64,000 nt of DNA from Stakelama portus (GTDB lineage Bacteria; Pseudomonadota; Alphaproteobacteria; Sphingomonadales; Sphingomonadaceae), in the NCBI RefSeq assembly GCF_003171655.1, contig NZ_QFZL01000003.1, forward strand, positions 434,001 through 498,000. The letters are read 5' to 3'. The stretch's first letter is position 1, and each line of letters begins with the position of its first letter. A program made the translations under genes and the position numbers. Below, piece after piece: positions 1-64,000 of this stretch. Below the pieces are notes generated by a model. The model worked only from the letters and a program-made list of their open reading frames with translations, was not told the origin of the DNA and made no database searches.

Positions 1-873
1 GCATCCCCGCCGCCGTCGGAAACAACGGCGGCGGCGGCGACCGCCGAGCAGCCGGAAACGATCCTCTTCATCGGCAACAGCTTCACCTATGGCGGGCATA
101 GCGCGGCATGGCGCTATCGCGCCGACAGCGTCACCGATCTGAACGGCGACGGCGTCGGCGGGGTGCCTGCACTGTTCAAGCTGTTTACCGTTGAGGCGGG
201 GCTCGATTACGCCGTCAGCCTGGAAACAAGCGGGGGCAAGACGCTGGGCTGGCACTGGGACCACCGGCGCGATGTGGTCGACCGGTCATGGGACCATGTG
301 GTCTTGCAGGATCTGAGCACCTTCACGCGCGACAATCCGGGCGATCCCGCGACGCTGATCGCATATGCCCGCAAATTCGCGAACCTGTTCAAACGCGCCA
401 ATCCCGATGTCGATATCAGCATGATCGCGACCTGGTCGCGGCCAGACCTCACCTATATCGCGGGCAAACGCTGGTCGGGTCAGCCGATCACGCGGATGGC
501 CGAGGATATTCGCGCCGGATATGACAAGGCCAAGGCGGAAATACCCGCCATTGGTACGATCCATCCGGTGGGGCAGGCGTTTTCGCGCGCGATCGCGGAC
601 GGCGTGGCCGATCCCGATCCCTATGACGGGATTGCGTTCGGCCAGATCGACCTGTGGACCTATGACCAGTATCATGCGAGCAGCGCGGGCTATTATCTCG
701 AGGCGCTGGTCATCTTTGCCGATGTGACCGGGTGTGATCCGACCGGTTTCGGCAGGGATGAGATCGCAGCATCGGAACTGGGCATTTCGCCGCTGGCCGC
801 CGTCGCGCTCCAGCGCGTCGCGCAGCAAACCACTGGCGCAAGCCGCGTCTGTACCGCTGTGCCCGCGCAGTGA
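1..873 (+). CDS. SGNH-type hydrolase, partial (5' end outside window)
   Basis: The frame is open from base 1 to the TGA at 871-873, so the gene starts before the window. The visible part has 290 codons. It opens with an Ala/Pro/Thr-rich linker of about 18 residues and then reads ILFIGNSFTYG, the block I signature of SGNH/GDSL hydrolases, in which the Ser is the nucleophile. Near the C-terminus WTYDQYHAS supplies the Asp-x-x-His pair that completes such active sites. The linker suggests an upstream signal peptide and export, but that part is missing. The substrate cannot be read from the sequence; esterases acting on acylated sugars are common in this fold. The next gene (hutC) is convergent. 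Confidence 0.75.
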   Translation, partial: ASPPPSETTAAAATAEQPETILFIGNSFTYGGHSAAWRYRADSVTDLNGDGVGGVPALFKLFTVEAGLDYAVSLETSGGKTLGWHWDHRRDVVDRSWDHVVLQDLSTFTRDNPGDPATLIAYARKFANLFKRANPDVDISMIATWSRPDLTYIAGKRWSGQPITRMAEDIRAGYDKAKAEIPAIGTIHPVGQAFSRAIADGVADPDPYDGIAFGQIDLWTYDQYHASSAGYYLEALVIFADVTGCDPTGFGRDEIAASELGISPLAAVALQRVAQQTTGASRVCTAVPAQ

Positions 874-905
874 AATGCGAATAGCGACGTGATTGCCCGA
901 GCCAC

Positions 906-1625
906 TCAGGGCCGGAAATGCGCGACCAGCGCGTGGCGGGTGCCGGGGCAGGTCTGGCGCGCATAGGTGATCCGCTCGCTCCCGCGCCACGTCCAGCGTT
1001 CGAGTGCGAGACAGGGGCTGGCGGGAGCGATCGCTAATTGCCGGGCGATCGCGGCGTCGGCGGCGACTGCCGTGATGCGATGCTCGGCCTCGGTCCAGGG
1101 AACATGGGCGAGCAGCCAGGAGCCCGGCGGTTCGTCGGAGAAATCCCGCTCCGCCGCTTCGGGCACGGCGGCAAGATTGATGAGGCGGAATTCCAGCGCA
1201 TAAGGGTCGTCGCCCGCGAAATGCAGGCAATCGATCGCGAGCACATCGCCCGGAACATCGAGCCGCAACAGCCGCTGGTCGGCATCGGTCGCGGTCCGAC
1301 GTTCGGTGCGCAACAGCTCCAGCCGATAGGCGAGACCCCGTCGCGCGACTTCCTCACGGATGTCGGGGATTTCCAGCGCCGCGCGATCGAAGCGCGGGGC
1401 TGCGACGAACGTGCCCGCCCGCCGCCGGCTTTCGAGCAGCCCGGCGTCGATCAGCCCGCGCAGCGCGCGGTTCACTGTCATTCGCGAACAGCCATAGCTG
1501 GCCATCCACTCATGTTCATAGGGAATGCGGTGCCCCGGCGCCCATTCGCCCGACCGAATGCGGCGTTCGATTTCCTGACGGATACGCGTGTGGATGGCGA
1601 GAGGCGGAACCGGACCGGCAGTCAA
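906..1625 (-). CDS. hutC: Histidine utilisation repressor HutC (GntR family)
   Basis: 239 aa. A GntR-type winged helix occupies about residues 8-75 (GCSRMTVNRALRGLIDAGLL contains the recognition helix). A UTRA effector domain follows at about 95-235, the usual HutC layout. In known systems HutC represses hut genes and is released by urocanate. It overlaps the end of hutF by 4 bp (ATGA at 1622-1625), so the two are co-transcribed and probably translationally coupled. A TATA-centred palindrome typical of HutC operators lies in the hutF/hutI gap near 3021-3034, which would give control of both arms including autoregulation. Family and context agree strongly. Confidence 0.93.
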   Translation of the reverse strand: MTAGPVPPLAIHTRIRQEIERRIRSGEWAPGHRIPYEHEWMASYGCSRMTVNRALRGLIDAGLLESRRRAGTFVAAPRFDRAALEIPDIREEVARRGLAYRLELLRTERRTATDADQRLLRLDVPGDVLAIDCLHFAGDDPYALEFRLINLAAVPEAAERDFSDEPPGSWLLAHVPWTEAEHRITAVAADAAIARQLAIAPASPCLALERWTWRGSERITYARQTCPGTRHALVAHFRP

Positions 1626-2977
1626 TCGAGCAATTTCCCAAGCGTCTGGCGATAGCGTGCGGCAATGGCGTCGCGCGCGACATGGCGCCCGCCGCTAACG
1701 CAGCGGCGCCCGCGCGACCAGACGCTTTCCACCACCCCGCGCCCGCCCGCAAACACCCAGCTGTCGATCAGAGCGTCGCCCGGTCGTGCGACCAGCGCAG
1801 GGGCATCGGCGCGGAGCGCGACGATATCGGCAACGGCGCCCGGTGCGATTGCGGGTCGGATGCGGCCCAGCGCCTGTGCGCCGCCGGTCCGCGCCGCGTC
1901 GTACAGGTTGCGTCCCGTCGACCGGCCCGGCCCGGCGGCGAGCAGGTTGCGCCCGCCATGCGCAAGCCGCTGCCCATATTCGAGCAGGCGCAATTCGCCC
2001 GCCGCGTCGATCTCGACATTCGAATCCGACCCTATGCCGATACGCCCCCCCTGTTCCAGAAACGCGCGCGCGGGGAACAGGCCGTCGCCCAGATTGGCTT
2101 CGGTAATCGGGCAGAGGCCGACGACTGCGCCCGACCGGGCAATGCCGGTCAGTTCGGCGTCATCGACATGCGTCGCATGAACCAGACACCAGCGCGGATC
2201 GATCGCTATGGTGTCGAGCAGGAATGCGACAGGGCGGCGCCCGCTCCACGCCAGGCACGCATCGACTTCGGCCTGTTGCTCGGCGACATGGATATGGATC
2301 GGCCCGTCGGGCACCAGCGCGGCGAGGTCGGCAAGCTCGTCAGGCGTCACGGCGCGCAGGCTGTGCGGCGCCACCCCGAGCACCGCGCCGTCGAGCCCGG
2401 ACACTGCCGTCCGGCACCCGTCGATCAGCCGCGCAAAGCTGTCGCAATCATGCACGAAGCGGCGTTGTGACGGGCTGGGAGGCGCACCGCCAAAGCCCGA
2501 ATGGGCATAGAATACCGGGAGCAGACTGAGCCCTATTCCAGTCTCGCTTGCGGCTTCGACCACGGCCTGCGCCATTCGTGCCGGCGCGGCATAGGCACGG
2601 CCGTCGGGCGCGTGGTGGAGATAGTGAAATTCGCCGACTGCGGTGAAGCCGCTTTCGAGCATTTCGGCATAGGCAAGCGCGGCGATGGCGGCGAACCCTT
2701 CGGGATCGAGCCGGTCGACAAACCGGTACATCGCCTCGCGCCAGGTCCAGAAACTGTCCGCATCGTCGCCGGCACGTTCGGCAAGGCCGGCCATCCCGCG
2801 CTGAAAGCCATGGCTGTGGACATTGGGAATGCCGGGAAGCGCCGGGCCGAAGCATTGGTCGCCGGGCTGTGGCGCCGCCCCGGGCGCAACGTCGGCGATG
2901 GTGTCGCCCGCCAGCGTGACGCGCACCGAATCGCGCCATCCATCCTCCAGCAGGGCCCGTTCGAACCAGAGCGCCAT
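1622..2977 (-). CDS. hutF: Formimidoylglutamate deiminase HutF
   Basis: 451 aa amidohydrolase-family enzyme that converts N-formimidoyl-L-glutamate to N-formyl-L-glutamate and ammonia, the fourth step of the five-step histidine route. The metal site is visible as [14 protein letters not shown] near the N-terminus, with later motifs [20 protein letters not shown] and [12 protein letters not shown] chose the ATG at 2977 because GGAAGGAAG sits just upstream; a TTG six codons earlier is also open but overlaps that ribosome-binding site. It is transcribed away from hutI and coupled to hutC. Presence of HutF together with HutG shows that this organism uses the formylglutamate branch rather than formiminoglutamase. 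Confidence 0.95.
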
Positions 2978-3020
2978 CGCCTTCCTTCCCTGCAACTGGA
3001 CAGGTGCTACATGTCGAATT

Positions 3021-3034
3021 TAAGTATATACATT
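3021..3034. promoter_or_regulatory. Candidate HutC operator
   Basis: The hutF-hutI divergent gap is only 86 bp and GC-rich except for TAAGTATATACATT, centred on the perfect 8-bp palindrome GTATATAC (3024-3031). Described HutC sites contain a TGTATATACA-like core, so this is a close match in the expected place, between the two transcription units that HutC should control. The site would also overlap any divergent promoter elements. Binding has not been tested. Confidence 0.65.
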
Positions 3035-3063
3035 ATCGAATCGAGCGCCAATGGGAAGCGGAT

Positions 3064-4275
3064 ATGGCGATGCGCTGCGACAGTTTATGGACCAATGCGC
3101 GACTGGCGACGCTTGCTGCCGATCGCGACGGTCTGGGCGTGATCGAAGCGGGCGCGATTGCCGCGACCGATGGCCGCATCACCTGGGTCGGGCCTGCTGC
3201 GGAGGCGCCGCCCGCCGCGCGCAGCATCGATTGCGAAGGGCGCTGGATCACGCCGGGCCTGATCGATTGCCACACCCATCTGATCCATGGCGGCGATCGC
3301 GCGCAGGAATTTGAAATGCGGCTGGCGGGCGCCTCTTATGAGGAGATCGCCCGCGCTGGGGGCGGCATCGTGTCGACGATGCGTGCGACGCGCGCGGCAA
3401 GCGAAGCCGAGCTCGTCACCGGCGCGCTGCCCCGGCTCGACGCGCTGATCGCCGAGGGCGCGACGACGGTCGAGGTTAAATCGGGCTATGGCCTCGATCT
3501 CGACAGCGAGCTCAGGATGCTGCGCGCGGCGCGGGCGCTGGGCGCCGCGCGGCCCATACAGATCGCCACGACGTTTCTCGGCGCGCATGCGTTGCCGCCC
3601 GAATATGCCGGGAATGCCGACGGCTATGTCGACCATGTCTGCGACACGATGATACCGCGCGTCGCCGAGTTGGGGCTAGCCGATGCGGTCGATGCCTTTT
3701 GCGAGAATATCGGCTTTTCGCGCGACCAGACCGAGCGCGTGTTCGCCGCCGCCGCGCGCCACGACCTGCCGGTCAAGCTCCATGCCGAACAGCTTTCGAA
3801 TCAACATGGCGCGGCGCTGGCCGCGCAATATCGCGCGCTGTCCGCCGATCATCTCGAATTTCTCGATGCCGATGGCGCGGCTGCCATGGCGCGGGCGGGA
3901 ACGGTCGCGACCTTGCTCCCCGGCGCCTTTTACTTCCTGCGCGACACGCATCTGCCGCCGATCGACGCGCTGCGTGACGCTGGTGTGCCGATGGCGGTGG
4001 CGACCGATTGCAATCCGGGCACGTCGCCGCTTTCGTCGCTGTTGCTGGCCATGAACATGGCCGCGACGCTGTTCCGGCTGACCATCGACGAATGTCTGGC
4101 CGGCGTGACGCGAAACGCCGCCGCCGCACTGGGGCTGGCTGCGGAAACCGGCACGATCGCGCCAGGCAAATCCTGCGACCTGGCGATCTGGGACATCGAA
4201 CGGCCGGCGGAGCTGGTCTATCGCATGGGGCTCAATCCGCTCCATGCGCGCATCTGGAAAGGGCAGGCGGCATGA
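3064..4275 (+). CDS. hutI: Imidazolonepropionase HutI
   Basis: 403 aa. It hydrolyses 4-imidazolone-5-propanoate to N-formimidoyl-L-glutamate (third step of histidine breakdown). The amidohydrolase metal motif [19 protein letters not shown] is present (His70 and His72), followed by the family signature [13 protein letters not shown]. Later [12 protein letters not shown]-like and [11 protein letters not shown] segments provide further metal ligands. The ATG at 3064 has GGGAAGCGG upstream; an in-frame ATG two codons later is an alternative. The frame is open back to 3004 but without a convincing start. First gene of the rightward hut arm; its TGA overlaps the hutH ATG. Confidence 0.95.
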
Positions 4276-5798
4276 TCGAGCTGGTGGCGGGGGACGTCGC
4301 GCTGGCGCAATGGCGTGCGGTGTACGAAGGTGCGCCCGCGCGGCTCGACGCGGCCAGCGCGCCGCGCATCGCCGAAAGCGCCGCTTCGGTTGCGCGGATC
4401 GTCGCGCGCGGGGCGCCTGCCTATGGCATCAACACCGGTTTCGGACGGCTGGCGACGGTGCGGATCGGCGATGACGATCTCGCCACGCTGCAACGCAATC
4501 TGGTGCTGAGCCACGCCGCAGGTACGGGCGATCCGGCGCCGGTGCCGGTGGTGCGGCTGATGATGGCGCTCAAGCTGGCGAGCCTGGGTCAGGGCGCATC
4601 GGGCGTGCGCCCCGAAACGGTCGCGCTGATCGAAGCGATGCTGGCGCGCGGGCTGACGCCGGTCGTTCCGGCGCAGGGATCGGTGGGCGCGTCGGGCGAT
4701 CTTGCGCCGCTCGCGCATATGGCGGCCGCGATGCTCGGCGTCGGGGAAATCGACACCGGCGCGGCACGGCTTCCGGCGGGGGAGGCGCTGGCGGGCGCTG
4801 GGCTTGCGCCGCTCGATCTGGGGCCGAAGGAAGGGCTGGCGCTACTCAACGGCACGCAATTTTCGACTGCCTATGCGCTCGCGGGGCTGTTCGATGCCGA
4901 AACCGCGTTTCGCAGCGCGCTCGTCACCGGCGCGCTGTCGACCGAAGCGGCCAAGGGCACCGACGCGCCGTTCGATGCACGCATCCACAGGCTGCGTCGC
5001 CATGCCGGGCAGATTGCCGTGGGGGACGCACTGCGCGAGCTGATGGCCGGATCGGCGATCCGCGCTTCGCATCGCGACGATGATCCGCGCGTTCAGGACC
5101 CCTATTGCCTGCGCTGCCAGCCCCAGGTGATGGGCGCCGCGCTCGATGTGCTGCGTTCGGCCGGCGCGATGCTCGCCACCGAAGCCAATGGCGTATCGGA
5201 CAATCCGCTGATCTTCGCCGATACCGACGAAGTGTTGTCGGGGGGCAATTTCCATGCAGAGCCGGTTGCCTTCGCCGCCGACATGATTGCGATGGCGCTT
5301 TGCGAAATCGGGTCGATCGCCGAACGCCGCGTCGCGATGCTGCTCGATGCTTCGCTCTCGGGATTGCCTGCGTTCCTGACGCCGCGTCCGGGGCTCAATT
5401 CGGGCTTCATGATTCCTCAGGTAACCGCCGCCGCGCTGGTATCGGAAAACAAGCAGCGCGCCTTTCCCGCCAGCGTCGATTCGATCCCAACATCGGCCAA
5501 TCAGGAAGACCATGTCTCGATGGCTGCGCATGGGGCACGGCGGTTGCGCGACATGGCGGCGAATGTGACGATGGTTCTGGGGATCGAGCTGCTGGCTGCG
5601 GCGCAGGGGTGCGATTTCCATGCGCCGCTTTGTTCCTCCGATCCGCTGGAGGCTGTGCGCGCGCGCCTGCGTGCCCAGGTTCCGACACTGGCCGATGATC
5701 GGCATATGCATCCCGATATGGAGGCGGCGGCGGCGCTGATCCGTTCGGGCGCGATCGTCGATGCCGTGGCCCTCCCGCTGCCCGGGATGGTGGCATGA
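4272..5798 (+). CDS. hutH: Histidine ammonia-lyase HutH
   Basis: 508 aa. It deaminates L-histidine to trans-urocanate. The Ala-Ser-Gly triad that cyclises into the MIO prosthetic group is at residues 140-142 in [15 protein letters not shown]. The family motifs [11 protein letters not shown] near the N-terminus, [25 protein letters not shown] and ANGVSDNPL are all present, and the length is normal. The ATG overlaps the hutI TGA (ATGA, 4272-4275), and its own end overlaps hutG in the same way, so translation is chained through the operon. There is no sign of truncation. Confidence 0.97.
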
Positions 5799-6598
5799 GC
5801 TGGCTCAAAGTCACGCGCGGCGATGCGCCGCTGGTGATCGGTTTGCCGCATACCGGAACGGGGCTTGGCGATGTGGCGGAGCGATTCCGCTCGCACTGGC
5901 TGGCGCGGCGCGATGCGGACTGGTGGGTCGACCGGCTCTATGCCGTCGCCGCCGAAATGGGCGCCACGTTGGTGTGCACCGGCGTGTCGCGCAGCGTGAT
6001 CGACGTCAATCGCGATCCGAGTGGCGCTTCGCTCTATCCGGGGCAGGTTACGACGGGGCTGTGCCCGGTCGAAACCTTCGACGGCGAGCCGCTCTATGCC
6101 GATGCAGAGCCCGATTCGGACGAGATCGCGCGCCGCCGCGCGTTGTGGTTCGAGCCCTATCACGCCGCGCTTTCGGCCGAGATTGCCCGGTTGCGCGCCA
6201 GCCATCCGCGCGTCGTCCTGTATGATGCGCATTCGATCCGCAGCCATATTCCCCGGCTGTTCGCCGGCATATTGCCGCAATTCAATATCGGCACCGATGG
6301 CGGCAGCACCTGCGCGAGCGAACTGACATCGGCCGTGGCCGATATCTGCGCCGCGAGCGGACTGGGCCATGTCGTCGACGGGCGGTTTCGCGGCGGATGG
6401 ACGACGCGCCATTATGGCCGCCCCGAAACGGGCGTGCACGCGATCCAGATGGAACTGGCGATGCGCGGCTATCTCGATGAGCCGGAAACGCCGCGCGCGC
6501 CCGACTGGCCGCCCGAATTCGATGCAGAGCGGGCCGCGCCGCTCACTGCCGTGCTGCGCGACGTGATCGCCGCCTGCCTTGCCTTTGCCCGATCCTGA
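5795..6598 (+). CDS. hutG: N-formylglutamate deformylase HutG
   Basis: 267 aa member of the N-formylglutamate amidohydrolase family. It splits N-formyl-L-glutamate into glutamate and formate, the last step of the pathway fed by HutF. Recognisable parts are the N-terminal [13 protein letters not shown] block (zinc ligand His), [20 protein letters not shown] and [16 protein letters not shown] in the middle, and [13 protein letters not shown] near the C-terminus. The start overlaps the hutH stop (ATGA). Its place inside the hut operon removes most doubt about substrate. Confidence 0.94.
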
Positions 6599-6615
6599 TC
6601 GCTGGGAGAAACCGC

Positions 6616-8283
6616 GTGAATCGTCACGACAATAGCCGCGTCATCAAGCCTGCGACCGGAACGGCGCTGAGCGCGCGGAGCTGGCTGACCGAAGCGCCGC
6701 TGCGGATGCTGATGAACAATCTCCATCCCGATGTCGCCGAACGGCCCGAGGAACTGGTCGTCTATGGCGGCATCGGTCGCGCCGCGCGCGATTGGGACAG
6801 TTATGACCGGATCGTCGCGACGCTGAAGCGGCTGGGGGATGACGAAACGCTGCTGATTCAGTCGGGCAAGCCGGTCGGCGTGTTCCGCACGCATCCCGAT
6901 GCGCCGCGCGTGCTGATCGCCAATTCCAACCTCGTGCCGCATTGGGCGAGCTGGGAGCATTTCAACGAACTCGATCGCAAGGGGCTGGCAATGTACGGCC
7001 AGATGACTGCGGGTTCGTGGATCTATATCGGCACGCAGGGCATCGTTCAGGGCACGTACGAAACCTTCGCCGAAATGGGGCGCCAGCATTATGGCGGCGA
7101 TCTTTCGGGCCGCTGGCTGCTGACGGCGGGGCTGGGCGGCATGGGCGGCGCACAGCCGCTGGCGGCGGTGATGGCGGGGGCGAGCTGCCTTGCGGTCGAA
7201 TGCCAGCCGAGCCGGATCGAGATGCGGCTGCGCACCGGCTATCTCGACACGTCGGCGAACAGCATCGACGAAGCGATGGCGATCCTCGAACGGGCACGCC
7301 AGGACGGCAAGCCGGTGTCGGTCGGCTTGCTTGGCAATGCCGCCGAAATCCTGCCCGAAATGTTCCGGCGCGGCATCCGCCCCGATCTGCTCACCGATCA
7401 GACGAGCGCGCATGATCCGGTCAACGGCTATCTGCCGATCGGCTGGAGCGTTGCCGAATGGATCGAGCGGCGCGAACGCGAGCCCGAAGCGGTGGCGAAG
7501 GCCGCGCGGCAATCGATGGCTGTCCATGTCCGCGCGATGCTCGATTTTCAGGCGGCCGGCGTGCCGACCACCGATTATGGCAACAACATCCGCCAGATGG
7601 CGAAGGACGAAGGCGTCGAAAACGCATTCGATTTTCCCGGTTTCGTACCGGCCTATATCCGCCCGCTCTTCTGTCGCGGCGTCGGGCCGTTCCGCTGGGC
7701 GGCGCTGTCGGGCGATCCGGAGGATATCTATCGCACCGATGCGAAAGTGAAGGAGCTGCTGCCCGACGATGCGCATCTTCACAACTGGCTCGACATGGCG
7801 CGTGAGCGGATACGCTTTCAGGGGCTGCCCGCGCGCATCTGCTGGGTCGGGCTGGGCGATCGCCACCGGCTGGGGCTGGCGTTCAACGACATGGTGGCGA
7901 AGGGCGAATTGAAGGCGCCGGTCGTGATCGGACGCGATCATCTCGATTCGGGATCGGTCGCGTCGCCCAATCGCGAGACCGAGGCGATGGCCGATGGCAG
8001 CGACGCCGTGAGCGACTGGCCGTTGCTCAACGCGCTGCTCAACACCGCGAGCGGCGCGACCTGGGTCTCGCTGCACCATGGCGGCGGCGTCGGCATGGGC
8101 TATTCCCAGCATGCCGGGATGGTGATCGTCGCCGATGGCAGCGCGCAGGCCGCGAAGCGGATCGAACGCGTATTGTGGAACGACCCGGCCACCGGCGTGA
8201 TGCGGCATGCCGATGCCGGCTATCCCGAAGCCATCGCCTGCGCGCGCGAAAAGGGGCTCGATCTGCCCGCTATTCTCGACTGA
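6616..8283 (+). CDS. hutU: Urocanate hydratase HutU
   Basis: 555 aa, the usual urocanase length. It adds water to urocanate to give imidazolonepropionate using tightly bound NAD. Family blocks include [68 protein letters not shown] (nucleotide binding), [14 protein letters not shown] and [17 protein letters not shown]. The start is GTG at 6616, preceded by GGGAGAA. It follows hutG after 17 bp, so it closes the rightward hut arm. The operon order hutI-hutH-hutG-hutU does not follow the reaction order. Confidence 0.97.
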
Positions 8284-8396
8284 GGGCGCGCGCTACGCGG
8301 CGGCGCGCATTCTACATGGGTGGTGCGGCAGCGATCTGTGCTAGGCTGGCCCTATCGTCGGCAGGTTCACATGTAAGCGCGGACGGCTGAGAGACA

Positions 8397-8591
8397 TTGC
8401 GCTCCCGCTTACCGTTCGGGAGCCTCGTCATCGAAACACGTCTGGTGATTGCCTATGCGCTGATCGCGCTCATGGCCTTTGCGCTTTGTGCCACCGTTGC
8501 GGTTCTGAAGCTGCGCAGGCGGCGGGAACGATATCTGCTGCGATATCCGCATCAACGGGTGCCGGCATTCTGGGCGCGGCGGCGCAAATGA
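8397..8591 (+). CDS. Small single-pass membrane protein, unknown function
   Basis: About 64 codons. One hydrophobic segment (LVIAYALIALMAFALCATVAVL) is followed by an Arg-rich tail (KLRRRRERYLLR...FWARRRK), a type II or small inner-membrane topology. The frame has no ATG before the hydrophobic part: TTG at 8397 (after GAGAG) and GTG at 8445 are the choices, so the N-terminus is uncertain. The stop overlaps the ATG of the downstream thioesterase (ATGA, 8588-8591), which argues that the frame is really translated. I do not recognise the family. Confidence 0.5.
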   Translation: MRSRLPFGSLVIETRLVIAYALIALMAFALCATVAVLKLRRRRERYLLRYPHQRVPAFWARRRK

Positions 8592-9028
8592 CCGATGCGC
8601 CGCGCTATGCGATGCACGAATATCCCATCGCCATCCGCCCGACCGACATCGACGCGCTGGGCCATGTCAACAATGCCATCTATCTGGAATGGGTACAGAA
8701 TGCCGTGCTCAGCCATTGGCACGCATTTGCCGATGCCGATGCGATCGCGGCGTTCCGATGGGTCGCGGTCCGGCATGAAATCACCTATCGCAAGCCGGCG
8801 TTTCTGGACGACGGGCTTGTGGCATCGGTGCTGCTGGAACGGGTGCGGCGCGAAAGCGCCTATTATGAAACCGTGATCCGTCGCGGTGACGAATGCGTGG
8901 CCGAGGTGCGATCGCGATGGTGCTGTATCGAAGCCGATACCAAGCGTCCGGCACGGTTGCCCGAAACGGTTATCGCGGGGTTTCCGCTAGCATGCGCGGC
9001 GGGCGCGCCCGGTCAAGGCCGGAACTGA
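8588..9028 (+). CDS. Acyl-CoA thioesterase (4HBT/YbgC-like hotdog fold)
   Basis: 146 aa. The segment RPTDIDALGHVNNAIYLEW is the hallmark of 4-hydroxybenzoyl-CoA thioesterase-like hotdog proteins, with the Asp and the GHVNN turn at the active site. ITYRKPAFLDDGLVASV and the later VAEVRSRWCCIEA strands complete the fold. It probably hydrolyses a short or medium acyl-CoA; the substrate is unknown. The ATG at 8588 overlaps the stop of the small membrane protein, so this start is preferred over upstream in-frame codons. Two further hotdog thioesterase-type genes would be expected in such genomes; one more lies at 32292-32732. Confidence 0.85.
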   Translation: MTDAPRYAMHEYPIAIRPTDIDALGHVNNAIYLEWVQNAVLSHWHAFADADAIAAFRWVAVRHEITYRKPAFLDDGLVASVLLERVRRESAYYETVIRRGDECVAEVRSRWCCIEADTKRPARLPETVIAGFPLACAAGAPGQGRN

Positions 9029-9937
9029 AGCGCCCGTCGCGGCCGCACGCCGGAAATGGCGTGCGCGCGGTCGAACCTGTCAGCCGAGAATCGCGATCGC
9101 CGCTTCGCGGGCGACCGGGCAGAAGTTCGGGAGGTTCAGGGGCTTTGCACCATTCTGGCCGCACGGGGCGGGGCGGAAAGCATTATGCTGGCGGCGTGCG
9201 TGCCGCTGGTTGGAACGTGAAATCATGTAATATCCTGTAACTGGGTTCGGCCGTTGCGCGCTGCGGTCTCGCTGGATGCGGCATGCAAATGGCCGGGATT
9301 GTGATCGACACCCGGCGCGCAACGCCGCGGGGATGCGGCGTTCCGCCTGTGGCGACAGATGCGCCGCCGGCGTTTCGCCCTGGGTATCGGGTTGGTGCCA
9401 GCGGGACGTCCGCGGGCGCGTGCCTGGCATGTTCCTGCCGGTTCGTTCGGATGCACCGATGTACATCGATGGAAACCGGGGCATCGCCGCTTCGAATGTC
9501 GAAAGCGACGCCGTCATCGCGCTTCCGACATTGCGGAAGCTGGCAGTGCCAGAGGTGCTTGGGGAGATTCCTTTTCCTGAAATGAGCCGACCACCGGAAG
9601 ATCACCCCGGCGCCGTTGTGCAGATAGAAGGAAAAGGGGGCCGCAAAGCTCCAGAAACCGTCGATTTGCGACTGTAGCGGAGCTCTATATGGCTGTTATG
9701 CCGCGTATTTGCAAGGCATATCTGGCCGCCCAACTTTGAGCGATCGGCCATGGTCCGCCAATAATATTCGGCACGGCACCGGATTTTAGAAACCGTTATT
9801 CCTCATTTCCTGCGCCCAGACGCGTTTTTCAGGGGTGTGAACCATGCTCCGCGAGTCGGGGCAAATGCACGCAAGCGCATGCTGTACTTCATCTGTCACC
9901 CGATCGCGGCGAGAGGCGATATGTCCACCCCAAACGA
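9029..9937. other. Gene-poor stretch, no confident gene
   Basis: About 0.9 kb between the thioesterase and the cox terminator. Several frames are open on both strands but none has a domain I recognise, a convincing ribosome-binding site, or the strong G/C preference at third codon positions seen in the neighbours. The best candidate is a plus-strand frame at 9429-9677 (82 codons, ATG; PMYIDGNRGIAASNVES...). From about 9440 to 9840 base composition becomes noticeably more A/T-rich than the flanks. No tRNA or riboswitch fold was evident by eye. It may be a decayed gene or a regulatory region. Confidence 0.4.
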
Positions 9938-9969
9938 AAAACGCCCCGGAGTCTCCTCCGGGGCGTTTT
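9938..9969 (-). terminator. Rho-independent terminator of the cox operon
   Basis: A perfect 14-bp inverted repeat, AAAACGCCCCGGAG (9938-9951) and CTCCGGGGCGTTTT (9956-9969), encloses the 4-nt loop TCTC. The stem ends in A/T runs on both sides, so it can work in both directions. It sits 21 bp past the ctaD stop on the minus strand. Confidence 0.9.
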
Positions 9970-9990
9970 CGTCTCGGTCAGGAACCGCGA

Positions 9991-11655
9991 TCAGTGATGC
10001 GCCTGTTCCTCGATCACCGGCAGCGTTTCGAACTGGTGGAACGGCGGCGGGCTGGACAGCGTCCATTCCAGCGTCGTGGCACCTTCGCCCCACGGATTGG
10101 CTTCCGCCTTGCGGCCCGCCAGCAGCGAGAGGATGATGTTGAGGAAGAAGATCAGCACGCCGACCCCCATCACCGCATAGCCCCAGCTCGCGATATAGTT
10201 CCAGAAGGCATAGGCGTCCGGATAGTCCGGGATACGCCGCGGCATGCCGTCCAGGCCCAGGAAGTGCATCGGGAAGAACAGCATGTTCACGCCGATGAAG
10301 AACACCCAGAAGTGCAGCTGGCCGAGGAACTCGTTATACATCTTCCCGGACATTTTCGGGAACCAGTAATAGAAGCCCGCGAACAGCGCGAACACCGCGC
10401 CCAGCGACAGCACATAGTGGAAGTGGGCGACGACGTAATAGGTGTCGTGGACGACATCGTCGAAGCCGCCATTGGCGAGCGCCACACCGGTCACGCCACC
10501 GACGGTGAACATGAAGATGAAGCCGATTGCCCAGACCATCGGGGTCTTGAAGCTGATCGAGCCGCCCCACATCGTCGCGATCCACGAGAAGATCTTCACG
10601 CCGGTAGGCACGGCGATCACCATCGTCGCGGCGGTGAAGTACATCTTCACATTCACCGGCAGGCCGGTGGTGAACATGTGGTGCGCCCAGACGATGAAGC
10701 CGACCAGGCCGATCGCGACCATGGCGTAGGCCATGCCGAGATAGCCGAACACCGGCTTGCGGCTGAAGGTAGCGATGATCTGGCTGACGATGCCGAAGCC
10801 CGGCAGGATCATGATGTACACTTCGGGGTGTCCGAAGAACCAGAACAGATGCTGGTACAGGATCGGATCACCGCCATAGGCCGGATCGTAGAAGGCCGTG
10901 CCGAAGTTGCGATCGGTGATCAGCATGGTGATCGCGGCGGCCAGAACCGGCAGCGCGAGCAACAGCAGGAAGGCCGTGATCAGCACCGACCACACGAACA
11001 GCGGCATCTTGTGCAGGGTCATGCCCGGCGCGCGCATGTTGAAAATGGTGGTGATGAAGTTGATCGCACCCAGAATCGACGCCGCACCGGCAAGGTGGAG
11101 CGAGAAGATCGCGAAATCGACCGACGGCCCCGGCTCGCCATAGGTTGAAAGCGGCGCATAGACCGTCCAGCCGGTACCCGCGCCGATGCCGACGAACGGC
11201 GAAAGCATCAGCGACACGAAGCCCGCCACGGTCAGCCAGAAGCTGATATTGTTCATGCGCGGGAACGCCATGTCCGGCGCGCCGATCATGATCGGAACGA
11301 ACCAGTTGCCGAAACCGCCGATCATGGCGGGCATGACCATGAAGAACACCATGATCAGACCGTGCGCGGTGATCAGCACGTTCCAGAAGTGAAGCGATTC
11401 GTCAAAGCTCTGCTCGCCGCCATGGACGAAGCCGGCAATGCCCTGGAGATACTGGATGCCCGGCTGGGCGAGTTCGAGGCGCATCACGCCCGAAATCACG
11501 CCGCCGACAATGCCGGCGATGATCGCGAAGATCAGATAGAGCGTGCCGATATCCTTGTGGTTGGTCGACATGAACCAACGCGCGAAAAATCCCGGCGTGT
11601 GATGATCGTCATGCGCATGATCATGCGCGGCGGGTGAGAGTGCGGTATCGGTCAT
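9991..11655 (-). CDS. ctaD: Cytochrome c oxidase subunit I (aa3 type)
   Basis: 554 aa integral membrane haem-copper oxidase core with about 12 membrane segments. It carries low-spin haem a and the haem a3-CuB centre and pumps protons while reducing O2. [14 protein letters not shown] at the N-terminus, [17 protein letters not shown] (haem a His), [17 protein letters not shown] (CuB His and the cross-linked Tyr), [10 protein letters not shown] and HFHYVLSLG (haem a3/a His ligands) are all intact. It follows ctaC after 3 bp and ends just before a strong terminator, so this unit holds only subunits II and I. The usual partners ctaB, ctaG and subunit III are not adjacent. Confidence 0.97.
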
Positions 11656-11658
11656 TGC

Positions 11659-12735
11659 TTATTCCACAGCGGCGGGAGTTGCGGTGTTGTCGGCCGGTTC
11701 GGCGGCGTTGCCGTCGACGGCTTCGGTCGCATTGGCTTCGGCGGTTTCGTTCGAAGCGGCTTCGCTCGCCGCTTCGTCGCCCGGCATGGTGCCGCCCTTG
11801 GCGCGGACCCATGCGGCATATTCTTCCGGCGAGACCGCTTCGACGGTGATCGGCATGAAGCCGTGGCGCGCGCCGCAGAGTTCAGAACACTGGCCGTAAT
11901 AGATGCCCGGTTCCTTGATCTCGAACGTGGTTTCGTTGAGGCGACCGGGGACCGCGTCGAGCTTGACCCAGAAAGCCGGGATCGCCCAGCTGTGGATCAC
12001 GTCGTTGGCGGTGGTGATCAGGCGGATCGGCGTGTTGACCGGCAGCACCACGCGATTGTCGGTGGCGAGCAGGCGGGGGCCGTCTGCGTCGGTGCGATAG
12101 CGCTGGCCGGCTTCGACCTGATTGCGCTCCTTGAGCAGGTTCGACGAGAAGCTGATGTCGCCATTGTCGGGATATTCATAGGACCAGAACCACTGGTTGC
12201 CGATCGCCTTCAGCGTGACGGCATTGTCCGGTGCGGGTTCATATTGCTTGGCAAGCAGGCGGATCGACGGGACCGCGATCGCCAGCAGGATCAGCACCGG
12301 GACCAGCGTCCAGACGACTTCGATCGTGGTGTTGTGCGACGTCTTCGACGGCACCGGATTGGCGGCGCGGCGATAGCGGAAGATGACCCAGCCCAGCAGC
12401 ACGAGCACGAAGACCGAGATGAGGATCAGTACCGGCAGCAGCACCCAGTTATGGAACCACAGGCCGTCATCGCCGATGACCGAATATTGTTCCTGCAGGC
12501 CGATCGCGCGAGCGACGGGCTGGCCCTTGCCGGCCACCGGCGCCACTTTCTGCGTGCCATCGGCATTCAGCGTGGGGTCGGCCGGAGCGGCCTGCGGGGT
12601 TGCGGGCGCATCGCTTGCGGCCGTTGTGCTTTCCGTCGCCGGAGCGGCGGTCGGAGCCTGGGCGTGTCCGGCGCTCCCCAGCGCCAGGCTCGCGGCCAGG
12701 ACAATCGAAGTCAATCCAAGCATGCGCATCTTCAA
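11659..12735 (-). CDS. ctaC: Cytochrome c oxidase subunit II
   Basis: About 358 aa. A signal peptide (LGLTSIVLAASLALGSAGHAQA) precedes an Ala/Thr/Pro-rich linker to about residue 75. Two membrane helices follow (LLPVLILISVFVLVLLGWVIF and VVWTLVPVLILLAIAVPSI), then the cupredoxin domain with the complete CuA site in YYGQCSELCGARHGFMP. It accepts electrons from cytochrome c. The C-terminal about 45 residues are an acidic Ala/Glu/Asn-rich tail. AAGGGTG is well spaced for a TTG at 12735; ATGs at 12729 and 12723 are alternatives that shorten the signal peptide slightly. Confidence 0.95.
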   Translation of the reverse strand: MKMRMLGLTSIVLAASLALGSAGHAQAPTAAPATESTTAASDAPATPQAAPADPTLNADGTQKVAPVAGKGQPVARAIGLQEQYSVIGDDGLWFHNWVLLPVLILISVFVLVLLGWVIFRYRRAANPVPSKTSHNTTIEVVWTLVPVLILLAIAVPSIRLLAKQYEPAPDNAVTLKAIGNQWFWSYEYPDNGDISFSSNLLKERNQVEAGQRYRTDADGPRLLATDNRVVLPVNTPIRLITTANDVIHSWAIPAFWVKLDAVPGRLNETTFEIKEPGIYYGQCSELCGARHGFMPITVEAVSPEEYAAWVRAKGGTMPGDEAASEAASNETAEANATEAVDGNAAEPADNTATPAAVE

Positions 12736-12906
12736 TAGTCACCCTTTTGCGGAGCGCCGGTTTTCTCGGTCGCAGGCGGTCAGTCGAGGCCTATACGCGC
12801 CGAATCCCGATGTCTCAAGCGTATGATCGGGGTCTTTTCGGCGGTGGTTGCGGCGCGTCAAGTGCCGTCTTAGAGGAAGTGCGGCTTCGATCAGGGAAGG
12901 AATGGC

Positions 12907-13491
12907 ATGACAGGCGACGAAATTCTGGCGGAGTTCCGCGATGCGGGAGCCTTGCTGGAAGGGCATTTCATCCTGTCCTCGGGCCTGCGCTCGCCGATAT
13001 TTCTTCAGAAGATGCGCATTTTCGAAGACCCGGCGCGCACCGGTCGCGTGTGCGGCGCGCTGGCACAGGCGATTCGCGAGTCGTTCGGCGAGGTCGATAT
13101 GGTCGTCTCTCCCGCGATCGGCGGAATCATCCCCGGCTATGAAACTGCGCGCGGGCTCGGCTGCAGGGCCGTGTTCGTCGAGCGCGAGGATGGCGAGTTC
13201 CAGTTGCGGCGCGGATTCGAGATTCCGAAGGGCGCGCGGATCGTGATGGTAGAGGATATCGTCACCACCGGCCTTTCCTCACGCGAATGCATCGCCGCGA
13301 TTCGCAAACATCCGGGCGAACTGCTCGGTGCGGCGTGCATCGTCGACCGGTCGAACGGCAAGGCCGATATCGGCGTGCCGCTGGTTTCGCTGCTCAGGAT
13401 GGATGTGCCGGCATATGAGGCCGACAAGCTGCCGCCCGAACTCGCGGCGATCCCGGCGGTGAAGCCGGGCAGCCGCGCCCTTGCCGGGTAA
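12907..13491 (+). CDS. pyrE: Orotate phosphoribosyltransferase PyrE
   Basis: 194 aa type I phosphoribosyltransferase. It joins orotate and PRPP to give OMP in pyrimidine synthesis. The PRPP-binding loop is [30 protein letters not shown] and [19 protein letters not shown] (flexible catalytic loop, with the RE pair) are also typical. The ATG has AGGGAAGGAA upstream. It is divergent from ctaC and is followed after 6 bp by pdxJ, so the two are probably co-transcribed. Confidence 0.95.
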
Positions 13492-13497
13492 GCGCCG

Positions 13498-14226
13498 ATG
13501 AGCGGACCATTGCGCCTCGGCGTCAATATCGATCATGTCGCGACCGTGCGGAATGCGCGCGGCAGCGGCTATCCCGATCCGGTGCGCGCGGCGCTGCTGG
13601 CCGCCGAAGCGGGGGCAGACGGCATCACCGCGCATCTGCGCGAGGATCGCCGGCATATTACCGATGGCGATATCGAACGACTGTCGGCGGGGCTGCCGAT
13701 TCCGCTCAACCTGGAAATGGCGGCGACCGACGAAATGCTCGCCATTGCGCTGCGCCATCGCCCGCATGCGGTGTGCATCGTCCCCGAAAAGCGCGAGGAG
13801 CGGACGACCGAGGGCGGGCTCGATGCCGCCGGGCAGATCGATCATCTGACGCCGATCGTCGCGGCGCTGCGCGAAAATGGCAGCCGCGTGTCGCTGTTCA
13901 TCGAACCCGATGCCGCGCAGATCGACGCGGCGATTCGCCTGCGCGCGCCGGTCGTCGAATTGCACACCGGCCGCTATGCCGAACTGGAAGGCGAGGATTG
14001 TGCCGTCGAGCTCAAGCGACTGGCCGATGCCGCGGCGCTGGCGGCGAAAAACGGAATCGAGGTCCATGCCGGCCATGGCCTGACCTTCGACAATGTCGTG
14101 CCGATCGCCGCGATTCCGCAGCTCGCCGAGCTCAATATCGGCCATTTCCTGATCGGCGAGGCGATTTTCGACGGGCTCGCCCCGGTGGTGCAGCGGATGC
14201 GTGCACTGATGGATGCGGCGCGGTGA
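13498..14226 (+). CDS. pdxJ: Pyridoxine 5'-phosphate synthase PdxJ
   Basis: 242 aa TIM-barrel enzyme that condenses 1-deoxyxylulose 5-phosphate with 3-amino-2-oxopropyl phosphate in the DXP-dependent vitamin B6 route. The start [21 protein letters not shown] is diagnostic, followed by [42 protein letters not shown] and [15 protein letters not shown] made here serves the PLP enzymes encoded elsewhere in the window. It is followed by a 147-bp gap and then acpS. Confidence 0.96.
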
Positions 14227-14373
14227 AACGCGCGCCCGGCTTCGGCTTCCGGCGCCACGCGGCGGGATCCGCTTCGATGGCGCTGGGGGGCTGAGTCCCG
14301 ATCCGGAGCATTTCGGAACTATCGCGCGTTTCATGTCCTTATTGCCGCCCTATCCCTTCGCTAACGAGCTTTC

Positions 14374-14784
14374 ATGATCATCGGCCTTGGCTCAGACCTT
14401 TGTAATATCGAGCGAATCGAGTCGTCGCTGCAGCGGTTCGGTGCGCGGTTCGAAAACCGCGTGTTTACCGAAACCGAGCTAGCAAAGGCGAACCGGCGTC
14501 CCTTTACCAAGCCGGGGACGCTGGCAAAGCGCTTCGCCGCCAAGGAGGCGTTCTCCAAGGCCGTGGGTACGGGATTTCGGGCCGGCGTGTTCATGAAGGA
14601 TATCGGCGTGGTCAATGCGCGGTCGGGCGCACCTACGCTGGCGCTGAGCGGAGGCGCCAAGGCGCGGCTTGACGCGCTGGTGCCCGAGGGTCACGAGGCG
14701 CGAATACACCTGACGCTGACCGACGATCACCCCTGGGCGTTCGCGCTGGTGATGATCGAAGCGGTGGCGCGGGCAGAAGGGTAG
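14374..14784 (+). CDS. acpS: Holo-[acyl-carrier-protein] synthase AcpS
   Basis: 136 aa. It transfers phosphopantetheine from CoA to [19 protein letters not shown] holds the N-terminal Mg-binding Asp, and [16 protein letters not shown] the second signature with the catalytic Glu and Lys. The C-terminal [19 protein letters not shown] strand is typical. Only 3 bp separate it from lepB, a common alphaproteobacterial arrangement. Confidence 0.96.
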
Positions 14785-14787
14785 AGA

Positions 14788-15750
14788 ATGGCGTCGGACG
14801 ATCTGGCACTGGAACGCGAGCAGCCGGTCGATGCGCGGCCCGGCGACGGTGCCGACGCGCCCGTGCATGACGGGGATGCCGTTGCCGATGCCGATGCCGC
14901 TGTTGATGCCGGCGCAGGCAGCGACGATGGCGACCCGCCCCATCGCACCGATTGGTGGGGCGAAATCAAGGGGCTGTTCTGGCTGGTGATCGCCGTGCTC
15001 GGCTTTCACACGCTGATTGCCAAGCCTTTCTATATCCCGTCCGAATCGATGCTGCCCGGCCTGTTGGTCGGCGATCGCCTGATCGTCACCAAATATCCCT
15101 ATGGCTATTCGTTCGTCTCCCCGACCTTTCACATATTGCCGTTCATCCATGGACGGTTGTTCGGGAGGATGCCCGAGCGCGGCGATGTCGTCATCCTGAC
15201 CCCGCCGGGGAAGGAAACCGACTATATCAAGCGCGTCATCGGCCTGCCCGGCGAAACGATCGAGGGGCGCGGCGGCACCGTCTATATCGATGGCAAGCCC
15301 ATTCAGCGCACTGCCGAGGGGCCGAAACTGATTCCGGTCGATGCGAATAGCCGCTGCGACCGGGGCCAATATCCCGGCCGCCGGATCGAGGGTGCCGATG
15401 GCCAGCTTTATTGCCGCCTGCCCATCTATCGCGAAACCCTGCCCAATGGCCGTTCCTATGAAACGGTCGATCTGGGGCGTACCGTGGCGGATGATTTCGG
15501 GCCGATCCACATTCCGGAAGGGCATGTGTTCCTGATGGGCGATAATCGCGACAATAGCGCCGACAGCCGCTTTCCGGTCGCCGATGGCGGCCTGGGCGGC
15601 CCGGTGCCGTGGGAGAATATCGGCGGCCGCGCCGAATTCATCACCTTCTCGCTCAATGGCAGCGAAAGCTGGAATCCGGCGACCTGGCTCGGCGCGTTCC
15701 GCTCCGGCCGCGCGGGCAAGACGCTGCATCCGAGCTCCGGCAAGCAATGA
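14788..15750 (+). CDS. lepB: Signal peptidase I LepB
   Basis: 320 aa inner-membrane Ser/Lys protease that removes signal peptides. The catalytic Ser is Ser87 (PSESMLPGL) and the general base Lys148 (DYIKRVIGLPGETI). The C-terminal box MGDNRDNSADSR is intact. One membrane segment (LFWLVIAVLGFHTLI) precedes the active site. Two oddities: the first 55 residues are an acidic, Asp/Ala/Gly-rich low-complexity cytoplasmic tail, and about 60 residues lie between the Lys box and the C-terminal box (with a Cys pair, SRCDRGQYP...LYCRLP). The TGA overlaps the ATG of the next gene. Confidence 0.94.
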   Translation: MASDDLALEREQPVDARPGDGADAPVHDGDAVADADAAVDAGAGSDDGDPPHRTDWWGEIKGLFWLVIAVLGFHTLIAKPFYIPSESMLPGLLVGDRLIVTKYPYGYSFVSPTFHILPFIHGRLFGRMPERGDVVILTPPGKETDYIKRVIGLPGETIEGRGGTVYIDGKPIQRTAEGPKLIPVDANSRCDRGQYPGRRIEGADGQLYCRLPIYRETLPNGRSYETVDLGRTVADDFGPIHIPEGHVFLMGDNRDNSADSRFPVADGGLGGPVPWENIGGRAEFITFSLNGSESWNPATWLGAFRSGRAGKTLHPSSGKQ

Positions 15751-16859
15751 GCCGGGATCGCATCCCCGTCTATCCCGAACCGGGCCCCAACGAGATGCGC
15801 GATCCGATGGTGCGCGCGGAATTGAAGCGCGCATCGGTCTGGTTCGGGCTGGCGATCGCAGTGGCGCTGGTGGTGCTGCTGATTCAGCCGCTGCTGATCA
15901 TTTTCGGCGGGCTGGTGGTGGCATCGATGCTCGACGGCGGCGCGCGTCTGCTGGGCAAGGTGCTGCCGCTGCCGCGTCAGGTGCGGATCATGATCGTCGT
16001 GCTGCTGGTGATCGCGTTCGTCGCGGGCACTTTCTATCACGCCGGGATGGAAATCGCGCAGCAGGCCGAACAGCTGCGTGAAACGCTGATGGTTCAGGCC
16101 CAGCATGTCGCGCAATGGGCGACCGACATGGGGCTGCTTCAGGAACGGTCGGGCATATTCAGCCTGGCGCAACAGGTGGTGGGCTCGATCGGCAAGGTCA
16201 CGTCGGTGGTCGGATCGGTAATCGGCGCGTTCGCGGCGCTGTTGATGATCATGATCCTCGGCCTGTTCGTGGCATTGGAACCGCGTATTTACGAGCGCGG
16301 GCTGCAATGGATGGTGCCGCTGTCCGCGCGCGACGATTTCGCGGTGACGGTGAACGCGATGGCAGTGACGATGCGGCGGTTGCTCGCCGGGCGGCTTGCC
16401 GGAATGGCGTTCGAAGGCATCATCACCTGGCTGTTGCTGTCGATCGCCGGCGTGCCGATGGCGCTTTTGCTCGGCATCATCACCGGTACGCTCGCCTTCA
16501 TTCCCAATATCGGCGCGTTCATCAGCGGCGTGTTGATGGTCGCGGCGGGATTTTCGGTCGGCAATGCCGAAGGGTTCTGGGCGATCATCATCTATTTCGG
16601 GGTCCAGAATTTCGACGGCTATGTCGTTATTCCCATGGTGGCGCGGCGCACCGTCGACCTTCCCCCCGCACTGACTCTCGCTTCGCAGATTCTGGCGAGC
16701 ACGTTGTTCGGCGTCCTGGGCCTGGCGCTGGCCGATCCGATGCTGGCGATGGTGAAAGTGCTGCTCGAACGCGAATCGGAACTCGCCGCACGCGATGGCG
16801 GGAGCGAGGATGATGGCGACAGTCCCGAAACCGTCGAGGCCGAACCATCGCCGGGCTAG
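15747..16859 (+). CDS. AI-2E family membrane transporter
   Basis: 370 aa with about eight hydrophobic segments in the AI-2E/PerM/YdiK arrangement: two N-terminal pairs, a soluble middle part (about residues 90-150, QQAEQLRETLMVQAQHVAQW), and the C-terminal conserved stretch GIITGTLAFIPNIGAFISGV. Members are linked to autoinducer-2 efflux or to Na+/H+ exchange, so the substrate cannot be assigned. The ATG overlaps the lepB stop (ATGA), which fixes this start over an earlier in-frame codon. The C-terminal tail is acidic. In many relatives rnc and era follow lepB; here they do not. Confidence 0.85.
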   Translation: MSRDRIPVYPEPGPNEMRDPMVRAELKRASVWFGLAIAVALVVLLIQPLLIIFGGLVVASMLDGGARLLGKVLPLPRQVRIMIVVLLVIAFVAGTFYHAGMEIAQQAEQLRETLMVQAQHVAQWATDMGLLQERSGIFSLAQQVVGSIGKVTSVVGSVIGAFAALLMIMILGLFVALEPRIYERGLQWMVPLSARDDFAVTVNAMAVTMRRLLAGRLAGMAFEGIITWLLLSIAGVPMALLLGIITGTLAFIPNIGAFISGVLMVAAGFSVGNAEGFWAIIIYFGVQNFDGYVVIPMVARRTVDLPPALTLASQILASTLFGVLGLALADPMLAMVKVLLERESELAARDGGSEDDGDSPETVEAEPSPG

Positions 16860-16987
16860 CGTCCGCACGCGGCGGAGACGCATAGCCATATCGGACAGGA
16901 TTCGTTTATACCGAATCGATTGCCCGAATTGCGGACGGCCGGACAAGGCCGCCGCCCTCCGCCGCGAGGAAAGGAAGCCACAGAGAG

Positions 16988-17617
16988 ATGCTGCTCTACG
17001 ATTATTTCCGTTCGTCCGCATGCTATCGCGTGCGGATCGCGCTCAATCTGAAGCGCGTCGCCTATGACAGCGCGCCCATATCCCTGATCAATGGCGAGCA
17101 GCGTTCGGCCGACCATCTGGCACGCAATCCCCAGGGGCTGGTGCCCGCGCTCGACACGGGCGAGGGCGCGGTGCTCACCCAATCGCTGGCAATCATCGAC
17201 TGGCTCGACGCGCGCTTCCCCGAACCGCGGCTGATCCCGGCCGATCCGCTGGCGCGTGCACAGGCACTGTCGCAGGCGATGGTGGTGGGGATGGACGTGC
17301 ACCCGCTCAACAATCTGCGCGTGCTCAACCACTTGCGCGACACGCTCGGCGCCGATGGCGATGCGCGCAACCAATGGTATCGTCACTGGACCGCCGAAGG
17401 GCTGGCCGCGCTGGAGGCAATGGCGGGCGAGGGTCGCTTTCTGGGCGGCGACGCGCCGGGCATTGCCGATCTGTTCCTGATACCCCAGCTCTATAATGCG
17501 CGCCGGTTCGAATGCCCGCTGGACGCCTATCCGCGACTGGTCGCGATCGATGCGCAGGCACAGGCGATCCCGGCATTTGCCGCCGCGCATCCGGACAAGG
17601 TGAAACCGGCGGAATGA
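16988..17617 (+). CDS. maiA: Maleylacetoacetate isomerase (GST zeta class)
   Basis: 209 aa. The active-site motif FRSSACYRVRIALNLK (SSxCxxRVRIAL) defines zeta-class glutathione transferases, which isomerise maleylacetoacetate to fumarylacetoacetate in tyrosine/homogentisate breakdown. NPQGLVPALDTGEGAVLTQSLAIIDWLD is the glutathione-binding half, and PLNNLRVLNHL and GDAPGIADLFLIPQLYNARRF lie in the helical domain. Other homogentisate genes are not nearby. The stop overlaps the ATG of a TonB-dependent receptor, an unexpected pairing. Confidence 0.88.
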   Translation: MLLYDYFRSSACYRVRIALNLKRVAYDSAPISLINGEQRSADHLARNPQGLVPALDTGEGAVLTQSLAIIDWLDARFPEPRLIPADPLARAQALSQAMVVGMDVHPLNNLRVLNHLRDTLGADGDARNQWYRHWTAEGLAALEAMAGEGRFLGGDAPGIADLFLIPQLYNARRFECPLDAYPRLVAIDAQAQAIPAFAAAHPDKVKPAE

Positions 17618-19680
17618 CGAAGCCGCTGTTGCAGGGCGCTGCCGCCGCGACTGCGCTGCTGGCGGCGATGCCGGCGCTCGCGCAACAGGCGTCGCCCGAA
17701 ATCGTCGTGACCGGCGAGGGGCTGGACCCGTCCCCGGGCGACGACGTCTATGCGACCGTGGAGATCGATCGCGACCGCCTGATGAACAGCGCGAGCGGGC
17801 GGATGGAAGATCTGCTCGGCGATGTCGCGGGTATCGCTGCGTTCCGCCGGTCCGATTCGCGTTCGGCGCATCCGACCAGCCAGGGCGTGACGTTGCGCGG
17901 GCTGGGCGGCAATGCATCGAGCCGCACGCTGCTGACGCTCGACGGCGTGCCACAGGCGGACCCGTTCGGCGGATGGGTGGCGTTTCCCGCCTATCTGCCC
18001 GAGCGGATGGCGAGCGTGCGCGTGACGCGCGGCGGCGGCAGCGGCGTTGCCGGACCGGGTGCACTGGCGGGAACGATCGCGATGACCAGCGCCGGGCCCG
18101 AACTGCTCGGCCCGTTCGGCGCGGGGCTGCGCTATGGCAGTCGCGACAGTATCGACGCCGTCGCCACTGCCGCGATCACGCCGCGCGGTGGTGGTTTCGT
18201 CACGCTGGCGGGGCAATATGGGCGCAGCGACGGATTCGCGCCGGTGGTGGCACAGGATCGCGGCCCGGTGGACCATGCCGCGCCCTATGAACAGGCGAGT
18301 CTCGCGCTTCGCGCCGTGGCACCGCTCAGCGGCGTTACCGAATTGCAGGCCAATCTTTCGGGTTTCACCGACCGGCGCAATCGCGGCGTCGATTTTACCG
18401 ATGTGAAGAGCGAAGGCGTGGACGCCAGCATCCGGCTGGTCGGGCGAGGGGCATGGCAATGGTCGGCGCTCGGCTATCTTCAGACCCGCACTCTGGCGAG
18501 CGGCTTTGCCAGCGTCAGCGACGCGCGCGACACAGCCACGCCCGCGCTGGACCAGTATAATGTCCCGTCGACCGGGATCGGCGCGCGCATCGAAGCGCAA
18601 CCGCCGACGGGCGATGCGCTGACGCTGCGGATCGGCGCGGACCTGCGCCATGTCGAAGGCGAAACGCAGGAACGCTATATCTTCGTTGCCGGCGATCCGA
18701 CCCGGCGGCGCGAAGCGGGCGGACACAGCCTGACCATGGGCGGCTTTGCCGACCTCAGTTATCGCGACGGTGCGGTCACGCTGAATGCCAGCGGGCGTAT
18801 CGACCATTGGCGGATCGGCCAGGGTCGGCTGATCGAACAGCCGCTGATCGGCGGTCCGGCGCTTACCGATGCCCGGTTCGCGCCGCGCACCGGATGGGAA
18901 GCGACCGGCCGGATCGGGGCTGCGCTGGAAGCGGCACCGGCACTCACGCTGCGCAGCGCGGGCTATCGCGGCTGGCGCCTGCCGACGCTCAACGAACTTT
19001 ATCGCCCCTATCGCGTCGGCGCGGATGCGACGGCGGCCAATGCCGAACTGACGCCCGAACGGCTATGGGGTGGCGAGGCCGGGATAGACTGGCGACCGGC
19101 CCCCGGGCTGACGCTGTCGGCCACCGGCTATTGGAACCGACTCGACAATGCCGTTGCCAATGTGACGCTGGCGAACGGCCCGGGCAGCTTTCCCGGGGTC
19201 GGTTTCGTTTCGGCGGCGGGGGTTTATCGTCAGCGGCGCAATCTGGATGCCATCGAATCGCATGGCGCCGAAGTCGATGCGCGCTGGCGGCAGGGGCCAT
19301 GGGCGCTTTCGGCGAGCTGGGCATGGACCGACGCGCGCGTACGCGCATCGGGCGTCGCGGCGGCGCTCGACGGATTGCGGCCCGCCCAGACGGCGCGGCA
19401 CAGCGTTTCGGCGAGCCTCGGCTGGTGGCCGGGCGAAGCGGGCGGCGCGGTGACGCTGCGTTATGCCGGTCCGCGGTTCGACGACGATCAGAATCTGGCG
19501 CGGCTGAACGGCGCGGTCACGGTCGATGCCGTGCTGCGCGTGCCGATCGCGGCGGGGCTTTCGCTCGATCTGCGCGGCGAAAATCTGTTCGACACGCGCG
19601 TCGAGGCGGGAATTTCGGATGTGATAGAACGCGCCAGCCCGCGCAGCTTGTGGATCGGCCTGCGCTACCGCCCCCGCTGA
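17614..19680 (+). CDS. TonB-dependent outer-membrane receptor
   Basis: 688 aa. A signal peptide (LLQGAAAATALLAAMPALAQQ) is followed by a TonB box (PEIVVTGEG). A plug domain lies at about residues 45-160 (RMEDLLGDVAGIAAFRRSD, QGVTLRGLGGNASSRTLLTLDG, VTRGGGSGVAGPGALAGTI). The rest is a beta-barrel rich in alternating aromatic and polar strands, ending ERASPRSLWIGLRY. It imports an unknown ligand (siderophore, cofactor or glycan). The ATG overlaps the maiA stop (ATGA). The 3' end overlaps the convergent glycosyltransferase gene by 16 bp, leaving no room for a terminator. Confidence 0.9.
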   Translation: MTKPLLQGAAAATALLAAMPALAQQASPEIVVTGEGLDPSPGDDVYATVEIDRDRLMNSASGRMEDLLGDVAGIAAFRRSDSRSAHPTSQGVTLRGLGGNASSRTLLTLDGVPQADPFGGWVAFPAYLPERMASVRVTRGGGSGVAGPGALAGTIAMTSAGPELLGPFGAGLRYGSRDSIDAVATAAITPRGGGFVTLAGQYGRSDGFAPVVAQDRGPVDHAAPYEQASLALRAVAPLSGVTELQANLSGFTDRRNRGVDFTDVKSEGVDASIRLVGRGAWQWSALGYLQTRTLASGFASVSDARDTATPALDQYNVPSTGIGARIEAQPPTGDALTLRIGADLRHVEGETQERYIFVAGDPTRRREAGGHSLTMGGFADLSYRDGAVTLNASGRIDHWRIGQGRLIEQPLIGGPALTDARFAPRTGWEATGRIGAALEAAPALTLRSAGYRGWRLPTLNELYRPYRVGADATAANAELTPERLWGGEAGIDWRPAPGLTLSATGYWNRLDNAVANVTLANGPGSFPGVGFVSAAGVYRQRRNLDAIESHGAEVDARWRQGPWALSASWAWTDARVRASGVAAALDGLRPAQTARHSVSASLGWWPGEAGGAVTLRYAGPRFDDDQNLARLNGAVTVDAVLRVPIAAGLSLDLRGENLFDTRVEAGISDVIERASPRSLWIGLRYRPR

Positions 19681-20756
19681 GCCATCAGCGCGTCGAACAG
19701 CGCCAGATAGGCCGCGGTCGAATCGATCGCCCCGGCCTGGCGCGGCGCCGGGCGGGGCGCACCGGGCGCAAGCCAGCGTTCGAGCGCAGCAACCAGCGCA
19801 TCGCCGTCGCCCGGCGGCACGATGCTGCCGCTTTCGGGCGCGATCAGTTCGCGAATCGAAACGCTCGATTCGGTCGCCACCACCGGCGTGCCGAGCGCCA
19901 GCGCTTCGTTCACGGCGCCGGGAACTCCTTCGAAATCGGACGTCAGCGCCACCAGCGCCGCGCCGCGCATCGCGGGGATGGGATCGGCGGCATAGCCGGG
20001 CAGCATCACGCGATCCGCGATGCGCAGCTGTGCCACCTGTGCTTCGAGCGCGCCGCGCGCGCTGCCTTCGCCGAGCAGCAGCAGCGACAGGTCGGGCATA
20101 TCCAGCCGCGCAAAGGCTTCGATCAGCCGCTCCCAGCGTTTCTGGGGCTCGAGCCGCCCGACGCCGAGCAGGTAGCGTCCGGCCGGCAGCGCCACGGGAA
20201 CGGCGTCCGCGCGCGGCAGCGCCGGGGGATTGGGAATGACGGAAACGCGTTGCGGGGCAATCCGCATCTCGCGCACTGCTTCGGCAGCGGTCGCCCGGGT
20301 CATCGCGACAATATGGTCGCAAAAGCGCGGATGGCTGCGCAGCCACCGCCGATAGCCCCAGGCGCCGATGCCATGCATATCCGACCGGACCAGGCTGTTC
20401 GAAACCTTGGCGACGATCGGCGGCGCGTTGCTGCCCATCCGCAATCGTGTCCATGCCGCCACGCCGGTATAATGATTGCCGGGGATGAAGATCAGGTCGG
20501 GGCGATGGTCGCGCGCCAGTGTCGGCATCGCCATCAGCGCGCGATACGCGGTGTCGCCCAATTCGATCACGGATAGTCCGTCCGGCATTTCCTGCGCCAG
20601 CGGCCCTTCCCGGCTGCCCAGGATCAGCGTGACGCGGCGCCCCGCCGCAACCCATCCGCTTGCCATGCGCAGCATCGCGCGTTCGACTCCGCCGCCGCGA
20701 AAGCTTTGGGCGAGCGTCATGACATGCGCCGCTATGGGAGGGGTGGATTCGTGCAT
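19665..20756 (-). CDS. Glycosyltransferase family 4
   Basis: 363 aa GT-B fold enzyme. The N-terminal domain includes MTLAQSFRGGGVERAMLRMASG. The C-terminal nucleotide-sugar domain carries LLGVGRLEPQKRWERLIEAFARL, LLLLGEGSARGALEAQV and the EX7E-like TSDFEGVPGAVNEALALGTPVVATE. It probably adds a sugar to a surface glycan; donor and acceptor are unknown. The ATG at 20756 is chosen because the homologous region begins right after it; the frame is open further upstream without support. It is convergent with the TonB receptor and divergent from the membrane-protein gene of the glycan cluster. Confidence 0.85.
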   Translation of the reverse strand: MHESTPPIAAHVMTLAQSFRGGGVERAMLRMASGWVAAGRRVTLILGSREGPLAQEMPDGLSVIELGDTAYRALMAMPTLARDHRPDLIFIPGNHYTGVAAWTRLRMGSNAPPIVAKVSNSLVRSDMHGIGAWGYRRWLRSHPRFCDHIVAMTRATAAEAVREMRIAPQRVSVIPNPPALPRADAVPVALPAGRYLLGVGRLEPQKRWERLIEAFARLDMPDLSLLLLGEGSARGALEAQVAQLRIADRVMLPGYAADPIPAMRGAALVALTSDFEGVPGAVNEALALGTPVVATESSVSIRELIAPESGSIVPPGDGDALVAALERWLAPGAPRPAPRQAGAIDSTAAYLALFDALMAQRGR

Positions 20757-20865
20757 GGACTTGCGGATCGGCCTTATAATCGCCAAATCATCACGCCAAC
20801 AGACCCGATCTCGGGAAGCCGAGTGTAGTGGAGCGTCGTCGCCGGGAGAGCGTAAGCCGCTCATT

Positions 20866-21858
20866 TTGAGTATTACGAACAGCCTTGTGAACGACAGCGA
20901 GAGCGATTTGGCAACCCGATCCGGACTGGATGCTCCCGCTGCCGGGGGCACGGTCGATACGCAATCCGAACCAGCCGATGTAACGGGGCTTGAGCCGATC
21001 CAGCGGATCCGGCGTCGCTGGCCGACGATTCTGGGCGCGATCCTATCTGTCCTGATGATCGTGGCGGTGGGTCGCGAGCTGCTGGACAGCGGTCTGGCCG
21101 GGCTGTCGCGCGTGATTCCGCGCAGCGTCGGCTTCTGGTTCTTCTTCCTGACCGCCTATCTGATCCCGCCGACCTTCGACTGGTTCATTTTCCGCAAATT
21201 ATGGAAAATCCCGCTGTCGGGCATGGTCGCGCTGCACAAGAAGCGCATCTCCAACGAAACGCTGATCGGCTATTCGGGCGAAGCCTATTTCTATGCCTGG
21301 GCGCGGCAGCGGACGAAGATGGTCGCGGCGCCCTTTGGCGCAGTGAAGGACGTCACCATCATGTCGGCGATGGCCGGCCATGCCGTGACGCTGACGATGC
21401 TGTTGATCGTGCTGCCGCTCGGCATCAAGCTGCTCAAACCCGAGGATCAGCATACGGTGCTGCTCGCGGTGGGGGCGATCATCATCATGACGCTGCCGTT
21501 CCTCATTTTCTCGCGGCGGGTCTTTTCGCTGCCGGTGCGAACGCTCTGGTGGGTCTTCGGGATGCAATGTTCGCGCATCATATCGGGTTCGGTGACGCTC
21601 GCCTTTGCATGGTATTTCGCGCTTCCGGCGGTGTCGGTGGGAATGTGGCTGATTCTTGTTGCCGGGCGGCTGCTGGTGTCGCGCCTGCCCTTCCTGCCTC
21701 AGAAGGAAACGGTTTTCGCCGCATTTGCGATCATGATGATTGGTAGAGGAGATGCGATATCGGAGCTGCTCGCGTTCACCGCAGCGCTATCTCTGCTGTT
21801 GCATGCTCTGCTTATCGGCTGCTTCAGCCTCTATTCGGTTTTGAGGAAGGAAACATGA
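20866..21858 (+). CDS. Polytopic membrane protein, flippase-like (LPG-synthase-TM-like)
   Basis: About 330 aa with 7-8 membrane segments after a hydrophilic N-terminus of about 50 residues; the first helix is TILGAILSVLMIVAVGREL. The overall pattern resembles the transmembrane domain family of lysylphosphatidylglycerol synthase and glycolipid flippase-like proteins, but I see no decisive motif. The start is uncertain: TTG at 20866 (GGGAGAG upstream), GTG at 20887, or ATG at 20755, which would overlap the start codon of the divergent glycosyltransferase. Its stop overlaps the DUF2141 gene. Position between glycosyltransferases suggests a role in glycan or lipid-linked sugar export. Confidence 0.6.
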   Translation: MSITNSLVNDSESDLATRSGLDAPAAGGTVDTQSEPADVTGLEPIQRIRRRWPTILGAILSVLMIVAVGRELLDSGLAGLSRVIPRSVGFWFFFLTAYLIPPTFDWFIFRKLWKIPLSGMVALHKKRISNETLIGYSGEAYFYAWARQRTKMVAAPFGAVKDVTIMSAMAGHAVTLTMLLIVLPLGIKLLKPEDQHTVLLAVGAIIIMTLPFLIFSRRVFSLPVRTLWWVFGMQCSRIISGSVTLAFAWYFALPAVSVGMWLILVAGRLLVSRLPFLPQKETVFAAFAIMMIGRGDAISELLAFTAALSLLLHALLIGCFSLYSVLRKET

Positions 21859-22391
21859 AGACCACCAACTTGCTGACCGTGGCGGTGTTTGGCGCGCTGA
21901 CCATGGCTGCGCCTCTGCCTGCCGCCGCGCAGGGCAGTGGCATATTGGGCGACGATGCTTCGGCCTGTGCCAATGGGCAGGGCCCGGCGATTCGCGCCAC
22001 GATCACCGGCCTGCGCGACCGCACCGGGCGGCTCAAGCTTGAACTTTACCCCGGCAACGAGAGCGATTTCCTGAAGGATGATCGCGACCTTGTTTCCGAA
22101 GGCAAGTTCTTCCGCCGAATCTGGGCGAACACGCCCGGATCGGGCAATGTCGTGATGTGCATCAAGGCGCCGCGCCCCGGCACCTATGCCCTGTTCTTCA
22201 CGCATGACCGCGACGGCAAGAACAAGTTCAATTTCTGGCGCGACGGCGCGGGTTTTGCGCGTCCGGGCAATCTGGGCCGCAGCCGCCCGCGTCTGGAACA
22301 GGCGCTGGTGACGGTCGGTTCGGGCGTGACCAACGTCACGATCCGCGCGCAATATCTGCGCGGGGTCGCCGGCTTCCGCCCGATCGAATGA
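21855..22391 (+). CDS. Secreted DUF2141 protein
   Basis: 178 aa. A signal peptide (LLTVAVFGALTMAAPLPAAAQG) precedes one DUF2141 domain: AIRATITGLRDRTGRLKLELYPGN, then a Cys-containing strand VVMCIKAPRPGTYALFFTHDRDGKNKFNFWRDGAGF. The fold is a beta-sandwich and the biochemical role is unknown. It is translationally coupled to the preceding membrane protein (ATGA) and lies 14 bp before a glycosyltransferase, so it is embedded in the glycan operon. Confidence 0.85.
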   Translation: MKTTNLLTVAVFGALTMAAPLPAAAQGSGILGDDASACANGQGPAIRATITGLRDRTGRLKLELYPGNESDFLKDDRDLVSEGKFFRRIWANTPGSGNVVMCIKAPRPGTYALFFTHDRDGKNKFNFWRDGAGFARPGNLGRSRPRLEQALVTVGSGVTNVTIRAQYLRGVAGFRPIE

Positions 22392-22405
22392 GCGGAGGCG
22401 GATCG

Positions 22406-23602
22406 ATGCGCATCGTCGACGTCAACGAATATTATTCGCCCACCGGCGGCGGCGTGCGCACCTATCTCGACCGCAAGATGGGGATATTGGCGGAACTGGG
22501 GCACGAACTGATCGTGATCGCCCCGGGCCGCGAAAACAGCATCGAGGATCGGCCGGGCGGCGGGCGCATTCATTGGGTCAAGGCGCCCCGGCTGATCTTC
22601 GATCGCAATTACGGCATTTTCATCGACGGCGCGCCGATCTGCAAGCTGCTCGACGAAATCCAGCCCGATGTCGTGGAGGCGAGCTCCCCCTGGCGTCCGG
22701 CATGGATTGTCGGCAACTGGCAAGGCGATGCGCTCAAGATCTTCTTTGCGCATAACGACAATATCGGCGCCTATCCCCAGCGCTGGCTCGACGGCATCGC
22801 CAATCGCGATCAGGTCGAAGCGATGTTCGACTGGTACACCCAGTATATGAATCGCTTTCTTGAGAAATATGACGCGTTCGTCACCAACGGCGCGACTCTG
22901 GCGCGGCGGTTCCGGCGGCGCGGCATGCATGTCGATGCGTCGATGCCGCTGGGCATCGACAAAGGCTATTTCTCGCCCGACCTGCGCGACGAAAAGCTGC
23001 GCGCGGCGATCCTCGCACAGATCGGCCTGCCGCCCGAGGGGCATTTGCTGCTCGGCATGGGCCGGCACCATCGCGAAAAACGCTGGTCGGTGGTGATCGA
23101 CGCGGTCGAGGCGGCGGGAAGCGACCTGCCGGTGGGCATGATCATGCTGGGCGACGGCGTCGATCGTCAGCGGCTGGAAAAGCGAATCGCGGGCAGCCCG
23201 CATATCCGCATGTTCCGCCCGATCTATGACCGGTTCCGGCTGTCGCAGATCATGGCGAGTTGCGACGCGCTGATCCACGGTGCCGACAGCGAGCCGTTCG
23301 GGCTGGTGGGCACCGAGGCGCTGGCGTCGGGCCTGCCGCTGATCGTGCCCGATCGCGGCGGATGTTCGGACATTGCCGAAGTGCAGTTCGCCGAAACCTA
23401 TACCGCCGGCAACGCTCAGGCCGCAGCCGAAGCGATTCGCCGCATGTTCGCGCGCGAACCGGCGATCCTGCGCGCGGCCTCACGCGCCGCATCGCAACGG
23501 GTCCGGTCCGACCGCGACCATGCCATCGCGCTGATGGACTATTATGCCGAAAAGCTGGAGGAGCGGCGGCGCGGCGGATCGGTCCGGCTGCGCGTCGCCT
23601 GA
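22406..23602 (+). CDS. Glycosyltransferase family 4 / family 1
   Basis: 398 aa GT-B enzyme. The N-terminal MRIVDVNEYYSPTGGGVRTYL binds the acceptor side. LLGMGRHHREKRWSVVIDAV, MIMLGDGVDRQRLEKRI and SCDALIHGADSEPFGLVGTEALASGLP form the nucleotide-sugar site, with the EPFG/E pair. The ATG at 22406 has GGAGGCGG seven bases upstream; an ATG at 22388 overlaps the DUF2141 stop but lacks a ribosome-binding site. The last 61 bp overlap the convergent GT39-like gene. It probably acts in the same surface-glycan pathway as its neighbours. Confidence 0.87.
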   Translation: MRIVDVNEYYSPTGGGVRTYLDRKMGILAELGHELIVIAPGRENSIEDRPGGGRIHWVKAPRLIFDRNYGIFIDGAPICKLLDEIQPDVVEASSPWRPAWIVGNWQGDALKIFFAHNDNIGAYPQRWLDGIANRDQVEAMFDWYTQYMNRFLEKYDAFVTNGATLARRFRRRGMHVDASMPLGIDKGYFSPDLRDEKLRAAILAQIGLPPEGHLLLGMGRHHREKRWSVVIDAVEAAGSDLPVGMIMLGDGVDRQRLEKRIAGSPHIRMFRPIYDRFRLSQIMASCDALIHGADSEPFGLVGTEALASGLPLIVPDRGGCSDIAEVQFAETYTAGNAQAAAEAIRRMFAREPAILRAASRAASQRVRSDRDHAIALMDYYAEKLEERRRGGSVRLRVA

Positions 23603-25050
23603 TTTCCCGTGCCGTCGGCGGGGACATAGAGGCGGAACCGGTCGCTGTTCATCGGCACCCGTCGCCATCCGGCATGCACTGCCCAGGCTTCGAGCATCGC
23701 ATCGAGCGCGGAGTCGCCGCTCGTCCATGCGCCTTCGCCGCCGACCAGAATCGCCGCCGGGGGACGCGTGCGGAAACTGTCCGCGAGCCTTGGCGCCGAA
23801 ACCAGATTGCGCGCCGTCTCTTCCTCTTGCGAAAGCAGCGACTGCGCCCGGAAATAAAAGGGGCCGGTGACGAAGCGTTTGTCGACCGCGCGCCCGGTCC
23901 CGGCAAGGAATTGCGGCGCCAGCGTCGCGACCGGACCGGTCACGCCGGCCGCGTCCATCGCCGCGGCTAGCGTCGCCATTTCGCGCGTCGCCGTCGCCAT
24001 TGCGGGCTTTCCGGCAAAAACCGCCGACAGGCTGGGCGCGAGACCGGCCAGTGCGAATATCAGGAAGGCCATTTTCCAGGCTCCCGACAGCCGCTCGGGC
24101 AGCATGATCGCCAGCGCGACGAACAGCGGTGGCAGCGCGGGGAGCAGATATTGGCGCCAGATCGGCGTCGGCAACAGCGCGGCGATCAGTGCCGCCGCCG
24201 CGAGCGCGAGGCATAGCAGCGCCGGCTCGGAGCGCGGGCGATGGATAGAGAGAAAGACGAGCGCAGGCAGCGCGGGGCCAAGCGCGAGGAATTTGAGCGC
24301 ATCGACTGGTTTGAGCGCGGCCCAGAGTTTCCAGGCACGCTCGCCCGCAGCATAATAATCGGCAGGCGCCGCTGAGGGGAAAATCAAAACGCCGAACAGG
24401 AAATCCTGCGGCGCGGCGATCCATAGTCCCACGACCAGCAGGCATGGCGCCAGCGCCCCGGCAGCGACCCAAAGCGGCAGATGCCGCCGGTGCCACAGGG
24501 TATAAAGGCCATAGGCCGCAGCCGGAAAGGCGCAGGATATCTTGGCCGCCGCAGCACTTGCCAGCAGCAATCCGGCAAGAAAGGCGCCGACCGGCGTCGC
24601 TTTGCCTTGCGTTGCGCGCAGGATCGGGATCAGCGCGGCGGCAACCAGCGCGCCGGGAAGCGCATCATTGCGCGCGACGCCGATGCTGAACAACAAAATG
24701 TCGGTCGTCGCGAACAGCGCCGCCGCGATCGTGGCGGCGCGTTGCGACGCTCCTGCCTCGCGCGCCGCGCGATGGACGCACAGCACCGCCACCAGCCCCA
24801 GCGCCGCATTCACCAGCCGCAGCCCCTGCCAGGCGAAAGCGCCGAACAGCGCGGCAAACGGCGCAAACAGCAGCGGTTGAAGCGGCGTCTGCAGATAGGC
24901 GAAGTCGCGAAACGGCAGCGCGCTGCCGCTCAATATCGCGGCGGCGACATATTGGCTCTCGTCATGGTCGATCGGCCGCGCGATCGCCAGCAACGCGAAG
25001 AGCAGGGCGAGCGCGGCAATCGCCGACGCCCGCCACGCGCTTTGGCTCAT
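23542..25050 (-). CDS. Membrane glycosyltransferase, GT39/ArnT-like
   Basis: 502 aa with about ten membrane segments. The first luminal loop carries RPIDHDESQY, like the acidic DE pair that binds the polyprenyl-phosphate sugar in ArnT/PMT-type enzymes, then PFRDFAYLQTPLQPLLFAPF. It should transfer a lipid-linked sugar at the periplasmic face. The start overlaps the stop of the M49-like gene (ATGA, 25047-25050). The C-terminal about 20 residues (NQATRSRTDPPRRRSSSFSA) come from DNA that also encodes the end of the convergent GT4, so they are probably not conserved. Confidence 0.8.
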   Translation of the reverse strand: MSQSAWRASAIAALALLFALLAIARPIDHDESQYVAAAILSGSALPFRDFAYLQTPLQPLLFAPFAALFGAFAWQGLRLVNAALGLVAVLCVHRAAREAGASQRAATIAAALFATTDILLFSIGVARNDALPGALVAAALIPILRATQGKATPVGAFLAGLLLASAAAAKISCAFPAAAYGLYTLWHRRHLPLWVAAGALAPCLLVVGLWIAAPQDFLFGVLIFPSAAPADYYAAGERAWKLWAALKPVDALKFLALGPALPALVFLSIHRPRSEPALLCLALAAAALIAALLPTPIWRQYLLPALPPLFVALAIMLPERLSGAWKMAFLIFALAGLAPSLSAVFAGKPAMATATREMATLAAAMDAAGVTGPVATLAPQFLAGTGRAVDKRFVTGPFYFRAQSLLSQEEETARNLVSAPRLADSFRTRPPAAILVGGEGAWTSGDSALDAMLEAWAVHAGWRRVPMNSDRFRLYVPADGTGNQATRSRTDPPRRRSSSFSA

Positions 25051-26747
25051 ATTTCCTCGGGATAGATGGGCTGAATATCGACCGGGATCGCATCCATCGC
25101 GGCAATCGCGTCCTTCGCATGATCGTCGAGCACGGCCCAGCGGTCGAAGAATGCCCTGGTCCCGGCATAATCGCCATGCGCCTGCAGCATCAGCATGTCG
25201 TGGAGCAGCGCGCGGATGCCGCTCTCCATCCGGTCCATGTCGATGACATAATGGCCGCTGGCATCATCCCAGGCGAAGGCGCCATGCGCGAGCAGATAGC
25301 CATATTGCGCCGCTGCGCCCTTGCCATGGGCCTCCTCGGTGCCAAAGCGCATCGCGCGGAAGATACCGGTGAAATAGGTGGCGAGCAGCTGGTCTTTTTC
25401 GGCTTCGGGCAATTCGCCCTTGTCCATCATGAACAGGATGTTCCACGCGCCCATCACATCGGCCTTGGCCTCTTCGAGCGCCGAATATTGGTCGCGCAAT
25501 TCGGCATTCACCGTGGTGGTGCGGCCGTCGATCGTGATCGTGCCCGGCCCCAGGCTGTGCGACAATTCGTGGAACAGCGTTTCGAGCTGCATATATTTCT
25601 TCACCACCAGACCGGCCTGATCGGGGGCGAGGACGATCGGGGCCATCGGCGCCAGAATGCGCTCATATTTGGCGCCGAGGACGTTCGACAGGATCACTTT
25701 CTTCGCGCCCTTCGCCTCACGCACGCGCTCGTCATTGGGCAGGTTGAAGGCGATGGTCTGCACCCCCGGTACATTGTCGCCGCCGCCATGCACCTGTTCG
25801 GCGACCGAGATCGGGCTGGCGAAACCGCGCTGGAAATTCTTGTACGCGTCATCGATCGGCAGATTTGCCTCCATGTCGCGGAGATAGCCCTTATATTTGT
25901 CGAGCGCGGCGCTTTCTTCCGGGTCGCGCAACGTGACGAAGCTTTCGAACGCCGTCTTGGTGCCCATCAGCCGGTCGGTATAGACTTCGTACGGTCCGAT
26001 CGCGACTTCGATCGGCGTGTCCTTCAGGTCCATCCACGCCAGTTCGCTTTCATAATAATCGTCGGTACGGAACGATTGCGCACGCAGCGTCAGGAAGCGT
26101 TTGAGGCTGGGGTTGGTCGTGATCGCCGCTGCCTGTTCCATATATTGCGCGGCGGGTTCGAGCCATTGTTTGTATTCGACCGAATAGGGGATGGCGACGA
26201 GCGCGTCGCCGTCGCGCTTCACCACCGTATAGGGGCTGAGCAGCGCGTCCTTCTGATCGGGATGCGCGGCGATATAGGCGTCAAGCTGCTCGCGCGTCAG
26301 GTCGTGCGGATAGAAGCCGGCGCCTTCGGGCATCGCAGTCGTGCCCCAAAAGGGGTGCAGCTCGGCAATCTCGTCCCACGGTCCGAAATTGCGGTCGAAC
26401 ATCTTGAGCAGCAACGGCACATCGGCGCGGCGGCTGCGCGCGATGGTTTCGCGGAGCGCGGGCAGTTCCGGGCCACGCTGGCGCAGATAGACCTGATTGA
26501 GTTCGTTCGATGCCTTGATCAGCAGATTGACGACCTGGCGTTCCTCGTCGCTGAGAAAGCCCGTGTCGGGGTTCATGTCGATTCGCGCGATCTTGTCCCA
26601 TTGCGCCTGAAGGTCATAGGCTTCGGCGTGCGGCGGGACGGGCGTTTCCACCGGAGCGGCGGGCACGGGTTCGCCAGGAACGGAGCCGGCCATGCCGGTG
26701 GTGCAGCCGGCGGTGGCGAGAAGCAGGGGGACAATAGCGAAGCGCAT
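25047..26747 (-). CDS. M49-like (dipeptidyl-peptidase III family) metallopeptidase lipoprotein
   Basis: 566 aa. The N-terminus (RFAIVPLLLATAGC) looks like a lipoprotein signal with Cys at 15, though the lipobox is imperfect. The zinc site appears as ETLFHELSHSLGPG (His, Glu, His) with a downstream EEAKADVMG supplying the further Glu. This arrangement matches the DPP III-related family, except that classical M49 enzymes have a six-residue HExxGH. Sequences such as FGPWDEIAELHPFWG, AFNLPNDERVRE and KYMQLETLFHELSHS support the family. Proteolysis of short peptides at the membrane is inferred. It is coupled to the downstream GT39-like gene and divergent from phoD. Confidence 0.8.
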   Translation of the reverse strand: MRFAIVPLLLATAGCTTGMAGSVPGEPVPAAPVETPVPPHAEAYDLQAQWDKIARIDMNPDTGFLSDEERQVVNLLIKASNELNQVYLRQRGPELPALRETIARSRRADVPLLLKMFDRNFGPWDEIAELHPFWGTTAMPEGAGFYPHDLTREQLDAYIAAHPDQKDALLSPYTVVKRDGDALVAIPYSVEYKQWLEPAAQYMEQAAAITTNPSLKRFLTLRAQSFRTDDYYESELAWMDLKDTPIEVAIGPYEVYTDRLMGTKTAFESFVTLRDPEESAALDKYKGYLRDMEANLPIDDAYKNFQRGFASPISVAEQVHGGGDNVPGVQTIAFNLPNDERVREAKGAKKVILSNVLGAKYERILAPMAPIVLAPDQAGLVVKKYMQLETLFHELSHSLGPGTITIDGRTTTVNAELRDQYSALEEAKADVMGAWNILFMMDKGELPEAEKDQLLATYFTGIFRAMRFGTEEAHGKGAAAQYGYLLAHGAFAWDDASGHYVIDMDRMESGIRALLHDMLMLQAHGDYAGTRAFFDRWAVLDDHAKDAIAAMDAIPVDIQPIYPEEI

Positions 26748-26862
26748 CGAGGAAGACCTTTCCGCGGATTGGAATATGATCCTGCATTAGCGGTGGCGGC
26801 GGACACTGTCACGAACCCGCCATATCCGCGGTGCAGGAGCTGGGCCGAACAGGAGTTTCGCC

Positions 26863-28491
26863 ATGACGTTTCAGATCGACCGCCGTTCCCTTCTGATGAC
26901 CGGCACGCTGGGCCTGGGTGCCTTTGCCGTGCCGGGTTTTGCCCGCGCGCTGACCGTCGCCGATATGCGCGGCTTTACCCATTCGGTGGCGAGCGGCGAA
27001 CCGTCGGCGACGTCGATGCTGCTGTGGACCCGCTATGTCCCCGCCGATGGCGGCGCGGCGAAACTGCGCGTCGAAGTGAGCGAGGATGCCGATTTTGCGC
27101 AGGTCGTAAGCGGCGGCGAAATGATCACCGGCCCGTGGCGCGATCACACCGCCAAGATCACGGTGACGGGGCTGAAGCCGGGAACCGCCTATCATTATCG
27201 CTTCATCGCGCCCGATGGCGGCATGTCGCCAATCGGTCGCACCCAGAGCTTGCCCCAGGGCGATGTCGCGCGGTTCGGCATCGCGACTTTCTCCTGCTCG
27301 AACATGCCCTATGGCTATTTCAACGCCTATGGCCATGCCGCCGCGCGCGACGATATCGACCTGTGGGTCCATCTCGGCGACTATCTCTACGAATATAAGA
27401 AGGGCGGCTATGCGCCCGCCGGCGGCGCCGTCGACGGTCGCTGGCCCGCGCCCGATGGCGAGCTGATCGCGCTTGCCGATTATCGGCTGCGCTATGCCAG
27501 CTATCGTTCGGACCCCGATTTGCAGAAACTGCACGCGGCCAAGCCGATGATCGTGTCGATGGACGATCACGAATCGGCCAATGACAGCTGGGAAGGCGGC
27601 GCGCAGAACCATCAGGCCGATGAAGGCGACTGGAGCACGCGCAAGGCCGCGGCGCTGCAGGCATGGCGCGAATGGATGCCGATTTCCGACGAACCCTGGG
27701 CGCATTATCAGATCGGCACGCTCGCGACCTTCTTCCGCACCGATACGCGGCTGATCGCGCGCAGCAAGCAGGCCGAACTTGCGCCGCTGTTCACTGCCGC
27801 CAATCCGGGGCAGGCGCTCGCCCGGTTCCGCGACGGCGAATGGCAGGACCCGGCCGCAACGATGATGGGTACGACGCAGGAAGCCTGGCTTGCCGAGGAA
27901 ATGCGCCATTCGATCCATCACGGCACCAAATGGCAGGTCGTCGGCTTCGGCACGATCATGGGCAATTTGCGCGCGCCGCAAAATGTGCTCGACTGGCTCT
28001 CGCCCGACGCGCCTTCTTATACCAAGCAATATTTTCAGGCCGGCGCGATCGCCGCGCAGGCCGGTCTGCCGTTCAATATGGACAGCTGGGGCGGCTATCC
28101 CGCCGCACGCGCGCGCTTCCTCAAATCGGCGCAGGAAATGGACGCCGAACTGCTGGTCCTGTGCGGTGACAGCCACAATGCCTGGGCGTTCGATCTGGCG
28201 CAGGACGGCAGGCCGGCGGGCGTCGAATTTGCCGGGCACAGCGTGTCGTCGCCGGGGTTCGAATCGGCGACCACCGCCGATCCGCGCACGATCGCGCGCA
28301 GCCTGGTCGACGCGAATAGCGAGCTGAAATGGTGCGACACCAGCAACCGCGGCTATATGGCGATGACGCTGACGCCGGAGAAGGCGACGAACGACTGGCT
28401 GTTCGTCGACAGCATCACTCGCCACGATCCCGCCGCGACGCGCGTCGGCTACAGCACCAGCGTGATGCGCGGTGCAAAGGTCATGGCGTAA
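26863..28491 (+). CDS. phoD: Alkaline phosphatase D family protein (PhoD-like)
   Basis: 542 aa. A Tat signal (IDRRSLLMTGTLGLGAFAVPG) implies export after folding with metals bound. An N-terminal Ig-like domain (about 35-130, FTHSVASGEPSATSMLLWTRY) precedes the metallophosphatase domain with HLGDYLYEY, MDDHESANDSW and LVLCGDSHNAWAF, the expected metal ligands. It hydrolyses phosphomono- and diesters in the periplasm. AGGAG precedes the ATG. No Pho box was identified with confidence in the 115-bp divergent gap. Confidence 0.92.
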   Translation: MTFQIDRRSLLMTGTLGLGAFAVPGFARALTVADMRGFTHSVASGEPSATSMLLWTRYVPADGGAAKLRVEVSEDADFAQVVSGGEMITGPWRDHTAKITVTGLKPGTAYHYRFIAPDGGMSPIGRTQSLPQGDVARFGIATFSCSNMPYGYFNAYGHAAARDDIDLWVHLGDYLYEYKKGGYAPAGGAVDGRWPAPDGELIALADYRLRYASYRSDPDLQKLHAAKPMIVSMDDHESANDSWEGGAQNHQADEGDWSTRKAAALQAWREWMPISDEPWAHYQIGTLATFFRTDTRLIARSKQAELAPLFTAANPGQALARFRDGEWQDPAATMMGTTQEAWLAEEMRHSIHHGTKWQVVGFGTIMGNLRAPQNVLDWLSPDAPSYTKQYFQAGAIAAQAGLPFNMDSWGGYPAARARFLKSAQEMDAELLVLCGDSHNAWAFDLAQDGRPAGVEFAGHSVSSPGFESATTADPRTIARSLVDANSELKWCDTSNRGYMAMTLTPEKATNDWLFVDSITRHDPAATRVGYSTSVMRGAKVMA

Positions 28492-28536
28492 GCGTCGCGC
28501 TTTCCCGGCCCGGTGGGGCCGGGGGCGGCGTGAGCC

Positions 28537-30624
28537 CTAAACCCGCTCCGCCGAGCTGACGACTTCGGTCGCGCGCAGGGCCGCGAGCAGGCGCATCAGG
28601 TGCTGGAGGTCGCGTACCTCCAGCTCGAGCGTGTTGGTGTGGAAGGTCGTGTCGCGATCGTCCATGCGCAGGCCAAGGATATTGGCTTTGTGCGCGCCGA
28701 TCAGTGTCGCGATCGTGCCCAGCGCGCCGGGTTCGTTTTTCAGCGTCACGTTGATCCGCGCGACTCCGCCTGCGGCCTTTTCGCCCCATTGCAGGTCGAC
28801 CCAGTCGGCATCGGTGACTTCGGCCAGTTTTTCGCAGGTGATGGCATGTACTTCGATGCCTTCGCCGGGCCGGCGGATGCCGACGATCCGGTCGCCGGGA
28901 ATGGGGCGACAGCAATCGGCAAGATCATAGGCGACGCCCGGCGTCAGCCCCTTGATCGAAATCGCATATTGCTGCGGCGGCATATCCTGTTCGAGCCCGT
29001 CGGCGGTTCCGGGCATCAGCGCCTCGATCACCTGGGCGTCGGTCACTTGCTGCCGCGCGACTGCGTCCATCAGCGCCGCTTCGTCGGGTAGCTGCAGCCG
29101 CTTGAGCGCGTCCATCAGCCCGTCCATGCCGACCGGCGCGGGCAGCCGCTGGACGATTTCGTCATAGAGTTTGCGGCCAAGCGCTTCGTTTTCCTCGCGC
29201 TCCTTATGGCGCAGATAGCGGCGGATCGCCGCGCGCGCCTTGCCGGTGATCGCGAAGTTCAGCCAGTTTTCCTGTGGCACCTGTGCCTTGGAACGCAGGA
29301 TCTGGACCTGATCGCCCTGTGCGATTTCGGTGCGCAGCGGCACGACGCGCCCGTTGATCTTTGCACCCACTGCCTGATCGCCCAGATCGGTGTGGACGGC
29401 ATAGGCGAAATCGATCGGCGTCGCGCCCTTGGGCAACTGGATCAGCTCGCCCTTGGGACTGAAGGCGAAGATGCGATCCTGATACATCGCCATGCGGGTA
29501 TGTTCGAGCAGCTCTTCGGCATTGCCCGCATTGTCGAGGATTTCGACCAGATCGCGGATCCAGCTGACCTGTGTATCGGGTCGCACCGCGTCCTGTTTAT
29601 AGGCCCAGTGCGCGGCGAGCCCATATTCGGCCTGGGCGTGCATTTCGTGCGTGCGGATCTGAATTTCGACGCGGGTATTTTCGGCAAGGATCACGCTGGT
29701 GTGCAGCGAGCGATAGCCGTTGCGCTTGGGCGTCGAGATATAATCCTTGAAGCGGCCCGGGACCATCGGCCATTTGCGATGGATGACGCCCAGCGCGCGA
29801 TAGCATTCCTCTTCGGTACCGACGATCGCGCGAAAGGCAGTGATATCGGAAAGCTGTTCGAGGCTTACATGCCGCTCGGACATTTTCTTCCAGATCGAAT
29901 AGGGGTGTTTCTCGCGCCCCGACACTTCGGCTTCGATGCCGTTGCGTTCGAGCAGCTGCGACAATGTCTTGGAAACCCTGGCGATGCGATCGTCGCCGTC
30001 CTTGCGCAGCGCCTCAAGGCGCCGGGTGATCGATTCCCATGCCTCGGGCTCGAGTTCGCGGAAGGCGAGCGTCTGCATCTCCTTCATGAACTCGTACATG
30101 CCGATCCGCTCGGCGAGCGGGGCATAGATGTCCATCGTCTCGCGCGCGATGCGGCGGCGCTTGTCTTCCTTCTTGATGTAATGAAGCGTGCGCATGTTGT
30201 GCAGCCGGTCGGCAAGTTTGACCAGCAGCACGCGGATGTCGTCCGACATGGCGAGCAGGAATTTGCGCAGATTTTCCGCGGCGCGCTCATTCTCGCTCTG
30301 CGCTTCGATGCGCGACAGCTTGGTGACGCCATCCACCATCCGCGCCACCGACGGACCGAATTTGCTGAGGATTTCCTCCGGCGTCGCCACCGTATCCTCG
30401 ATCGTGTCGTGCAGGATCGCCGTCGCGATCGTCTCATCGTCGAGATGCAGGTCGGTCAGGATGCCCGCGACTTCGATCGGGTGGCTGAAATAGGGGTCGC
30501 CCGATGCGCGCTTCTGGCTGCCATGCGCGTGCATCGAAAAGACATAGGCGCGGTTGAGCAACGCCTCATCGGCCTGCGGGTCGTACCCTTTGACCCGTTC
30601 TACCAGTTCATATTGCCGCAGCAC
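28537..30624 (-). CDS. rsh: Bifunctional (p)ppGpp synthetase/hydrolase Rsh
   Basis: 695 aa RelA/SpoT homologue in the order HD hydrolase (about 25-180, FSHPIEVAGI, AILHDTIEDT), synthetase (about 235-345, GRFKDYISTPKRNGYRSLHT), TGS (about 385-445, IFAFSPKGELIQLPKGATPIDFA), and C-terminal ACT (about 620-695). The hydrolase residues are intact, and the synthetase carries RFKD, the RxKD form found in bifunctional enzymes. It is the likely sole long alarmone enzyme controlling the stringent response. The start is GTG at 30624. No rpoZ lies immediately upstream, although it often does in relatives. Confidence 0.96.
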   Translation of the reverse strand: MLRQYELVERVKGYDPQADEALLNRAYVFSMHAHGSQKRASGDPYFSHPIEVAGILTDLHLDDETIATAILHDTIEDTVATPEEILSKFGPSVARMVDGVTKLSRIEAQSENERAAENLRKFLLAMSDDIRVLLVKLADRLHNMRTLHYIKKEDKRRRIARETMDIYAPLAERIGMYEFMKEMQTLAFRELEPEAWESITRRLEALRKDGDDRIARVSKTLSQLLERNGIEAEVSGREKHPYSIWKKMSERHVSLEQLSDITAFRAIVGTEEECYRALGVIHRKWPMVPGRFKDYISTPKRNGYRSLHTSVILAENTRVEIQIRTHEMHAQAEYGLAAHWAYKQDAVRPDTQVSWIRDLVEILDNAGNAEELLEHTRMAMYQDRIFAFSPKGELIQLPKGATPIDFAYAVHTDLGDQAVGAKINGRVVPLRTEIAQGDQVQILRSKAQVPQENWLNFAITGKARAAIRRYLRHKEREENEALGRKLYDEIVQRLPAPVGMDGLMDALKRLQLPDEAALMDAVARQQVTDAQVIEALMPGTADGLEQDMPPQQYAISIKGLTPGVAYDLADCCRPIPGDRIVGIRRPGEGIEVHAITCEKLAEVTDADWVDLQWGEKAAGGVARINVTLKNEPGALGTIATLIGAHKANILGLRMDDRDTTFHTNTLELEVRDLQHLMRLLAALRATEVVSSAERV

Positions 30625-30716
30625 GCGCGTCTTACTCTGTCCTCAGCCAATGCAGGCAGGAATGCCCAAGCTGAGCCTAGATGGGGCCGCGTGCTGCGGA
30701 TTTGCAACAGAAATGG

Positions 30717-31034
30717 TCAGCTTCGCGCGTGCGCGTTGCAATTGGACAAGGATTCGGCGTCGAACGCTTCGCCATTGGCGCTGAAACTTGCGAGCTCACC
30801 GACCTCGCGAACGATCAGCTGGCACATGATCGCATCGCGCGAACGCCCCTTGGGCGCATCGCAGCTGGTCTCGCCGCAGGTCCACACCGTCGATCGGGTG
30901 ACAATCTGCCCCGGGGCCGGAGCGGTTGCCGGCGTGGCGGAATAATAGCCGTTCGATACCTGGGCGATGCCCGTGCCGGGCATGAGGGCGAACGAGGCTG
31001 CAGCGGCAACAGCCGCGAAAGTCAGACGGGCCAT
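30717..31034 (-). CDS. CC_3452 family exported protein
   Basis: 105 aa. A signal peptide (LTFAAVAAAASFALMPGTGIAQ) is followed by a small domain with conserved Cys residues: VWTCGETSCDAPKGRSRD, AIMCQLIVREVGELASFSANG and a terminal CN pair. The pattern matches the alphaproteobacterial CC_3452 family, whose function is unknown. Disulfide bonds in the periplasm are likely. It lies upstream of rsh on the same strand (92-bp gap) but need not be in one operon. Confidence 0.8.
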   Translation of the reverse strand: MARLTFAAVAAAASFALMPGTGIAQVSNGYYSATPATAPAPGQIVTRSTVWTCGETSCDAPKGRSRDAIMCQLIVREVGELASFSANGEAFDAESLSNCNAHARS

Positions 31035-31180
31035 GACGAATCCTTTGAAAAATGCGCAGCATTAAGTTGCGAAACGCTACTTAAATCGCCAAAATGATAG
31101 TTGCAAGTTGAAACTGTTGCTGCGACGCAAAACGCATAAGCGATTTGGGTCCGGCCGAAATGTGAGTATGGTGCGCGTTC

Positions 31181-31675
31181 ATGGATGATGCCGTTCGACA
31201 ATCGCTGCGGGAATTGGTCGCGAGCTGCAGCCTGCCCGCGGCGCTGGAAGCCATGGGCGAGCGCTGGTCGTTTCTGATCCTGCGCGGCGCGTTCAACAAA
31301 TTATGCCATTTCGAGGAGTTCCAGTCGGAACTGGGCATTGCGCGCAATATCCTCGCCAACCGGCTCACGCGGCTGGTCGATCACGGCATCCTCGAACGCA
31401 GGCCGCATGCGGACGACCGTCGCAAGATCGAATATCGGCTGACCGACAAGGGTTATGCGCTGTTGCCGACGATGGTCGCGCTGCGGCAATGGGGCGAACG
31501 GTGGGAAACCGGGGTGCCCGCCAATCCGATCCTGGTCGACGCGCGCGATCGCAAGCCGATCCGCCAGGTGCAGGTGCTCAGCCATGACGGCCGCCCGCTG
31601 GGCAAGGGCGACATGCTCTGGGCGCTGTCCGAAGAGGCCGAGGCCGCTCCGGCGAACACCGAAGCAGCCGAATAG
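31181..31675 (+). CDS. HxlR-type winged-helix regulator
   Basis: 164 aa. CSLPAALEAMGERWSFLILRGAF is the HxlR/MarR-like opening with the first Cys, followed by FNKLCHFEEFQSELGIARNILANRLTRLVDHGIL (recognition helix and wing) and RKIEYRLTDKGYAL. The C-terminal 60 residues are longer than usual (NPILVDARDRKPIRQVQVLSHDG). Many HxlR proteins sense electrophiles or redox state through that Cys. The ATG lacks a clear ribosome-binding site. It may regulate itself, the oxygenase-like gene 27 bp downstream, or the divergent CC_3452 gene. Confidence 0.85.
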   Translation: MDDAVRQSLRELVASCSLPAALEAMGERWSFLILRGAFNKLCHFEEFQSELGIARNILANRLTRLVDHGILERRPHADDRRKIEYRLTDKGYALLPTMVALRQWGERWETGVPANPILVDARDRKPIRQVQVLSHDGRPLGKGDMLWALSEEAEAAPANTEAAE

Positions 31676-31702
31676 CAATTTTCGCAGTCAGAGCAGGATA
31701 AG

Positions 31703-32308
31703 ATGGCCGTTCGCTCGCTTTTCGCCACGCGCTTCTATGAAGGCGCGCTCGACGATTCCGCATTGCTCGAGGAACTGGAGGATGCGTGCCGCGATCTTTC
31801 CGGCGATGATCGCGCCGGTCGGGCATGGTCGAAGGAACATGGCTATCGCGGCTATACCAGCTATGCCTCGCTCGCCGATCTGCCGCAGCGCGATCCGCGT
31901 TTCGGCGATCTGGTCCGTCACCTGAACCGCCATGTTGCCCGGTTCGCGAAGCTATGCGCGTTCGACCTTGGCGGGCGCAAGCTCAAGCTCGACAGCCTGT
32001 GGGTCAATGTGATGAAGCCCGGCGGAACGCATTCGGGGCATATCCATCCGCACAGCGTCGTATCGGGGACGCTCTATGTCACCGTGCCGCCGGGTTCGGG
32101 TGCGCTCAAGCTCGAAGATCCGAGGCTTTCGATGCTGATGGCCGCCCCGGTCCGCACGCCCGACGCGCCCGAGGATCTTCAGCCCTTTGTCTATGCGCAG
32201 CCGGAGGCCGGAGCGATCTTCCTGTGGGAAAGCTGGCTGCGCCACGAAGTGATGCAGAGCAGCGCGAAAAGCGACCGGATCAGCGTCAGCTTCAATTATC
32301 GGCTGTAA
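31703..32308 (+). CDS. TIGR02466-type 2OG-Fe(II) oxygenase-like protein
   Basis: 201 aa. The jelly-roll core reads VNVMKPGGTHSGHIHPHSVVSGTLYV, then AGAIFLWESWLRHEVMQSSAKSDRISVSFNYRL, giving the His/His and Arg residues expected of 2-oxoglutarate/Fe(II) dioxygenases. It resembles the TIGR02466 family, whose substrate is unknown. GCAGGATAAG precedes the ATG. The 3' end overlaps the convergent thioesterase gene by 17 bp. Its short distance to the HxlR gene suggests one transcript. Confidence 0.82.
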   Translation: MAVRSLFATRFYEGALDDSALLEELEDACRDLSGDDRAGRAWSKEHGYRGYTSYASLADLPQRDPRFGDLVRHLNRHVARFAKLCAFDLGGRKLKLDSLWVNVMKPGGTHSGHIHPHSVVSGTLYVTVPPGSGALKLEDPRLSMLMAAPVRTPDAPEDLQPFVYAQPEAGAIFLWESWLRHEVMQSSAKSDRISVSFNYRL

Positions 32309-32732
32309 CCGGCGCCATCAGCGTTTCGAGCCGTGCGCGCACGCGCGGCGAAATGGCCAGCGGGCGGCGCGTTGCGAGGTCGAGCTGGACGCTGGTGACA
32401 TCGACCATGGTGTGCAGCGCGCCTGTCCCAGAGTGATAGAGTTCGACGCGCATCGTCATGCTCGAATTGCCGATCCGCGCGACATGCGCGCGCCCGTCGA
32501 TCAGATCGTCATATCGGAAGGGGCGGGAATAGTTCAGCTCCGCGCGAACCACATTAAACTCCGCTTCGGTCCATTCCGGCCCCAGATCGTCGATCCCGGT
32601 CCAGCGCCAGAATTCGTTGATCACGACATCGGCATATTCCAGATAGCGCGAATTGAAGACGATCTTCTGACCGTCGATTTCGGAGTAACGGACGCGGATC
32701 GGCGTCGAAAATTCGGATGCGGAAATGGACAT
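32292..32732 (-). CDS. Acyl-CoA thioesterase (4HBT hotdog fold)
   Basis: 146 aa from the ATG at 32732. IRVRYSEIDGQKIVFNSRYLEYAD is the typical hotdog active-site helix with the catalytic Asp. FNVVRAELNYSRPFRYDDLI and MVDVTSVQLDLATRRPLAI follow. It probably hydrolyses an acyl-CoA. An earlier in-frame ATG at 32756 would add eight residues; a stem-loop at 32733-32754 lies exactly between the two starts. Downstream of the AlaC-like gene on the same strand. Confidence 0.82.
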   Translation of the reverse strand: MSISASEFSTPIRVRYSEIDGQKIVFNSRYLEYADVVINEFWRWTGIDDLGPEWTEAEFNVVRAELNYSRPFRYDDLIDGRAHVARIGNSSMTMRVELYHSGTGALHTMVDVTSVQLDLATRRPLAISPRVRARLETLMAPVTADN

Positions 32733-32754
32733 GGCCTGCGGATACCCACAGGCC
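32733..32754. repeat. Inverted repeat between two possible start codons
   Basis: GGCCTGCGG and CCCACAGGCC flank a 3-nt centre, giving an 8-9 bp stem with one mismatch. On the minus strand it lies between the ATG at 32756 and the ATG at 32732 of the thioesterase gene. There is no U-run, so a terminator is unlikely. A second, perfect 10-bp palindrome ATCACGTGAT lies at 32763-32772. Confidence 0.5.
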
Positions 32755-32798
32755 ATGCAAAAATCACGTGATTGTTGCGATGCAAAATCGCAGGCGCT

Positions 32799-34010
32799 TC
32801 AGCCGGTCTTCTTCTGTCCGCCCGAATTGACGCCCATCGATTGAAGATATTTTTTCACGTTGCGCGCCGCCTGGCGCAGCCGTTGTTCGTTCTCGACCAT
32901 CGCGATGCGGACATAGCCTTCGCCATTTTCGCCATAGCCGACCCCCGGCGCGACCGCGACCTTGGCTTCGGTGAGCAACTGCTTCGAAAATTCGAGACTG
33001 CCCAGATGCGCAAGCGCGGGCGGCAGCGGTGCCCAGGCGAACATGCTCGCGCGCGGCGCCGGGATATCCCATCCGGCGCGGCCGAAGCTTTCGACCATCA
33101 CGTCGCGGCGCTTGTGATAGAGTTGTCGGTTCTTTTCGACGATGTCCTGCGGGCCGTTGAGCGCGGCGCAGGCCGCGGCCTGAATCGGCGTGAAGGCGCC
33201 GTAATCGAGATAGGATTTCACGCGCGTCATCGCGGCGATCAGCTTTTTGTTGCCGACCGCAAAGCCCATCCGCCATCCGGCCATCGAATAGGTTTTGGAC
33301 AGCGAGGTGAATTCCACCGCCACATCCTTGGCGCCCGGGACCTGCAGGATCGAAGGCGTCGGATTACCGTCGAAATAGAGCTCGGAATAGGCAAGGTCCG
33401 ACAGGATCCACAGCCCCTGTTCCTTGGCGAAGGCGACCAGGCGTTCGTAGAAAGCGAGGTCGACGACTTCTGCCGTCGGGTTGGACGGATAATTGACGAC
33501 GAGCACGCTCGGCCGCGGCACGGTGAAGTACATCGCGCGCTCAAGGCTTTCGAAATAGGCCTCGTCGGGCGTCGTCGGCACCGCGCGGATCGTCGCGCCG
33601 GCGATGATGAAGCCGAAGGTATGGATCGGATAGCTGGGGTTGGGCGCCAGAATGACGTCGCCCGGCGCCGTGATCGCCGTGGCAAGGCTGGCGAGCCCTT
33701 CCTTCGATCCCATCGTCACCACGACTTCGGTTTCGGGGTCGAGATCGACTCCGAACCGGCGCCCGTAATAATTGGCCTGGGCGCGGCGCAGCCCGGGGAT
33801 CCCCTTTGACTGGGAATAGCCATGGGCATCGGGCTTGCGCGCAACTTCGCACAGTTTTTCGATCACATGGTCGGGCGGGGGCAGGTCGGGATTGCCCATT
33901 CCCAGGTCGATGATGTCCTCGCCTGCCGCGCGCGCCGCTGCCCGCATGCCGTTGACTTCGGCGATGACATAGGGCGGCAAACGCTTGATGCGGTAGAACT
34001 CGTCGGACAT
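32799..34010 (-). CDS. alaC: Class I aminotransferase, AlaC/LL-DAP aminotransferase-like
   Basis: 403 aa fold-type I PLP enzyme. IIDLGMGNPDLPPP near the N-terminus, VVNYPSNPTAEVV, WILSDLAYSELYFDG, and the PLP Lys in FTSLSKTYSMAGWRMGF are clear, with GVGYGENGEGYVRIAM containing the substrate-carboxylate Arg. The sequence fits the AlaC (glutamate-pyruvate aminotransferase) group that is often also named LL-diaminopimelate aminotransferase. The ATG at 34010 is chosen because homology begins there. The gene is divergent from the DUF1963 gene. Confidence 0.87.
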   Translation of the reverse strand: MSDEFYRIKRLPPYVIAEVNGMRAAARAAGEDIIDLGMGNPDLPPPDHVIEKLCEVARKPDAHGYSQSKGIPGLRRAQANYYGRRFGVDLDPETEVVVTMGSKEGLASLATAITAPGDVILAPNPSYPIHTFGFIIAGATIRAVPTTPDEAYFESLERAMYFTVPRPSVLVVNYPSNPTAEVVDLAFYERLVAFAKEQGLWILSDLAYSELYFDGNPTPSILQVPGAKDVAVEFTSLSKTYSMAGWRMGFAVGNKKLIAAMTRVKSYLDYGAFTPIQAAACAALNGPQDIVEKNRQLYHKRRDVMVESFGRAGWDIPAPRASMFAWAPLPPALAHLGSLEFSKQLLTEAKVAVAPGVGYGENGEGYVRIAMVENEQRLRQAARNVKKYLQSMGVNSGGQKKTG

Positions 34011-34133
34011 GGGAAAAGTCACGCCTCCTCGCGTGGAGAAAATGATTGCGGTTCCGAATTGGCAGCCGCTGCGCGTGACTCTATACCTGTGTGCACTGCC
34101 ATGCCAGCAAAAGCGCGGCGAAAGGGGCAAGCA

Positions 34134-34922
34134 ATGTCGCTTAACGAGGCCCGCCGCCGCCTGCGCGAGGCGGCGCAGGAAACATGGCTGCTCGGTCCGA
34201 GCATCGAAGCCACCGCAAGCTGGCTCGGCGGCATGCCCCAGGGGCATATCGGCGGCGACTGGCCCTATTGGGATGGCGAGCCGCTCGATTTCATCGGTCA
34301 GCTCGACTTGTCCGAACTGAACAGCGTCGGTGGTCCCGACTGGCTGCCGCGATCGGGCGTGCTGCAATTCTTCTATGACTGCAAACAGCGCGGCTGGGGG
34401 CTCGATCCCGCCAAGAAAGGCAGCTGGGTCGTGCGATTCCGACCGGGTGCCGAGCCTGAGGGGCTGACCTTGCCGCCGCCCGATGCATGCACGCCCTTTC
34501 CGGTCCGCCCGGTGATGTTCGTGCCGGAAGTGTCGTGGCCGACGACGGCACGGATCGCACTGGGCGATCTTGCGTTGTCAGAACGTGATCTCGACGCCCT
34601 GTACGAACCGTTCGAGCTGCTCGGAGAGCAGCGGCACCGCGTCGGCGGGTGGCCGGAACCGATCCAGGCGGATATCATGGAGGAGCAGTGCCAATGCGCC
34701 TCTCAGGGTATCCCGGTGCTGGAGCCGGACCAGTTGCCGCCGCACGCCGATACGGCGCTGGGCGCGGGCGCGAACGACTGGCGGATGTTGCTGCAGGTCG
34801 ATTGCGACCCCGATCTCAACATGGAATGGGGCGATGGCGGCAGGCTCTATTTCTGGATACGCGAAGACGATGCCCGCAACGGCCGTTTTGGCGAAAGCTG
34901 GATGATCCTGCAGTCCTTCTGA
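34134..34922 (+). CDS. DUF1963 (YwqG-like) protein
   Basis: 262 aa. SKLGG-type features of the family appear as SWLGGMPQGHIGGDWPYWDGEPLDFIGQLDLSEL, then GVLQFFYDCKQRGWGLDP and, near the end, WRMLLQVDCDPDLNMEWGDGGRLYFWIREDDARNGRF. These are hallmarks of DUF1963, a family of unknown function with a GLUG/WG-like beta fold. AAAGGGGCAA precedes the ATG. It lies 13 bp upstream of phaC and probably shares its transcript. Confidence 0.85.
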   Translation: MSLNEARRRLREAAQETWLLGPSIEATASWLGGMPQGHIGGDWPYWDGEPLDFIGQLDLSELNSVGGPDWLPRSGVLQFFYDCKQRGWGLDPAKKGSWVVRFRPGAEPEGLTLPPPDACTPFPVRPVMFVPEVSWPTTARIALGDLALSERDLDALYEPFELLGEQRHRVGGWPEPIQADIMEEQCQCASQGIPVLEPDQLPPHADTALGAGANDWRMLLQVDCDPDLNMEWGDGGRLYFWIREDDARNGRFGESWMILQSF

Positions 34923-34935
34923 CGGAAAGGCGATA

Positions 34936-36684
34936 ATGAGCACGAGCGACACCGGACCGAACACGGCGACGATGCCTTCGCTCGAAGACATGCAGCACTG
35001 GACCTGGGTCATCGGCCGGGCGCAGCAGATGATGCTCGAACATGGGCTCGACATGATGGCGCACCTGCCGCCGGCCGCCGCGCTGTCGCACGAGATCGAC
35101 ATGAGCGCCGCGATTCGTGCGAGCGCCGATTTCTGGTCGGACACGATGCAGCTGTGGACGCGGTTCCTGACTCAGGAACCCGGCGAACCGCTGGGTCAGG
35201 CCGCCGAACAGGCGCGCGACCGCCGGTTCAAGGCGCCGCAATGGCACGAACAACCGGTGTTCGACTTTATCCGCCAGAGCTATCTGGTGCTCGCCGAACA
35301 TATGCTGAAGGGCGTCGACGCGATCGAAGGCGTCGATGCGCGGCACAAGGAACAGATGCGCTTCGCGACGCGCGGGTTGCTCGATGCGATGAGCCCCGCC
35401 AATTTTCCGGCGACCAATCCGGAAGTGCTGGAAAAGATCGTCGAGACCAAGGGCGAAAGCCTGCTCAAGGGTCTGCAGCACATGCTGAGCGACATGGCGC
35501 GCGGGCAGATGACTCAGACCGACCCCGACGCGTTCGAAGTCGGGCGCAATCTGGCAACGACGCCGGGCAAGGTGGTGAAGCGGACGCCGCTTTATGAGCT
35601 GATCCAATATACGCCAGCCACGCCCGACGTTCTGAAGACGCCGGTGGTGATCTTTCCGCCGTGGATCAATCGCTATTACATCCTCGATCTGACGCCGGAA
35701 AAAAGCTTCATCCGCTGGGCGGTGGAACAGGGCGTGACGGTGTTCGTCGTGTCGTGGAAATCGGCGGACGCGTCGATGAAGGATGTCGTCTGGGACGATT
35801 ATGTCGAAGGCGGCCAGATCGATGCGATCGATACCGTGCGCGATCTGCTCGACGTCGATAGCGTCCATGCCATCGGCTATTGCGTCGCGGGGACCACGCT
35901 TGCCGCGACGCTGGCGGTGCTCGCCGAACGCGGGCAGGCCGACAAGGTCAAAAGCGCGACTTTCCTGACCGCCCAGGTCGATTTCAGCCGCGCGGGCGAT
36001 CTCGTCAATTTCGTCGATGACGAGCAACTGGCGGTGATCCGCAGCCTTTCCACCGAAGGGTTTCTCGACGGTCGCTATATGGCGGCGACGTTCAACCTGT
36101 TGCGCGGCCGCGATCTGATCTGGAGCTATGTCACCAACAATTATCTGCTCGGCAAAGACTATACGCCGTTCGATCTGCTCCACTGGAATTCGGACGTCAC
36201 CAATCTGCCCGCCAAATGGCATTATGCCTATCTGACCGATCTGTATCGCGACAATCGGCTGGTCGAGCCCGGGTCGCTGTCGGTCGGCGGCACCCCGATC
36301 GACCTGCGACAGGTAAAGACCCCCGCCTATATTCAGGCCGGGCGGGAAGATCATATCGCGCCGGCCGAAAGCGTGTGGAAGCTGACCGAGCATTTCAGCG
36401 GCCCGACACGATTCCTGCTTGCGGGCAGTGGCCATATCGCCGGTGTGATCAATCCGCCGTCGAGCGGGAAATACCAGTATTGGACCAATGGGCGCCGCGC
36501 CAAAACGCTCGAATCCTTTGTGAAGGGCGCCAAGGAGACAAAGGGAAGCTGGTGGCCCGACTGGGTCGCATGGCTGCGCGGGCAGGATTCCGAAACCACG
36601 CCCGCCAAGGGCGCGCGCGTGCCCGGCGACGGCAAGCTGAAGAGCCTGGCGGATGCGCCGGGAACCTATGTGCGGATGCGGTAA
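34936..36684 (+). CDS. phaC: Class I poly(3-hydroxyalkanoate) synthase PhaC
   Basis: 582 aa. It polymerises (R)-3-hydroxyacyl-CoA on granules. The catalytic triad is visible: Cys316 in the lipase-like box GYCVAG, Asp472 in AGREDHIAP, and His500 in GSGHIAGVINPP. The N-terminal domain WTRFLTQEPGEPLGQAAE and the PPWINRYYILDLTPEKSFIRW block are typical of class I. No phaE or phaR-synthase subunit is present, consistent with class I. GGAAAGG precedes the ATG. The phasin gene follows, and phbB lies 13 kb away. Confidence 0.95.
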   Translation: MSTSDTGPNTATMPSLEDMQHWTWVIGRAQQMMLEHGLDMMAHLPPAAALSHEIDMSAAIRASADFWSDTMQLWTRFLTQEPGEPLGQAAEQARDRRFKAPQWHEQPVFDFIRQSYLVLAEHMLKGVDAIEGVDARHKEQMRFATRGLLDAMSPANFPATNPEVLEKIVETKGESLLKGLQHMLSDMARGQMTQTDPDAFEVGRNLATTPGKVVKRTPLYELIQYTPATPDVLKTPVVIFPPWINRYYILDLTPEKSFIRWAVEQGVTVFVVSWKSADASMKDVVWDDYVEGGQIDAIDTVRDLLDVDSVHAIGYCVAGTTLAATLAVLAERGQADKVKSATFLTAQVDFSRAGDLVNFVDDEQLAVIRSLSTEGFLDGRYMAATFNLLRGRDLIWSYVTNNYLLGKDYTPFDLLHWNSDVTNLPAKWHYAYLTDLYRDNRLVEPGSLSVGGTPIDLRQVKTPAYIQAGREDHIAPAESVWKLTEHFSGPTRFLLAGSGHIAGVINPPSSGKYQYWTNGRRAKTLESFVKGAKETKGSWWPDWVAWLRGQDSETTPAKGARVPGDGKLKSLADAPGTYVRMR

Positions 36685-36713
36685 AACGTGCGTTCCGGGG
36701 GCTGAAGCCCTTA

Positions 36714-36728
36714 TGCTGCACTGCACAA
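36714..36728. promoter_or_regulatory. Candidate PhaR operator 1 (upstream copy)
   Basis: TGCTGCA-C-TGCACAA: the left arm is identical to operator 2 and the right arm matches 5 of 7 positions. It is centred 48 bp upstream of operator 2, just before the predicted -35 of the phasin promoter. Confidence 0.5.
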
Positions 36729-36734
36729 TAACAC

Positions 36735-36762
36735 TTGCAATTTAAACACTCCATGTCTAAAT
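36735..36762 (+). promoter_or_regulatory. Candidate phasin promoter
   Basis: TTGCAA (36735-36740) and CTAAAT (36757-36762) are 16 bp apart in a short A/T-rich island and resemble sigma-70 -35 and -10 boxes. The predicted start of transcription would fall inside operator 2. This is inferred by eye only. Confidence 0.4.
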
Positions 36763-36776
36763 GCTGCATTGCAGCA
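36762..36776. promoter_or_regulatory. Candidate PhaR operator 2 (perfect palindrome)
   Basis: TGCTGCA-T-TGCAGCA is a perfect 7-bp inverted repeat around one base. PhaR of Paracoccus denitrificans is known to bind TGC-rich sites of the CTGC-N3/4-GCAG kind before the phasin gene, and this matches. It ends 17 bp before the phasin ATG and overlaps the likely transcription start, a good position for repression. Confidence 0.7.
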
Positions 36777-36793
36777 AGAGACAGGAGCCCATC

Positions 36794-37507
36794 ATGGCAA
36801 GCAAGGGACCCAAGCAGCAGGCACGTTCAGCTGCGAAGCCCGCGCAGCCGAAGAAGCCGGCTGCGACGAACAAGAAGACGCCCGCTCCGGCAGCCGCCAG
36901 GACCCCGGCAGAGCAGCCCGAAACGGTTGCGGCCCCGGCTCCCGCGGCAGCGGAGACGGCGCCGCAGGAAGCAAAGAAAACCGAACCGGCGCCGGCCCCC
37001 GCCAGCGCACCCGAACCCGTTGCGGCGAAGACCGAAGCGTCCGCCGCAATCAAAAAGGAAGTGATTGCAATGGAAGCCACTGCAGAAAACACCATCAACC
37101 GTGCACAGGCGATGTTCGCGGATTTCAACGATCGCACCAAGGCCGCCGTCGAAAAGTCGACCAAGATGGCCGAGGAAATGAACGATTTCGCCAAGGGCAA
37201 TATCGAAGCCCTGGTCGAATCGGGCAAGATCACTGCCAAGGGCTTTGAAGGCTTTGGCCAGGAAGCTGCCGAATTCGGTCGCAAGTCGTTCGAGGAAGCC
37301 ACTGCGGCGTTCAAGAACCTCGCGTCGGTCAAGACCCCGGCCGATTTCTTCAAGCTGCAGAGCGAATATGTGCGTGGCGCATTCGACAGCTATGTCGCCG
37401 AAGCGTCGAAGACGACCGAAGCGATGCTGAAGCTCGCCGGCGATGCCGCGCAGCCGCTTTCGAACCGTTTCGCCGTTGCGGCGGAAAAGGTTAAAACGGT
37501 CGCCTGA
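36794..37507 (+). CDS. phaP: Phasin family granule protein with basic low-complexity N-terminus
   Basis: 237 aa. Residues 1-92 are Lys/Ala/Pro/Glu-rich low complexity (SKGPKQQARSAAKPAQPKK...), recalling the histone-like tails of PhaF/PhaM. From about 93 comes a helical phasin domain (NTINRAQAMFADFNDRTKAAV, FGRKSFEEATAAFKNLASVKTPADFFKLQSEYVRGAFD), which coats PHA granules. The ATG at 36794 follows AGGAG. An internal ATG (codon 93, base 37070) has its own AAGGAAG and would give a 145-aa phasin of normal length. Two PhaR-type operators precede the gene, and phaC lies upstream. Confidence 0.88.
   Translation: MASKGPKQQARSAAKPAQPKKPAATNKKTPAPAAARTPAEQPETVAAPAPAAAETAPQEAKKTEPAPAPASAPEPVAAKTEASAAIKKEVIAMEATAENTINRAQAMFADFNDRTKAAVEKSTKMAEEMNDFAKGNIEALVESGKITAKGFEGFGQEAAEFGRKSFEEATAAFKNLASVKTPADFFKLQSEYVRGAFDSYVAEASKTTEAMLKLAGDAAQPLSNRFAVAAEKVKTVA
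37052..37072 (+). promoter_or_regulatory. Possible internal ribosome-binding site and start in the phasin gene
   Basis: AAAAAGGAAG (37052-37061) lies 8 bases before an in-frame ATG at 37070-37072. The site is in the reading frame of the long phasin, exactly at the border between the low-complexity tail and the phasin domain. Confidence 0.45.
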
Positions 37508-37534
37508 GCGCAGCCGTTTTCAAAGGGAGGCATC

Positions 37535-37561
37535 GGGCGGTCGCGCATGGCGCGGCCGCCC
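37535..37561 (+). terminator. Hairpin after the phasin gene
   Basis: GGGCGG-T-CGCGC (37535-37546) pairs with GCGCG-G-CCGCCC (37550-37561) across an ATG loop. A weak T-containing stretch (CTTTT) follows 6-7 bp later. It is likely an intrinsic terminator or an mRNA-stabilising hairpin. Confidence 0.55.
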
Positions 37562-37681
37562 GAACCGCTTTTGGGGCATCGCGTTCCGGCGCCGACTGTC
37601 CCGCTACGACCGGCTTCCGTGCCGGGACCGGACGGCGGGTACTTGCCCTCTCGCCATGGGGTCCATATTTCTGGAGCCGCA

Positions 37682-38038
37682 ATGGCAGTGACATTCCTTC
37701 CCATCCGGATGAACGAAGACGACGCCCAGGGCGGCGATGGCGACAACTCGGTCGGCATCGCGACCCGGACGCGTACGCGTACGAAAAAACCGACGCCGTA
37801 TCGCGTTCTGATGCTGAACGACGATTACACGCCGATGGAGTTCGTCGTTCTGGTGCTCCAGCGTTTTTTCCGCATGGATATGGAAGAGGCGACGCGCGTG
37901 ATGCTGCACGTGCATCAGCGCGGTGTCGGCGTATGTGGTGTCTTCAGCTATGAAGTGGCTGAAACCAAAGTCGCGCAAGTGATCGAATTCGCGCGGCAGA
38001 ATCAGCATCCGCTGCAATGCACGCTGGAAAAGGCCTGA
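37682..38038 (+). CDS. clpS: ATP-dependent Clp protease adaptor ClpS
   Basis: 118 aa. The core [47 protein letters not shown] holds the N-degron pocket residues and the ClpA-binding face. It delivers proteins with N-terminal Leu, Phe, Trp or Tyr to ClpAP. The N-terminal about 35 residues form a flexible tail with an Arg/Thr repeat ([12 protein letters not shown]). GGAG lies before the ATG at 37682; a later ATG at 37709 is possible. clpA is not adjacent in the window. Confidence 0.94.
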
Positions 38039-38047
38039 TCCCGCGCG

Positions 38048-38782
38048 TCACCGCGCCGGCGGCAGCCAGCTCAGATCCAGACGTTCATAGCGATTGGCGT
38101 AGTTCGCCGCGCGCGTCAGCGCCGCTTCGTCGAGCAACGTGACACGCCCGGCTTCGCGGGAGATCATCTTTTCCTCTTCCAGCTGGCGGAACATGCGGTT
38201 GACATGGACCGATGTCAGCCCGGTGGCGTCGCCGACTTCCTCCTGCGTCAGGCCGAGCGGGAACACGTTGGTCACGCTGCGGTCGGTGCCGCGCAGCCGG
38301 TTGCGCAGTTCGAGCAGCAAGGCCGCGATCCGTGCCTTTGCCGATGTCCGGCCCAGCGCGGCCAGCCGGTCCGTTAACGTTACACGTTCGATCTGACAAT
38401 AAACGAAAATCATCGCCGCAAGCCGGGGATGGTCGCTGAAAATACGCGACAAAAGGCTTCGGTCGAACGGCGCCACCACACAGTCGGTAAGCGCGCAGAG
38501 CGCTTCGGGCGCTTCGCTGTAAATCAGCGAGGAAACGCCGATCAAGTCGCCGGGAAACAGGAAGCGCAATATCTGTCTGCTGCCGTCATCCAGCAGGACA
38601 TAGCTCATCATCAGCCCCTTGCGGAGCACATAGAGCTCGTTACAGCGTTCGCGCTCGCGTTGGAGCACCGCCCCGCGGCGCAAAGTCCGCTGACGCTCTT
38701 CAAGATTTTCAAGTGCGGCCGTTTCAGAGCCCGTCAGATCAATCAGACGGCCCAAAACATCCGCGAAACAACTCGCAGACAC
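38048..38782 (-). CDS. Crp/Fnr family transcriptional regulator
   Basis: 244 aa. A cyclic-nucleotide-binding-like beta-barrel (about 25-130, RRGAVLQRERERCNELYVLRKGLMMSYVLLDDG, LRFLFPGDLIGVSSLIY) is followed by a Crp-type helix-turn-helix (FPLGLTQEEVGDATGLTSVHVNRMFRQLEEEKMI). The Cys residues do not form an FNR iron-sulfur cluster pattern. I prefer the GTG at 38782 because GGGGGAG is well placed; ATG at 38815 and TTG at 38824 are longer options. Divergent from murA; target genes are unknown. Confidence 0.87.
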   Translation of the reverse strand: MSASCFADVLGRLIDLTGSETAALENLEERQRTLRRGAVLQRERERCNELYVLRKGLMMSYVLLDDGSRQILRFLFPGDLIGVSSLIYSEAPEALCALTDCVVAPFDRSLLSRIFSDHPRLAAMIFVYCQIERVTLTDRLAALGRTSAKARIAALLLELRNRLRGTDRSVTNVFPLGLTQEEVGDATGLTSVHVNRMFRQLEEEKMISREAGRVTLLDEAALTRAANYANRYERLDLSWLPPAR

Positions 38783-38903
38783 ACTTTGCTCCCCCACCTG
38801 TTCGATCCAAAGCATCCCAAACAAATCAACGCATTAAAGTCGATCAAGTCACATACTCGCTCTGCCCCTTGCACCAACGCTGTCACCGGCTAGAAGCGCC
38901 GCA

Positions 38904-40187
38904 ATGGACCGCATATTGATCCGTGGCGGAAATCGCCTTTCGGGCCGCATCGCTATCTCGGGCGCCAAGAACGCAGCACTGACGCTGTTGCCGTGCGCGT
39001 TGCTGACGGACGAGCCGCTGACGCTGCGTAATCTGCCGCGTTTGGCCGACGTCGACAGCTTCGGACATCTACTTAACCAGCTCGGTGTCTCCACCATGGT
39101 GGAAGGGGCGCATCCTGCCGATTTCGGGCGGGTTATGACGATGCGCGCCGCGCGACTCACTTCCACGGTCGCGCCCTATGACATCGTGCGAAAGATGCGC
39201 GCGTCGATCCTCGTGCTCGGGCCGCTGGTCGGGAGGATGGGCGAAGCGACCGTGTCGCTGCCGGGCGGCTGCGCGATCGGTAATCGGCCCGTCGACCTCC
39301 ATCTCAAGGCGCTCGAATCGATGGGCGCCGAAATCGAAGTCACGGCCGGCTATGTGAAGGCGACGGCGCCGGGCGGGCGCTTGCCGGGCGGGCGCGTCAA
39401 TTTTCCGATCGTTTCGGTCGGCGCCACCGAAAACGCCGTGATGGCGGCGGTGCTGGCCAAGGGTACGACCCGGATCGAAAATGCGGCACGCGAGCCGGAA
39501 ATCGTCGATCTTTGCAATCTGCTGGTCGCGATGGGCGCGGCGATCGACGGTATCGGTACCGAGACGCTGGAAATCGAAGGCCGCGACCGGCTGCACGGCG
39601 CCACCTATCGCGTCATGCCCGACCGGATCGAGGCGGGCAGCTATGCCTGTGCCGCGGCGATCACGGGCGGCAGCGTCGATCTGGTCGGTGCGGCGGCGGG
39701 CGATATGCTGGCGACGCTCGATGCGCTGCGCGAAGCAGGCGTGACGGTCGAAGAGCGCAAGGATGCGATTCATATCGAAGCGTCGAACGGCCTTGCGCCG
39801 CTGACGCTTTCGACGGCGCCCTATCCCGGCTTCGCCACCGACATGCAGGCACAGTTCATGGCGATGTTGTGCAAGGCGGACGGCGCCAGCGTGCTGACCG
39901 AAACGATCTTCGAAAATCGCTATATGCACGTGCCCGAACTGGCGCGCATGGGCGCCGATATTCAGGTGCGCGGGCGTGCTGCGGTGGTGCGCGGCGTCGA
40001 TCGGATGGTCGGTGCACCGGTGATGGCGACCGATCTGCGCGCGTCGATGAGCCTGATTATCGCGGGTCTGGCCGCCGACGGCGAGACGCAGGTCAACCGC
40101 GTCTATCACCTCGATCGCGGCTATGAACGGCTTGAGGAAAAGCTCCAGGCGGTGGGTGCAGACATCGAACGCGTCGGCGACGGCTGA
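38904..40187 (+). CDS. murA: UDP-N-acetylglucosamine 1-carboxyvinyltransferase MurA
   Basis: 427 aa EPSP-synthase-fold enzyme that transfers enolpyruvate from PEP to UDP-GlcNAc, the first committed step of peptidoglycan synthesis and the fosfomycin target. The active-site Cys is Cys123 in [34 protein letters not shown] at the N-terminus and [20 protein letters not shown] near the C-terminus are typical. The length is normal. It is convergent with the chemotaxis receptor gene across a 51-bp gap that contains a hairpin. Confidence 0.97.
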
Positions 40188-40193
40188 CGGGCG

Positions 40194-40226
40194 ACGGGAG
40201 AGCGCCGGCTCCCGCGGCGCTCCCGT
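40194..40226. terminator. GC-rich hairpin between murA and the receptor gene
   Basis: ACGGGAG-AG-CGCCG (40194-40207) can pair with CGGCGCTCCCGT (40215-40226) with a 2-nt bulge. There is no T-run on either side, so it is at best a weak or Rho-assisted bidirectional terminator for the two convergent genes. Confidence 0.4.
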
Positions 40227-40238
40227 CACATGCAGGGC

Positions 40239-41639
40239 TCAGAAGCTGGCCCAGTCCCCGCTGTTGGTTTGCGCGCTGCTCGCAATCGCGGCCGGCATGA
40301 GCGGCGCGGATCGGGTGCTCGGCGCAGCGGGCCGGGCCGGGGCCCGCGTGCTGGCCGAACTTGCGGCGGGGCGGCGTCCGCCCGAGTCGATCACGAAGGA
40401 CGATGCCTGATTTGACAGGGTTTCGGCTTCGCTGGTCAGCGAGCGCGCCGCGGCAGAGGTTTCCTCGACCATTGCAGCGTTTTGCTGGGTTGCCTGATCC
40501 ATCGACCCGACGGCTGCGCTGATCTCCGTGATCGCACTGGCCTGGGCCTGATTGTCCTCGGCCATCGTGCCGAGCAGCCCATGGACTTCAGTAACGCCTT
40601 CGGAAATGGCCGACAGGGCCTCGTCAACGCGTTCGACTGCACTGACCGCCATCTGGATGTCGCCCTGCGTCGCGGTGAGCTGATCGCGGGCGCGACCGGC
40701 TTCCTCTTCGGCGCGCATGGCAAGCGCGGAGACCAGATCGGCGACGACCGCGAAACCGCGTCCCGCTTCACCGGCACGTCCGGCTTCGACCGCCGCATTC
40801 ATCGCCAGAACGCGCGTCTGGAACGCGATCTTGTCGAGCCCCTCGATCACGCTGTCGATGCCCTTGGCGCTGTCCGAAACGCGGCCCATCGCCTGCACGG
40901 CTTCATCGGCAATCCCGCGACCGCCATCGACGGTAGCGATCGCGCCATCGGCGCGCGTCACGGTGCGCTGTGCGGCAGCGGCAGTCGCCTTGAGCCGGCC
41001 GTCCATCTGCGTGATCGACGCGGCAGTCTGTTCGAGGCTGGCCGCATTCGCTTCCGTACGACGGGCAAGGTCTTCGGACGCGGTCGCGATCTCGTTGGAC
41101 CCCGTGCGAATCGCGAAACCCGATTCGATAACGGCGGCGATCAGGCCACGCAGGCTTTCCAGTGCGGCATTGTAATTGTTCTTCAGCGTCACATAGTCGC
41201 CGGTGAAATCGGTATCGATCGTCGCGGTCAGATCGCCATCGGCGAGTTTCTCGAGCTTTTCGGTAAAGGTGCTGACCATCACTTCCTGTTCGCGTGCGCT
41301 TTCCCGCTGGCGCTGTGCGGTGTCGCGAAAGGTGAACATCGCCTTGGTCATGCGGCCGACGCAGTCTTCAAATTCGGTGTATTGGATTTCGCTGTCGAGA
41401 TCCCCGGCGGCCAGGCCCTCCATGCGTACCACGGTTGCCACATAGGGATCGGCGATCGCCTTTCGCAGGCGCATGCCGAGCACCCCGGTGAATATCGCGA
41501 CGAGCGCGCCGAGCGGCAGTCCGATATAGGTCGGCGTCAAGGCAGCGCACAGCACTCCCAGGACCACCAATGCGGTCATCGCGATAAACGTGACCTCCAG
41601 CTTTTTGCGTATCGGCGCCTTGGCCGTGAACCACTCCAT
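40239..41639 (-). CDS. Methyl-accepting chemotaxis protein without periplasmic domain
   Basis: 466 aa. Two close hydrophobic segments (TFIAMTALVVLGVLCAAL and IGLPLGALVAIFTGVLGM) leave almost no periplasmic loop, so sensing is probably cytoplasmic or within the membrane. HAMP-like helices follow (VATVVRMEGLAAGDLDSEI, LADGDLTATI). The signalling hairpin tip reads IAFQTRVLAMNAAVEAGRAGEAGRGFAVVADLV. The protein ends GDWASF, similar to the WxxF-type pentapeptide that tethers CheR. GAGGAA precedes the ATG. No other che genes are nearby. Confidence 0.92.
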   Translation of the reverse strand: MEWFTAKAPIRKKLEVTFIAMTALVVLGVLCAALTPTYIGLPLGALVAIFTGVLGMRLRKAIADPYVATVVRMEGLAAGDLDSEIQYTEFEDCVGRMTKAMFTFRDTAQRQRESAREQEVMVSTFTEKLEKLADGDLTATIDTDFTGDYVTLKNNYNAALESLRGLIAAVIESGFAIRTGSNEIATASEDLARRTEANAASLEQTAASITQMDGRLKATAAAAQRTVTRADGAIATVDGGRGIADEAVQAMGRVSDSAKGIDSVIEGLDKIAFQTRVLAMNAAVEAGRAGEAGRGFAVVADLVSALAMRAEEEAGRARDQLTATQGDIQMAVSAVERVDEALSAISEGVTEVHGLLGTMAEDNQAQASAITEISAAVGSMDQATQQNAAMVEETSAAARSLTSEAETLSNQASSFVIDSGGRRPAASSASTRAPARPAAPSTRSAPLMPAAIASSAQTNSGDWASF

Positions 41640-41729
41640 GCTAATTCCTCATATACCAAACCTGCGGAGCCCGATTGCTCTTCTGTTCTTTCGTAGAGGG
41701 CGAGCGGGCTGCCGGACGGGGAATCAGAC

Positions 41730-41770
41730 AAAAAAGGGCCGAAAACGCAGTTAAAATGCGTTTTCAGCCC
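41730..41770 (-). terminator. Rho-independent terminator after the gamma-synthase gene
   Basis: On the minus strand GGGCTGAAAACGCA and TGCGTTTTCGGCCC form a 14-bp stem with one G-T-type mismatch and a 7-nt loop, followed by TTTTTT (41735 down to 41730). It ends the gene at 41814-43121 before the chemotaxis receptor. Confidence 0.9.
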
Positions 41771-41813
41771 ATTTCCATATCAATTTCTTGATATGGGTTG
41801 GTGTAGCCGCGAT

Positions 41814-43121
41814 TCAGATTGCCGCCAGCGCGGCTTCGAAATCGGCGATCAAATCATCGGCATCCTCGACCCCGATCGAAATGCGCACCAGATTGTCGGT
41901 GATCGCGAGCGCCTTTTTGCGTTCGTCGGGAACCGAAATATGCGTCATCGCGGCCGGTGCCGATGCCAGCGTCTCGGTGCCGCCCAGGCTCACTGCCAGC
42001 TTGGCGATCCGCAACGCGTCGAGAAAGGCGAAAGCCTCTTTCTCACCGCCCTTGAGATAGAGTGAAAAGGTCGATCCGGCGCCGGTGCAGTGGCGGCGAT
42101 AGATATCCGCCTGCGCATCGTCCTTCAGAAAGCCGAGATAGCCGACTTTCTCTACCTTGGGATGGGTGCGCAGGAATTCGCACACCTTTGCGGCGTTTTC
42201 CCCCGCGCGGGTCATGCGCAATTCCAGCGTCTCCAGGCTGCGCAGCAGCATCCACGCCGTGTTGGGATCGCAGATCGTGCCGATCGTGTTGCGCATCGCG
42301 CGGATCGGATCGAGCAGCTTCTTCGATCCCAGCACGCCGCCCGCGACCAGATCCGAATGACCGCCGGCATATTTGGTCAGGCTGTACACCACGATATCGG
42401 CGCCGTGGCGCAGCGGCTTTTGCCACAGCGGACCCAGAAAGGTGTTGTCGATTGCGATCGGCGGGCCGTTGTCCTTGCCGAACACGGCATCGCGCGCGGC
42501 GACCACCGCTTCGATATCGACCAGCACATTGGTGGGGTTGGCGGGACTTTCGAGATAGATCAGTGCGACGCGGCTTTCGCCTGCCTTGCGCATCACTGCC
42601 TCAAGTTCGTCGCGGCTCGCATCGGCGGGGAAATCGAGCCAGTTGACGCCGAACTTGCCCAGCACGCGGCCGATCATCGTTTCGGTGGCAGCATAAAGCG
42701 GCCCCGAATGGATCACCGTGTCGCCGGGATTGGTCATCGCCAGGAACAGAGTCGAGATCGCCGACATGCCGGAGGAAAAGGCGAGCGCCTCCTCGGCTTC
42801 TTCCCACACGCCGAGCCTATCCTCCAATATCTCCTGATTGGGACCGTTGAAGCGCGAATAGACCAGCCCTTCGGCGCCGCCCGGGCGAATGCCGGTGACG
42901 CCTTCGAAATGGCGCTTGCCGGCGGCTGCGTTGGGAAAGACAAAAGTCGAGGTGGCAAAGATCGGCGGCTTCAGCGCTCCTTCCGACAATGTCGGATCAT
43001 AGCCATGGCCCATCATCAGCGTCGACGGCCTGAGCTTGCGTCCGCCAATCTCGTCGACATCGGGCTTGGGCCGGCGGCGCGGCGTGATGCCGGTCATGTC
43101 GGCTTCGGTTTCGTCGGTCAT
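41814..43121 (-). CDS. Cystathionine gamma-synthase family PLP enzyme
   Basis: 435 aa fold-type I PLP enzyme of the Cys/Met metabolism family. YSRFNGPNQEILEDRLGVWEEAEEALAFSSGMSAIS, IYLESPANPTNVLVDI and the PLP Lys in VVYSLTKYAGGHSDLVAGGVLGS are clear. The family includes cystathionine gamma-synthase, methionine gamma-lyase and O-acyl-homoserine sulfhydrylases, and the sequence alone does not separate these. An N-terminal extension of about 30 residues (RRRPKPDVDEIGGRKLRPS) is present. GAGAGGAA precedes the ATG. The 139-bp upstream gap has an A/T-rich patch around 43205-43225 that may hold the promoter. Confidence 0.88.
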   Translation of the reverse strand: MTDETEADMTGITPRRRPKPDVDEIGGRKLRPSTLMMGHGYDPTLSEGALKPPIFATSTFVFPNAAAGKRHFEGVTGIRPGGAEGLVYSRFNGPNQEILEDRLGVWEEAEEALAFSSGMSAISTLFLAMTNPGDTVIHSGPLYAATETMIGRVLGKFGVNWLDFPADASRDELEAVMRKAGESRVALIYLESPANPTNVLVDIEAVVAARDAVFGKDNGPPIAIDNTFLGPLWQKPLRHGADIVVYSLTKYAGGHSDLVAGGVLGSKKLLDPIRAMRNTIGTICDPNTAWMLLRSLETLELRMTRAGENAAKVCEFLRTHPKVEKVGYLGFLKDDAQADIYRRHCTGAGSTFSLYLKGGEKEAFAFLDALRIAKLAVSLGGTETLASAPAAMTHISVPDERKKALAITDNLVRISIGVEDADDLIADFEAALAAI

Positions 43122-43260
43122 GCAATTCCTCTCAAAGACTGAAGTTCGCCCGACTGGCGCGGGCGCAATATGTCCTTGTAACGAACCCGGTGGCCGGTTG
43201 GATCACCCAATATAATAAAATTGCGCGTGATGTTTTTCTGCCGCGCCCGACGCGCGGGGT

Positions 43261-44028
43261 TCAGGCGAGCCCGATCAGGCTGATCTGCCGTCCATAATCG
43301 GGTTCGCCGCGATGGGTTGCACGGCGATAGCTGAAGAAACGGTCGGCATCGGCATAGGTGTCGAGGCCGAGCAGTTCGACCTGCCGGATGCCGGCGGATG
43401 CCAGCCGGTGCGCGACATAGGCTTCGAGATCGAACTGGTGATGCCCCGGGCGTCCGGCGGCGAAGAAGCGTTCATTCTCCGGGTCTTCGGCACAGAATCG
43501 CTGAAGGAAGCCGTCATCGACTTCATAACTCGCCCGCGCGATGCACGGGCCGATGGCGGCGGCGATCCGGTCGCGTTGCGCGCCCAGCATCTCCATCGCC
43601 GCGATGGTCGAATCGGTAACCCCGCCGATCGCGCCTTTCCATCCGGCATGCGCTGCGCCGATCACCCCGGCCTGCGGATCGGCGAACAGCACCGGCGCGC
43701 AATCGGCGGTCAGAATGCCGAGCAGCAGCCCCGGCCGGTCGGTTACCAGCGCGTCGGCACGCGGACGCAGGCGTTCCTCAAACGGTTCGACAATGGTGAC
43801 GGCATCGGCGGAATGCACCTGATACAGCGTAACGAGCCGCGCGCCCGGCAGCACAGCTTCGCGCGCACGGCGGCGATTTTCGGCGACGGCTTCGGCTTCG
43901 TCGTCCGATCCGGGACCGACATTCAGCCCGGCATGCATCCCCTGTGATACGCCGCCGCGTCGTCCCAGAAAGCCATGCGGAATGTCACCAAGCGCACTGG
44001 CGCGGTGCACGTCGATCGCGGCGCTCAC
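43261..44028 (-). CDS. pgeF: PgeF / YfiH-type multicopper-like purine nucleoside enzyme
   Basis: 255 aa. The family motifs RRGGVSQGMHAGLNVG, YQVHSADAVTI, ILTADCAPVLFAD, GAAHAGWKGAIGGV and AIGPCIARASYEV hold the His/Cys metal site. YfiH/PgeF proteins were named polyphenol oxidase (laccase domain); related enzymes act on purine nucleosides, and in E. coli the protein also affects peptidoglycan fidelity. The start is GTG at 44028 and overlaps the GNAT stop (GTGA). Last gene of the lgt-midA-GNAT-pgeF chain. Confidence 0.92.
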   Translation of the reverse strand: MSAAIDVHRASALGDIPHGFLGRRGGVSQGMHAGLNVGPGSDDEAEAVAENRRRAREAVLPGARLVTLYQVHSADAVTIVEPFEERLRPRADALVTDRPGLLLGILTADCAPVLFADPQAGVIGAAHAGWKGAIGGVTDSTIAAMEMLGAQRDRIAAAIGPCIARASYEVDDGFLQRFCAEDPENERFFAAGRPGHHQFDLEAYVAHRLASAGIRQVELLGLDTYADADRFFSYRRATHRGEPDYGRQISLIGLA

Positions 44029-44534
44029 AATGCGCGCGCCCAGATCCGGTCATCATCGACATGATTGCCGACGCGAAACGCATAGCGCCCGATTTCGACA
44101 AAGCCGTTGCGGGCATAGAATCGCTGGGCGCGGATATTGTCGACAAAAACGCTGAGCACGATCCGGGAATAGCCTTCGTCACGCGCATGATCCAGCGCCC
44201 AGTCGATCAGCGCCTGCGCCACGCCGCTGCCCTGCGCTTCGGCAGCGACATAGAGCTGGTGGAGTTCGGTCGTGTCGCTGCCCCAGTCGCCGGGAAAGGC
44301 GACCGGGCCGGTCTTGATAAAGCCGACCAGCGCCCCGCTCGCTTCGGCGACGCGAATGGCAAAGACAGGGTCGCCGATCTGAGCGGGCAGGCCCCCGGGG
44401 CCGAACGTTTCGTTCAGAAACTGCGCAAGATCCTCGGGCGCGTACAGCGTGCCGAATGTTTCGGTGAAGATTCGCGATGCGAGCGCCGACAGCGCCGCCG
44501 CGTCCGAAGGCGACGCCGGGCGGATCGCCGCCAT
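44025..44534 (-). CDS. GNAT family N-acetyltransferase
   Basis: 169 aa. The acetyl-CoA-binding segment appears as LHQLYVAAEAQGSGVAQALIDWALDHA (the QGSGVA loop), followed by IVLSVFVDNIRAQRFYARNGFVEIGRYAF, the RxxFY...GF signature of GNAT enzymes. The substrate is unknown; many such proteins acetylate small amines or peptides. The ATG overlaps the midA stop by one base (TGATG), and the stop overlaps pgeF, so it is embedded in a tightly coupled operon. Confidence 0.88.
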   Translation of the reverse strand: MAAIRPASPSDAAALSALASRIFTETFGTLYAPEDLAQFLNETFGPGGLPAQIGDPVFAIRVAEASGALVGFIKTGPVAFPGDWGSDTTELHQLYVAAEAQGSGVAQALIDWALDHARDEGYSRIVLSVFVDNIRAQRFYARNGFVEIGRYAFRVGNHVDDDRIWARAL

Positions 44535-45592
44535 CAGAAACCGGCCGGTTCGGGCGCGCCGGGCGCCGTGACGGCGAGCATCTTGAACAAATGCCCCATG
44601 GCGTCGGGGCCGGTCAGGCGCCGTTTGGCGATGTCGATATCCTCGGCGCGATCCGGGGCCGCTGCCGCCAGCGACGCGGCGCGCGGGCCGATGCCCAGCG
44701 CTTCGAGAAAGGGGCCCTGTTCGACCGGGCCATAGAGTTCCAGTTCCTCGGCCACCGCTTCCTGTGCGAGCGTTCCGAAATCGACATGCGCGGTCAGGTC
44801 CTGCTCGCCCGGATCGGCGAACGGATCGGCATAGGCATGGCCGCGCACGGCCTGCAGCGTCTCTCCGGTCGCCGGGCCGCGATAGCCATAATCGGCGATC
44901 AGCGCGACGCCGCCCTGATGGTGCAGCCGCGCGGCAAGCTGACGCATCACTGCGATCGCCGCGGGGCAGGTTTCGAGGATCGATCCTTCGGGCGCGTCGC
45001 GCAGCGTCTGCGGTACGATCTGGTCGAAGCGGCGGTCGCCGACCACGCCGTGAAACACGCCGCTGGTGCAATCGACCAGCCGTTCGAACCATCCCTCGCC
45101 GGTCTTCACGAACTGGCGGATCGGCAGCGCATCGAAAAATTCATTGGCGACGACCAGCAATGCCGCGTCGTCGGGCACGCCCACCAGATCGACATGCCAT
45201 TCGGCATCGGGCACGCGTTCGGCCTGGGCGGCGCGCAGCACCGGGCTGGTTTCGATGAAATGCACCGGCGGTTCGAGCCCGACCTTTCGCATCGCGCGCA
45301 ACGCATCGGATGCCAGCGTGCCGCGCCCCGGCCCGAATTCGACATAGCGGACCGGTGGGCGTTCGCCGCGATCCCACAGATCGGCGAACCACAGGCCGAT
45401 CAGCTCGCCGAACATCTGGCTGATCTCGGGCGCAGTGGTGAAATCGCCGCGCGCGCCGAGCGGATCGCGCGTCGCATAATAATGGGCGTTCGCCTCGCCC
45501 ATATATTGGGCGAGCGGGATCGGCCCGCTTGCGGCGATGCCTTCGGCAAGGCGCTGGGCGAGCGGAGCCTGCGTCACTGGTTCAGGCGGCAT
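44534..45592 (-). CDS. SAM-dependent methyltransferase, MidA/NDUFAF7 family
   Basis: 352 aa. The opening [45 protein letters not shown] is the family hallmark, and [19 protein letters not shown] is the SAM-binding glycine loop. [15 protein letters not shown] follows. The mitochondrial member NDUFAF7 methylates a complex I subunit on Arg; whether the bacterial protein does the same is not settled. Its start overlaps the lgt 3' end by 11 bp and its stop overlaps the GNAT start. Confidence 0.9.
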
Positions 45593-46460
45593 TCTCTTCG
45601 GCGGGCACCGGGCGCACGCGATCGGTGCGCCGGTTCGCCGTGAGGATCAGATAAAGCCCGCCGAAGATCATCGGCAGCGTCAGCAACTGACCCATATGGA
45701 TCACCGAATAGAGGAAAGTGCCCTGAAACTGCTGGTCGGCTTCGCGGAAAAACTCGACGAAGAAGCGCGAACAGCCATAGCCGAGCAGGAAGGTGCCGAC
45801 GAGCAGGCCTGGCTTGTACCGCGCCCGGGTCTTCCAGAACAAATAGGTGAGGATGGCGAGGAGCAGCAGCCCTTCCAGTCCGGCTTCGTACAGCTGGCTC
45901 GGATGGCGCGGCCATGGCCCGGCATTGGGAAACACCATCGCCCAGGGAACATCGGTCCGCTTGCCCCAGAGTTCGCCATTCACGAAATTGGCGCAGCGAC
46001 CGAAGAACAGGCCGATCGGCGCGACGGTGGCGACATAATCGTGCACCCGCATCCAATCGAGGCGGAATTTGTGCGCGGTATAGAACATCGCAAGCGAAGC
46101 GCCGATCGCGCCGCCATGGAACGACATGCCGCCATCCCATAGCTGCAGGATCTGCAGCGGATTGAGCAGCATTTCGGGCTGATAGAACAGCACATAGCCC
46201 ACGCGCCCGCCCAGAATGACGCCCAGCGCGGCATAGAAGAACAGGTCGTCAGCATGGCGCGGCGCCATCGGCGCACCGGGTTGCTTCAGCATCCGGATCA
46301 GCACGATCCAGCCGAGGATCAGCCCGGCGATATAGGCGATCGAATACCATTTGAGCGACAGCGCATGCCCCCAGACCATGATGGTGAAGACATTGGGATT
46401 GAGATGGAGGTCGCTGAAGTGAAGATAGTTGCTGGCGACGGAGAAGATGGATTCGATCAC
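45582..46460 (-). CDS. lgt: Prolipoprotein diacylglyceryl transferase Lgt
   Basis: 292 aa inner-membrane enzyme with about seven helices that attaches diacylglycerol to the lipobox Cys of prelipoproteins. The signature [21 protein letters not shown] is intact, with [16 protein letters not shown] and [14 protein letters not shown] upstream (essential His, Arg and Gly residues) and [16 protein letters not shown] downstream. It would process the OmpA-type and M49-like lipoproteins in this window. The start is GTG at 46460; no ATG fits. Confidence 0.95.
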
Positions 46461-46605
46461 GTGGGAGAGCCTTTTCCGGCGCCGGGGTCCGTTCCCGGGG
46501 GTCGCGCGTCTCTTATCGCGGTGCGGCGACAAACCCAAGACGGCAAAATCGCGCGGGCACCGCACAGGCGACGGCTGGCGAAGCGCGCGCGGGCGCGATA
46601 GAGCG

Positions 46606-48852
46606 ATGGGGATGGCGGAAAACGGACATGCGAATCGCGGGCCCAGCCGGCGCACGCTGCTGATCGGCGGCGGGGCCGGTATCGGGCTGATCGTCGCGTG
46701 GAGCCTGTGGCCGCGCACTTATATGCCCAACCTCACTGCCGAAGAGGGCGAGAGCATTTTCGGCGCGTGGATCAAGATCGGCACCGACGGGCATGTCACG
46801 GTTGCCGTGCCGCAGGCGGAAATGGGCCAGGGCGTGTTTACGGCATTGCCCCAGATCGTCGCCGACGAACTGGGCGCCGACTGGAACCGGGTGGGCGTGG
46901 AGGCCGCGCCGCTCAATCCGCTTTACGCCAATCCGCTCGCCGCCTCGATCCTGTTCGAAGTGGCGCTGGGGGGACTGCCGGAGGATTGGCAGCGCAGCCA
47001 TGCGACACGATCGACGCTGATGCTGACGGGCGCATCGACGTCGATCCGCCAGTTCGAGGAACCGTTGCGGATCGCCGGCGCTTCGGCGCGGATCATGATG
47101 TGCAAGGCGGCGGCGCGGCGCTGGAATACCGATTGGCAGGCTTGCGGCACCGCCGATGGCAAGGTCATTCATGGCGACGCGCGGATCGGCTTTGGCGAAC
47201 TGGCGGCAGAGGCCGTGCATGAAAAGCCGCCCAGCCCGGTGCTGTTGCGCGGCGGCGAGGAAAACCGCCTGACCGGTCAGGCGCTACCCCGGCTCGATGT
47301 TCCGGCCAAGGTCGACGGCAGCCTGAATTATGCCGGCGATATCCGGTTGCCCGACATGGTATTCGCCGCCGTGCGGCAGGCGCCTCCCGGTGCGACGCGG
47401 CTGACCAAATATGACGGCCAGGCCGCCGATCGCGTGCGCGGCATCTTTACCAAGGTGCGCACCGACACATGGATTGCGGCGGTCGCCAATAATGGCTGGG
47501 CCGCCGAACGCGCTGTCGAGGCGATGAACCCGCAATTCGCCGTCGAGGGCGAACCGGTGAACAGCGATTCGATCGAGGCCGCGCTGACCGCGGCGCTGGA
47601 TGGCGGAGGCACGCGCGTCGCATCGGCGGGCGACCTTTCGGCGGTGTTCAAGGATGCGCGCGTGGTGACCGGCGAATATCGCGTCGGGCTGGCGGTCCAT
47701 GCGCCGCTCGAACCGATGACGGCGACGGCCTATTACGACAATGGCCGCCTCAGCCTGTGGCTGCCAACCCAGGCGCCGGCTCTCGCGCGTGCTGCGGCGG
47801 CCCGGGCGGCGGGCGTCAGCGAGGATCGCGTCGTCATTCATCCGATGATCGGGGGCGGTTCGTTCGGCGCGAAGCTGGAACATGCGGTCGCCGAACAGGC
47901 TGCGGTGCTTGCCAGACAGGTCGAACGTCCCGTCCAGCTTACCTGGTCGCGCAGTGAGGATCTGGCGCACGATCGTTTCCGTCCCGCGGCGGCGGCGCGG
48001 ATGACCGCCCGGATCGACGACAAGGGCGCGATTATGGGCTGGCTTGCCAAGATCGCGGCACCGGCAAGCGGGCGCGAGCTTGCTTCGCGGCTGCTGGGTG
48101 GCGATCTGGTCGCATCGGCTTCGCTGGCGCTGGGCAGCTCCGATCCCAGCGCAGTGGCGGGCGCGGTCCCGCCCTATGCCATTCCCAGCTATGCGGTGGA
48201 TCACCATCCCGCCGATATCGGCGTGCCGACCGGATATTGGCGGTCGGGCGCGCATAGCTACACGGCGTTTTTCACCGAAAGCTTCATCGACGAACTCGCC
48301 CATGTCGCGGGGATCGAAGCGCATAGTTTCCGCATGGCATTGCTTGGCGACAATGTCCGGCTGGCGCGCTGTCTCACCACGGCGGCGCAGCTGGGCGGCT
48401 GGCAGGGCGGGGTGCCGGGAAGCGGGCAGGGAATCGCCTGCCACGCCTTTCGCAATTCCTATATTGCCGTGATGGCGGAGGCGCATATCGGCAGCGACAA
48501 GAAAGTGAAGGTCGAACGGCTGGTCGCTGCAGTCGATTGCGGACGCGTGATCAATCCCGATCTGGTGCGCCAGCAGATCGAGGGCGGGCTGATCTTCGGC
48601 ATGGCGGCGGCGCTGGGCGGAACGACCAGCTTTACCGAGAATATGGCCGATGCACAGCGGCTGGCCGATCTGGGGCTGCCGACCCTTGCCGATTGTCCCG
48701 ACATCACCGTCGAACTGATCCGCAGCGGCTCCGATCCCGGGGGCGTCGCCGAACTGGCCGTGCCTGCGGTCGCGCCTGCCATCGCCAATGCGCTTCAGGC
48801 GAGCACCGGCGTTCGCTTCCGTCGCCTGCCCCTCCTCTCGGACGCGTCCTGA
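46606..48852 (+). CDS. Molybdopterin-dependent oxidoreductase large subunit (isoquinoline 1-oxidoreductase beta-like)
   Basis: 748 aa of the xanthine oxidase superfamily. A Tat-type signal ([21 protein letters not shown]) implies export after cofactor insertion. [37 protein letters not shown] and [28 protein letters not shown] bind the Mo-cofactor, and [18 protein letters not shown] carries the catalytic Glu region. This subunit normally pairs with a small 2Fe-2S subunit, which is not next to it. The substrate is unknown (N-heterocycle or aldehyde). The ATG at 46606 is used; 46612 is an alternative. The stop overlaps hemH by one base. Confidence 0.85.
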
Positions 48853-49856
48853 TGCTGCCTGAAAACCATCCGCCGGTGCCCGATCGCCGGATCGGCGTGC
48901 TGCTGATCAATCTCGGCACGCCCGAGGCGCCCGATGCGCCGTCGGTGCGCCGCTATCTGGGCCAGTTCCTGTCGGATCGCCGCGTCGTAGAGATTCCGCC
49001 CTTGCTGTGGCAACCGATCCTGCGCGGCATCATTTTGCGCACCCGCCCCAAAAAATCCGCCCATGCCTATGCTCAGGTGTGGAGCGAGGCGGGGTCGCCG
49101 CTCGCTGCGATCACGCGCGGCCAGGCACAGGCGCTGGAGGGCGCGTTCGGCAAGCAGGTGGTGGTCGATTATGCCATGCGCTACGGCAATCCGGCGATCG
49201 ACGACCGGCTGGCGGCGCTCAAGGCACAAGGATGCGAGCGCATCCTGCTCGCTCCGCTCTATCCGCAATATTGCGCGGCGACGACCGCCACGGCCAACGA
49301 CGCGGCCTTTGCCGCGCTCGCGGAAATGCGCTGGCAGCCCGCGATCCGCACGCTGCCGCCCTATCACGACGATCCGGCCTATATCGAAGCGCTGCGACAA
49401 TCGGTGAGCGACGCGCTGGCGACGCTCGATTTCGCGCCCGATGCGATCCTTGCCAGCTTTCACGGCATGCCCGAGCGGACGCTGCATCTGGGCGATCCCT
49501 ATCATTGCCATTGCCGCAAGACCGCGCGCTTGCTGGGCGATGCGCTGGGGCGCGAGCTGATCGTGACGTTCCAGTCGCGTTTCGGTCGTGCAAAATGGCT
49601 CGAACCTGCGACCGACACGGTACTCGCCGGATTGCCGGGACAGGGCGTTCGCAAGATCGCGATCGTCGCGCCGGGCTTTTCCGCCGATTGCCTCGAAACG
49701 CTCGAGGAGCTGGCGATCCGCGGCCGCCACACTTTCGTCGCAGCCGGTGGAACCGATTTCGCCTATCTGCCTTGTCTCAACGATGGCGATGTCGGCATCG
49801 CCATGCTGCATAAGATATTGCGCAGCGAGCTTGCAGGCTGGGTCACAGCTGCATAG
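48852..49856 (+). CDS. hemH: Ferrochelatase HemH
   Basis: 334 aa. It inserts Fe2+ into protoporphyrin IX, the final step of protohaem synthesis. RIGVLLINLGTPEAPDAPSVRRYLGQFLSDRRVVE at the N-terminus, LASFHGMPERTLHLGDPY (metal-binding His) and VTFQSRFGRAKWLEPATD are diagnostic. Haem made here feeds the haem a of the oxidase subunits encoded at 10-12 kb. It overlaps the oxidoreductase stop by one base (TGATG), a coupling with no obvious functional reason. Confidence 0.96.
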   Translation: MLPENHPPVPDRRIGVLLINLGTPEAPDAPSVRRYLGQFLSDRRVVEIPPLLWQPILRGIILRTRPKKSAHAYAQVWSEAGSPLAAITRGQAQALEGAFGKQVVVDYAMRYGNPAIDDRLAALKAQGCERILLAPLYPQYCAATTATANDAAFAALAEMRWQPAIRTLPPYHDDPAYIEALRQSVSDALATLDFAPDAILASFHGMPERTLHLGDPYHCHCRKTARLLGDALGRELIVTFQSRFGRAKWLEPATDTVLAGLPGQGVRKIAIVAPGFSADCLETLEELAIRGRHTFVAAGGTDFAYLPCLNDGDVGIAMLHKILRSELAGWVTAA

Positions 49857-49890
49857 CTTTCGGCAACAAGCATAGTTGAGGGGAATGTCA

Positions 49891-50619
49891 GTGGCACGAC
49901 GCATAGCCATCGTAACCGGAGGCACGCGCGGAATCGGCGAGGCGATCAGCCTGGCGCTCAGGGATCAGGGCGTTGTGGTGGCCGCCAACTATGCCGGCAA
50001 TGAGGAAAAGGCCCGCGCCTTTTCCGAACGTACCGGCATCGCGGCGTTCAAATGGGATGTCGGTGATTTCGACGCTTGCGAAGCGGGCGTGAAACAAGTG
50101 TCCGAAACGCTGGGCGGGAATGTCGACATCGTCGTCAACAATGCCGGCATCACCCGCGACGCGACGCTTCAGAAAATGTCGCGCGACATGTGGGAAGACG
50201 TGATCCGCATCAATCTGGGCGGCTGTTTCAATATGGCGCACGCCACCTATCCCGGCATGCGCGAACGCAAATGGGGGCGAATCGTCAATATCGGTTCGAT
50301 CAACGGCCAGGCCGGACAATATGGCCAGGTGAATTATGCCGCGGCCAAATCGGGCATCCACGGCTTCACCAAGGCACTGGCACAGGAAGGTGCGCGGTTC
50401 GGCGTCACCGTGAATGCCGTCGCGCCCGGCTATATCGATACCGACATGGTCGCAGCGGTTCCTGCCGAGGTTCTGGAAAAGATCGTCGCGAAGATTCCCG
50501 TCGGCCGCCTGGGACAGGCGAGCGAGATCGCGCGTGGCGTTGCTTTCCTCTGTTCGGAAGAGGCCGGTTTCGTCACCGGATCGACCATGTCGATCAACGG
50601 TGGCCAGCATATGTATTGA
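49891..50619 (+). CDS. phbB: Acetoacetyl-CoA reductase PhbB
   Basis: 242 aa short-chain dehydrogenase. RIAIVTGGTRGIGEAISLAL binds NADPH, NNAGITRD is the adenine-side motif, and the catalytic residues lie in VNIGSINGQAGQYGQVNYAAAKSG (Ser, Tyr, Lys). The sequence fits PhbB, which makes (R)-3-hydroxybutyryl-CoA for PhaC. I prefer GTG at 49891, giving MARRIAIVTGG, because AGGGGA is seven bases upstream; an ATG at 49885 is too close to it. The gene is 13 kb from phaC, and no thiolase is near. Confidence 0.92.
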   Translation: MARRIAIVTGGTRGIGEAISLALRDQGVVVAANYAGNEEKARAFSERTGIAAFKWDVGDFDACEAGVKQVSETLGGNVDIVVNNAGITRDATLQKMSRDMWEDVIRINLGGCFNMAHATYPGMRERKWGRIVNIGSINGQAGQYGQVNYAAAKSGIHGFTKALAQEGARFGVTVNAVAPGYIDTDMVAAVPAEVLEKIVAKIPVGRLGQASEIARGVAFLCSEEAGFVTGSTMSINGGQHMY

Positions 50620-50647
50620 GGGCGTCCGGCTGCCTCAATAAAGACTT

Positions 50648-50677
50648 GGGGCCGGAATCCCTGCGGATTCCAGCCCC
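50648..50677 (+). terminator. Hairpin after phbB
   Basis: GGGGC-C-GGAATCC (50648-50660) pairs with GGATTCC-A-GCCCC (50665-50677) around a CTGC loop. There is no T-run downstream, so it may be a Rho-assisted terminator or a 3' stabilising structure. Confidence 0.5.
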
Positions 50678-50760
50678 GACCCTCGGTACGCCACATGAGG
50701 GATGTTACGCTACAACAGTCCAGACCCTAATCGGGTTCCGTTGAAACGGTGCTGAACGAT

Positions 50761-51801
50761 ATGGTTACCAAACGTTCAGTTTCCGGTTCTGCCGTTTTCC
50801 GCTGGATTCCGGGCCGGGCATCGGCCTGGCGTTTCTTCCTGCTCGCGCTGATCCTGTCGCCTTTCGCGGCGCTGCAACCCGAATGGCGCTACACGCTGGG
50901 CCCTGCCCGCGCGATCGTGACTCAGAAAGTGGCGCTGGATCCGGGCAACCCCGGCCGGAAAAAGCTGGGGAGCCTGACCTATCTGGGCGGGGTGCGGCTG
51001 ATGAGCCGCGATTCGGTGTTCGGCGGTTTTTCCGATCTGGCGGTGGTCGGGGATCGATTCATTCTGTTGAGCGATCGCGGCGGGATCGTCGATTTCCGCA
51101 TGGGGCGCGACTGGCAACCGCGCGATGTTCGTTTCGCCGATCTGGGCGATGGCCCGGGACAGGGGTGGAACACGCTGCAACGCGACAGCGAATCGCTGGC
51201 GCATGATCCGGCGACCGGGAAATTCTGGGTCGGTTTTGAAGTCGTCAACCAGATCTGGCGGTACACGCCCGATCTGCGCGTTGCCGAGCAGCATGTCGCG
51301 CCCCCGGCAATGGCGAAATGGATTGAGACGGGCGGCCCCGAATCGATGGCGCGGCTCGCCAACGGCGCTTTTGTCGTCCTCTCCGAATGGAGCGCTGGCG
51401 ACAATCCCAGGCTGCGCGACGGTATCTGGTTTGCGGGCGATCCCGTCGAAGCGCCGCGCCACGGCTTTCGTTTTTCCTATCGGCCCCCGCGCGGCTATGC
51501 GCCGACGTCGCTCGCCGAATTGCCCGATGGCGATCTTCTGGTGCTGTTGCGCCGGTTTCGGCTGCCCGTTCGGTTCGATTCGCGGATCGAACGAATCCCG
51601 CGCGAATCGATTCGCGCCGGTGCCATTGTTTCGGGCAGCGAAGTCGCGACACTGGCCGCGCCGCTGATCCACGACAATTTCGAAGGGATTGCGGTGACGC
51701 GCGAAAACGGGGCGACGATCGTCTGGATCGTGTCGGATGACAATCAGATGATGCTGCAGCGCAGCCTGTTGCTCAAATTCCGGCTCGACGCCGAACGCTG
51801 A
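50761..51801 (+). CDS. Esterase-like activity of phytase family protein
   Basis: 346 aa. An N-terminal hydrophobic segment (WRFFLLALILSPFAALQP) is a signal peptide or anchor. The body is a beta-propeller-like domain: GGFSDLAVVGDRFILLSDRGGIVDFRM, RDSESLAHDPATGKFWVGFEVVNQIWRY and NFEGIAVTRENGATIVWIVSDDN, all typical of the phytase-esterase-like family. Substrate unknown. The ATG at 50761 lacks a clear ribosome-binding site; a GTG at 50749 is equally open. It is convergent with rpmB. Confidence 0.78.
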   Translation: MVTKRSVSGSAVFRWIPGRASAWRFFLLALILSPFAALQPEWRYTLGPARAIVTQKVALDPGNPGRKKLGSLTYLGGVRLMSRDSVFGGFSDLAVVGDRFILLSDRGGIVDFRMGRDWQPRDVRFADLGDGPGQGWNTLQRDSESLAHDPATGKFWVGFEVVNQIWRYTPDLRVAEQHVAPPAMAKWIETGGPESMARLANGAFVVLSEWSAGDNPRLRDGIWFAGDPVEAPRHGFRFSYRPPRGYAPTSLAELPDGDLLVLLRRFRLPVRFDSRIERIPRESIRAGAIVSGSEVATLAAPLIHDNFEGIAVTRENGATIVWIVSDDNQMMLQRSLLLKFRLDAER

Positions 51802-51827
51802 CAGCAAAACGGCCCGCCAGCCACGCG

Positions 51828-51852
51828 CTTCCGCAGCGACAGGCTACGGAAG
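51828..51852. terminator. Hairpin between convergent esterase-like gene and rpmB
   Basis: CTTCCGCAGC (51828-51837) pairs with GCTACGGAAG (51843-51852) with one mismatch and a 5-nt loop. There is no T-run. It lies in the 102-bp gap between two convergent genes, so termination is plausible but unproven. Confidence 0.4.
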
Positions 51853-51903
51853 GGAATGGCAAACGGGCCCTTATCGCATGCGTCCGGCGAACCGGACGAC
51901 CGA

Positions 51904-52203
51904 TCAGGCGGCGAGTTCGGTACCCGCGACCTTCTTGCGAATCTCGCGCTTCAGGCGGCGTGCACGCAGCGACAGCTTGTCGTCGCGCGTCTTCAGCAGC
52001 CAGTTGTCGAGACCGCCGACATGCTCGACCGAGCGCAGGCCGTGCGTCGAAACGCGCAGCTTCACACCCTTGCCCAGAGCATCGGAGATCAGCGTCACAT
52101 TCTGCAGATTGGGCAGAAAGGTCCGCTTGGTCTTGTTATTGGCGTGAGAGACATTGTTTCCCACCTGCCGGCCCTTGCCGGTCAGCTCGCAAATGCGCGA
52201 CAT
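51904..52203 (-). CDS. rpmB: 50S ribosomal protein L28
   Basis: 99 aa. [36 protein letters not shown] is the L28 opening, followed by [22 protein letters not shown] and a basic C-terminus. The ATG at 52203 has GGAAG upstream. A small stem-loop (GCTCG...CGAGC, 52225-52240) lies in its leader. rpmB stands alone here, without rpmG. Confidence 0.97.
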
Positions 52204-52375
52204 CGCTTCCAAATCCTGATTTCAGCTCGTTTTAGCGAGCCCGGAAAGAGCGCGCCGATACCCGCAATGGGACGCGGCGTCAACCGATTCACCGTTTACC
52301 GCGCAACCATCATGGTTGATAGAGTGTTATTACGCTGCCGATTCAACCACGGCAAATTACAAGGGAGACAGGACG

Positions 52376-52672
52376 ATGCGTGCGATTCTCGCCCTGATTG
52401 GTATTGCAGCAATTGCCGTCGTCGTCCTCATGGCGCTCGGCATGCTGAAAATACAGCAGGAAGAAGGGGCTTCGCTGCCCTCCGTCAGTTTCAATGTGGA
52501 AGGCGGCAAGATGCCGTCGTTCAAGGCCGAAACCGGAACCATCGGTATCGGCACCACCAACAAGACCGTCGAATTGCCGACCGTCGAAATGCGCAACACC
52601 ACGATCTCGCTGCCGACTGTCGAAGTGAAACAGGCGGGCGATCCTTCGCCGACCCCCACGCCCGCGCAGTGA
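52376..52672 (+). CDS. Small membrane-anchored protein with VELPTVE-type repeats
   Basis: 98 aa. One N-terminal hydrophobic helix (AILALIGIAAIAVVVLMALGML) anchors a short extracytoplasmic region of beta-prone repeats: SLPSVSFNVEGGKMPSFKAETG, then TVELPTVEMRNTTISLPTVEVKQ, ending in a Pro/Thr-rich tail (DPSPTPTPAQ). AGGGAGACAGG precedes the ATG. I do not recognise a named family; the strong ribosome-binding site and regular repeats suggest a real gene. Divergent from rpmB and 71 bp before tadA. Confidence 0.7.
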   Translation: MRAILALIGIAAIAVVVLMALGMLKIQQEEGASLPSVSFNVEGGKMPSFKAETGTIGIGTTNKTVELPTVEMRNTTISLPTVEVKQAGDPSPTPTPAQ

Positions 52673-52743
52673 TTCGCGCCTTGCTCCGCCGATCGGCGGA
52701 GCAAGGTGACGTACGACCACTCCGGTATTAAAGGCGTCGGGCG

Positions 52744-53193
52744 ATGTTTCCCTTGCCCGAACCGATGCGCGCGGCGCTTGCCGCAGCGCACGCCGCCGCC
52801 GCCGATGGCGAAGTGCCGGTCGGCGCGGTGGTGACGTGCGGCGGACGAATCGTCGCGAGCGCGGCCAATGCGCCGCGCGGGCTGAACGACCCCACTGCCC
52901 ATGCCGAAATACGCGTGATTCGCGAAGCTGCCCGGACGCTGGGGCGCGACCGGCTGGAAGATTGCGATCTGTGGGTGACGCTCGAACCCTGTGCGATGTG
53001 CGCGGGCGCCATCGCACATGCGCGAATCGCGCGGCTCTATTATGGTGCGCCCGATGCCAAGGGCGGCGCGGTGGAACATGGGCCGCGCTTTTTCTCGCAA
53101 CCCACCTGCCATCATCGTCCGGAAATCTATGGCGGTATCGGCGAAGGCGAAGCGGCGGCGCTGTTGCGCGATTTTTTCCGCGACCGGCGATAA
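52744..53193 (+). CDS. tadA: tRNA-specific adenosine deaminase TadA
   Basis: 149 aa zinc deaminase. The active site reads DPTAHAEIRVIREA (His and the catalytic Glu) and TLEPCAMCAGAIAHARI (two Cys zinc ligands). It converts A34 to inosine in tRNA-Arg(ACG). GLNDPTAHAE and IYGGIGEGEAAALLRDFF are usual for TadA rather than for free-base deaminases. Its TAA touches the A-run of the terminator of the convergent OmpA-type gene. Confidence 0.92.
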   Translation: MFPLPEPMRAALAAAHAAAADGEVPVGAVVTCGGRIVASAANAPRGLNDPTAHAEIRVIREAARTLGRDRLEDCDLWVTLEPCAMCAGAIAHARIARLYYGAPDAKGGAVEHGPRFFSQPTCHHRPEIYGGIGEGEAAALLRDFFRDRR

Positions 53194-53225
53194 AAAAGGC
53201 CGGCCTCTCGCGCGAGAGACCGGCC
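53192..53225 (-). terminator. Rho-independent terminator of the OmpA-type gene
   Basis: On the minus strand GGCCGG-T-CTCTCG pairs with CGAGAG-G-CCGGCC and is followed by TTTTTT (53197 down to 53192). It lies 28 bp past the stop of the lipoprotein gene and overlaps the end of tadA. Confidence 0.88.
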
Positions 53226-53252
53226 GGATGGTCCGAAAGGAGCCGGGGCGCC

Positions 53253-53918
53253 TTATTGCTGAATCGGGACCAGCTTGATTTCCACGCGGCGATTGGCGGC
53301 GCGGCCTTCCTCGGTCTCGTTCGATGCGACCGGCTGGGTTTCACCGAAGCCGCGCGTTGCGATTCGCGCCGAATTGACGCCGTGTGCGCTCAGATAATCC
53401 GCGACCGAGCTGGCGCGGCGTTCGGAAAGCGCCTGATTATAGGCTTCGCTGCCCACCGAATCGGTGTGCCCGTACACGTCGACGAAGGTGTTTTCGTAAT
53501 TGGCGAGCACGTCCGACACCTGATCGAGTGTCGAGCGGAACTGCGGCTGGATGGTCGAGCTGTCGGTGGAGAAGGTCACGTTCGACGGCATCGACAGGAT
53601 CAGGTCGTCGCCTTCGCGAACGACGCTGACATCGGTGCCTGCCGTGCGCTGGCGCAATTCGCGCTCCTGCCGGTCCATATAGCTGCCGACCGCCGCACCG
53701 GCGATGCCGCCAATGCCTGCGCCGATCAGGCTTTCGGTGCGGCTGTTGCGACCGCCGATGATGTCACCGAGCAGATAGCCGCCCAGCGCGCCGCCGATGC
53801 CGCCGATTGCGGTGCTGGAAATCCGCCGCTGGCCGGTAACCGGATCGGTAACGCACGCCGCGGTCAGCGTCATCGCACCCAGCGCAGCCGCGCCCAGAAT
53901 CTTCGAACCCATTTTCAT
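53253..53918 (-). CDS. OmpA family lipoprotein with glycine-zipper region
   Basis: 221 aa. A lipoprotein signal (ILGAAALGAMTLTAAC) is followed by a glycine-zipper segment (IGGIGGALGGYLLGDIIGG, IGAGIGGIAGAAVGSYMDRQE) at about 35-90. A C-terminal OmpA/Pal peptidoglycan-binding domain follows (VYGHTDSVGSEAYNQALSERR, GFGETQPVASNETEEGRAANRRVEI) with the Asp and Arg that bind meso-diaminopimelate. The architecture resembles YiaD. AGGAGGAAG precedes the ATG at 53918, which fixes this start. Confidence 0.92.
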   Translation of the reverse strand: MKMGSKILGAAALGAMTLTAACVTDPVTGQRRISSTAIGGIGGALGGYLLGDIIGGRNSRTESLIGAGIGGIAGAAVGSYMDRQERELRQRTAGTDVSVVREGDDLILSMPSNVTFSTDSSTIQPQFRSTLDQVSDVLANYENTFVDVYGHTDSVGSEAYNQALSERRASSVADYLSAHGVNSARIATRGFGETQPVASNETEEGRAANRRVEIKLVPIQQ

Positions 53919-54070
53919 AGTCTTCCTCCTGTCGGCCATTTGGCCGTTGATCGTCATTCTCGAGGCGCAAAACCCGCCACCGGCACGACTTGTTCCGCCT
54001 CCGATTTGAACGAAAGATGACCAGCCAGTTGTGAAGCGCGTGAAAGTGCGGTTATGGAGAGACACTCCCG

Positions 54071-55384
54071 ATGGACCCGCTTCCTCCCTTTCCCTGGCTC
54101 GACGTCGCGATCATTCTCGCGCTGATCGGTTTGAACGGCGTGTTCGCCATGTCCGAACTCGCGATCGTGTCCGCGCGCAAGGCGCGGCTGGAAGCCTTGG
54201 CGCGCGCGGGAAAGACCAGCGCCACCACGGCGATCCGACTTGCCGAGGACCCTGGCAAGTTCCTTTCGACGGTCCAGATCGGCATCACCCTGATCGGCAT
54301 CGTCGCGGGCGCCTATTCCGGCGCCAGCCTGGGCGGACCGGTGGGTGCGCGACTCGAAACGCTGGGCATCGATTCGGCAACGGCGGCGACATTGGGCTTC
54401 GCGCTGGTGATCGGACTGACCACCTATGGTTCGCTGGTGATCGGCGAGCTGGTGCCCAAGCAATTTGCGTTGCGATCGCCCGAACCGATCGCAATTCTGA
54501 TGGCGATTCCGATGCTGTGGCTGTCGCGAATCACGGCGCCGCTCGTCTGGCTGCTCGATTCGACCACCGGCCTTGTCTTCCGCCTGTTGCGGATGAACCG
54601 CGAATCGGAAAACCGCGTCACGGCGGAGGAACTGCACCTGCTGGTCGCCGAAGCCACGCGGTCCGGCGTGATCGAGGAGCATGAGCGCTCGTTCATTTCG
54701 GGAGTCGTGCGGCTTGCCGATCGTCCGGTGCGCGAAGTGATGACTCCGCGAACCGATGTCGAATGGCTCGATGTCGATCTGGACGATGCGGGGGTTCGCG
54801 CGGCGCTGATCGATACGCCGCATACGCGCCTGCCCGTGGCCGAAGGATCGGTCGACAGCGTCATCGGCGTCGTTCAGGCGCGCGATCTGGTCGCGGCGCT
54901 CAGCCGGGGCGAACCGCTCAACCTGCGCAAGCTGATGCGCGACGCCCCCGTATTGCCGGATCAGATCGATGCGATGGATGCGCTCGACATGCTGCGCGCC
55001 GCCGAAGTGCCGATGGGGCTGGTCCATGACGAATATGGCCATTTCGAAGGCATCGTCTCGCCGGCCAATCTGCTTGCGGCGATCGCGGGCGAATTTCTCT
55101 CCGACGTCGATCCCGATGACGACCCCGATATCGTCGAGCGCGAGGACGGATCGTTGCTGGTGTCGGGGCAGATGTCGGCGGACGGTCTTGCCGACAAGCT
55201 GGAGATCGAACTGCCCGAGGATCGCGATTATGCGACGGTCGCGGGGCTCGCGCTCGCGCATCTCAAGCACCTTCCCGAGGAAGGCGAGCATTTCCACGAA
55301 CAGGGCTGGCGCTTCGAAATCGTCGATATGGACGAACGCAAGATCGACAAGCTGCTGGTCAGCAAGGAAGCGGGCGGGGATTAG
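54071..55384 (+). CDS. CNNM/CBS/CorC-HlyC domain membrane protein
   Basis: 437 aa. The DUF21 (CNNM) transmembrane domain comes first (FAMSELAIVSARKARLEALAR, LSTVQIGITLIGIVAGAYSG, VIGELVPKQFALRSPEPIA), then a CBS pair from about 215 (VREVMTPRTDVEWLDVDL, GLVHDEYGHFEGIVSPANLLAAIAGEF), then a CorC_HlyC domain at about 355-435. Such proteins are linked to Mg2+ or Co2+ export or to haemolysin-type resistance phenotypes. It is divergent from the OmpA-type gene with a 152-bp gap. Confidence 0.93.
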   Translation: MDPLPPFPWLDVAIILALIGLNGVFAMSELAIVSARKARLEALARAGKTSATTAIRLAEDPGKFLSTVQIGITLIGIVAGAYSGASLGGPVGARLETLGIDSATAATLGFALVIGLTTYGSLVIGELVPKQFALRSPEPIAILMAIPMLWLSRITAPLVWLLDSTTGLVFRLLRMNRESENRVTAEELHLLVAEATRSGVIEEHERSFISGVVRLADRPVREVMTPRTDVEWLDVDLDDAGVRAALIDTPHTRLPVAEGSVDSVIGVVQARDLVAALSRGEPLNLRKLMRDAPVLPDQIDAMDALDMLRAAEVPMGLVHDEYGHFEGIVSPANLLAAIAGEFLSDVDPDDDPDIVEREDGSLLVSGQMSADGLADKLEIELPEDRDYATVAGLALAHLKHLPEEGEHFHEQGWRFEIVDMDERKIDKLLVSKEAGGD

Positions 55385-55433
55385 GTCGGGGATTCGGCCG
55401 CTTATCGGCGCCTGCCGCGCGCTTTTTTAATCT

Positions 55434-55527
55434 CCGCTTGCGCTGAACCTATCGAAGGGCCGTTCCTTCTTGTCCCGACGAGCGGAATGAAGAAGGACAG
55501 CGCTTCGACAAGCTCAGCGCGAACGGT
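55434..55527. repeat. REP-like palindromic intergenic repeat
   Basis: Outer arms CGCTGAACCTATCGAAG and CTTCGACAAGCTCAGCG are imperfectly complementary, and an inner perfect pair TCCTTCTT (55464-55471) and AAGAAGGA (55490-55497) makes a long stem-loop. Similar palindromes with a TTCGACAAGCTCAGC-type arm recur in sphingomonad genomes as I know them. It fills most of the gap between two convergent genes and could act as a terminator. Confidence 0.65.
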
Positions 55528-55542
55528 GCATGATTGGCCAAA

Positions 55543-56412
55543 TCAGCGCGTCGGAACCGGCGTCTCGCCCGAATAATCGTAAAAGCCGCGCCCGGTCTTG
55601 CGGCCATACCAGCCCGCTTCGACATATTTGATGAGCAGCGGGGCGGGGCGGTATTTGGGATCGCCGGTGCCTTCATGCAGCACCTTGCAGATTTCGAGGC
55701 AGGTATCGAGCCCGATGAAATCGGCGAGCGTCAGCGGGCCCATCGGGTGATTGAGGCCCAGCTTCACGGCGGTATCGATATCGGGAATCGTCGCCACGCC
55801 TTCGCCCAGTGCGAAACAGGCTTCGTTGAGCATCGGCATCAGCACGCGATTGACGATGAACCCCGGCGCGTCATTGGCGTGGACGATTTCCTTCCCCAGC
55901 GACTTGCCGAAGCCTTCCACTGCCGCAACGGTCGCGTCGGACGTCGCAAGGCCGCGGATCAGTTCGATCAGCCCCATCACCGGCACCGGATTGAAGAAAT
56001 GGACGCCCATGAAGCGCGCCGGATCGGGCGCCGCCTGTGCCAGCCGCGTGATCGGAATCGACGAAGTGTTGCTGGCAAGAATCGCAGTATCGCTCAGCAC
56101 CTTGCCGACATTCTCGAAAATCCTGCGCTTGATTTCCTCGCGCTCGGTCGCCGCTTCGATCACCAGATCGCACGAGCCCATTTCCGAAACATCGCCGATA
56201 CAGGTCAGGTTGGCGAGCGCGGCGTCGCGGTCCGCTGCAGTGATCTTTTCCTTTTCGACCGCGCGGGCAAGCTGTTTGGCGATCCCGGCCTTGCCCTTTT
56301 CGGCATGTTCGAGGTCGAGGTCGGAAAGCAGCACATTATAGCCCGCCTGCGCCGAAACCTGCGCAATTCCCGCGCCCATCTGTCCTGCACCGATCACGCC
56401 GATGGTCTTCAT
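55543..56412 (-). CDS. hbd: 3-hydroxybutyryl-CoA dehydrogenase
   Basis: 289 aa. The NAD-binding glycine loop is [60 protein letters not shown] contains the catalytic His, and [28 protein letters not shown] the domain junction. It oxidises (S)-3-hydroxybutyryl-CoA, opposite in stereochemistry to the PhbB product, and so belongs to beta-oxidation-type metabolism. GAGGAGG precedes the ATG at 56412. It follows egtD after 97 bp. Confidence 0.93.
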
Positions 56413-56509
56413 TCTTGCCTCCTCAATCACTGGCCGCGCTCTATCGGTTGCAAGGCCGCGGGGGCAAGCACAACCGCGAAACCCGAATGGGAAAGCGGAC
56501 TCGCGCGCC

Positions 56510-57502
56510 TTAGGGCGCGGGCCGAACCGGCTTCGCCTCGGCCAGGATCAGCGCGAACCAGTCCCTGGCGTCGGTCCATTCGGCAATCGGCGTCCAGTTG
56601 CCCGACCGCAGCAGCAGGCGCGCATCGCGGGGCCCGTATTTATGGCTGTTCTCGGTATGGATCGTCTCGCCCGCTTTCATGGCGAAATGTTGGCCGCAAA
56701 CCGTGAAATCCACGTCCTCCAGCGCCTCGAGATGCATTTCGACGCGCGCGAGATTGTCGTTCCACACCGCCTTGTGGCGAAACGCGTCGACCGGAATGTC
56801 GCCATCGAGTTCGCGATTGATCCGGCGAAGCAGGTTGAGGTTGAATTCGGCGGTCACGCCGCCCGCATCGTCATAGGCCGGGATCAGGATGCTCGGGTCC
56901 TTCACCCGGTCCATGCCGATCAGCAGCAGCGATCCTTCGCCAAGCGAAGTCCGCATCGCGCGGAGCAGATCGACTCCCGCGGTGGCGGTCATGTTGCCGA
57001 TCGTCGATCCGGGAAAGAAACCCAGCTTGGGCACATCGCGCACGCTTTCAGGCAGCGCGATGGGCTTTAGGAAATCGCCCTCGACCGGATGGATCGGCAG
57101 CGCGGGAAAAGTGTCGCGCAGCGCATCCGCCGAAGCGCGCAGGAAATCGCCCGAAATATCGATCGGGACATAGGCGGAGGGATCGCTTGCTTCGAGCAGG
57201 ATCGGCGTCTTGGCCGAACTGCCCGACCCGAATTCCACCACCGCCCGGCCCTTGCCGGCGATTTCCGCCACTTTGGGACAGGTTTCCCGGAGCAATGCGG
57301 TTTCGGTGCGCGTCGGATAATATTCGGGAACATCGGTAATATCCTCGAACAGTTCCGACCCGCGATGGTCATAGAGCCAGCGCGCCTGAATCGCCTTGGG
57401 TTCGAGCGACAGTCCGGCAAGGACATCGGCGCGGAATGCAGGATCGACCGGCGTGCTGTCGTTTCCGGATTGCTCGGCGGTGTCCGCTTCGGGTTTCAGC
57501 AT
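56510..57502 (-). CDS. egtD: L-histidine N-alpha-methyltransferase EgtD
   Basis: 330 aa. It methylates histidine three times with SAM to give hercynine, the first step of ergothioneine synthesis. [37 protein letters not shown] (SAM loop), [13 protein letters not shown] and [18 protein letters not shown] are family blocks, ending [13 protein letters not shown]. It begins one base after the egtB stop (TGA-C-ATG), so the pair is coupled. With hut genes 50 kb away, histidine is both consumed and used here. Confidence 0.94.
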
Positions 57503-57503
57503 G

Positions 57504-58763
57504 TCAGAGATCCTTTGCCAGACGCACGCCGGTGAATTGCCAGCGCTGATGCGGATAGAAGAAATTGCGATAGCTGGAGCGCACATGGCCGCGCGGCGTG
57601 GCGCAGCTGCCGCCCTTGAGCACGAACTGCCCGCTCATGAACTTGCCGTTATATTCGCCGACTGCGCCTTCGGCGGCGCGAAAGCCGGGATAGGGGCGAT
57701 AGGCGCTGCCGGTCCATTCCCACACATCGCCGAAAAAGGCCGGGCCGCCGATCGCGGGGCGCGGTTCGACCGGGCCTGCGGCATCGAGCTGATTGCCGCT
57801 ATCGCTGGCATGTTCGGAGGCTGCGGCTTCCCATTCGGCTTCGCTGGGCAGGCGCACCCCCGCCCAGCTGGCATAGGCATCGGCTTCGTAGAAGCTGACA
57901 TGCGTGACCGGAGCAGCCGGATCGATCGCGCGACGTCCGTCGAGCCCGAATCGGGTCCAGGCCTCGCCCTCGCGTTCCCAGTACAGCGGCGCTTCGATGC
58001 CTTCGCCCTGCACCCATGCCCAGCCGTCCGACAGCCAGTGGCGCGGATCGGCATAGCCGCCATCGGCGATGAAGGCGGCCCATTCGCCGTTGGTCACCGT
58101 CCGGTCGGCAATGGCATGGGGATGGAGCAATTCGCGATGGCGCGGCCCTTCGCAATCAAAGGCGAAGCCATCGCCGTCATGTCCGATCTCGACCAGCCCG
58201 TCGGCACCTTCGATCCAGCCGATCGGTCCGGGCATGCGCACCGGCACCTTGCGCTCGCCGGGCCAGAGCGCGGGCTGAAGCGGATTGCACGAAAGCCCGT
58301 GGAGGATATCGGTCAGCAGCAATTCCTGATGCTGCTGCTCATGATGGCAACCGAGCGTCACCAGCGCCCGCGCCGCCTCTGGCAGGTCGGGCAGGGCAGC
58401 GGTCAGCGCGGCGTCCACTGCCGCGCGATAGGCCAGCACTTCGTCAAGGCTCGGCCGCGTCAGCATGCCGCGCCGGGGACGCGCGTGGCGCTGGCCCTCG
58501 GCCTCGTAATAGCTGTTGAACAGAAACGGAAAGCGATCGTCGTGCAGCCGATAGCCGGGGACATGATCGCGCAGGACGAAGGTTTCGAAGAACCAGGTGA
58601 CATGTGCCAGATGCCATTTGGCCGGGGAGGCGTCAGGCATCGACTGCAGCGTTGCATCGGCATCGCTCAGCGGCTGCGCAAGTGCCCGGGTGAGCGCGCG
58701 AACCTGCCGGAACTGTTCTTCCTGTGCCTGTGGGGCCGTTTGTCTTGCCGTGCTTGCTCGCAT
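57504..58763 (-). CDS. egtB: Ergothioneine sulfoxide synthase EgtB
   Basis: 419 aa. An N-terminal DinB-like domain holds the iron ligands: His in KWHLAHVTWFFETFVL and the pair in CHHEQQHQELLLTDILH. The C-terminal formylglycine-generating-enzyme fold covers about 180-415 (WAWVQGEGIEAPLYW, VTHVSFYEADAYASWAGVRLPSEAEWE, WEWTGSAYRPYPGF, LKGGSCATPRGHVRSSYRNFF). It couples hercynine to a thiol with O2. AAGGAGAGG precedes the ATG. With no egtA or egtC nearby, direct use of cysteine is possible but unproven. Confidence 0.94.
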   Translation of the reverse strand: MRASTARQTAPQAQEEQFRQVRALTRALAQPLSDADATLQSMPDASPAKWHLAHVTWFFETFVLRDHVPGYRLHDDRFPFLFNSYYEAEGQRHARPRRGMLTRPSLDEVLAYRAAVDAALTAALPDLPEAARALVTLGCHHEQQHQELLLTDILHGLSCNPLQPALWPGERKVPVRMPGPIGWIEGADGLVEIGHDGDGFAFDCEGPRHRELLHPHAIADRTVTNGEWAAFIADGGYADPRHWLSDGWAWVQGEGIEAPLYWEREGEAWTRFGLDGRRAIDPAAPVTHVSFYEADAYASWAGVRLPSEAEWEAAASEHASDSGNQLDAAGPVEPRPAIGGPAFFGDVWEWTGSAYRPYPGFRAAEGAVGEYNGKFMSGQFVLKGGSCATPRGHVRSSYRNFFYPHQRWQFTGVRLAKDL

Positions 58764-58812
58764 CGCGCCTCTCCTTTCGCGGTGGCGAGGGCTATCCGTC
58801 CCCCGGTTGCTC

Positions 58813-59406
58813 CTATGGGTCGGTCTGCTCCGATTTTGCCCGCGTCACGCCGGGACGCCACAATATGTCGCCATCGGCCGATGCGTTAGTAACGCGCGCG
58901 AGGACAAAAAGATGATCCGACAGGCGATTTAAATATTGCAGCGCCAACGGGTTGAGCAAAACCTCGCTCGCCGCGGCCACTGCCGATCGTTCGGCGCGAC
59001 GCACCACGGCGCGGGCCTGATGCAGCGCGGCTGCGGCCGGACTGCCGCCGGGCAATATGAAGCTGGTCAGGGGTTCGATGACGCTATTCATCGAATCGAT
59101 TTCCTGTTCCAGCCGCTCCACCTGATCGGCGGTGATGCGCAGCGCCATGTCCGAAGGCGCGAAATCCTCGCCCGGAGTCGCCAGATCGGCGCCCAGGTCG
59201 AACATCTCGTTCTGGATACGCCGCAGCGTGGCCGTGCTGGGCCGGTCGCGGATCAGCGTGACCGCGATGCCGATCGCGCAATTGGCTTCGTCGACATCGC
59301 CGATCGCCGCCATGCGCGGATCCGCCTTGGACAGGCGCGATCCATCGACGAGCCCCGTCGTGCCGTTATCCCCGGTGCGGGTGTAAATCCGGTTGAGCCG
59401 GACCAG
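58813..59406 (-). CDS. Cob(I)yrinic acid a,c-diamide adenosyltransferase (PduO type), apparent CTG start
   Basis: About 197 aa. The ATP-binding N-terminus VRLNRIYTRTGDNGTTGLVDGSR is essential and matches PduO-type adenosyltransferases, which attach the adenosyl group to cob(I)alamin. DVDEANCAIG, FDLGADLATPGEDF and PGGSPAAAALHQARAVVRRAERS, then NRLSDHLFVLAR follow. The frame has a stop just upstream and no ATG, GTG or TTG before the conserved N-terminus; CTG at 59406 falls exactly where homologues start and follows GGGAG. The ATG at 59313 would remove the ATP site. It lies 4 bases after the HIG1 gene stop. Confidence 0.85.
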   Translation of the reverse strand: MVRLNRIYTRTGDNGTTGLVDGSRLSKADPRMAAIGDVDEANCAIGIAVTLIRDRPSTATLRRIQNEMFDLGADLATPGEDFAPSDMALRITADQVERLEQEIDSMNSVIEPLTSFILPGGSPAAAALHQARAVVRRAERSAVAAASEVLLNPLALQYLNRLSDHLFVLARVTNASADGDILWRPGVTRAKSEQTDP

Positions 59407-59410
59407 CGGA

Positions 59411-59641
59411 TCAGCTCCCGCTGCTGGCGAGCATCAGGATGAGCGCGACGATCACCAGGGCGATGCCCTGAAACAGAATCCGCGCCTGCATCATCTTGTT
59501 GGCGCGCAGCCCGGGCGTGCTCGGTCCCGTGCCGTTCAGATCCGCCTCGGTCGTCTTGAGGAAGATGATGATGCCGCGCACGAGCGCGACCACAGTGGCG
59601 ATCATCGCCGCGATCAGCAGCAGGGCGAGAAACAGGTTCAT
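59411..59641 (-). CDS. HIG1-domain / twin-transmembrane small protein
   Basis: 76 aa with two helices (FLALLLIAAMIATVVALVRGIIIFL and ILFQGIALVIVALILML) joined by a polar loop. RANKMMQARILFQG resembles the HIG1 motif (Q-x3-R/H-x-R-x3-Q-like). HIG1 proteins attach to respiratory complexes, so a role at cytochrome oxidase is possible. It begins 9 bp after the gluQ stop and ends 4 bp before the adenosyltransferase CTG. Confidence 0.72.
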   Translation of the reverse strand: MNLFLALLLIAAMIATVVALVRGIIIFLKTTEADLNGTGPSTPGLRANKMMQARILFQGIALVIVALILMLASSGS

Positions 59642-59650
59642 GGCATCAAT

Positions 59651-60613
59651 TTAGTGCTTTGCGACGCCGATGCCAACCGGCAGCGTTCCTGCACGCAGCG
59701 CAGCGGCAACCGCCAGCCCGTCCGCCCCCGATTCGCGCATTTCGGCAAGCGTCGGCGCGCCGTGTCGCTTGGCGAGCCGTTCGCCCTTTTCATCGGTCAG
59801 CAACCGGTGGTGGCGATAGACCGGAGTCGGCAGGTCGAGCAGCGCCTGAAGCAGGCGATGGACATGCGTCGCTTCGAACAGATCCCGGCCGCGAATGACA
59901 TGGCTGATGCCCTGATCGGCATCGTCGACAGTGACGGCCAGGTGATAGCTGGCGGGCGCATCCTTCCGCGCGAGCACGACATCGCCATGCGCCATCGGGT
60001 CGGCGGCGACATCCCCCGCGATTTCGTCGTGCCACCATAATTCCTCCCCGGCACGGGGAGGGGGACCAGCCCCAGGCTGGTGGACGGGGGGCGCCGCACA
60101 CGCGGCGCTGCCGGGTAGCCGCCCTCCACCACTGGCTTTGGCAGCGTTCCCCCTCCCGATACCGGGGAGGATCTCCACCGCCTTCGCCATGTCGATCCGC
60201 CAGCAATGCGGCTGCGACAGATCGGGCGCGTCCAGCCCGCGACAGGTGCCGGGATAGAGGATGCCGCTGGGGCCATGCGGTGCGCTGGCGCTCGCCGCGA
60301 TATCGGCGCGTGTGCAGAAACAGGGATAGAGCAGTCCCATCGCGCGCAATCGGTCGAGCGCGGCTTGATAATGCCCCAGCCGCTGCGACTGGAAAACGAC
60401 TTCGCCATCCCAGGCAAGCCCCAGCCAGCGCAGATCGTCGAGGATGGTCGCGACATGTTCGGGGCGGCTGCGCGTTCCGTCGATATCCTCGATCCGCAAC
60501 AGGAACTGCCCGCCATGGTCCCGCGCAAAGTCGTGCGCCTGCACCGCCGACCATGCATGGCCCAGATGCAGGCGCCCGGTGGGGCTGGGGGCGAAGCGTG
60601 TGACTATCGACAT
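59651..60613 (-). CDS. gluQ: Glutamyl-Q tRNA(Asp) synthetase with in-frame repeat insertion
   Basis: 320 aa. RFAPSPTGRLHLGHAWSA is the class I HIGH region, and C98-x-C100 ... Y120-x3-C124 is the zinc site. DVVLARKDAPASYHLAVTVDDADQGI and a KRHG-type KMSKS equivalent follow. It adds glutamate to queuosine in tRNA-Asp and lacks the anticodon domain. Residues about 148-191 (ILPGIGRGNAAKASGGGRLP... to ...PPPRAGEE) are encoded by a palindromic repeat at 60043-60172 and have no counterpart in normal GluQ; without them the length is about 276. The frame stays open, so the enzyme may still work. ATG at 60613. Confidence 0.88.
   Translation of the reverse strand: MSIVTRFAPSPTGRLHLGHAWSAVQAHDFARDHGGQFLLRIEDIDGTRSRPEHVATILDDLRWLGLAWDGEVVFQSQRLGHYQAALDRLRAMGLLYPCFCTRADIAASASAPHGPSGILYPGTCRGLDAPDLSQPHCWRIDMAKAVEILPGIGRGNAAKASGGGRLPGSAACAAPPVHQPGAGPPPRAGEELWWHDEIAGDVAADPMAHGDVVLARKDAPASYHLAVTVDDADQGISHVIRGRDLFEATHVHRLLQALLDLPTPVYRHHRLLTDEKGERLAKRHGAPTLAEMRESGADGLAVAAALRAGTLPVGIGVAKH
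60043..60172. repeat. 130-bp palindromic element inserted in frame within gluQ
   Basis: TCCTCCCCGG (60043-60052) is the exact complement of CCGGGGAGGA (60163-60172). Inside, GGGAGGGGGA and TCCCCCTCCC, and GGTGGA and TCCACC, are also arranged as an imperfect long hairpin. A central perfect pair GCGCCGC (60092-60098) and GCGGCGC (60103-60109) surrounds ACAC. I associate this GC-rich palindrome with repeats scattered between genes of sphingomonads; here it lies inside a coding sequence. Copy number could not be checked. Confidence 0.8.
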
Positions 60614-60712
60614 CAACGCTGCTCTTGACCGCGAGTCGCGCCCTGTGCTGTCATCATGGCGTCATCTCGATTGTCGAAAGGCGTTGCGAGTGAAACAGGG
60701 CGAGGGGAACGC

Positions 60713-61279
60713 ATGTATCATCCCGATCTGATCCGGCATCCGGACGGATGCCCGGCTCTTGTTCTCAACGCCGATTATACGCCGCTCAGCTATTATCCGC
60801 TCAGTGTGTGGCCCTGGCAGACGGCGATCAAGGCAGTGTTTCTCGAACGCGTCGATATCGTCGATTATTATGACCGGGAAGTGCGAAGTCCCAGCGCGAG
60901 GCTGAAGCTGCCTTCGGTCATCGCGCTCAAACAATATGTGAAACCTTCCCAATTTCCCGCCTTCACACGCTTCAATCTCTTCCTTCGCGACAAGTTCAGC
61001 TGCCAATATTGCGGCTCGCAGCGCGACCTGACCTTCGACCATGTCATTCCTCGCGCCCAGGGTGGTCGCACCACCTGGGAAAATGTCGCAACGGCATGCG
61101 CGCCGTGCAACCTGCGCAAGGGCGGGCGCACTCCCAAACAGGCGAACATGGCGCTGCACATCGCGCCGATTCGCCCGACCAACTGGCAGCTTCAGGAACA
61201 TGGCCGCCGCTTCCCGCCGCATTATCTGCACGATAGCTGGCGCGACTGGCTTTACTGGGATGTCGAACTGGAGGCCTAG
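60713..61279 (+). CDS. HNH endonuclease family protein
   Basis: 188 aa. The zinc/HNH core reads FSCQYCGSQRDLTFDHVIPRAQGGRTTWENVATACAPCNLRKGGRTP (quoted here by parts: CQYCG, DHVIPRAQGG, WENVATACAPCN). The N-terminal 100 residues (LVLNADYTPLSYYPLSVWPW...) are typical of a conserved bacterial HNH group of unknown function, distinct from homing enzymes. The ATG at 60713 follows GAGGGGAA. It is divergent from gluQ. Confidence 0.9.
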   Translation: MYHPDLIRHPDGCPALVLNADYTPLSYYPLSVWPWQTAIKAVFLERVDIVDYYDREVRSPSARLKLPSVIALKQYVKPSQFPAFTRFNLFLRDKFSCQYCGSQRDLTFDHVIPRAQGGRTTWENVATACAPCNLRKGGRTPKQANMALHIAPIRPTNWQLQEHGRRFPPHYLHDSWRDWLYWDVELEA

Positions 61280-61339
61280 CGCGATTGCCAGCGGCTTTCC
61301 GCCTGCTAGATTCGCTGCAAATTTTCGGGGAGTCGGGCA

Positions 61340-62935
61340 GTGAGCGGATTTTCGGTAACGCGGCGGCAGGCGCTGGCGCTTTCGACGGGCGGTCTTGCCA
61401 CGCTGGCGACTCCGGCCTGGGCGCGGCACGCGCTGCTCGACGACGGGCTCGAAGCCCGGGCCGATGCAGTGGTCACTGCGTTCATGGAAAAATTCGACAC
61501 GCCCGGCATCGGCGTTGCCGTCGTCCGGCCCGGCATGGCGCCGTTCCTGAAAGGCTATGGCGTGCGCACCATGGGGCAGGCGGCGCCGGTCGACGTGCAC
61601 ACGCGATTCGGCATCGCGTCGAACAGCAAGGCGTTCACTGCCGCCGCGCTGGCGATGCTGGTCGATGCGGGCAAGCTGGGCTGGGAAGACCCGGTTACGC
61701 AGCATATCCCCGAATTCCGCATGTACGACCCCGCGGTGACGGCGATGATGACGGTGCGCGACCTGCTGGTCCATCGCAGCGGGCTGCCGCTCGGGGCGGG
61801 CGACCTGATGTTCTTTCCGGCGTCGAGCCATGTGCCCGAAGATGCGCTGACCGCGCTGCCCTATCTCAAGCCCGCGCGCGGTTTCCGTGCCGGTTATGAT
61901 TACGACAATATCCTCTACATCGTCGCCGGGCTGCTGGTCGCGCGCGTTTCGGGGCAAAGCTGGGAGGATTTCATCAGCACGCGGCTGCTGCGCCCGCTCG
62001 GCATGGCCGATGCGGTGCCGTCGCGCGATTTGCTCGATACCCCCAATGTCGCCGGGCGCCATGCGCGGCTGGGCCCGCCCGTGCGCGGCATGGGCGCGAT
62101 GGAAATCGTCCAGCCCGACGAAAGCACGATGATGAATGCGGCCGGCGGCATTCAGGCGAGCGTTTCGGACATTGCCCATTGGCTGTCGGCGCAAATGGCG
62201 TTCGGCGCGCTGCCCGATGGCGAGCGGCTGTGGAGCCGCGAACAGGCAAGGGAAATGTGGACGCCGCAGACGATCATCGGCGCATCGAACGGCCCGACGC
62301 CCGATTATCCGATCCGGCCGGTCACCACGACCTATGCGCTCGGCTGGTTCTGTCAGGATTATCGCGGCGAGCGGCTGATCCAGCATTCGGGCGGATTGTC
62401 GGGCCAAGTGACGCAGACCGCGATGCTGCCCGCGCGCGGCATCGGCGTCGCGGTCTTCTCCAACACCGAAGACGGCGTGTCCGCGGGCATTCGCAACGCC
62501 CTGCTCGATCATCTGATCGACGCACCCGCTTTCGACTGGGTGAACTGGCTCGACACGCGCGTCACCGCGTCGCAGCAACAGGCGCTTGCCGCGATTTCGG
62601 GCGGCATCGACACCGCGCCCGATGGCGGCCCCAGCCTGCCGCTGTCGGCCTATGCCGGTCGCTATCGCGATCCCTGGTATGGCGACATCCTGGTGTCGCA
62701 GCATCAGGGCGGGCTGTTCATCGATTTCACGCCGACCCCTGCGTTCAAAAGCGCGCTGACCCCCTGGGGGCCGGACGCGTTCCGCACCAATTTTGCCAAG
62801 GATGCCGGCGAGGATGCGATCGTCACCTTCACGGTGGCCGATGGTCGGGTGACCGGAGTGACGATGAAGCCGCTCTCGCCGCTCGCCGATTTCAGCTATG
62901 ATTATCAGCATCTCGATTTCACACCGGTGCGGTGA
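61340..62935 (+). CDS. Serine hydrolase, beta-lactamase/PBP4-like, with Tat signal
   Basis: 531 aa. A Tat signal (VTRRQALALSTGGLATLATPAWA) precedes a class C beta-lactamase-fold domain with the SxxK motif in FGIASNSKAFTAAALAML and the Tyr in AGYDYDNILYIVAGLL, and HSGGLSGQVT as the third box. A DUF3471-type C-terminal domain covers about 430-530 (LSAYAGRYRDPWYGDI). It probably cleaves a peptide or ester in the periplasm; true beta-lactamase activity is unlikely. The start is GTG at 61340 with GGGGAG upstream. Confidence 0.87.
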   Translation: MSGFSVTRRQALALSTGGLATLATPAWARHALLDDGLEARADAVVTAFMEKFDTPGIGVAVVRPGMAPFLKGYGVRTMGQAAPVDVHTRFGIASNSKAFTAAALAMLVDAGKLGWEDPVTQHIPEFRMYDPAVTAMMTVRDLLVHRSGLPLGAGDLMFFPASSHVPEDALTALPYLKPARGFRAGYDYDNILYIVAGLLVARVSGQSWEDFISTRLLRPLGMADAVPSRDLLDTPNVAGRHARLGPPVRGMGAMEIVQPDESTMMNAAGGIQASVSDIAHWLSAQMAFGALPDGERLWSREQAREMWTPQTIIGASNGPTPDYPIRPVTTTYALGWFCQDYRGERLIQHSGGLSGQVTQTAMLPARGIGVAVFSNTEDGVSAGIRNALLDHLIDAPAFDWVNWLDTRVTASQQQALAAISGGIDTAPDGGPSLPLSAYAGRYRDPWYGDILVSQHQGGLFIDFTPTPAFKSALTPWGPDAFRTNFAKDAGEDAIVTFTVADGRVTGVTMKPLSPLADFSYDYQHLDFTPVR

Positions 62936-63081
62936 GGATCGCTGTATTATTGAATTAATACACAAGGTGATTTACCATCCGTCGCTTCGGGACTCGGGAA
63001 GAATCGGATGAAGCCAGGCACCATCGTCACATTTCGTTCGACCCCCGGCCGTTCGCCCCGCGCCATGGTTGAATCGCGCGC

Positions 63082-64000
63082 GTGAGCGACAAGGAACCTT
63101 TCGACTGGACGCATTTCGGCCCGCGCGAGAGTGACGAGCCGCTCGAACTGCGCGGAGGTATGCCGCCGCCGCGCAGCCTGAGCGCCGCGCGCGTGCCGTT
63201 GCGTACGCCCGTGCCCTCTGCGCCGTCGGGGCCGGTGCCGCCGCCCAACGATCCGGACGATGAACCGGATTTCGGGCCGGGCGGCTACACCACCAATTTG
63301 CCGGTCGCCTATCGCCCCAGTCCCTGGCGCTGGGCAGTGCGCGGGCTTGCCGCGCTGCTGTTGCTGGTGATCCTGGCGATTGCCTGGCTGACCGTCACGG
63401 CGCCGCTTTCCAAGTCGCTGCGACCGCCTGCGCCGCCTTCGATCACGTTGCTCGCTTCGGATGGCACGCCGATCGCGCGGCGCGGCGCCAATATCGGCGA
63501 TCCGGTCGATGCCACCCAGCTTCCCGATTATGTGCGCGAGGCATTCGTCGCGATCGAGGACCGGCGCTTCTATTCGCACTGGGGCGTCGATCCGCGCGGC
63601 GTGCTGCGCGCGGCGGTGCATAACGCCACGACCGAAGGCGATACCCAGGGCGGCAGCACGATCACCCAGCAGCTGGCCAAGAACGCGTTTCTCGATTCGA
63701 GCCGCAATATGGGCCGCAAGTTTCAGGAGGCGCTGATCGCCTTCTGGCTGGAAGGCTGGCTGACCAAGGACGAAATCCTCTCGCGCTATCTCTCCTATGT
63801 CTATTTCGGCGACAATGCCTATGGCCTGTCCGCCGCCGCGCGGCATTATTTCAGCACCACGCCCGACAAGCTCACTTTGTCGCAGGCGACGATGCTCGCG
63901 GGGCTGGTTCAGGCGCCGTCGCGGCTGGCGCCGACCGGCAATCTGGCGGGTGCACGCGAACGGCAGCAGCTGGTGATCGCCGCGATGGTCGATGCCGGCT
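63082..64000 (+). CDS. Class A penicillin-binding protein (PBP1a type), partial (3' end outside window)
   Basis: The frame is open from GTG at 63082 to the window end (306 codons visible). About 85 Pro-rich cytoplasmic residues come first, then one membrane helix (GLAALLLLVILAIAWLTVTAP), then the GT51 transglycosylase domain: VAIEDRRFYSHWGVDPRG (catalytic Glu), GGSTITQQLAKN, RKFQEALIAFWLE and ILSRYLSYVYFGDNAYGL. The transpeptidase domain must follow outside. It would build glycan strands from lipid II. The gap before it (62936-63081) shows no gene. Confidence 0.9.
   Translation, partial: MSDKEPFDWTHFGPRESDEPLELRGGMPPPRSLSAARVPLRTPVPSAPSGPVPPPNDPDDEPDFGPGGYTTNLPVAYRPSPWRWAVRGLAALLLLVILAIAWLTVTAPLSKSLRPPAPPSITLLASDGTPIARRGANIGDPVDATQLPDYVREAFVAIEDRRFYSHWGVDPRGVLRAAVHNATTEGDTQGGSTITQQLAKNAFLDSSRNMGRKFQEALIAFWLEGWLTKDEILSRYLSYVYFGDNAYGLSAAARHYFSTTPDKLTLSQATMLAGLVQAPSRLAPTGNLAGARERQQLVIAAMVDAG

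Follow-up and report, generated by a model that had tools for sequence, protein, structure and literature searches.

A palindromic repeat within gluQ

The window, a stretch of 64,000 nucleotides of the Stakelama portus contig NZ_QFZL01000003.1, contains a gluQ gene interrupted in frame by a palindromic repeat (Table 1). Its product was assigned to GluQRS by the NCBIfam model NF004315, which scored above its cut-off (333.6 bits vs a cut-off of 250) and matched in two stretches, the remaining GluQRS models reported by this search falling below their own cut-offs. Alignment with the solved GluRS 8i9i likewise gave two matching stretches with the insert in between. A structure search with the GluQ model matched the E. 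coli GluQRS fold (4a91: Z 26.5, rmsd 2.8, 254 residues aligned; 1nzj: Z 25.6, rmsd 3.4, 245 aligned), and several GluRS chains score equal to the GluQRS structures. A TTG codon lies one codon upstream of the gluQ ATG.

Table 1. Coordinates of gluQ and of the palindromic element within the window.
Feature	Position	Strand	Remarks
gluQ, glutamyl-Q tRNA(Asp) synthetase	59651..60613	minus	320 aa from ATG; ORF, NCBIfam, fold match
Palindromic repeat, group F1	60041..60172	in-frame on minus	about GluQ residues 148-191
Outer arm TCCTCCCCGG	60042..60051	+	
Outer arm CCGGGGAGGA	60162..60171	+	perfect complement of the TCCTCCCCGG arm, 10 bp
Central hairpin	60091..60108	.	7-bp stem, 4-nt loop

The element is a quasi-palindrome of about 130 bp with a strong hairpin. 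None of 200 shuffles was as stable, whether folded as DNA (z = -5.7) or as RNA (z = -4.7), and the RNA hairpin of the window copy reaches -93 kcal/mol. The gluQ frame stays open across the whole element, in agreement with the initial annotation, which had described a palindromic repeat read in frame with perfectly complementary 10-bp ends and a central hairpin; both of the latter are read directly in the sequence. The annotation had also credited the repeat with about 44 added residues. The insertion stands but its size is slightly smaller, as the net gain is 39-40 codons when set against the linker found in the nearest relative (21 nt) or the commonest linker (18 nt). The ends of the element read ATCC...GGAT or AATTCC...GGAATT, and in full-length F1 copies (n = 42, ends pooled) the bases preceding CTCCCC are A in 82%, T in 100% and C in 99%. 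Terminal inverted repeats are therefore present, as for a REP/MITE-like dispersed palindromic repeat. Scanning the window against Rfam at gathering thresholds returned no match.

Residues invariant in 83 aligned GluQ proteins include C98, C100, C124, H16, H19 and K282, which we take to be the zinc and catalytic positions that the initial annotation described as kept on either side of the insert. Outside the insert, comparison of the window gene with that of genome G179 gave a dN of 0.046 and a dS of 0.371 (271 codons, one pair); for this pair, purifying selection acts on GluQ outside the insert. The AlphaFold2 model built from the 83 sequences has a mean pLDDT of 86.2, with 214 of the 320 residues at 90 or above. 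The insert, located between helix 142-148 and strand 193-196, falls to 43-58 per ten-residue block, and residues 108-113 are likewise below 50. The Gly/Pro/Ala-rich, insert-bearing loop is consequently predicted to be disordered.

Genomic dispersal of the repeat

A search of the organism's own genome (3.85 Mb, 18 contigs) produced 33 matches at E <= 10, a figure that includes the gluQ copy, places hit on both strands and chance similarities. Besides gluQ, five places were accepted, two of them full-length copies and three of them fragments; all five lie between open frames, next to genes that, judging from their sequences, are presumably argD/argF, ilvB/ilvN, hisA/hisF, fumC and trxB. Another match, of 43 bases (C10:11689, L008; E 0.006), falls within a long open frame; it was taken as a chance match since the outer arms are missing, its E value being as low as that of one accepted fragment. 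The repeat was matched in 58 of 61 genomes, own included (E <= 0.01). At least 40 F1 places, fragments counted, were collected in each of the genomes G020 and G041; 40 places per genome being the number scored, true F1 numbers may be higher in both. The element is thus a dispersed, multicopy, mostly intergenic palindromic repeat of the REP/MITE-like kind. These searches uphold the view that it normally sits between genes and dispose of the concern that the 130-bp sequence might be unique.

A codon-bias classifier, which recovered 37 of 43 gluQ cases as positive control, was used to call intragenic copies. Of the 80 F1 places in G020 and G041, 73 were not called intragenic and seven were, in frame. 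F1 copies within GlyS and within TruB each occupy the same place in both genomes, and further calls concern RNase R, a lipoyl E2 protein and MurB|Ddl.

Phage records contained three partial matches to the element. Plasmid records, for which the best place in each of 19 was considered, were rejected as a source of intragenic F1: the three overlaps with coding sequences examined (H5, H8 and H11, all from S. parapaucimobilis) touch gene ends only.

Recurrent occupation of the GluQ loop

The closest GluQ was found in the metagenome-assembled genome Sphingomonas sp. SAT22 (L119), with about 91% DNA identity over 4.8 kb; the G179 gene (L199) matches it at 100%. L119 lacks the long insert and has ATCCTCCCCGACGAATTATGG at the position of the element. 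Given that the element itself terminates in ATCC...GGAT or AATTCC...GGAATT, this short form looks like an in-frame remnant and not like an empty site. L119 was accordingly ruled out as a clean pre-insertion site, its ATCCTCCCCGAC..GAATT resembling what the ends of the element would leave behind. Short forms with letters similar to those of L119 occur at L069, L201, L203, L206, L209 and L220. Relatives therefore do not all carry the same 44 residues.

The insert-free GluQ of L119 was used to query 295 same-genus genomes. A one-piece match at E <= 1e-80 was obtained in 247 and was absent in 48. The inserts of G000, G004, G030, G040 and G050, three of which are among the 48, were read separately, and a second search covered 52 genomes, namely the other 45 of the 48 together with the seven whose match was weakest among the 247. 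An insert was present in 38 of these 52. Nine had no usable full gluQ (G007, G014, G019, G217, G243, G251 and G268-G270), G025 and G153 have a broken gluQ frame without long insert, and G224, G228 and G254 lack a long insert, G254 having a frame problem further on. In the rest of the 247, absence of a long insert is deduced from the one-piece match, part of the genes having been read.

Altogether, 43 of the 295 genomes have a GluQ linker of 81-204 nt, at one shared place located after a helix ending in ..RAL and before L-x-W/F, while the linker of genes devoid of long insert is mostly 12-30 nt. All but one of the long inserts are in frame (42/43), the exception being that of G240 (L248). Folding z-scores are below -3 for 42 of the 43 inserts vs one of 86 equal-length control windows from the same genes; the remaining insert, L268, forms no hairpin.

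Sorting by motif distributed the 43 inserts into group F1 (24), F2 (9), F3 (3), F4 (3), F5 (3) and F6 (1). The loosest sequence linkage yields four components (with 37, 3 and 2 members, plus the degenerate L268 by itself), in which F3 and F6 join F1/F2; under stricter linkage F3 and F6 split off and F1 and F2 remain joined. From these components, at least three groups appear unrelated in sequence. We do not claim F1 and F2 as unrelated families, since single linkage chains one with the other. F2, F3 and F5 were each multicopy in the three genomes tried.

The GluQ tree comprised 128 rows, not all 295 genomes. With 13 short-form rows omitted, the inserts require at least 14 presence changes and at least 18 group changes on it; this tree is weakly supported, and where its branches have good support they impose no more than 1-4 changes on a group. 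Common inheritance from one ancient insertion was rejected as insufficient, given the unrelated groups in the loop and these 14 presence and 18 group changes on a weak tree. Nevertheless, 22 of the 24 F1 inserts in gluQ are read in one frame, and many of them may consequently descend from few events or be inherited. The single gluQ insertion first described is real but understates the extent of the phenomenon, as several unrelated families occupy this loop and other genes are affected too.

Several individual cases were recorded. The gluQ inserts of G288 (L239, 198 nt) and G077 (L259, 204 nt) resemble a second palindrome nested in F1, in frame. The gluQ frame is broken in G240, G025 and G153, and truB is broken too in G240, through either sequencing error or decay. 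In one Sphingobium, GluQ (L161) carries an insert of the CTTCGACA type.

In-frame inserts in TruB

TruB was surveyed with an insert-free query against the same 295 genomes at E <= 1e-95. It was matched in 111, G041 by a half match only, and 184 gave no match; a one-piece match spanning the site was obtained in 110 of the 295. In a random draw of 70 of the 184, truB was found in 66, and 63 of these have both halves in a single uninterrupted frame that is 321 aa or longer. The remaining three are G193, with the halves on two contigs, and G178 and G240, with broken frames. Scaled up, we estimate that TruB is interrupted in slightly more than half of the genus.

Inserts were read in the 30 best-scoring of the 66 genes. 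All 30 linkers measure 90-168 nt in multiples of three and lie in a single loop, vs 27 nt in insert-free truB (two genes read). With G020 and G041 added, 32 of 32 inserts read are in frame. Their motifs include F1, F4-like, F5-like and others, and z is below -3 in 26 of 31 (L387, a run of N, omitted) vs none of 62 control windows. Each of the three frames is used by F1 (in 10, 6 and 3 cases), which speaks for separate insertions. The phenomenon is more pronounced in TruB than in GluQ. The AlphaFold2 model of TruB is poor (mean pLDDT 66), with its lowest values at the insert.

In the family-wide survey of 199 genomes, TruB gave two matches in 110, one in 87 and none in 2; among the 110 is G421, with two whole TruB copies. 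Linkers from 20 other genera, one case each, chosen from the upper part of the 199-genome list, were all multiples of three, and z was below -3 in 13 of 20 vs one of 40 control windows. These inserts include the CTTCGACA-type family, and five of the 20 have a common non-palindromic segment.

Minor observations concern individual truB genes and records. The two TruB matches of G421 (C3:3597410-3598315 and 3604134-3605039) have equal scores and opposite orientations and are about 6 kb apart. In G082, the frame that contains the N half of TruB is only 163 aa long. The related non-palindromic segment (L397, L401, L405, L406 and L407) spans about 30 residues, often with a GRPDPFDPxAPLELAD-like end, and is possibly an old, fixed insert. 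None of the nine plasmid records matched by TruB came from sphingomonads.

Origin and maintenance of the inserts

We consider it highly probable that the insert in the window is a non-autonomous, dispersed sphingomonad palindrome sitting in a tolerant GluQ loop, its frame kept by selection, and that this loop has been occupied repeatedly, with a similar history in TruB. The REP/MITE-like repeat, presumably mobile, would have landed in a loop tolerating extra residues. Selection on GluQ would then have preserved the frame, so that translation would continue across the repeat and give a disordered loop rich in Gly, Pro and Ala, probably neutral. Thereafter families would have been gained, trimmed to short in-frame remnants or replaced, as would also have happened in the TruB loop in what we estimate to be at least half of the genus. 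Since unrelated repeats stand at the same GluQ and TruB loops, mobile palindromes appear to keep supplying protein segments.

That the insert is translated is suggested mainly by frame keeping, in 42 of 43 GluQ and 63 of 66 TruB, while among non-coding full-length F1 copies 12 of 38 have a length that is a multiple of three. A stop-free reading was rejected as a sign of adaptation: whichever frame is chosen, F1 can nearly always be read without interruption (64-68 of 76 readings in each frame), and for this reason the absence of stops is not evidence for translation.

A more ambitious reading, which we hold tentatively and judge rather unlikely, is that the loops of GluQ and TruB act as true docking sites, to which palindromes are steered by the target DNA or a resident hairpin, families being swapped like cassettes. 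If so, sphingomonads would constitute a continuing natural experiment adding peptides to two tRNA-modification enzymes.

Alternatively, the inserts might be retained because the hairpin or the peptide functions, for instance by slowing translation at a domain boundary or altering tRNA binding, the loop being selected for a palindrome. The presence of unrelated families at the same loop in GluQ and TruB, both tRNA-modifying, agrees with such a role, as do the two-piece TruB matches in 110 of 199 family genomes (two whole copies in the case of G421). We nonetheless regard it as improbable: 252 of the 295 genomes are without long GluQ insert (some assemblies being without gluQ) and 110 have one-piece TruB, short remnants exist, disorder is predicted, hosts also include GlyS, RNase R and the E2 linker, and a common non-palindromic segment takes the place of a palindrome in five of the 20 TruB inserts from other genera.

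It is much less probable still that the insert is removed, by ribosomal bypassing or by excision of the hairpin at the RNA level, to give an enzyme of normal length. The very high stability of the RNA hairpin in the window copy would suit such a process, and the available part of one account mentions that palindromic inserts are bypassed during translation in a yeast mitochondrion (PMC6649704), but bypassing would make the preserved frame of 42 of 43 GluQ and 63 of 66 TruB needless, and short in-frame remnants exist. Ordinary length variation of a loop in GC-rich genes, self-complementary by chance and involving no mobile repeat, would be in line with the natural range of mostly 12-30 nt and with the five non-palindromic TruB inserts, yet it has next to no likelihood given the dispersed multicopy sequences and hairpin z-scores far beyond those of control windows.

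Relation to known coding palindromes

The mobile palindrome that we favor as the source of the GluQ and TruB inserts is of a known kind, as shown by cases from Rickettsia, enterobacteria and Neisseria. Rickettsia palindromic elements (RPE) are described, in the portions of the reports available, as palindromes of 105-146 bp forming several families and occurring in frame in conserved proteins as well as between genes (PMC2229807, PMC10969869); an RPE-bearing guanylate kinase is reported there to be active with a changed substrate affinity (PMC2229807). The likeness to RPE proposed at the outset holds, the sphingomonad element being a dispersed repeat in frame in a conserved protein, and it extends from GluQ to TruB, GlyS, RNase R and E2. 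Compared by description, it differs from RPE in lineage and sequence. Moreover, the accessible parts of the RPE accounts do not describe the recurrence of unrelated families at one loop, which sphingomonads exhibit in GluQ and TruB across many species. The notion that sphingomonads would be the second such lineage does not hold, however: according to excerpts of two reports, frames of the enterobacterial RU-1/RU-2/RU-3 (ERIC, YPAL) and of the 107-bp Neisseria Correia/NEMIS repeats are also fused in frame to genes (PMC2229807, PMC2759123). These small repeats resemble the sphingomonad ones in this respect but belong to other organisms, and, compared by description, recurrent occupation of the same loop is not part of their excerpted accounts. 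In Nematomorpha mitochondria, long inverted repeats lie within translated genes (PMC6649704); as far as the available part of this source goes, both arms there encode conserved amino acids, whereas in sphingomonads the entire palindrome forms extra sequence that a gene may have or lack.

What is unusual here is the use of one loop by unrelated families. Among the matches listed in open-licence literature, we found no report of coding palindromes in sphingomonads (titles and abstract openings) nor of unrelated palindrome families recurring at one protein loop. Our results suggest that, across a free-living genus, protein segments can arise time and again from selfish palindromes, at predictable positions of conserved enzymes. 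Comparing species that have an insert, have none, or have unrelated ones at a single loop would allow a direct test of whether the added segments are of use, do harm or have no effect, and of whether the sites are targeted or simply tolerated.

Two other host genes deserve mention. In GlyS of G020 (L281), there are apparently two repeat-derived segments of different groups, the second F2-like by eye. In G041 (L335), a single open frame runs through murB, an intervening F1 copy and ddl, which gives the appearance of a MurB-Ddl fusion; the MurB|Ddl call may represent a gene boundary or junction without a stop.
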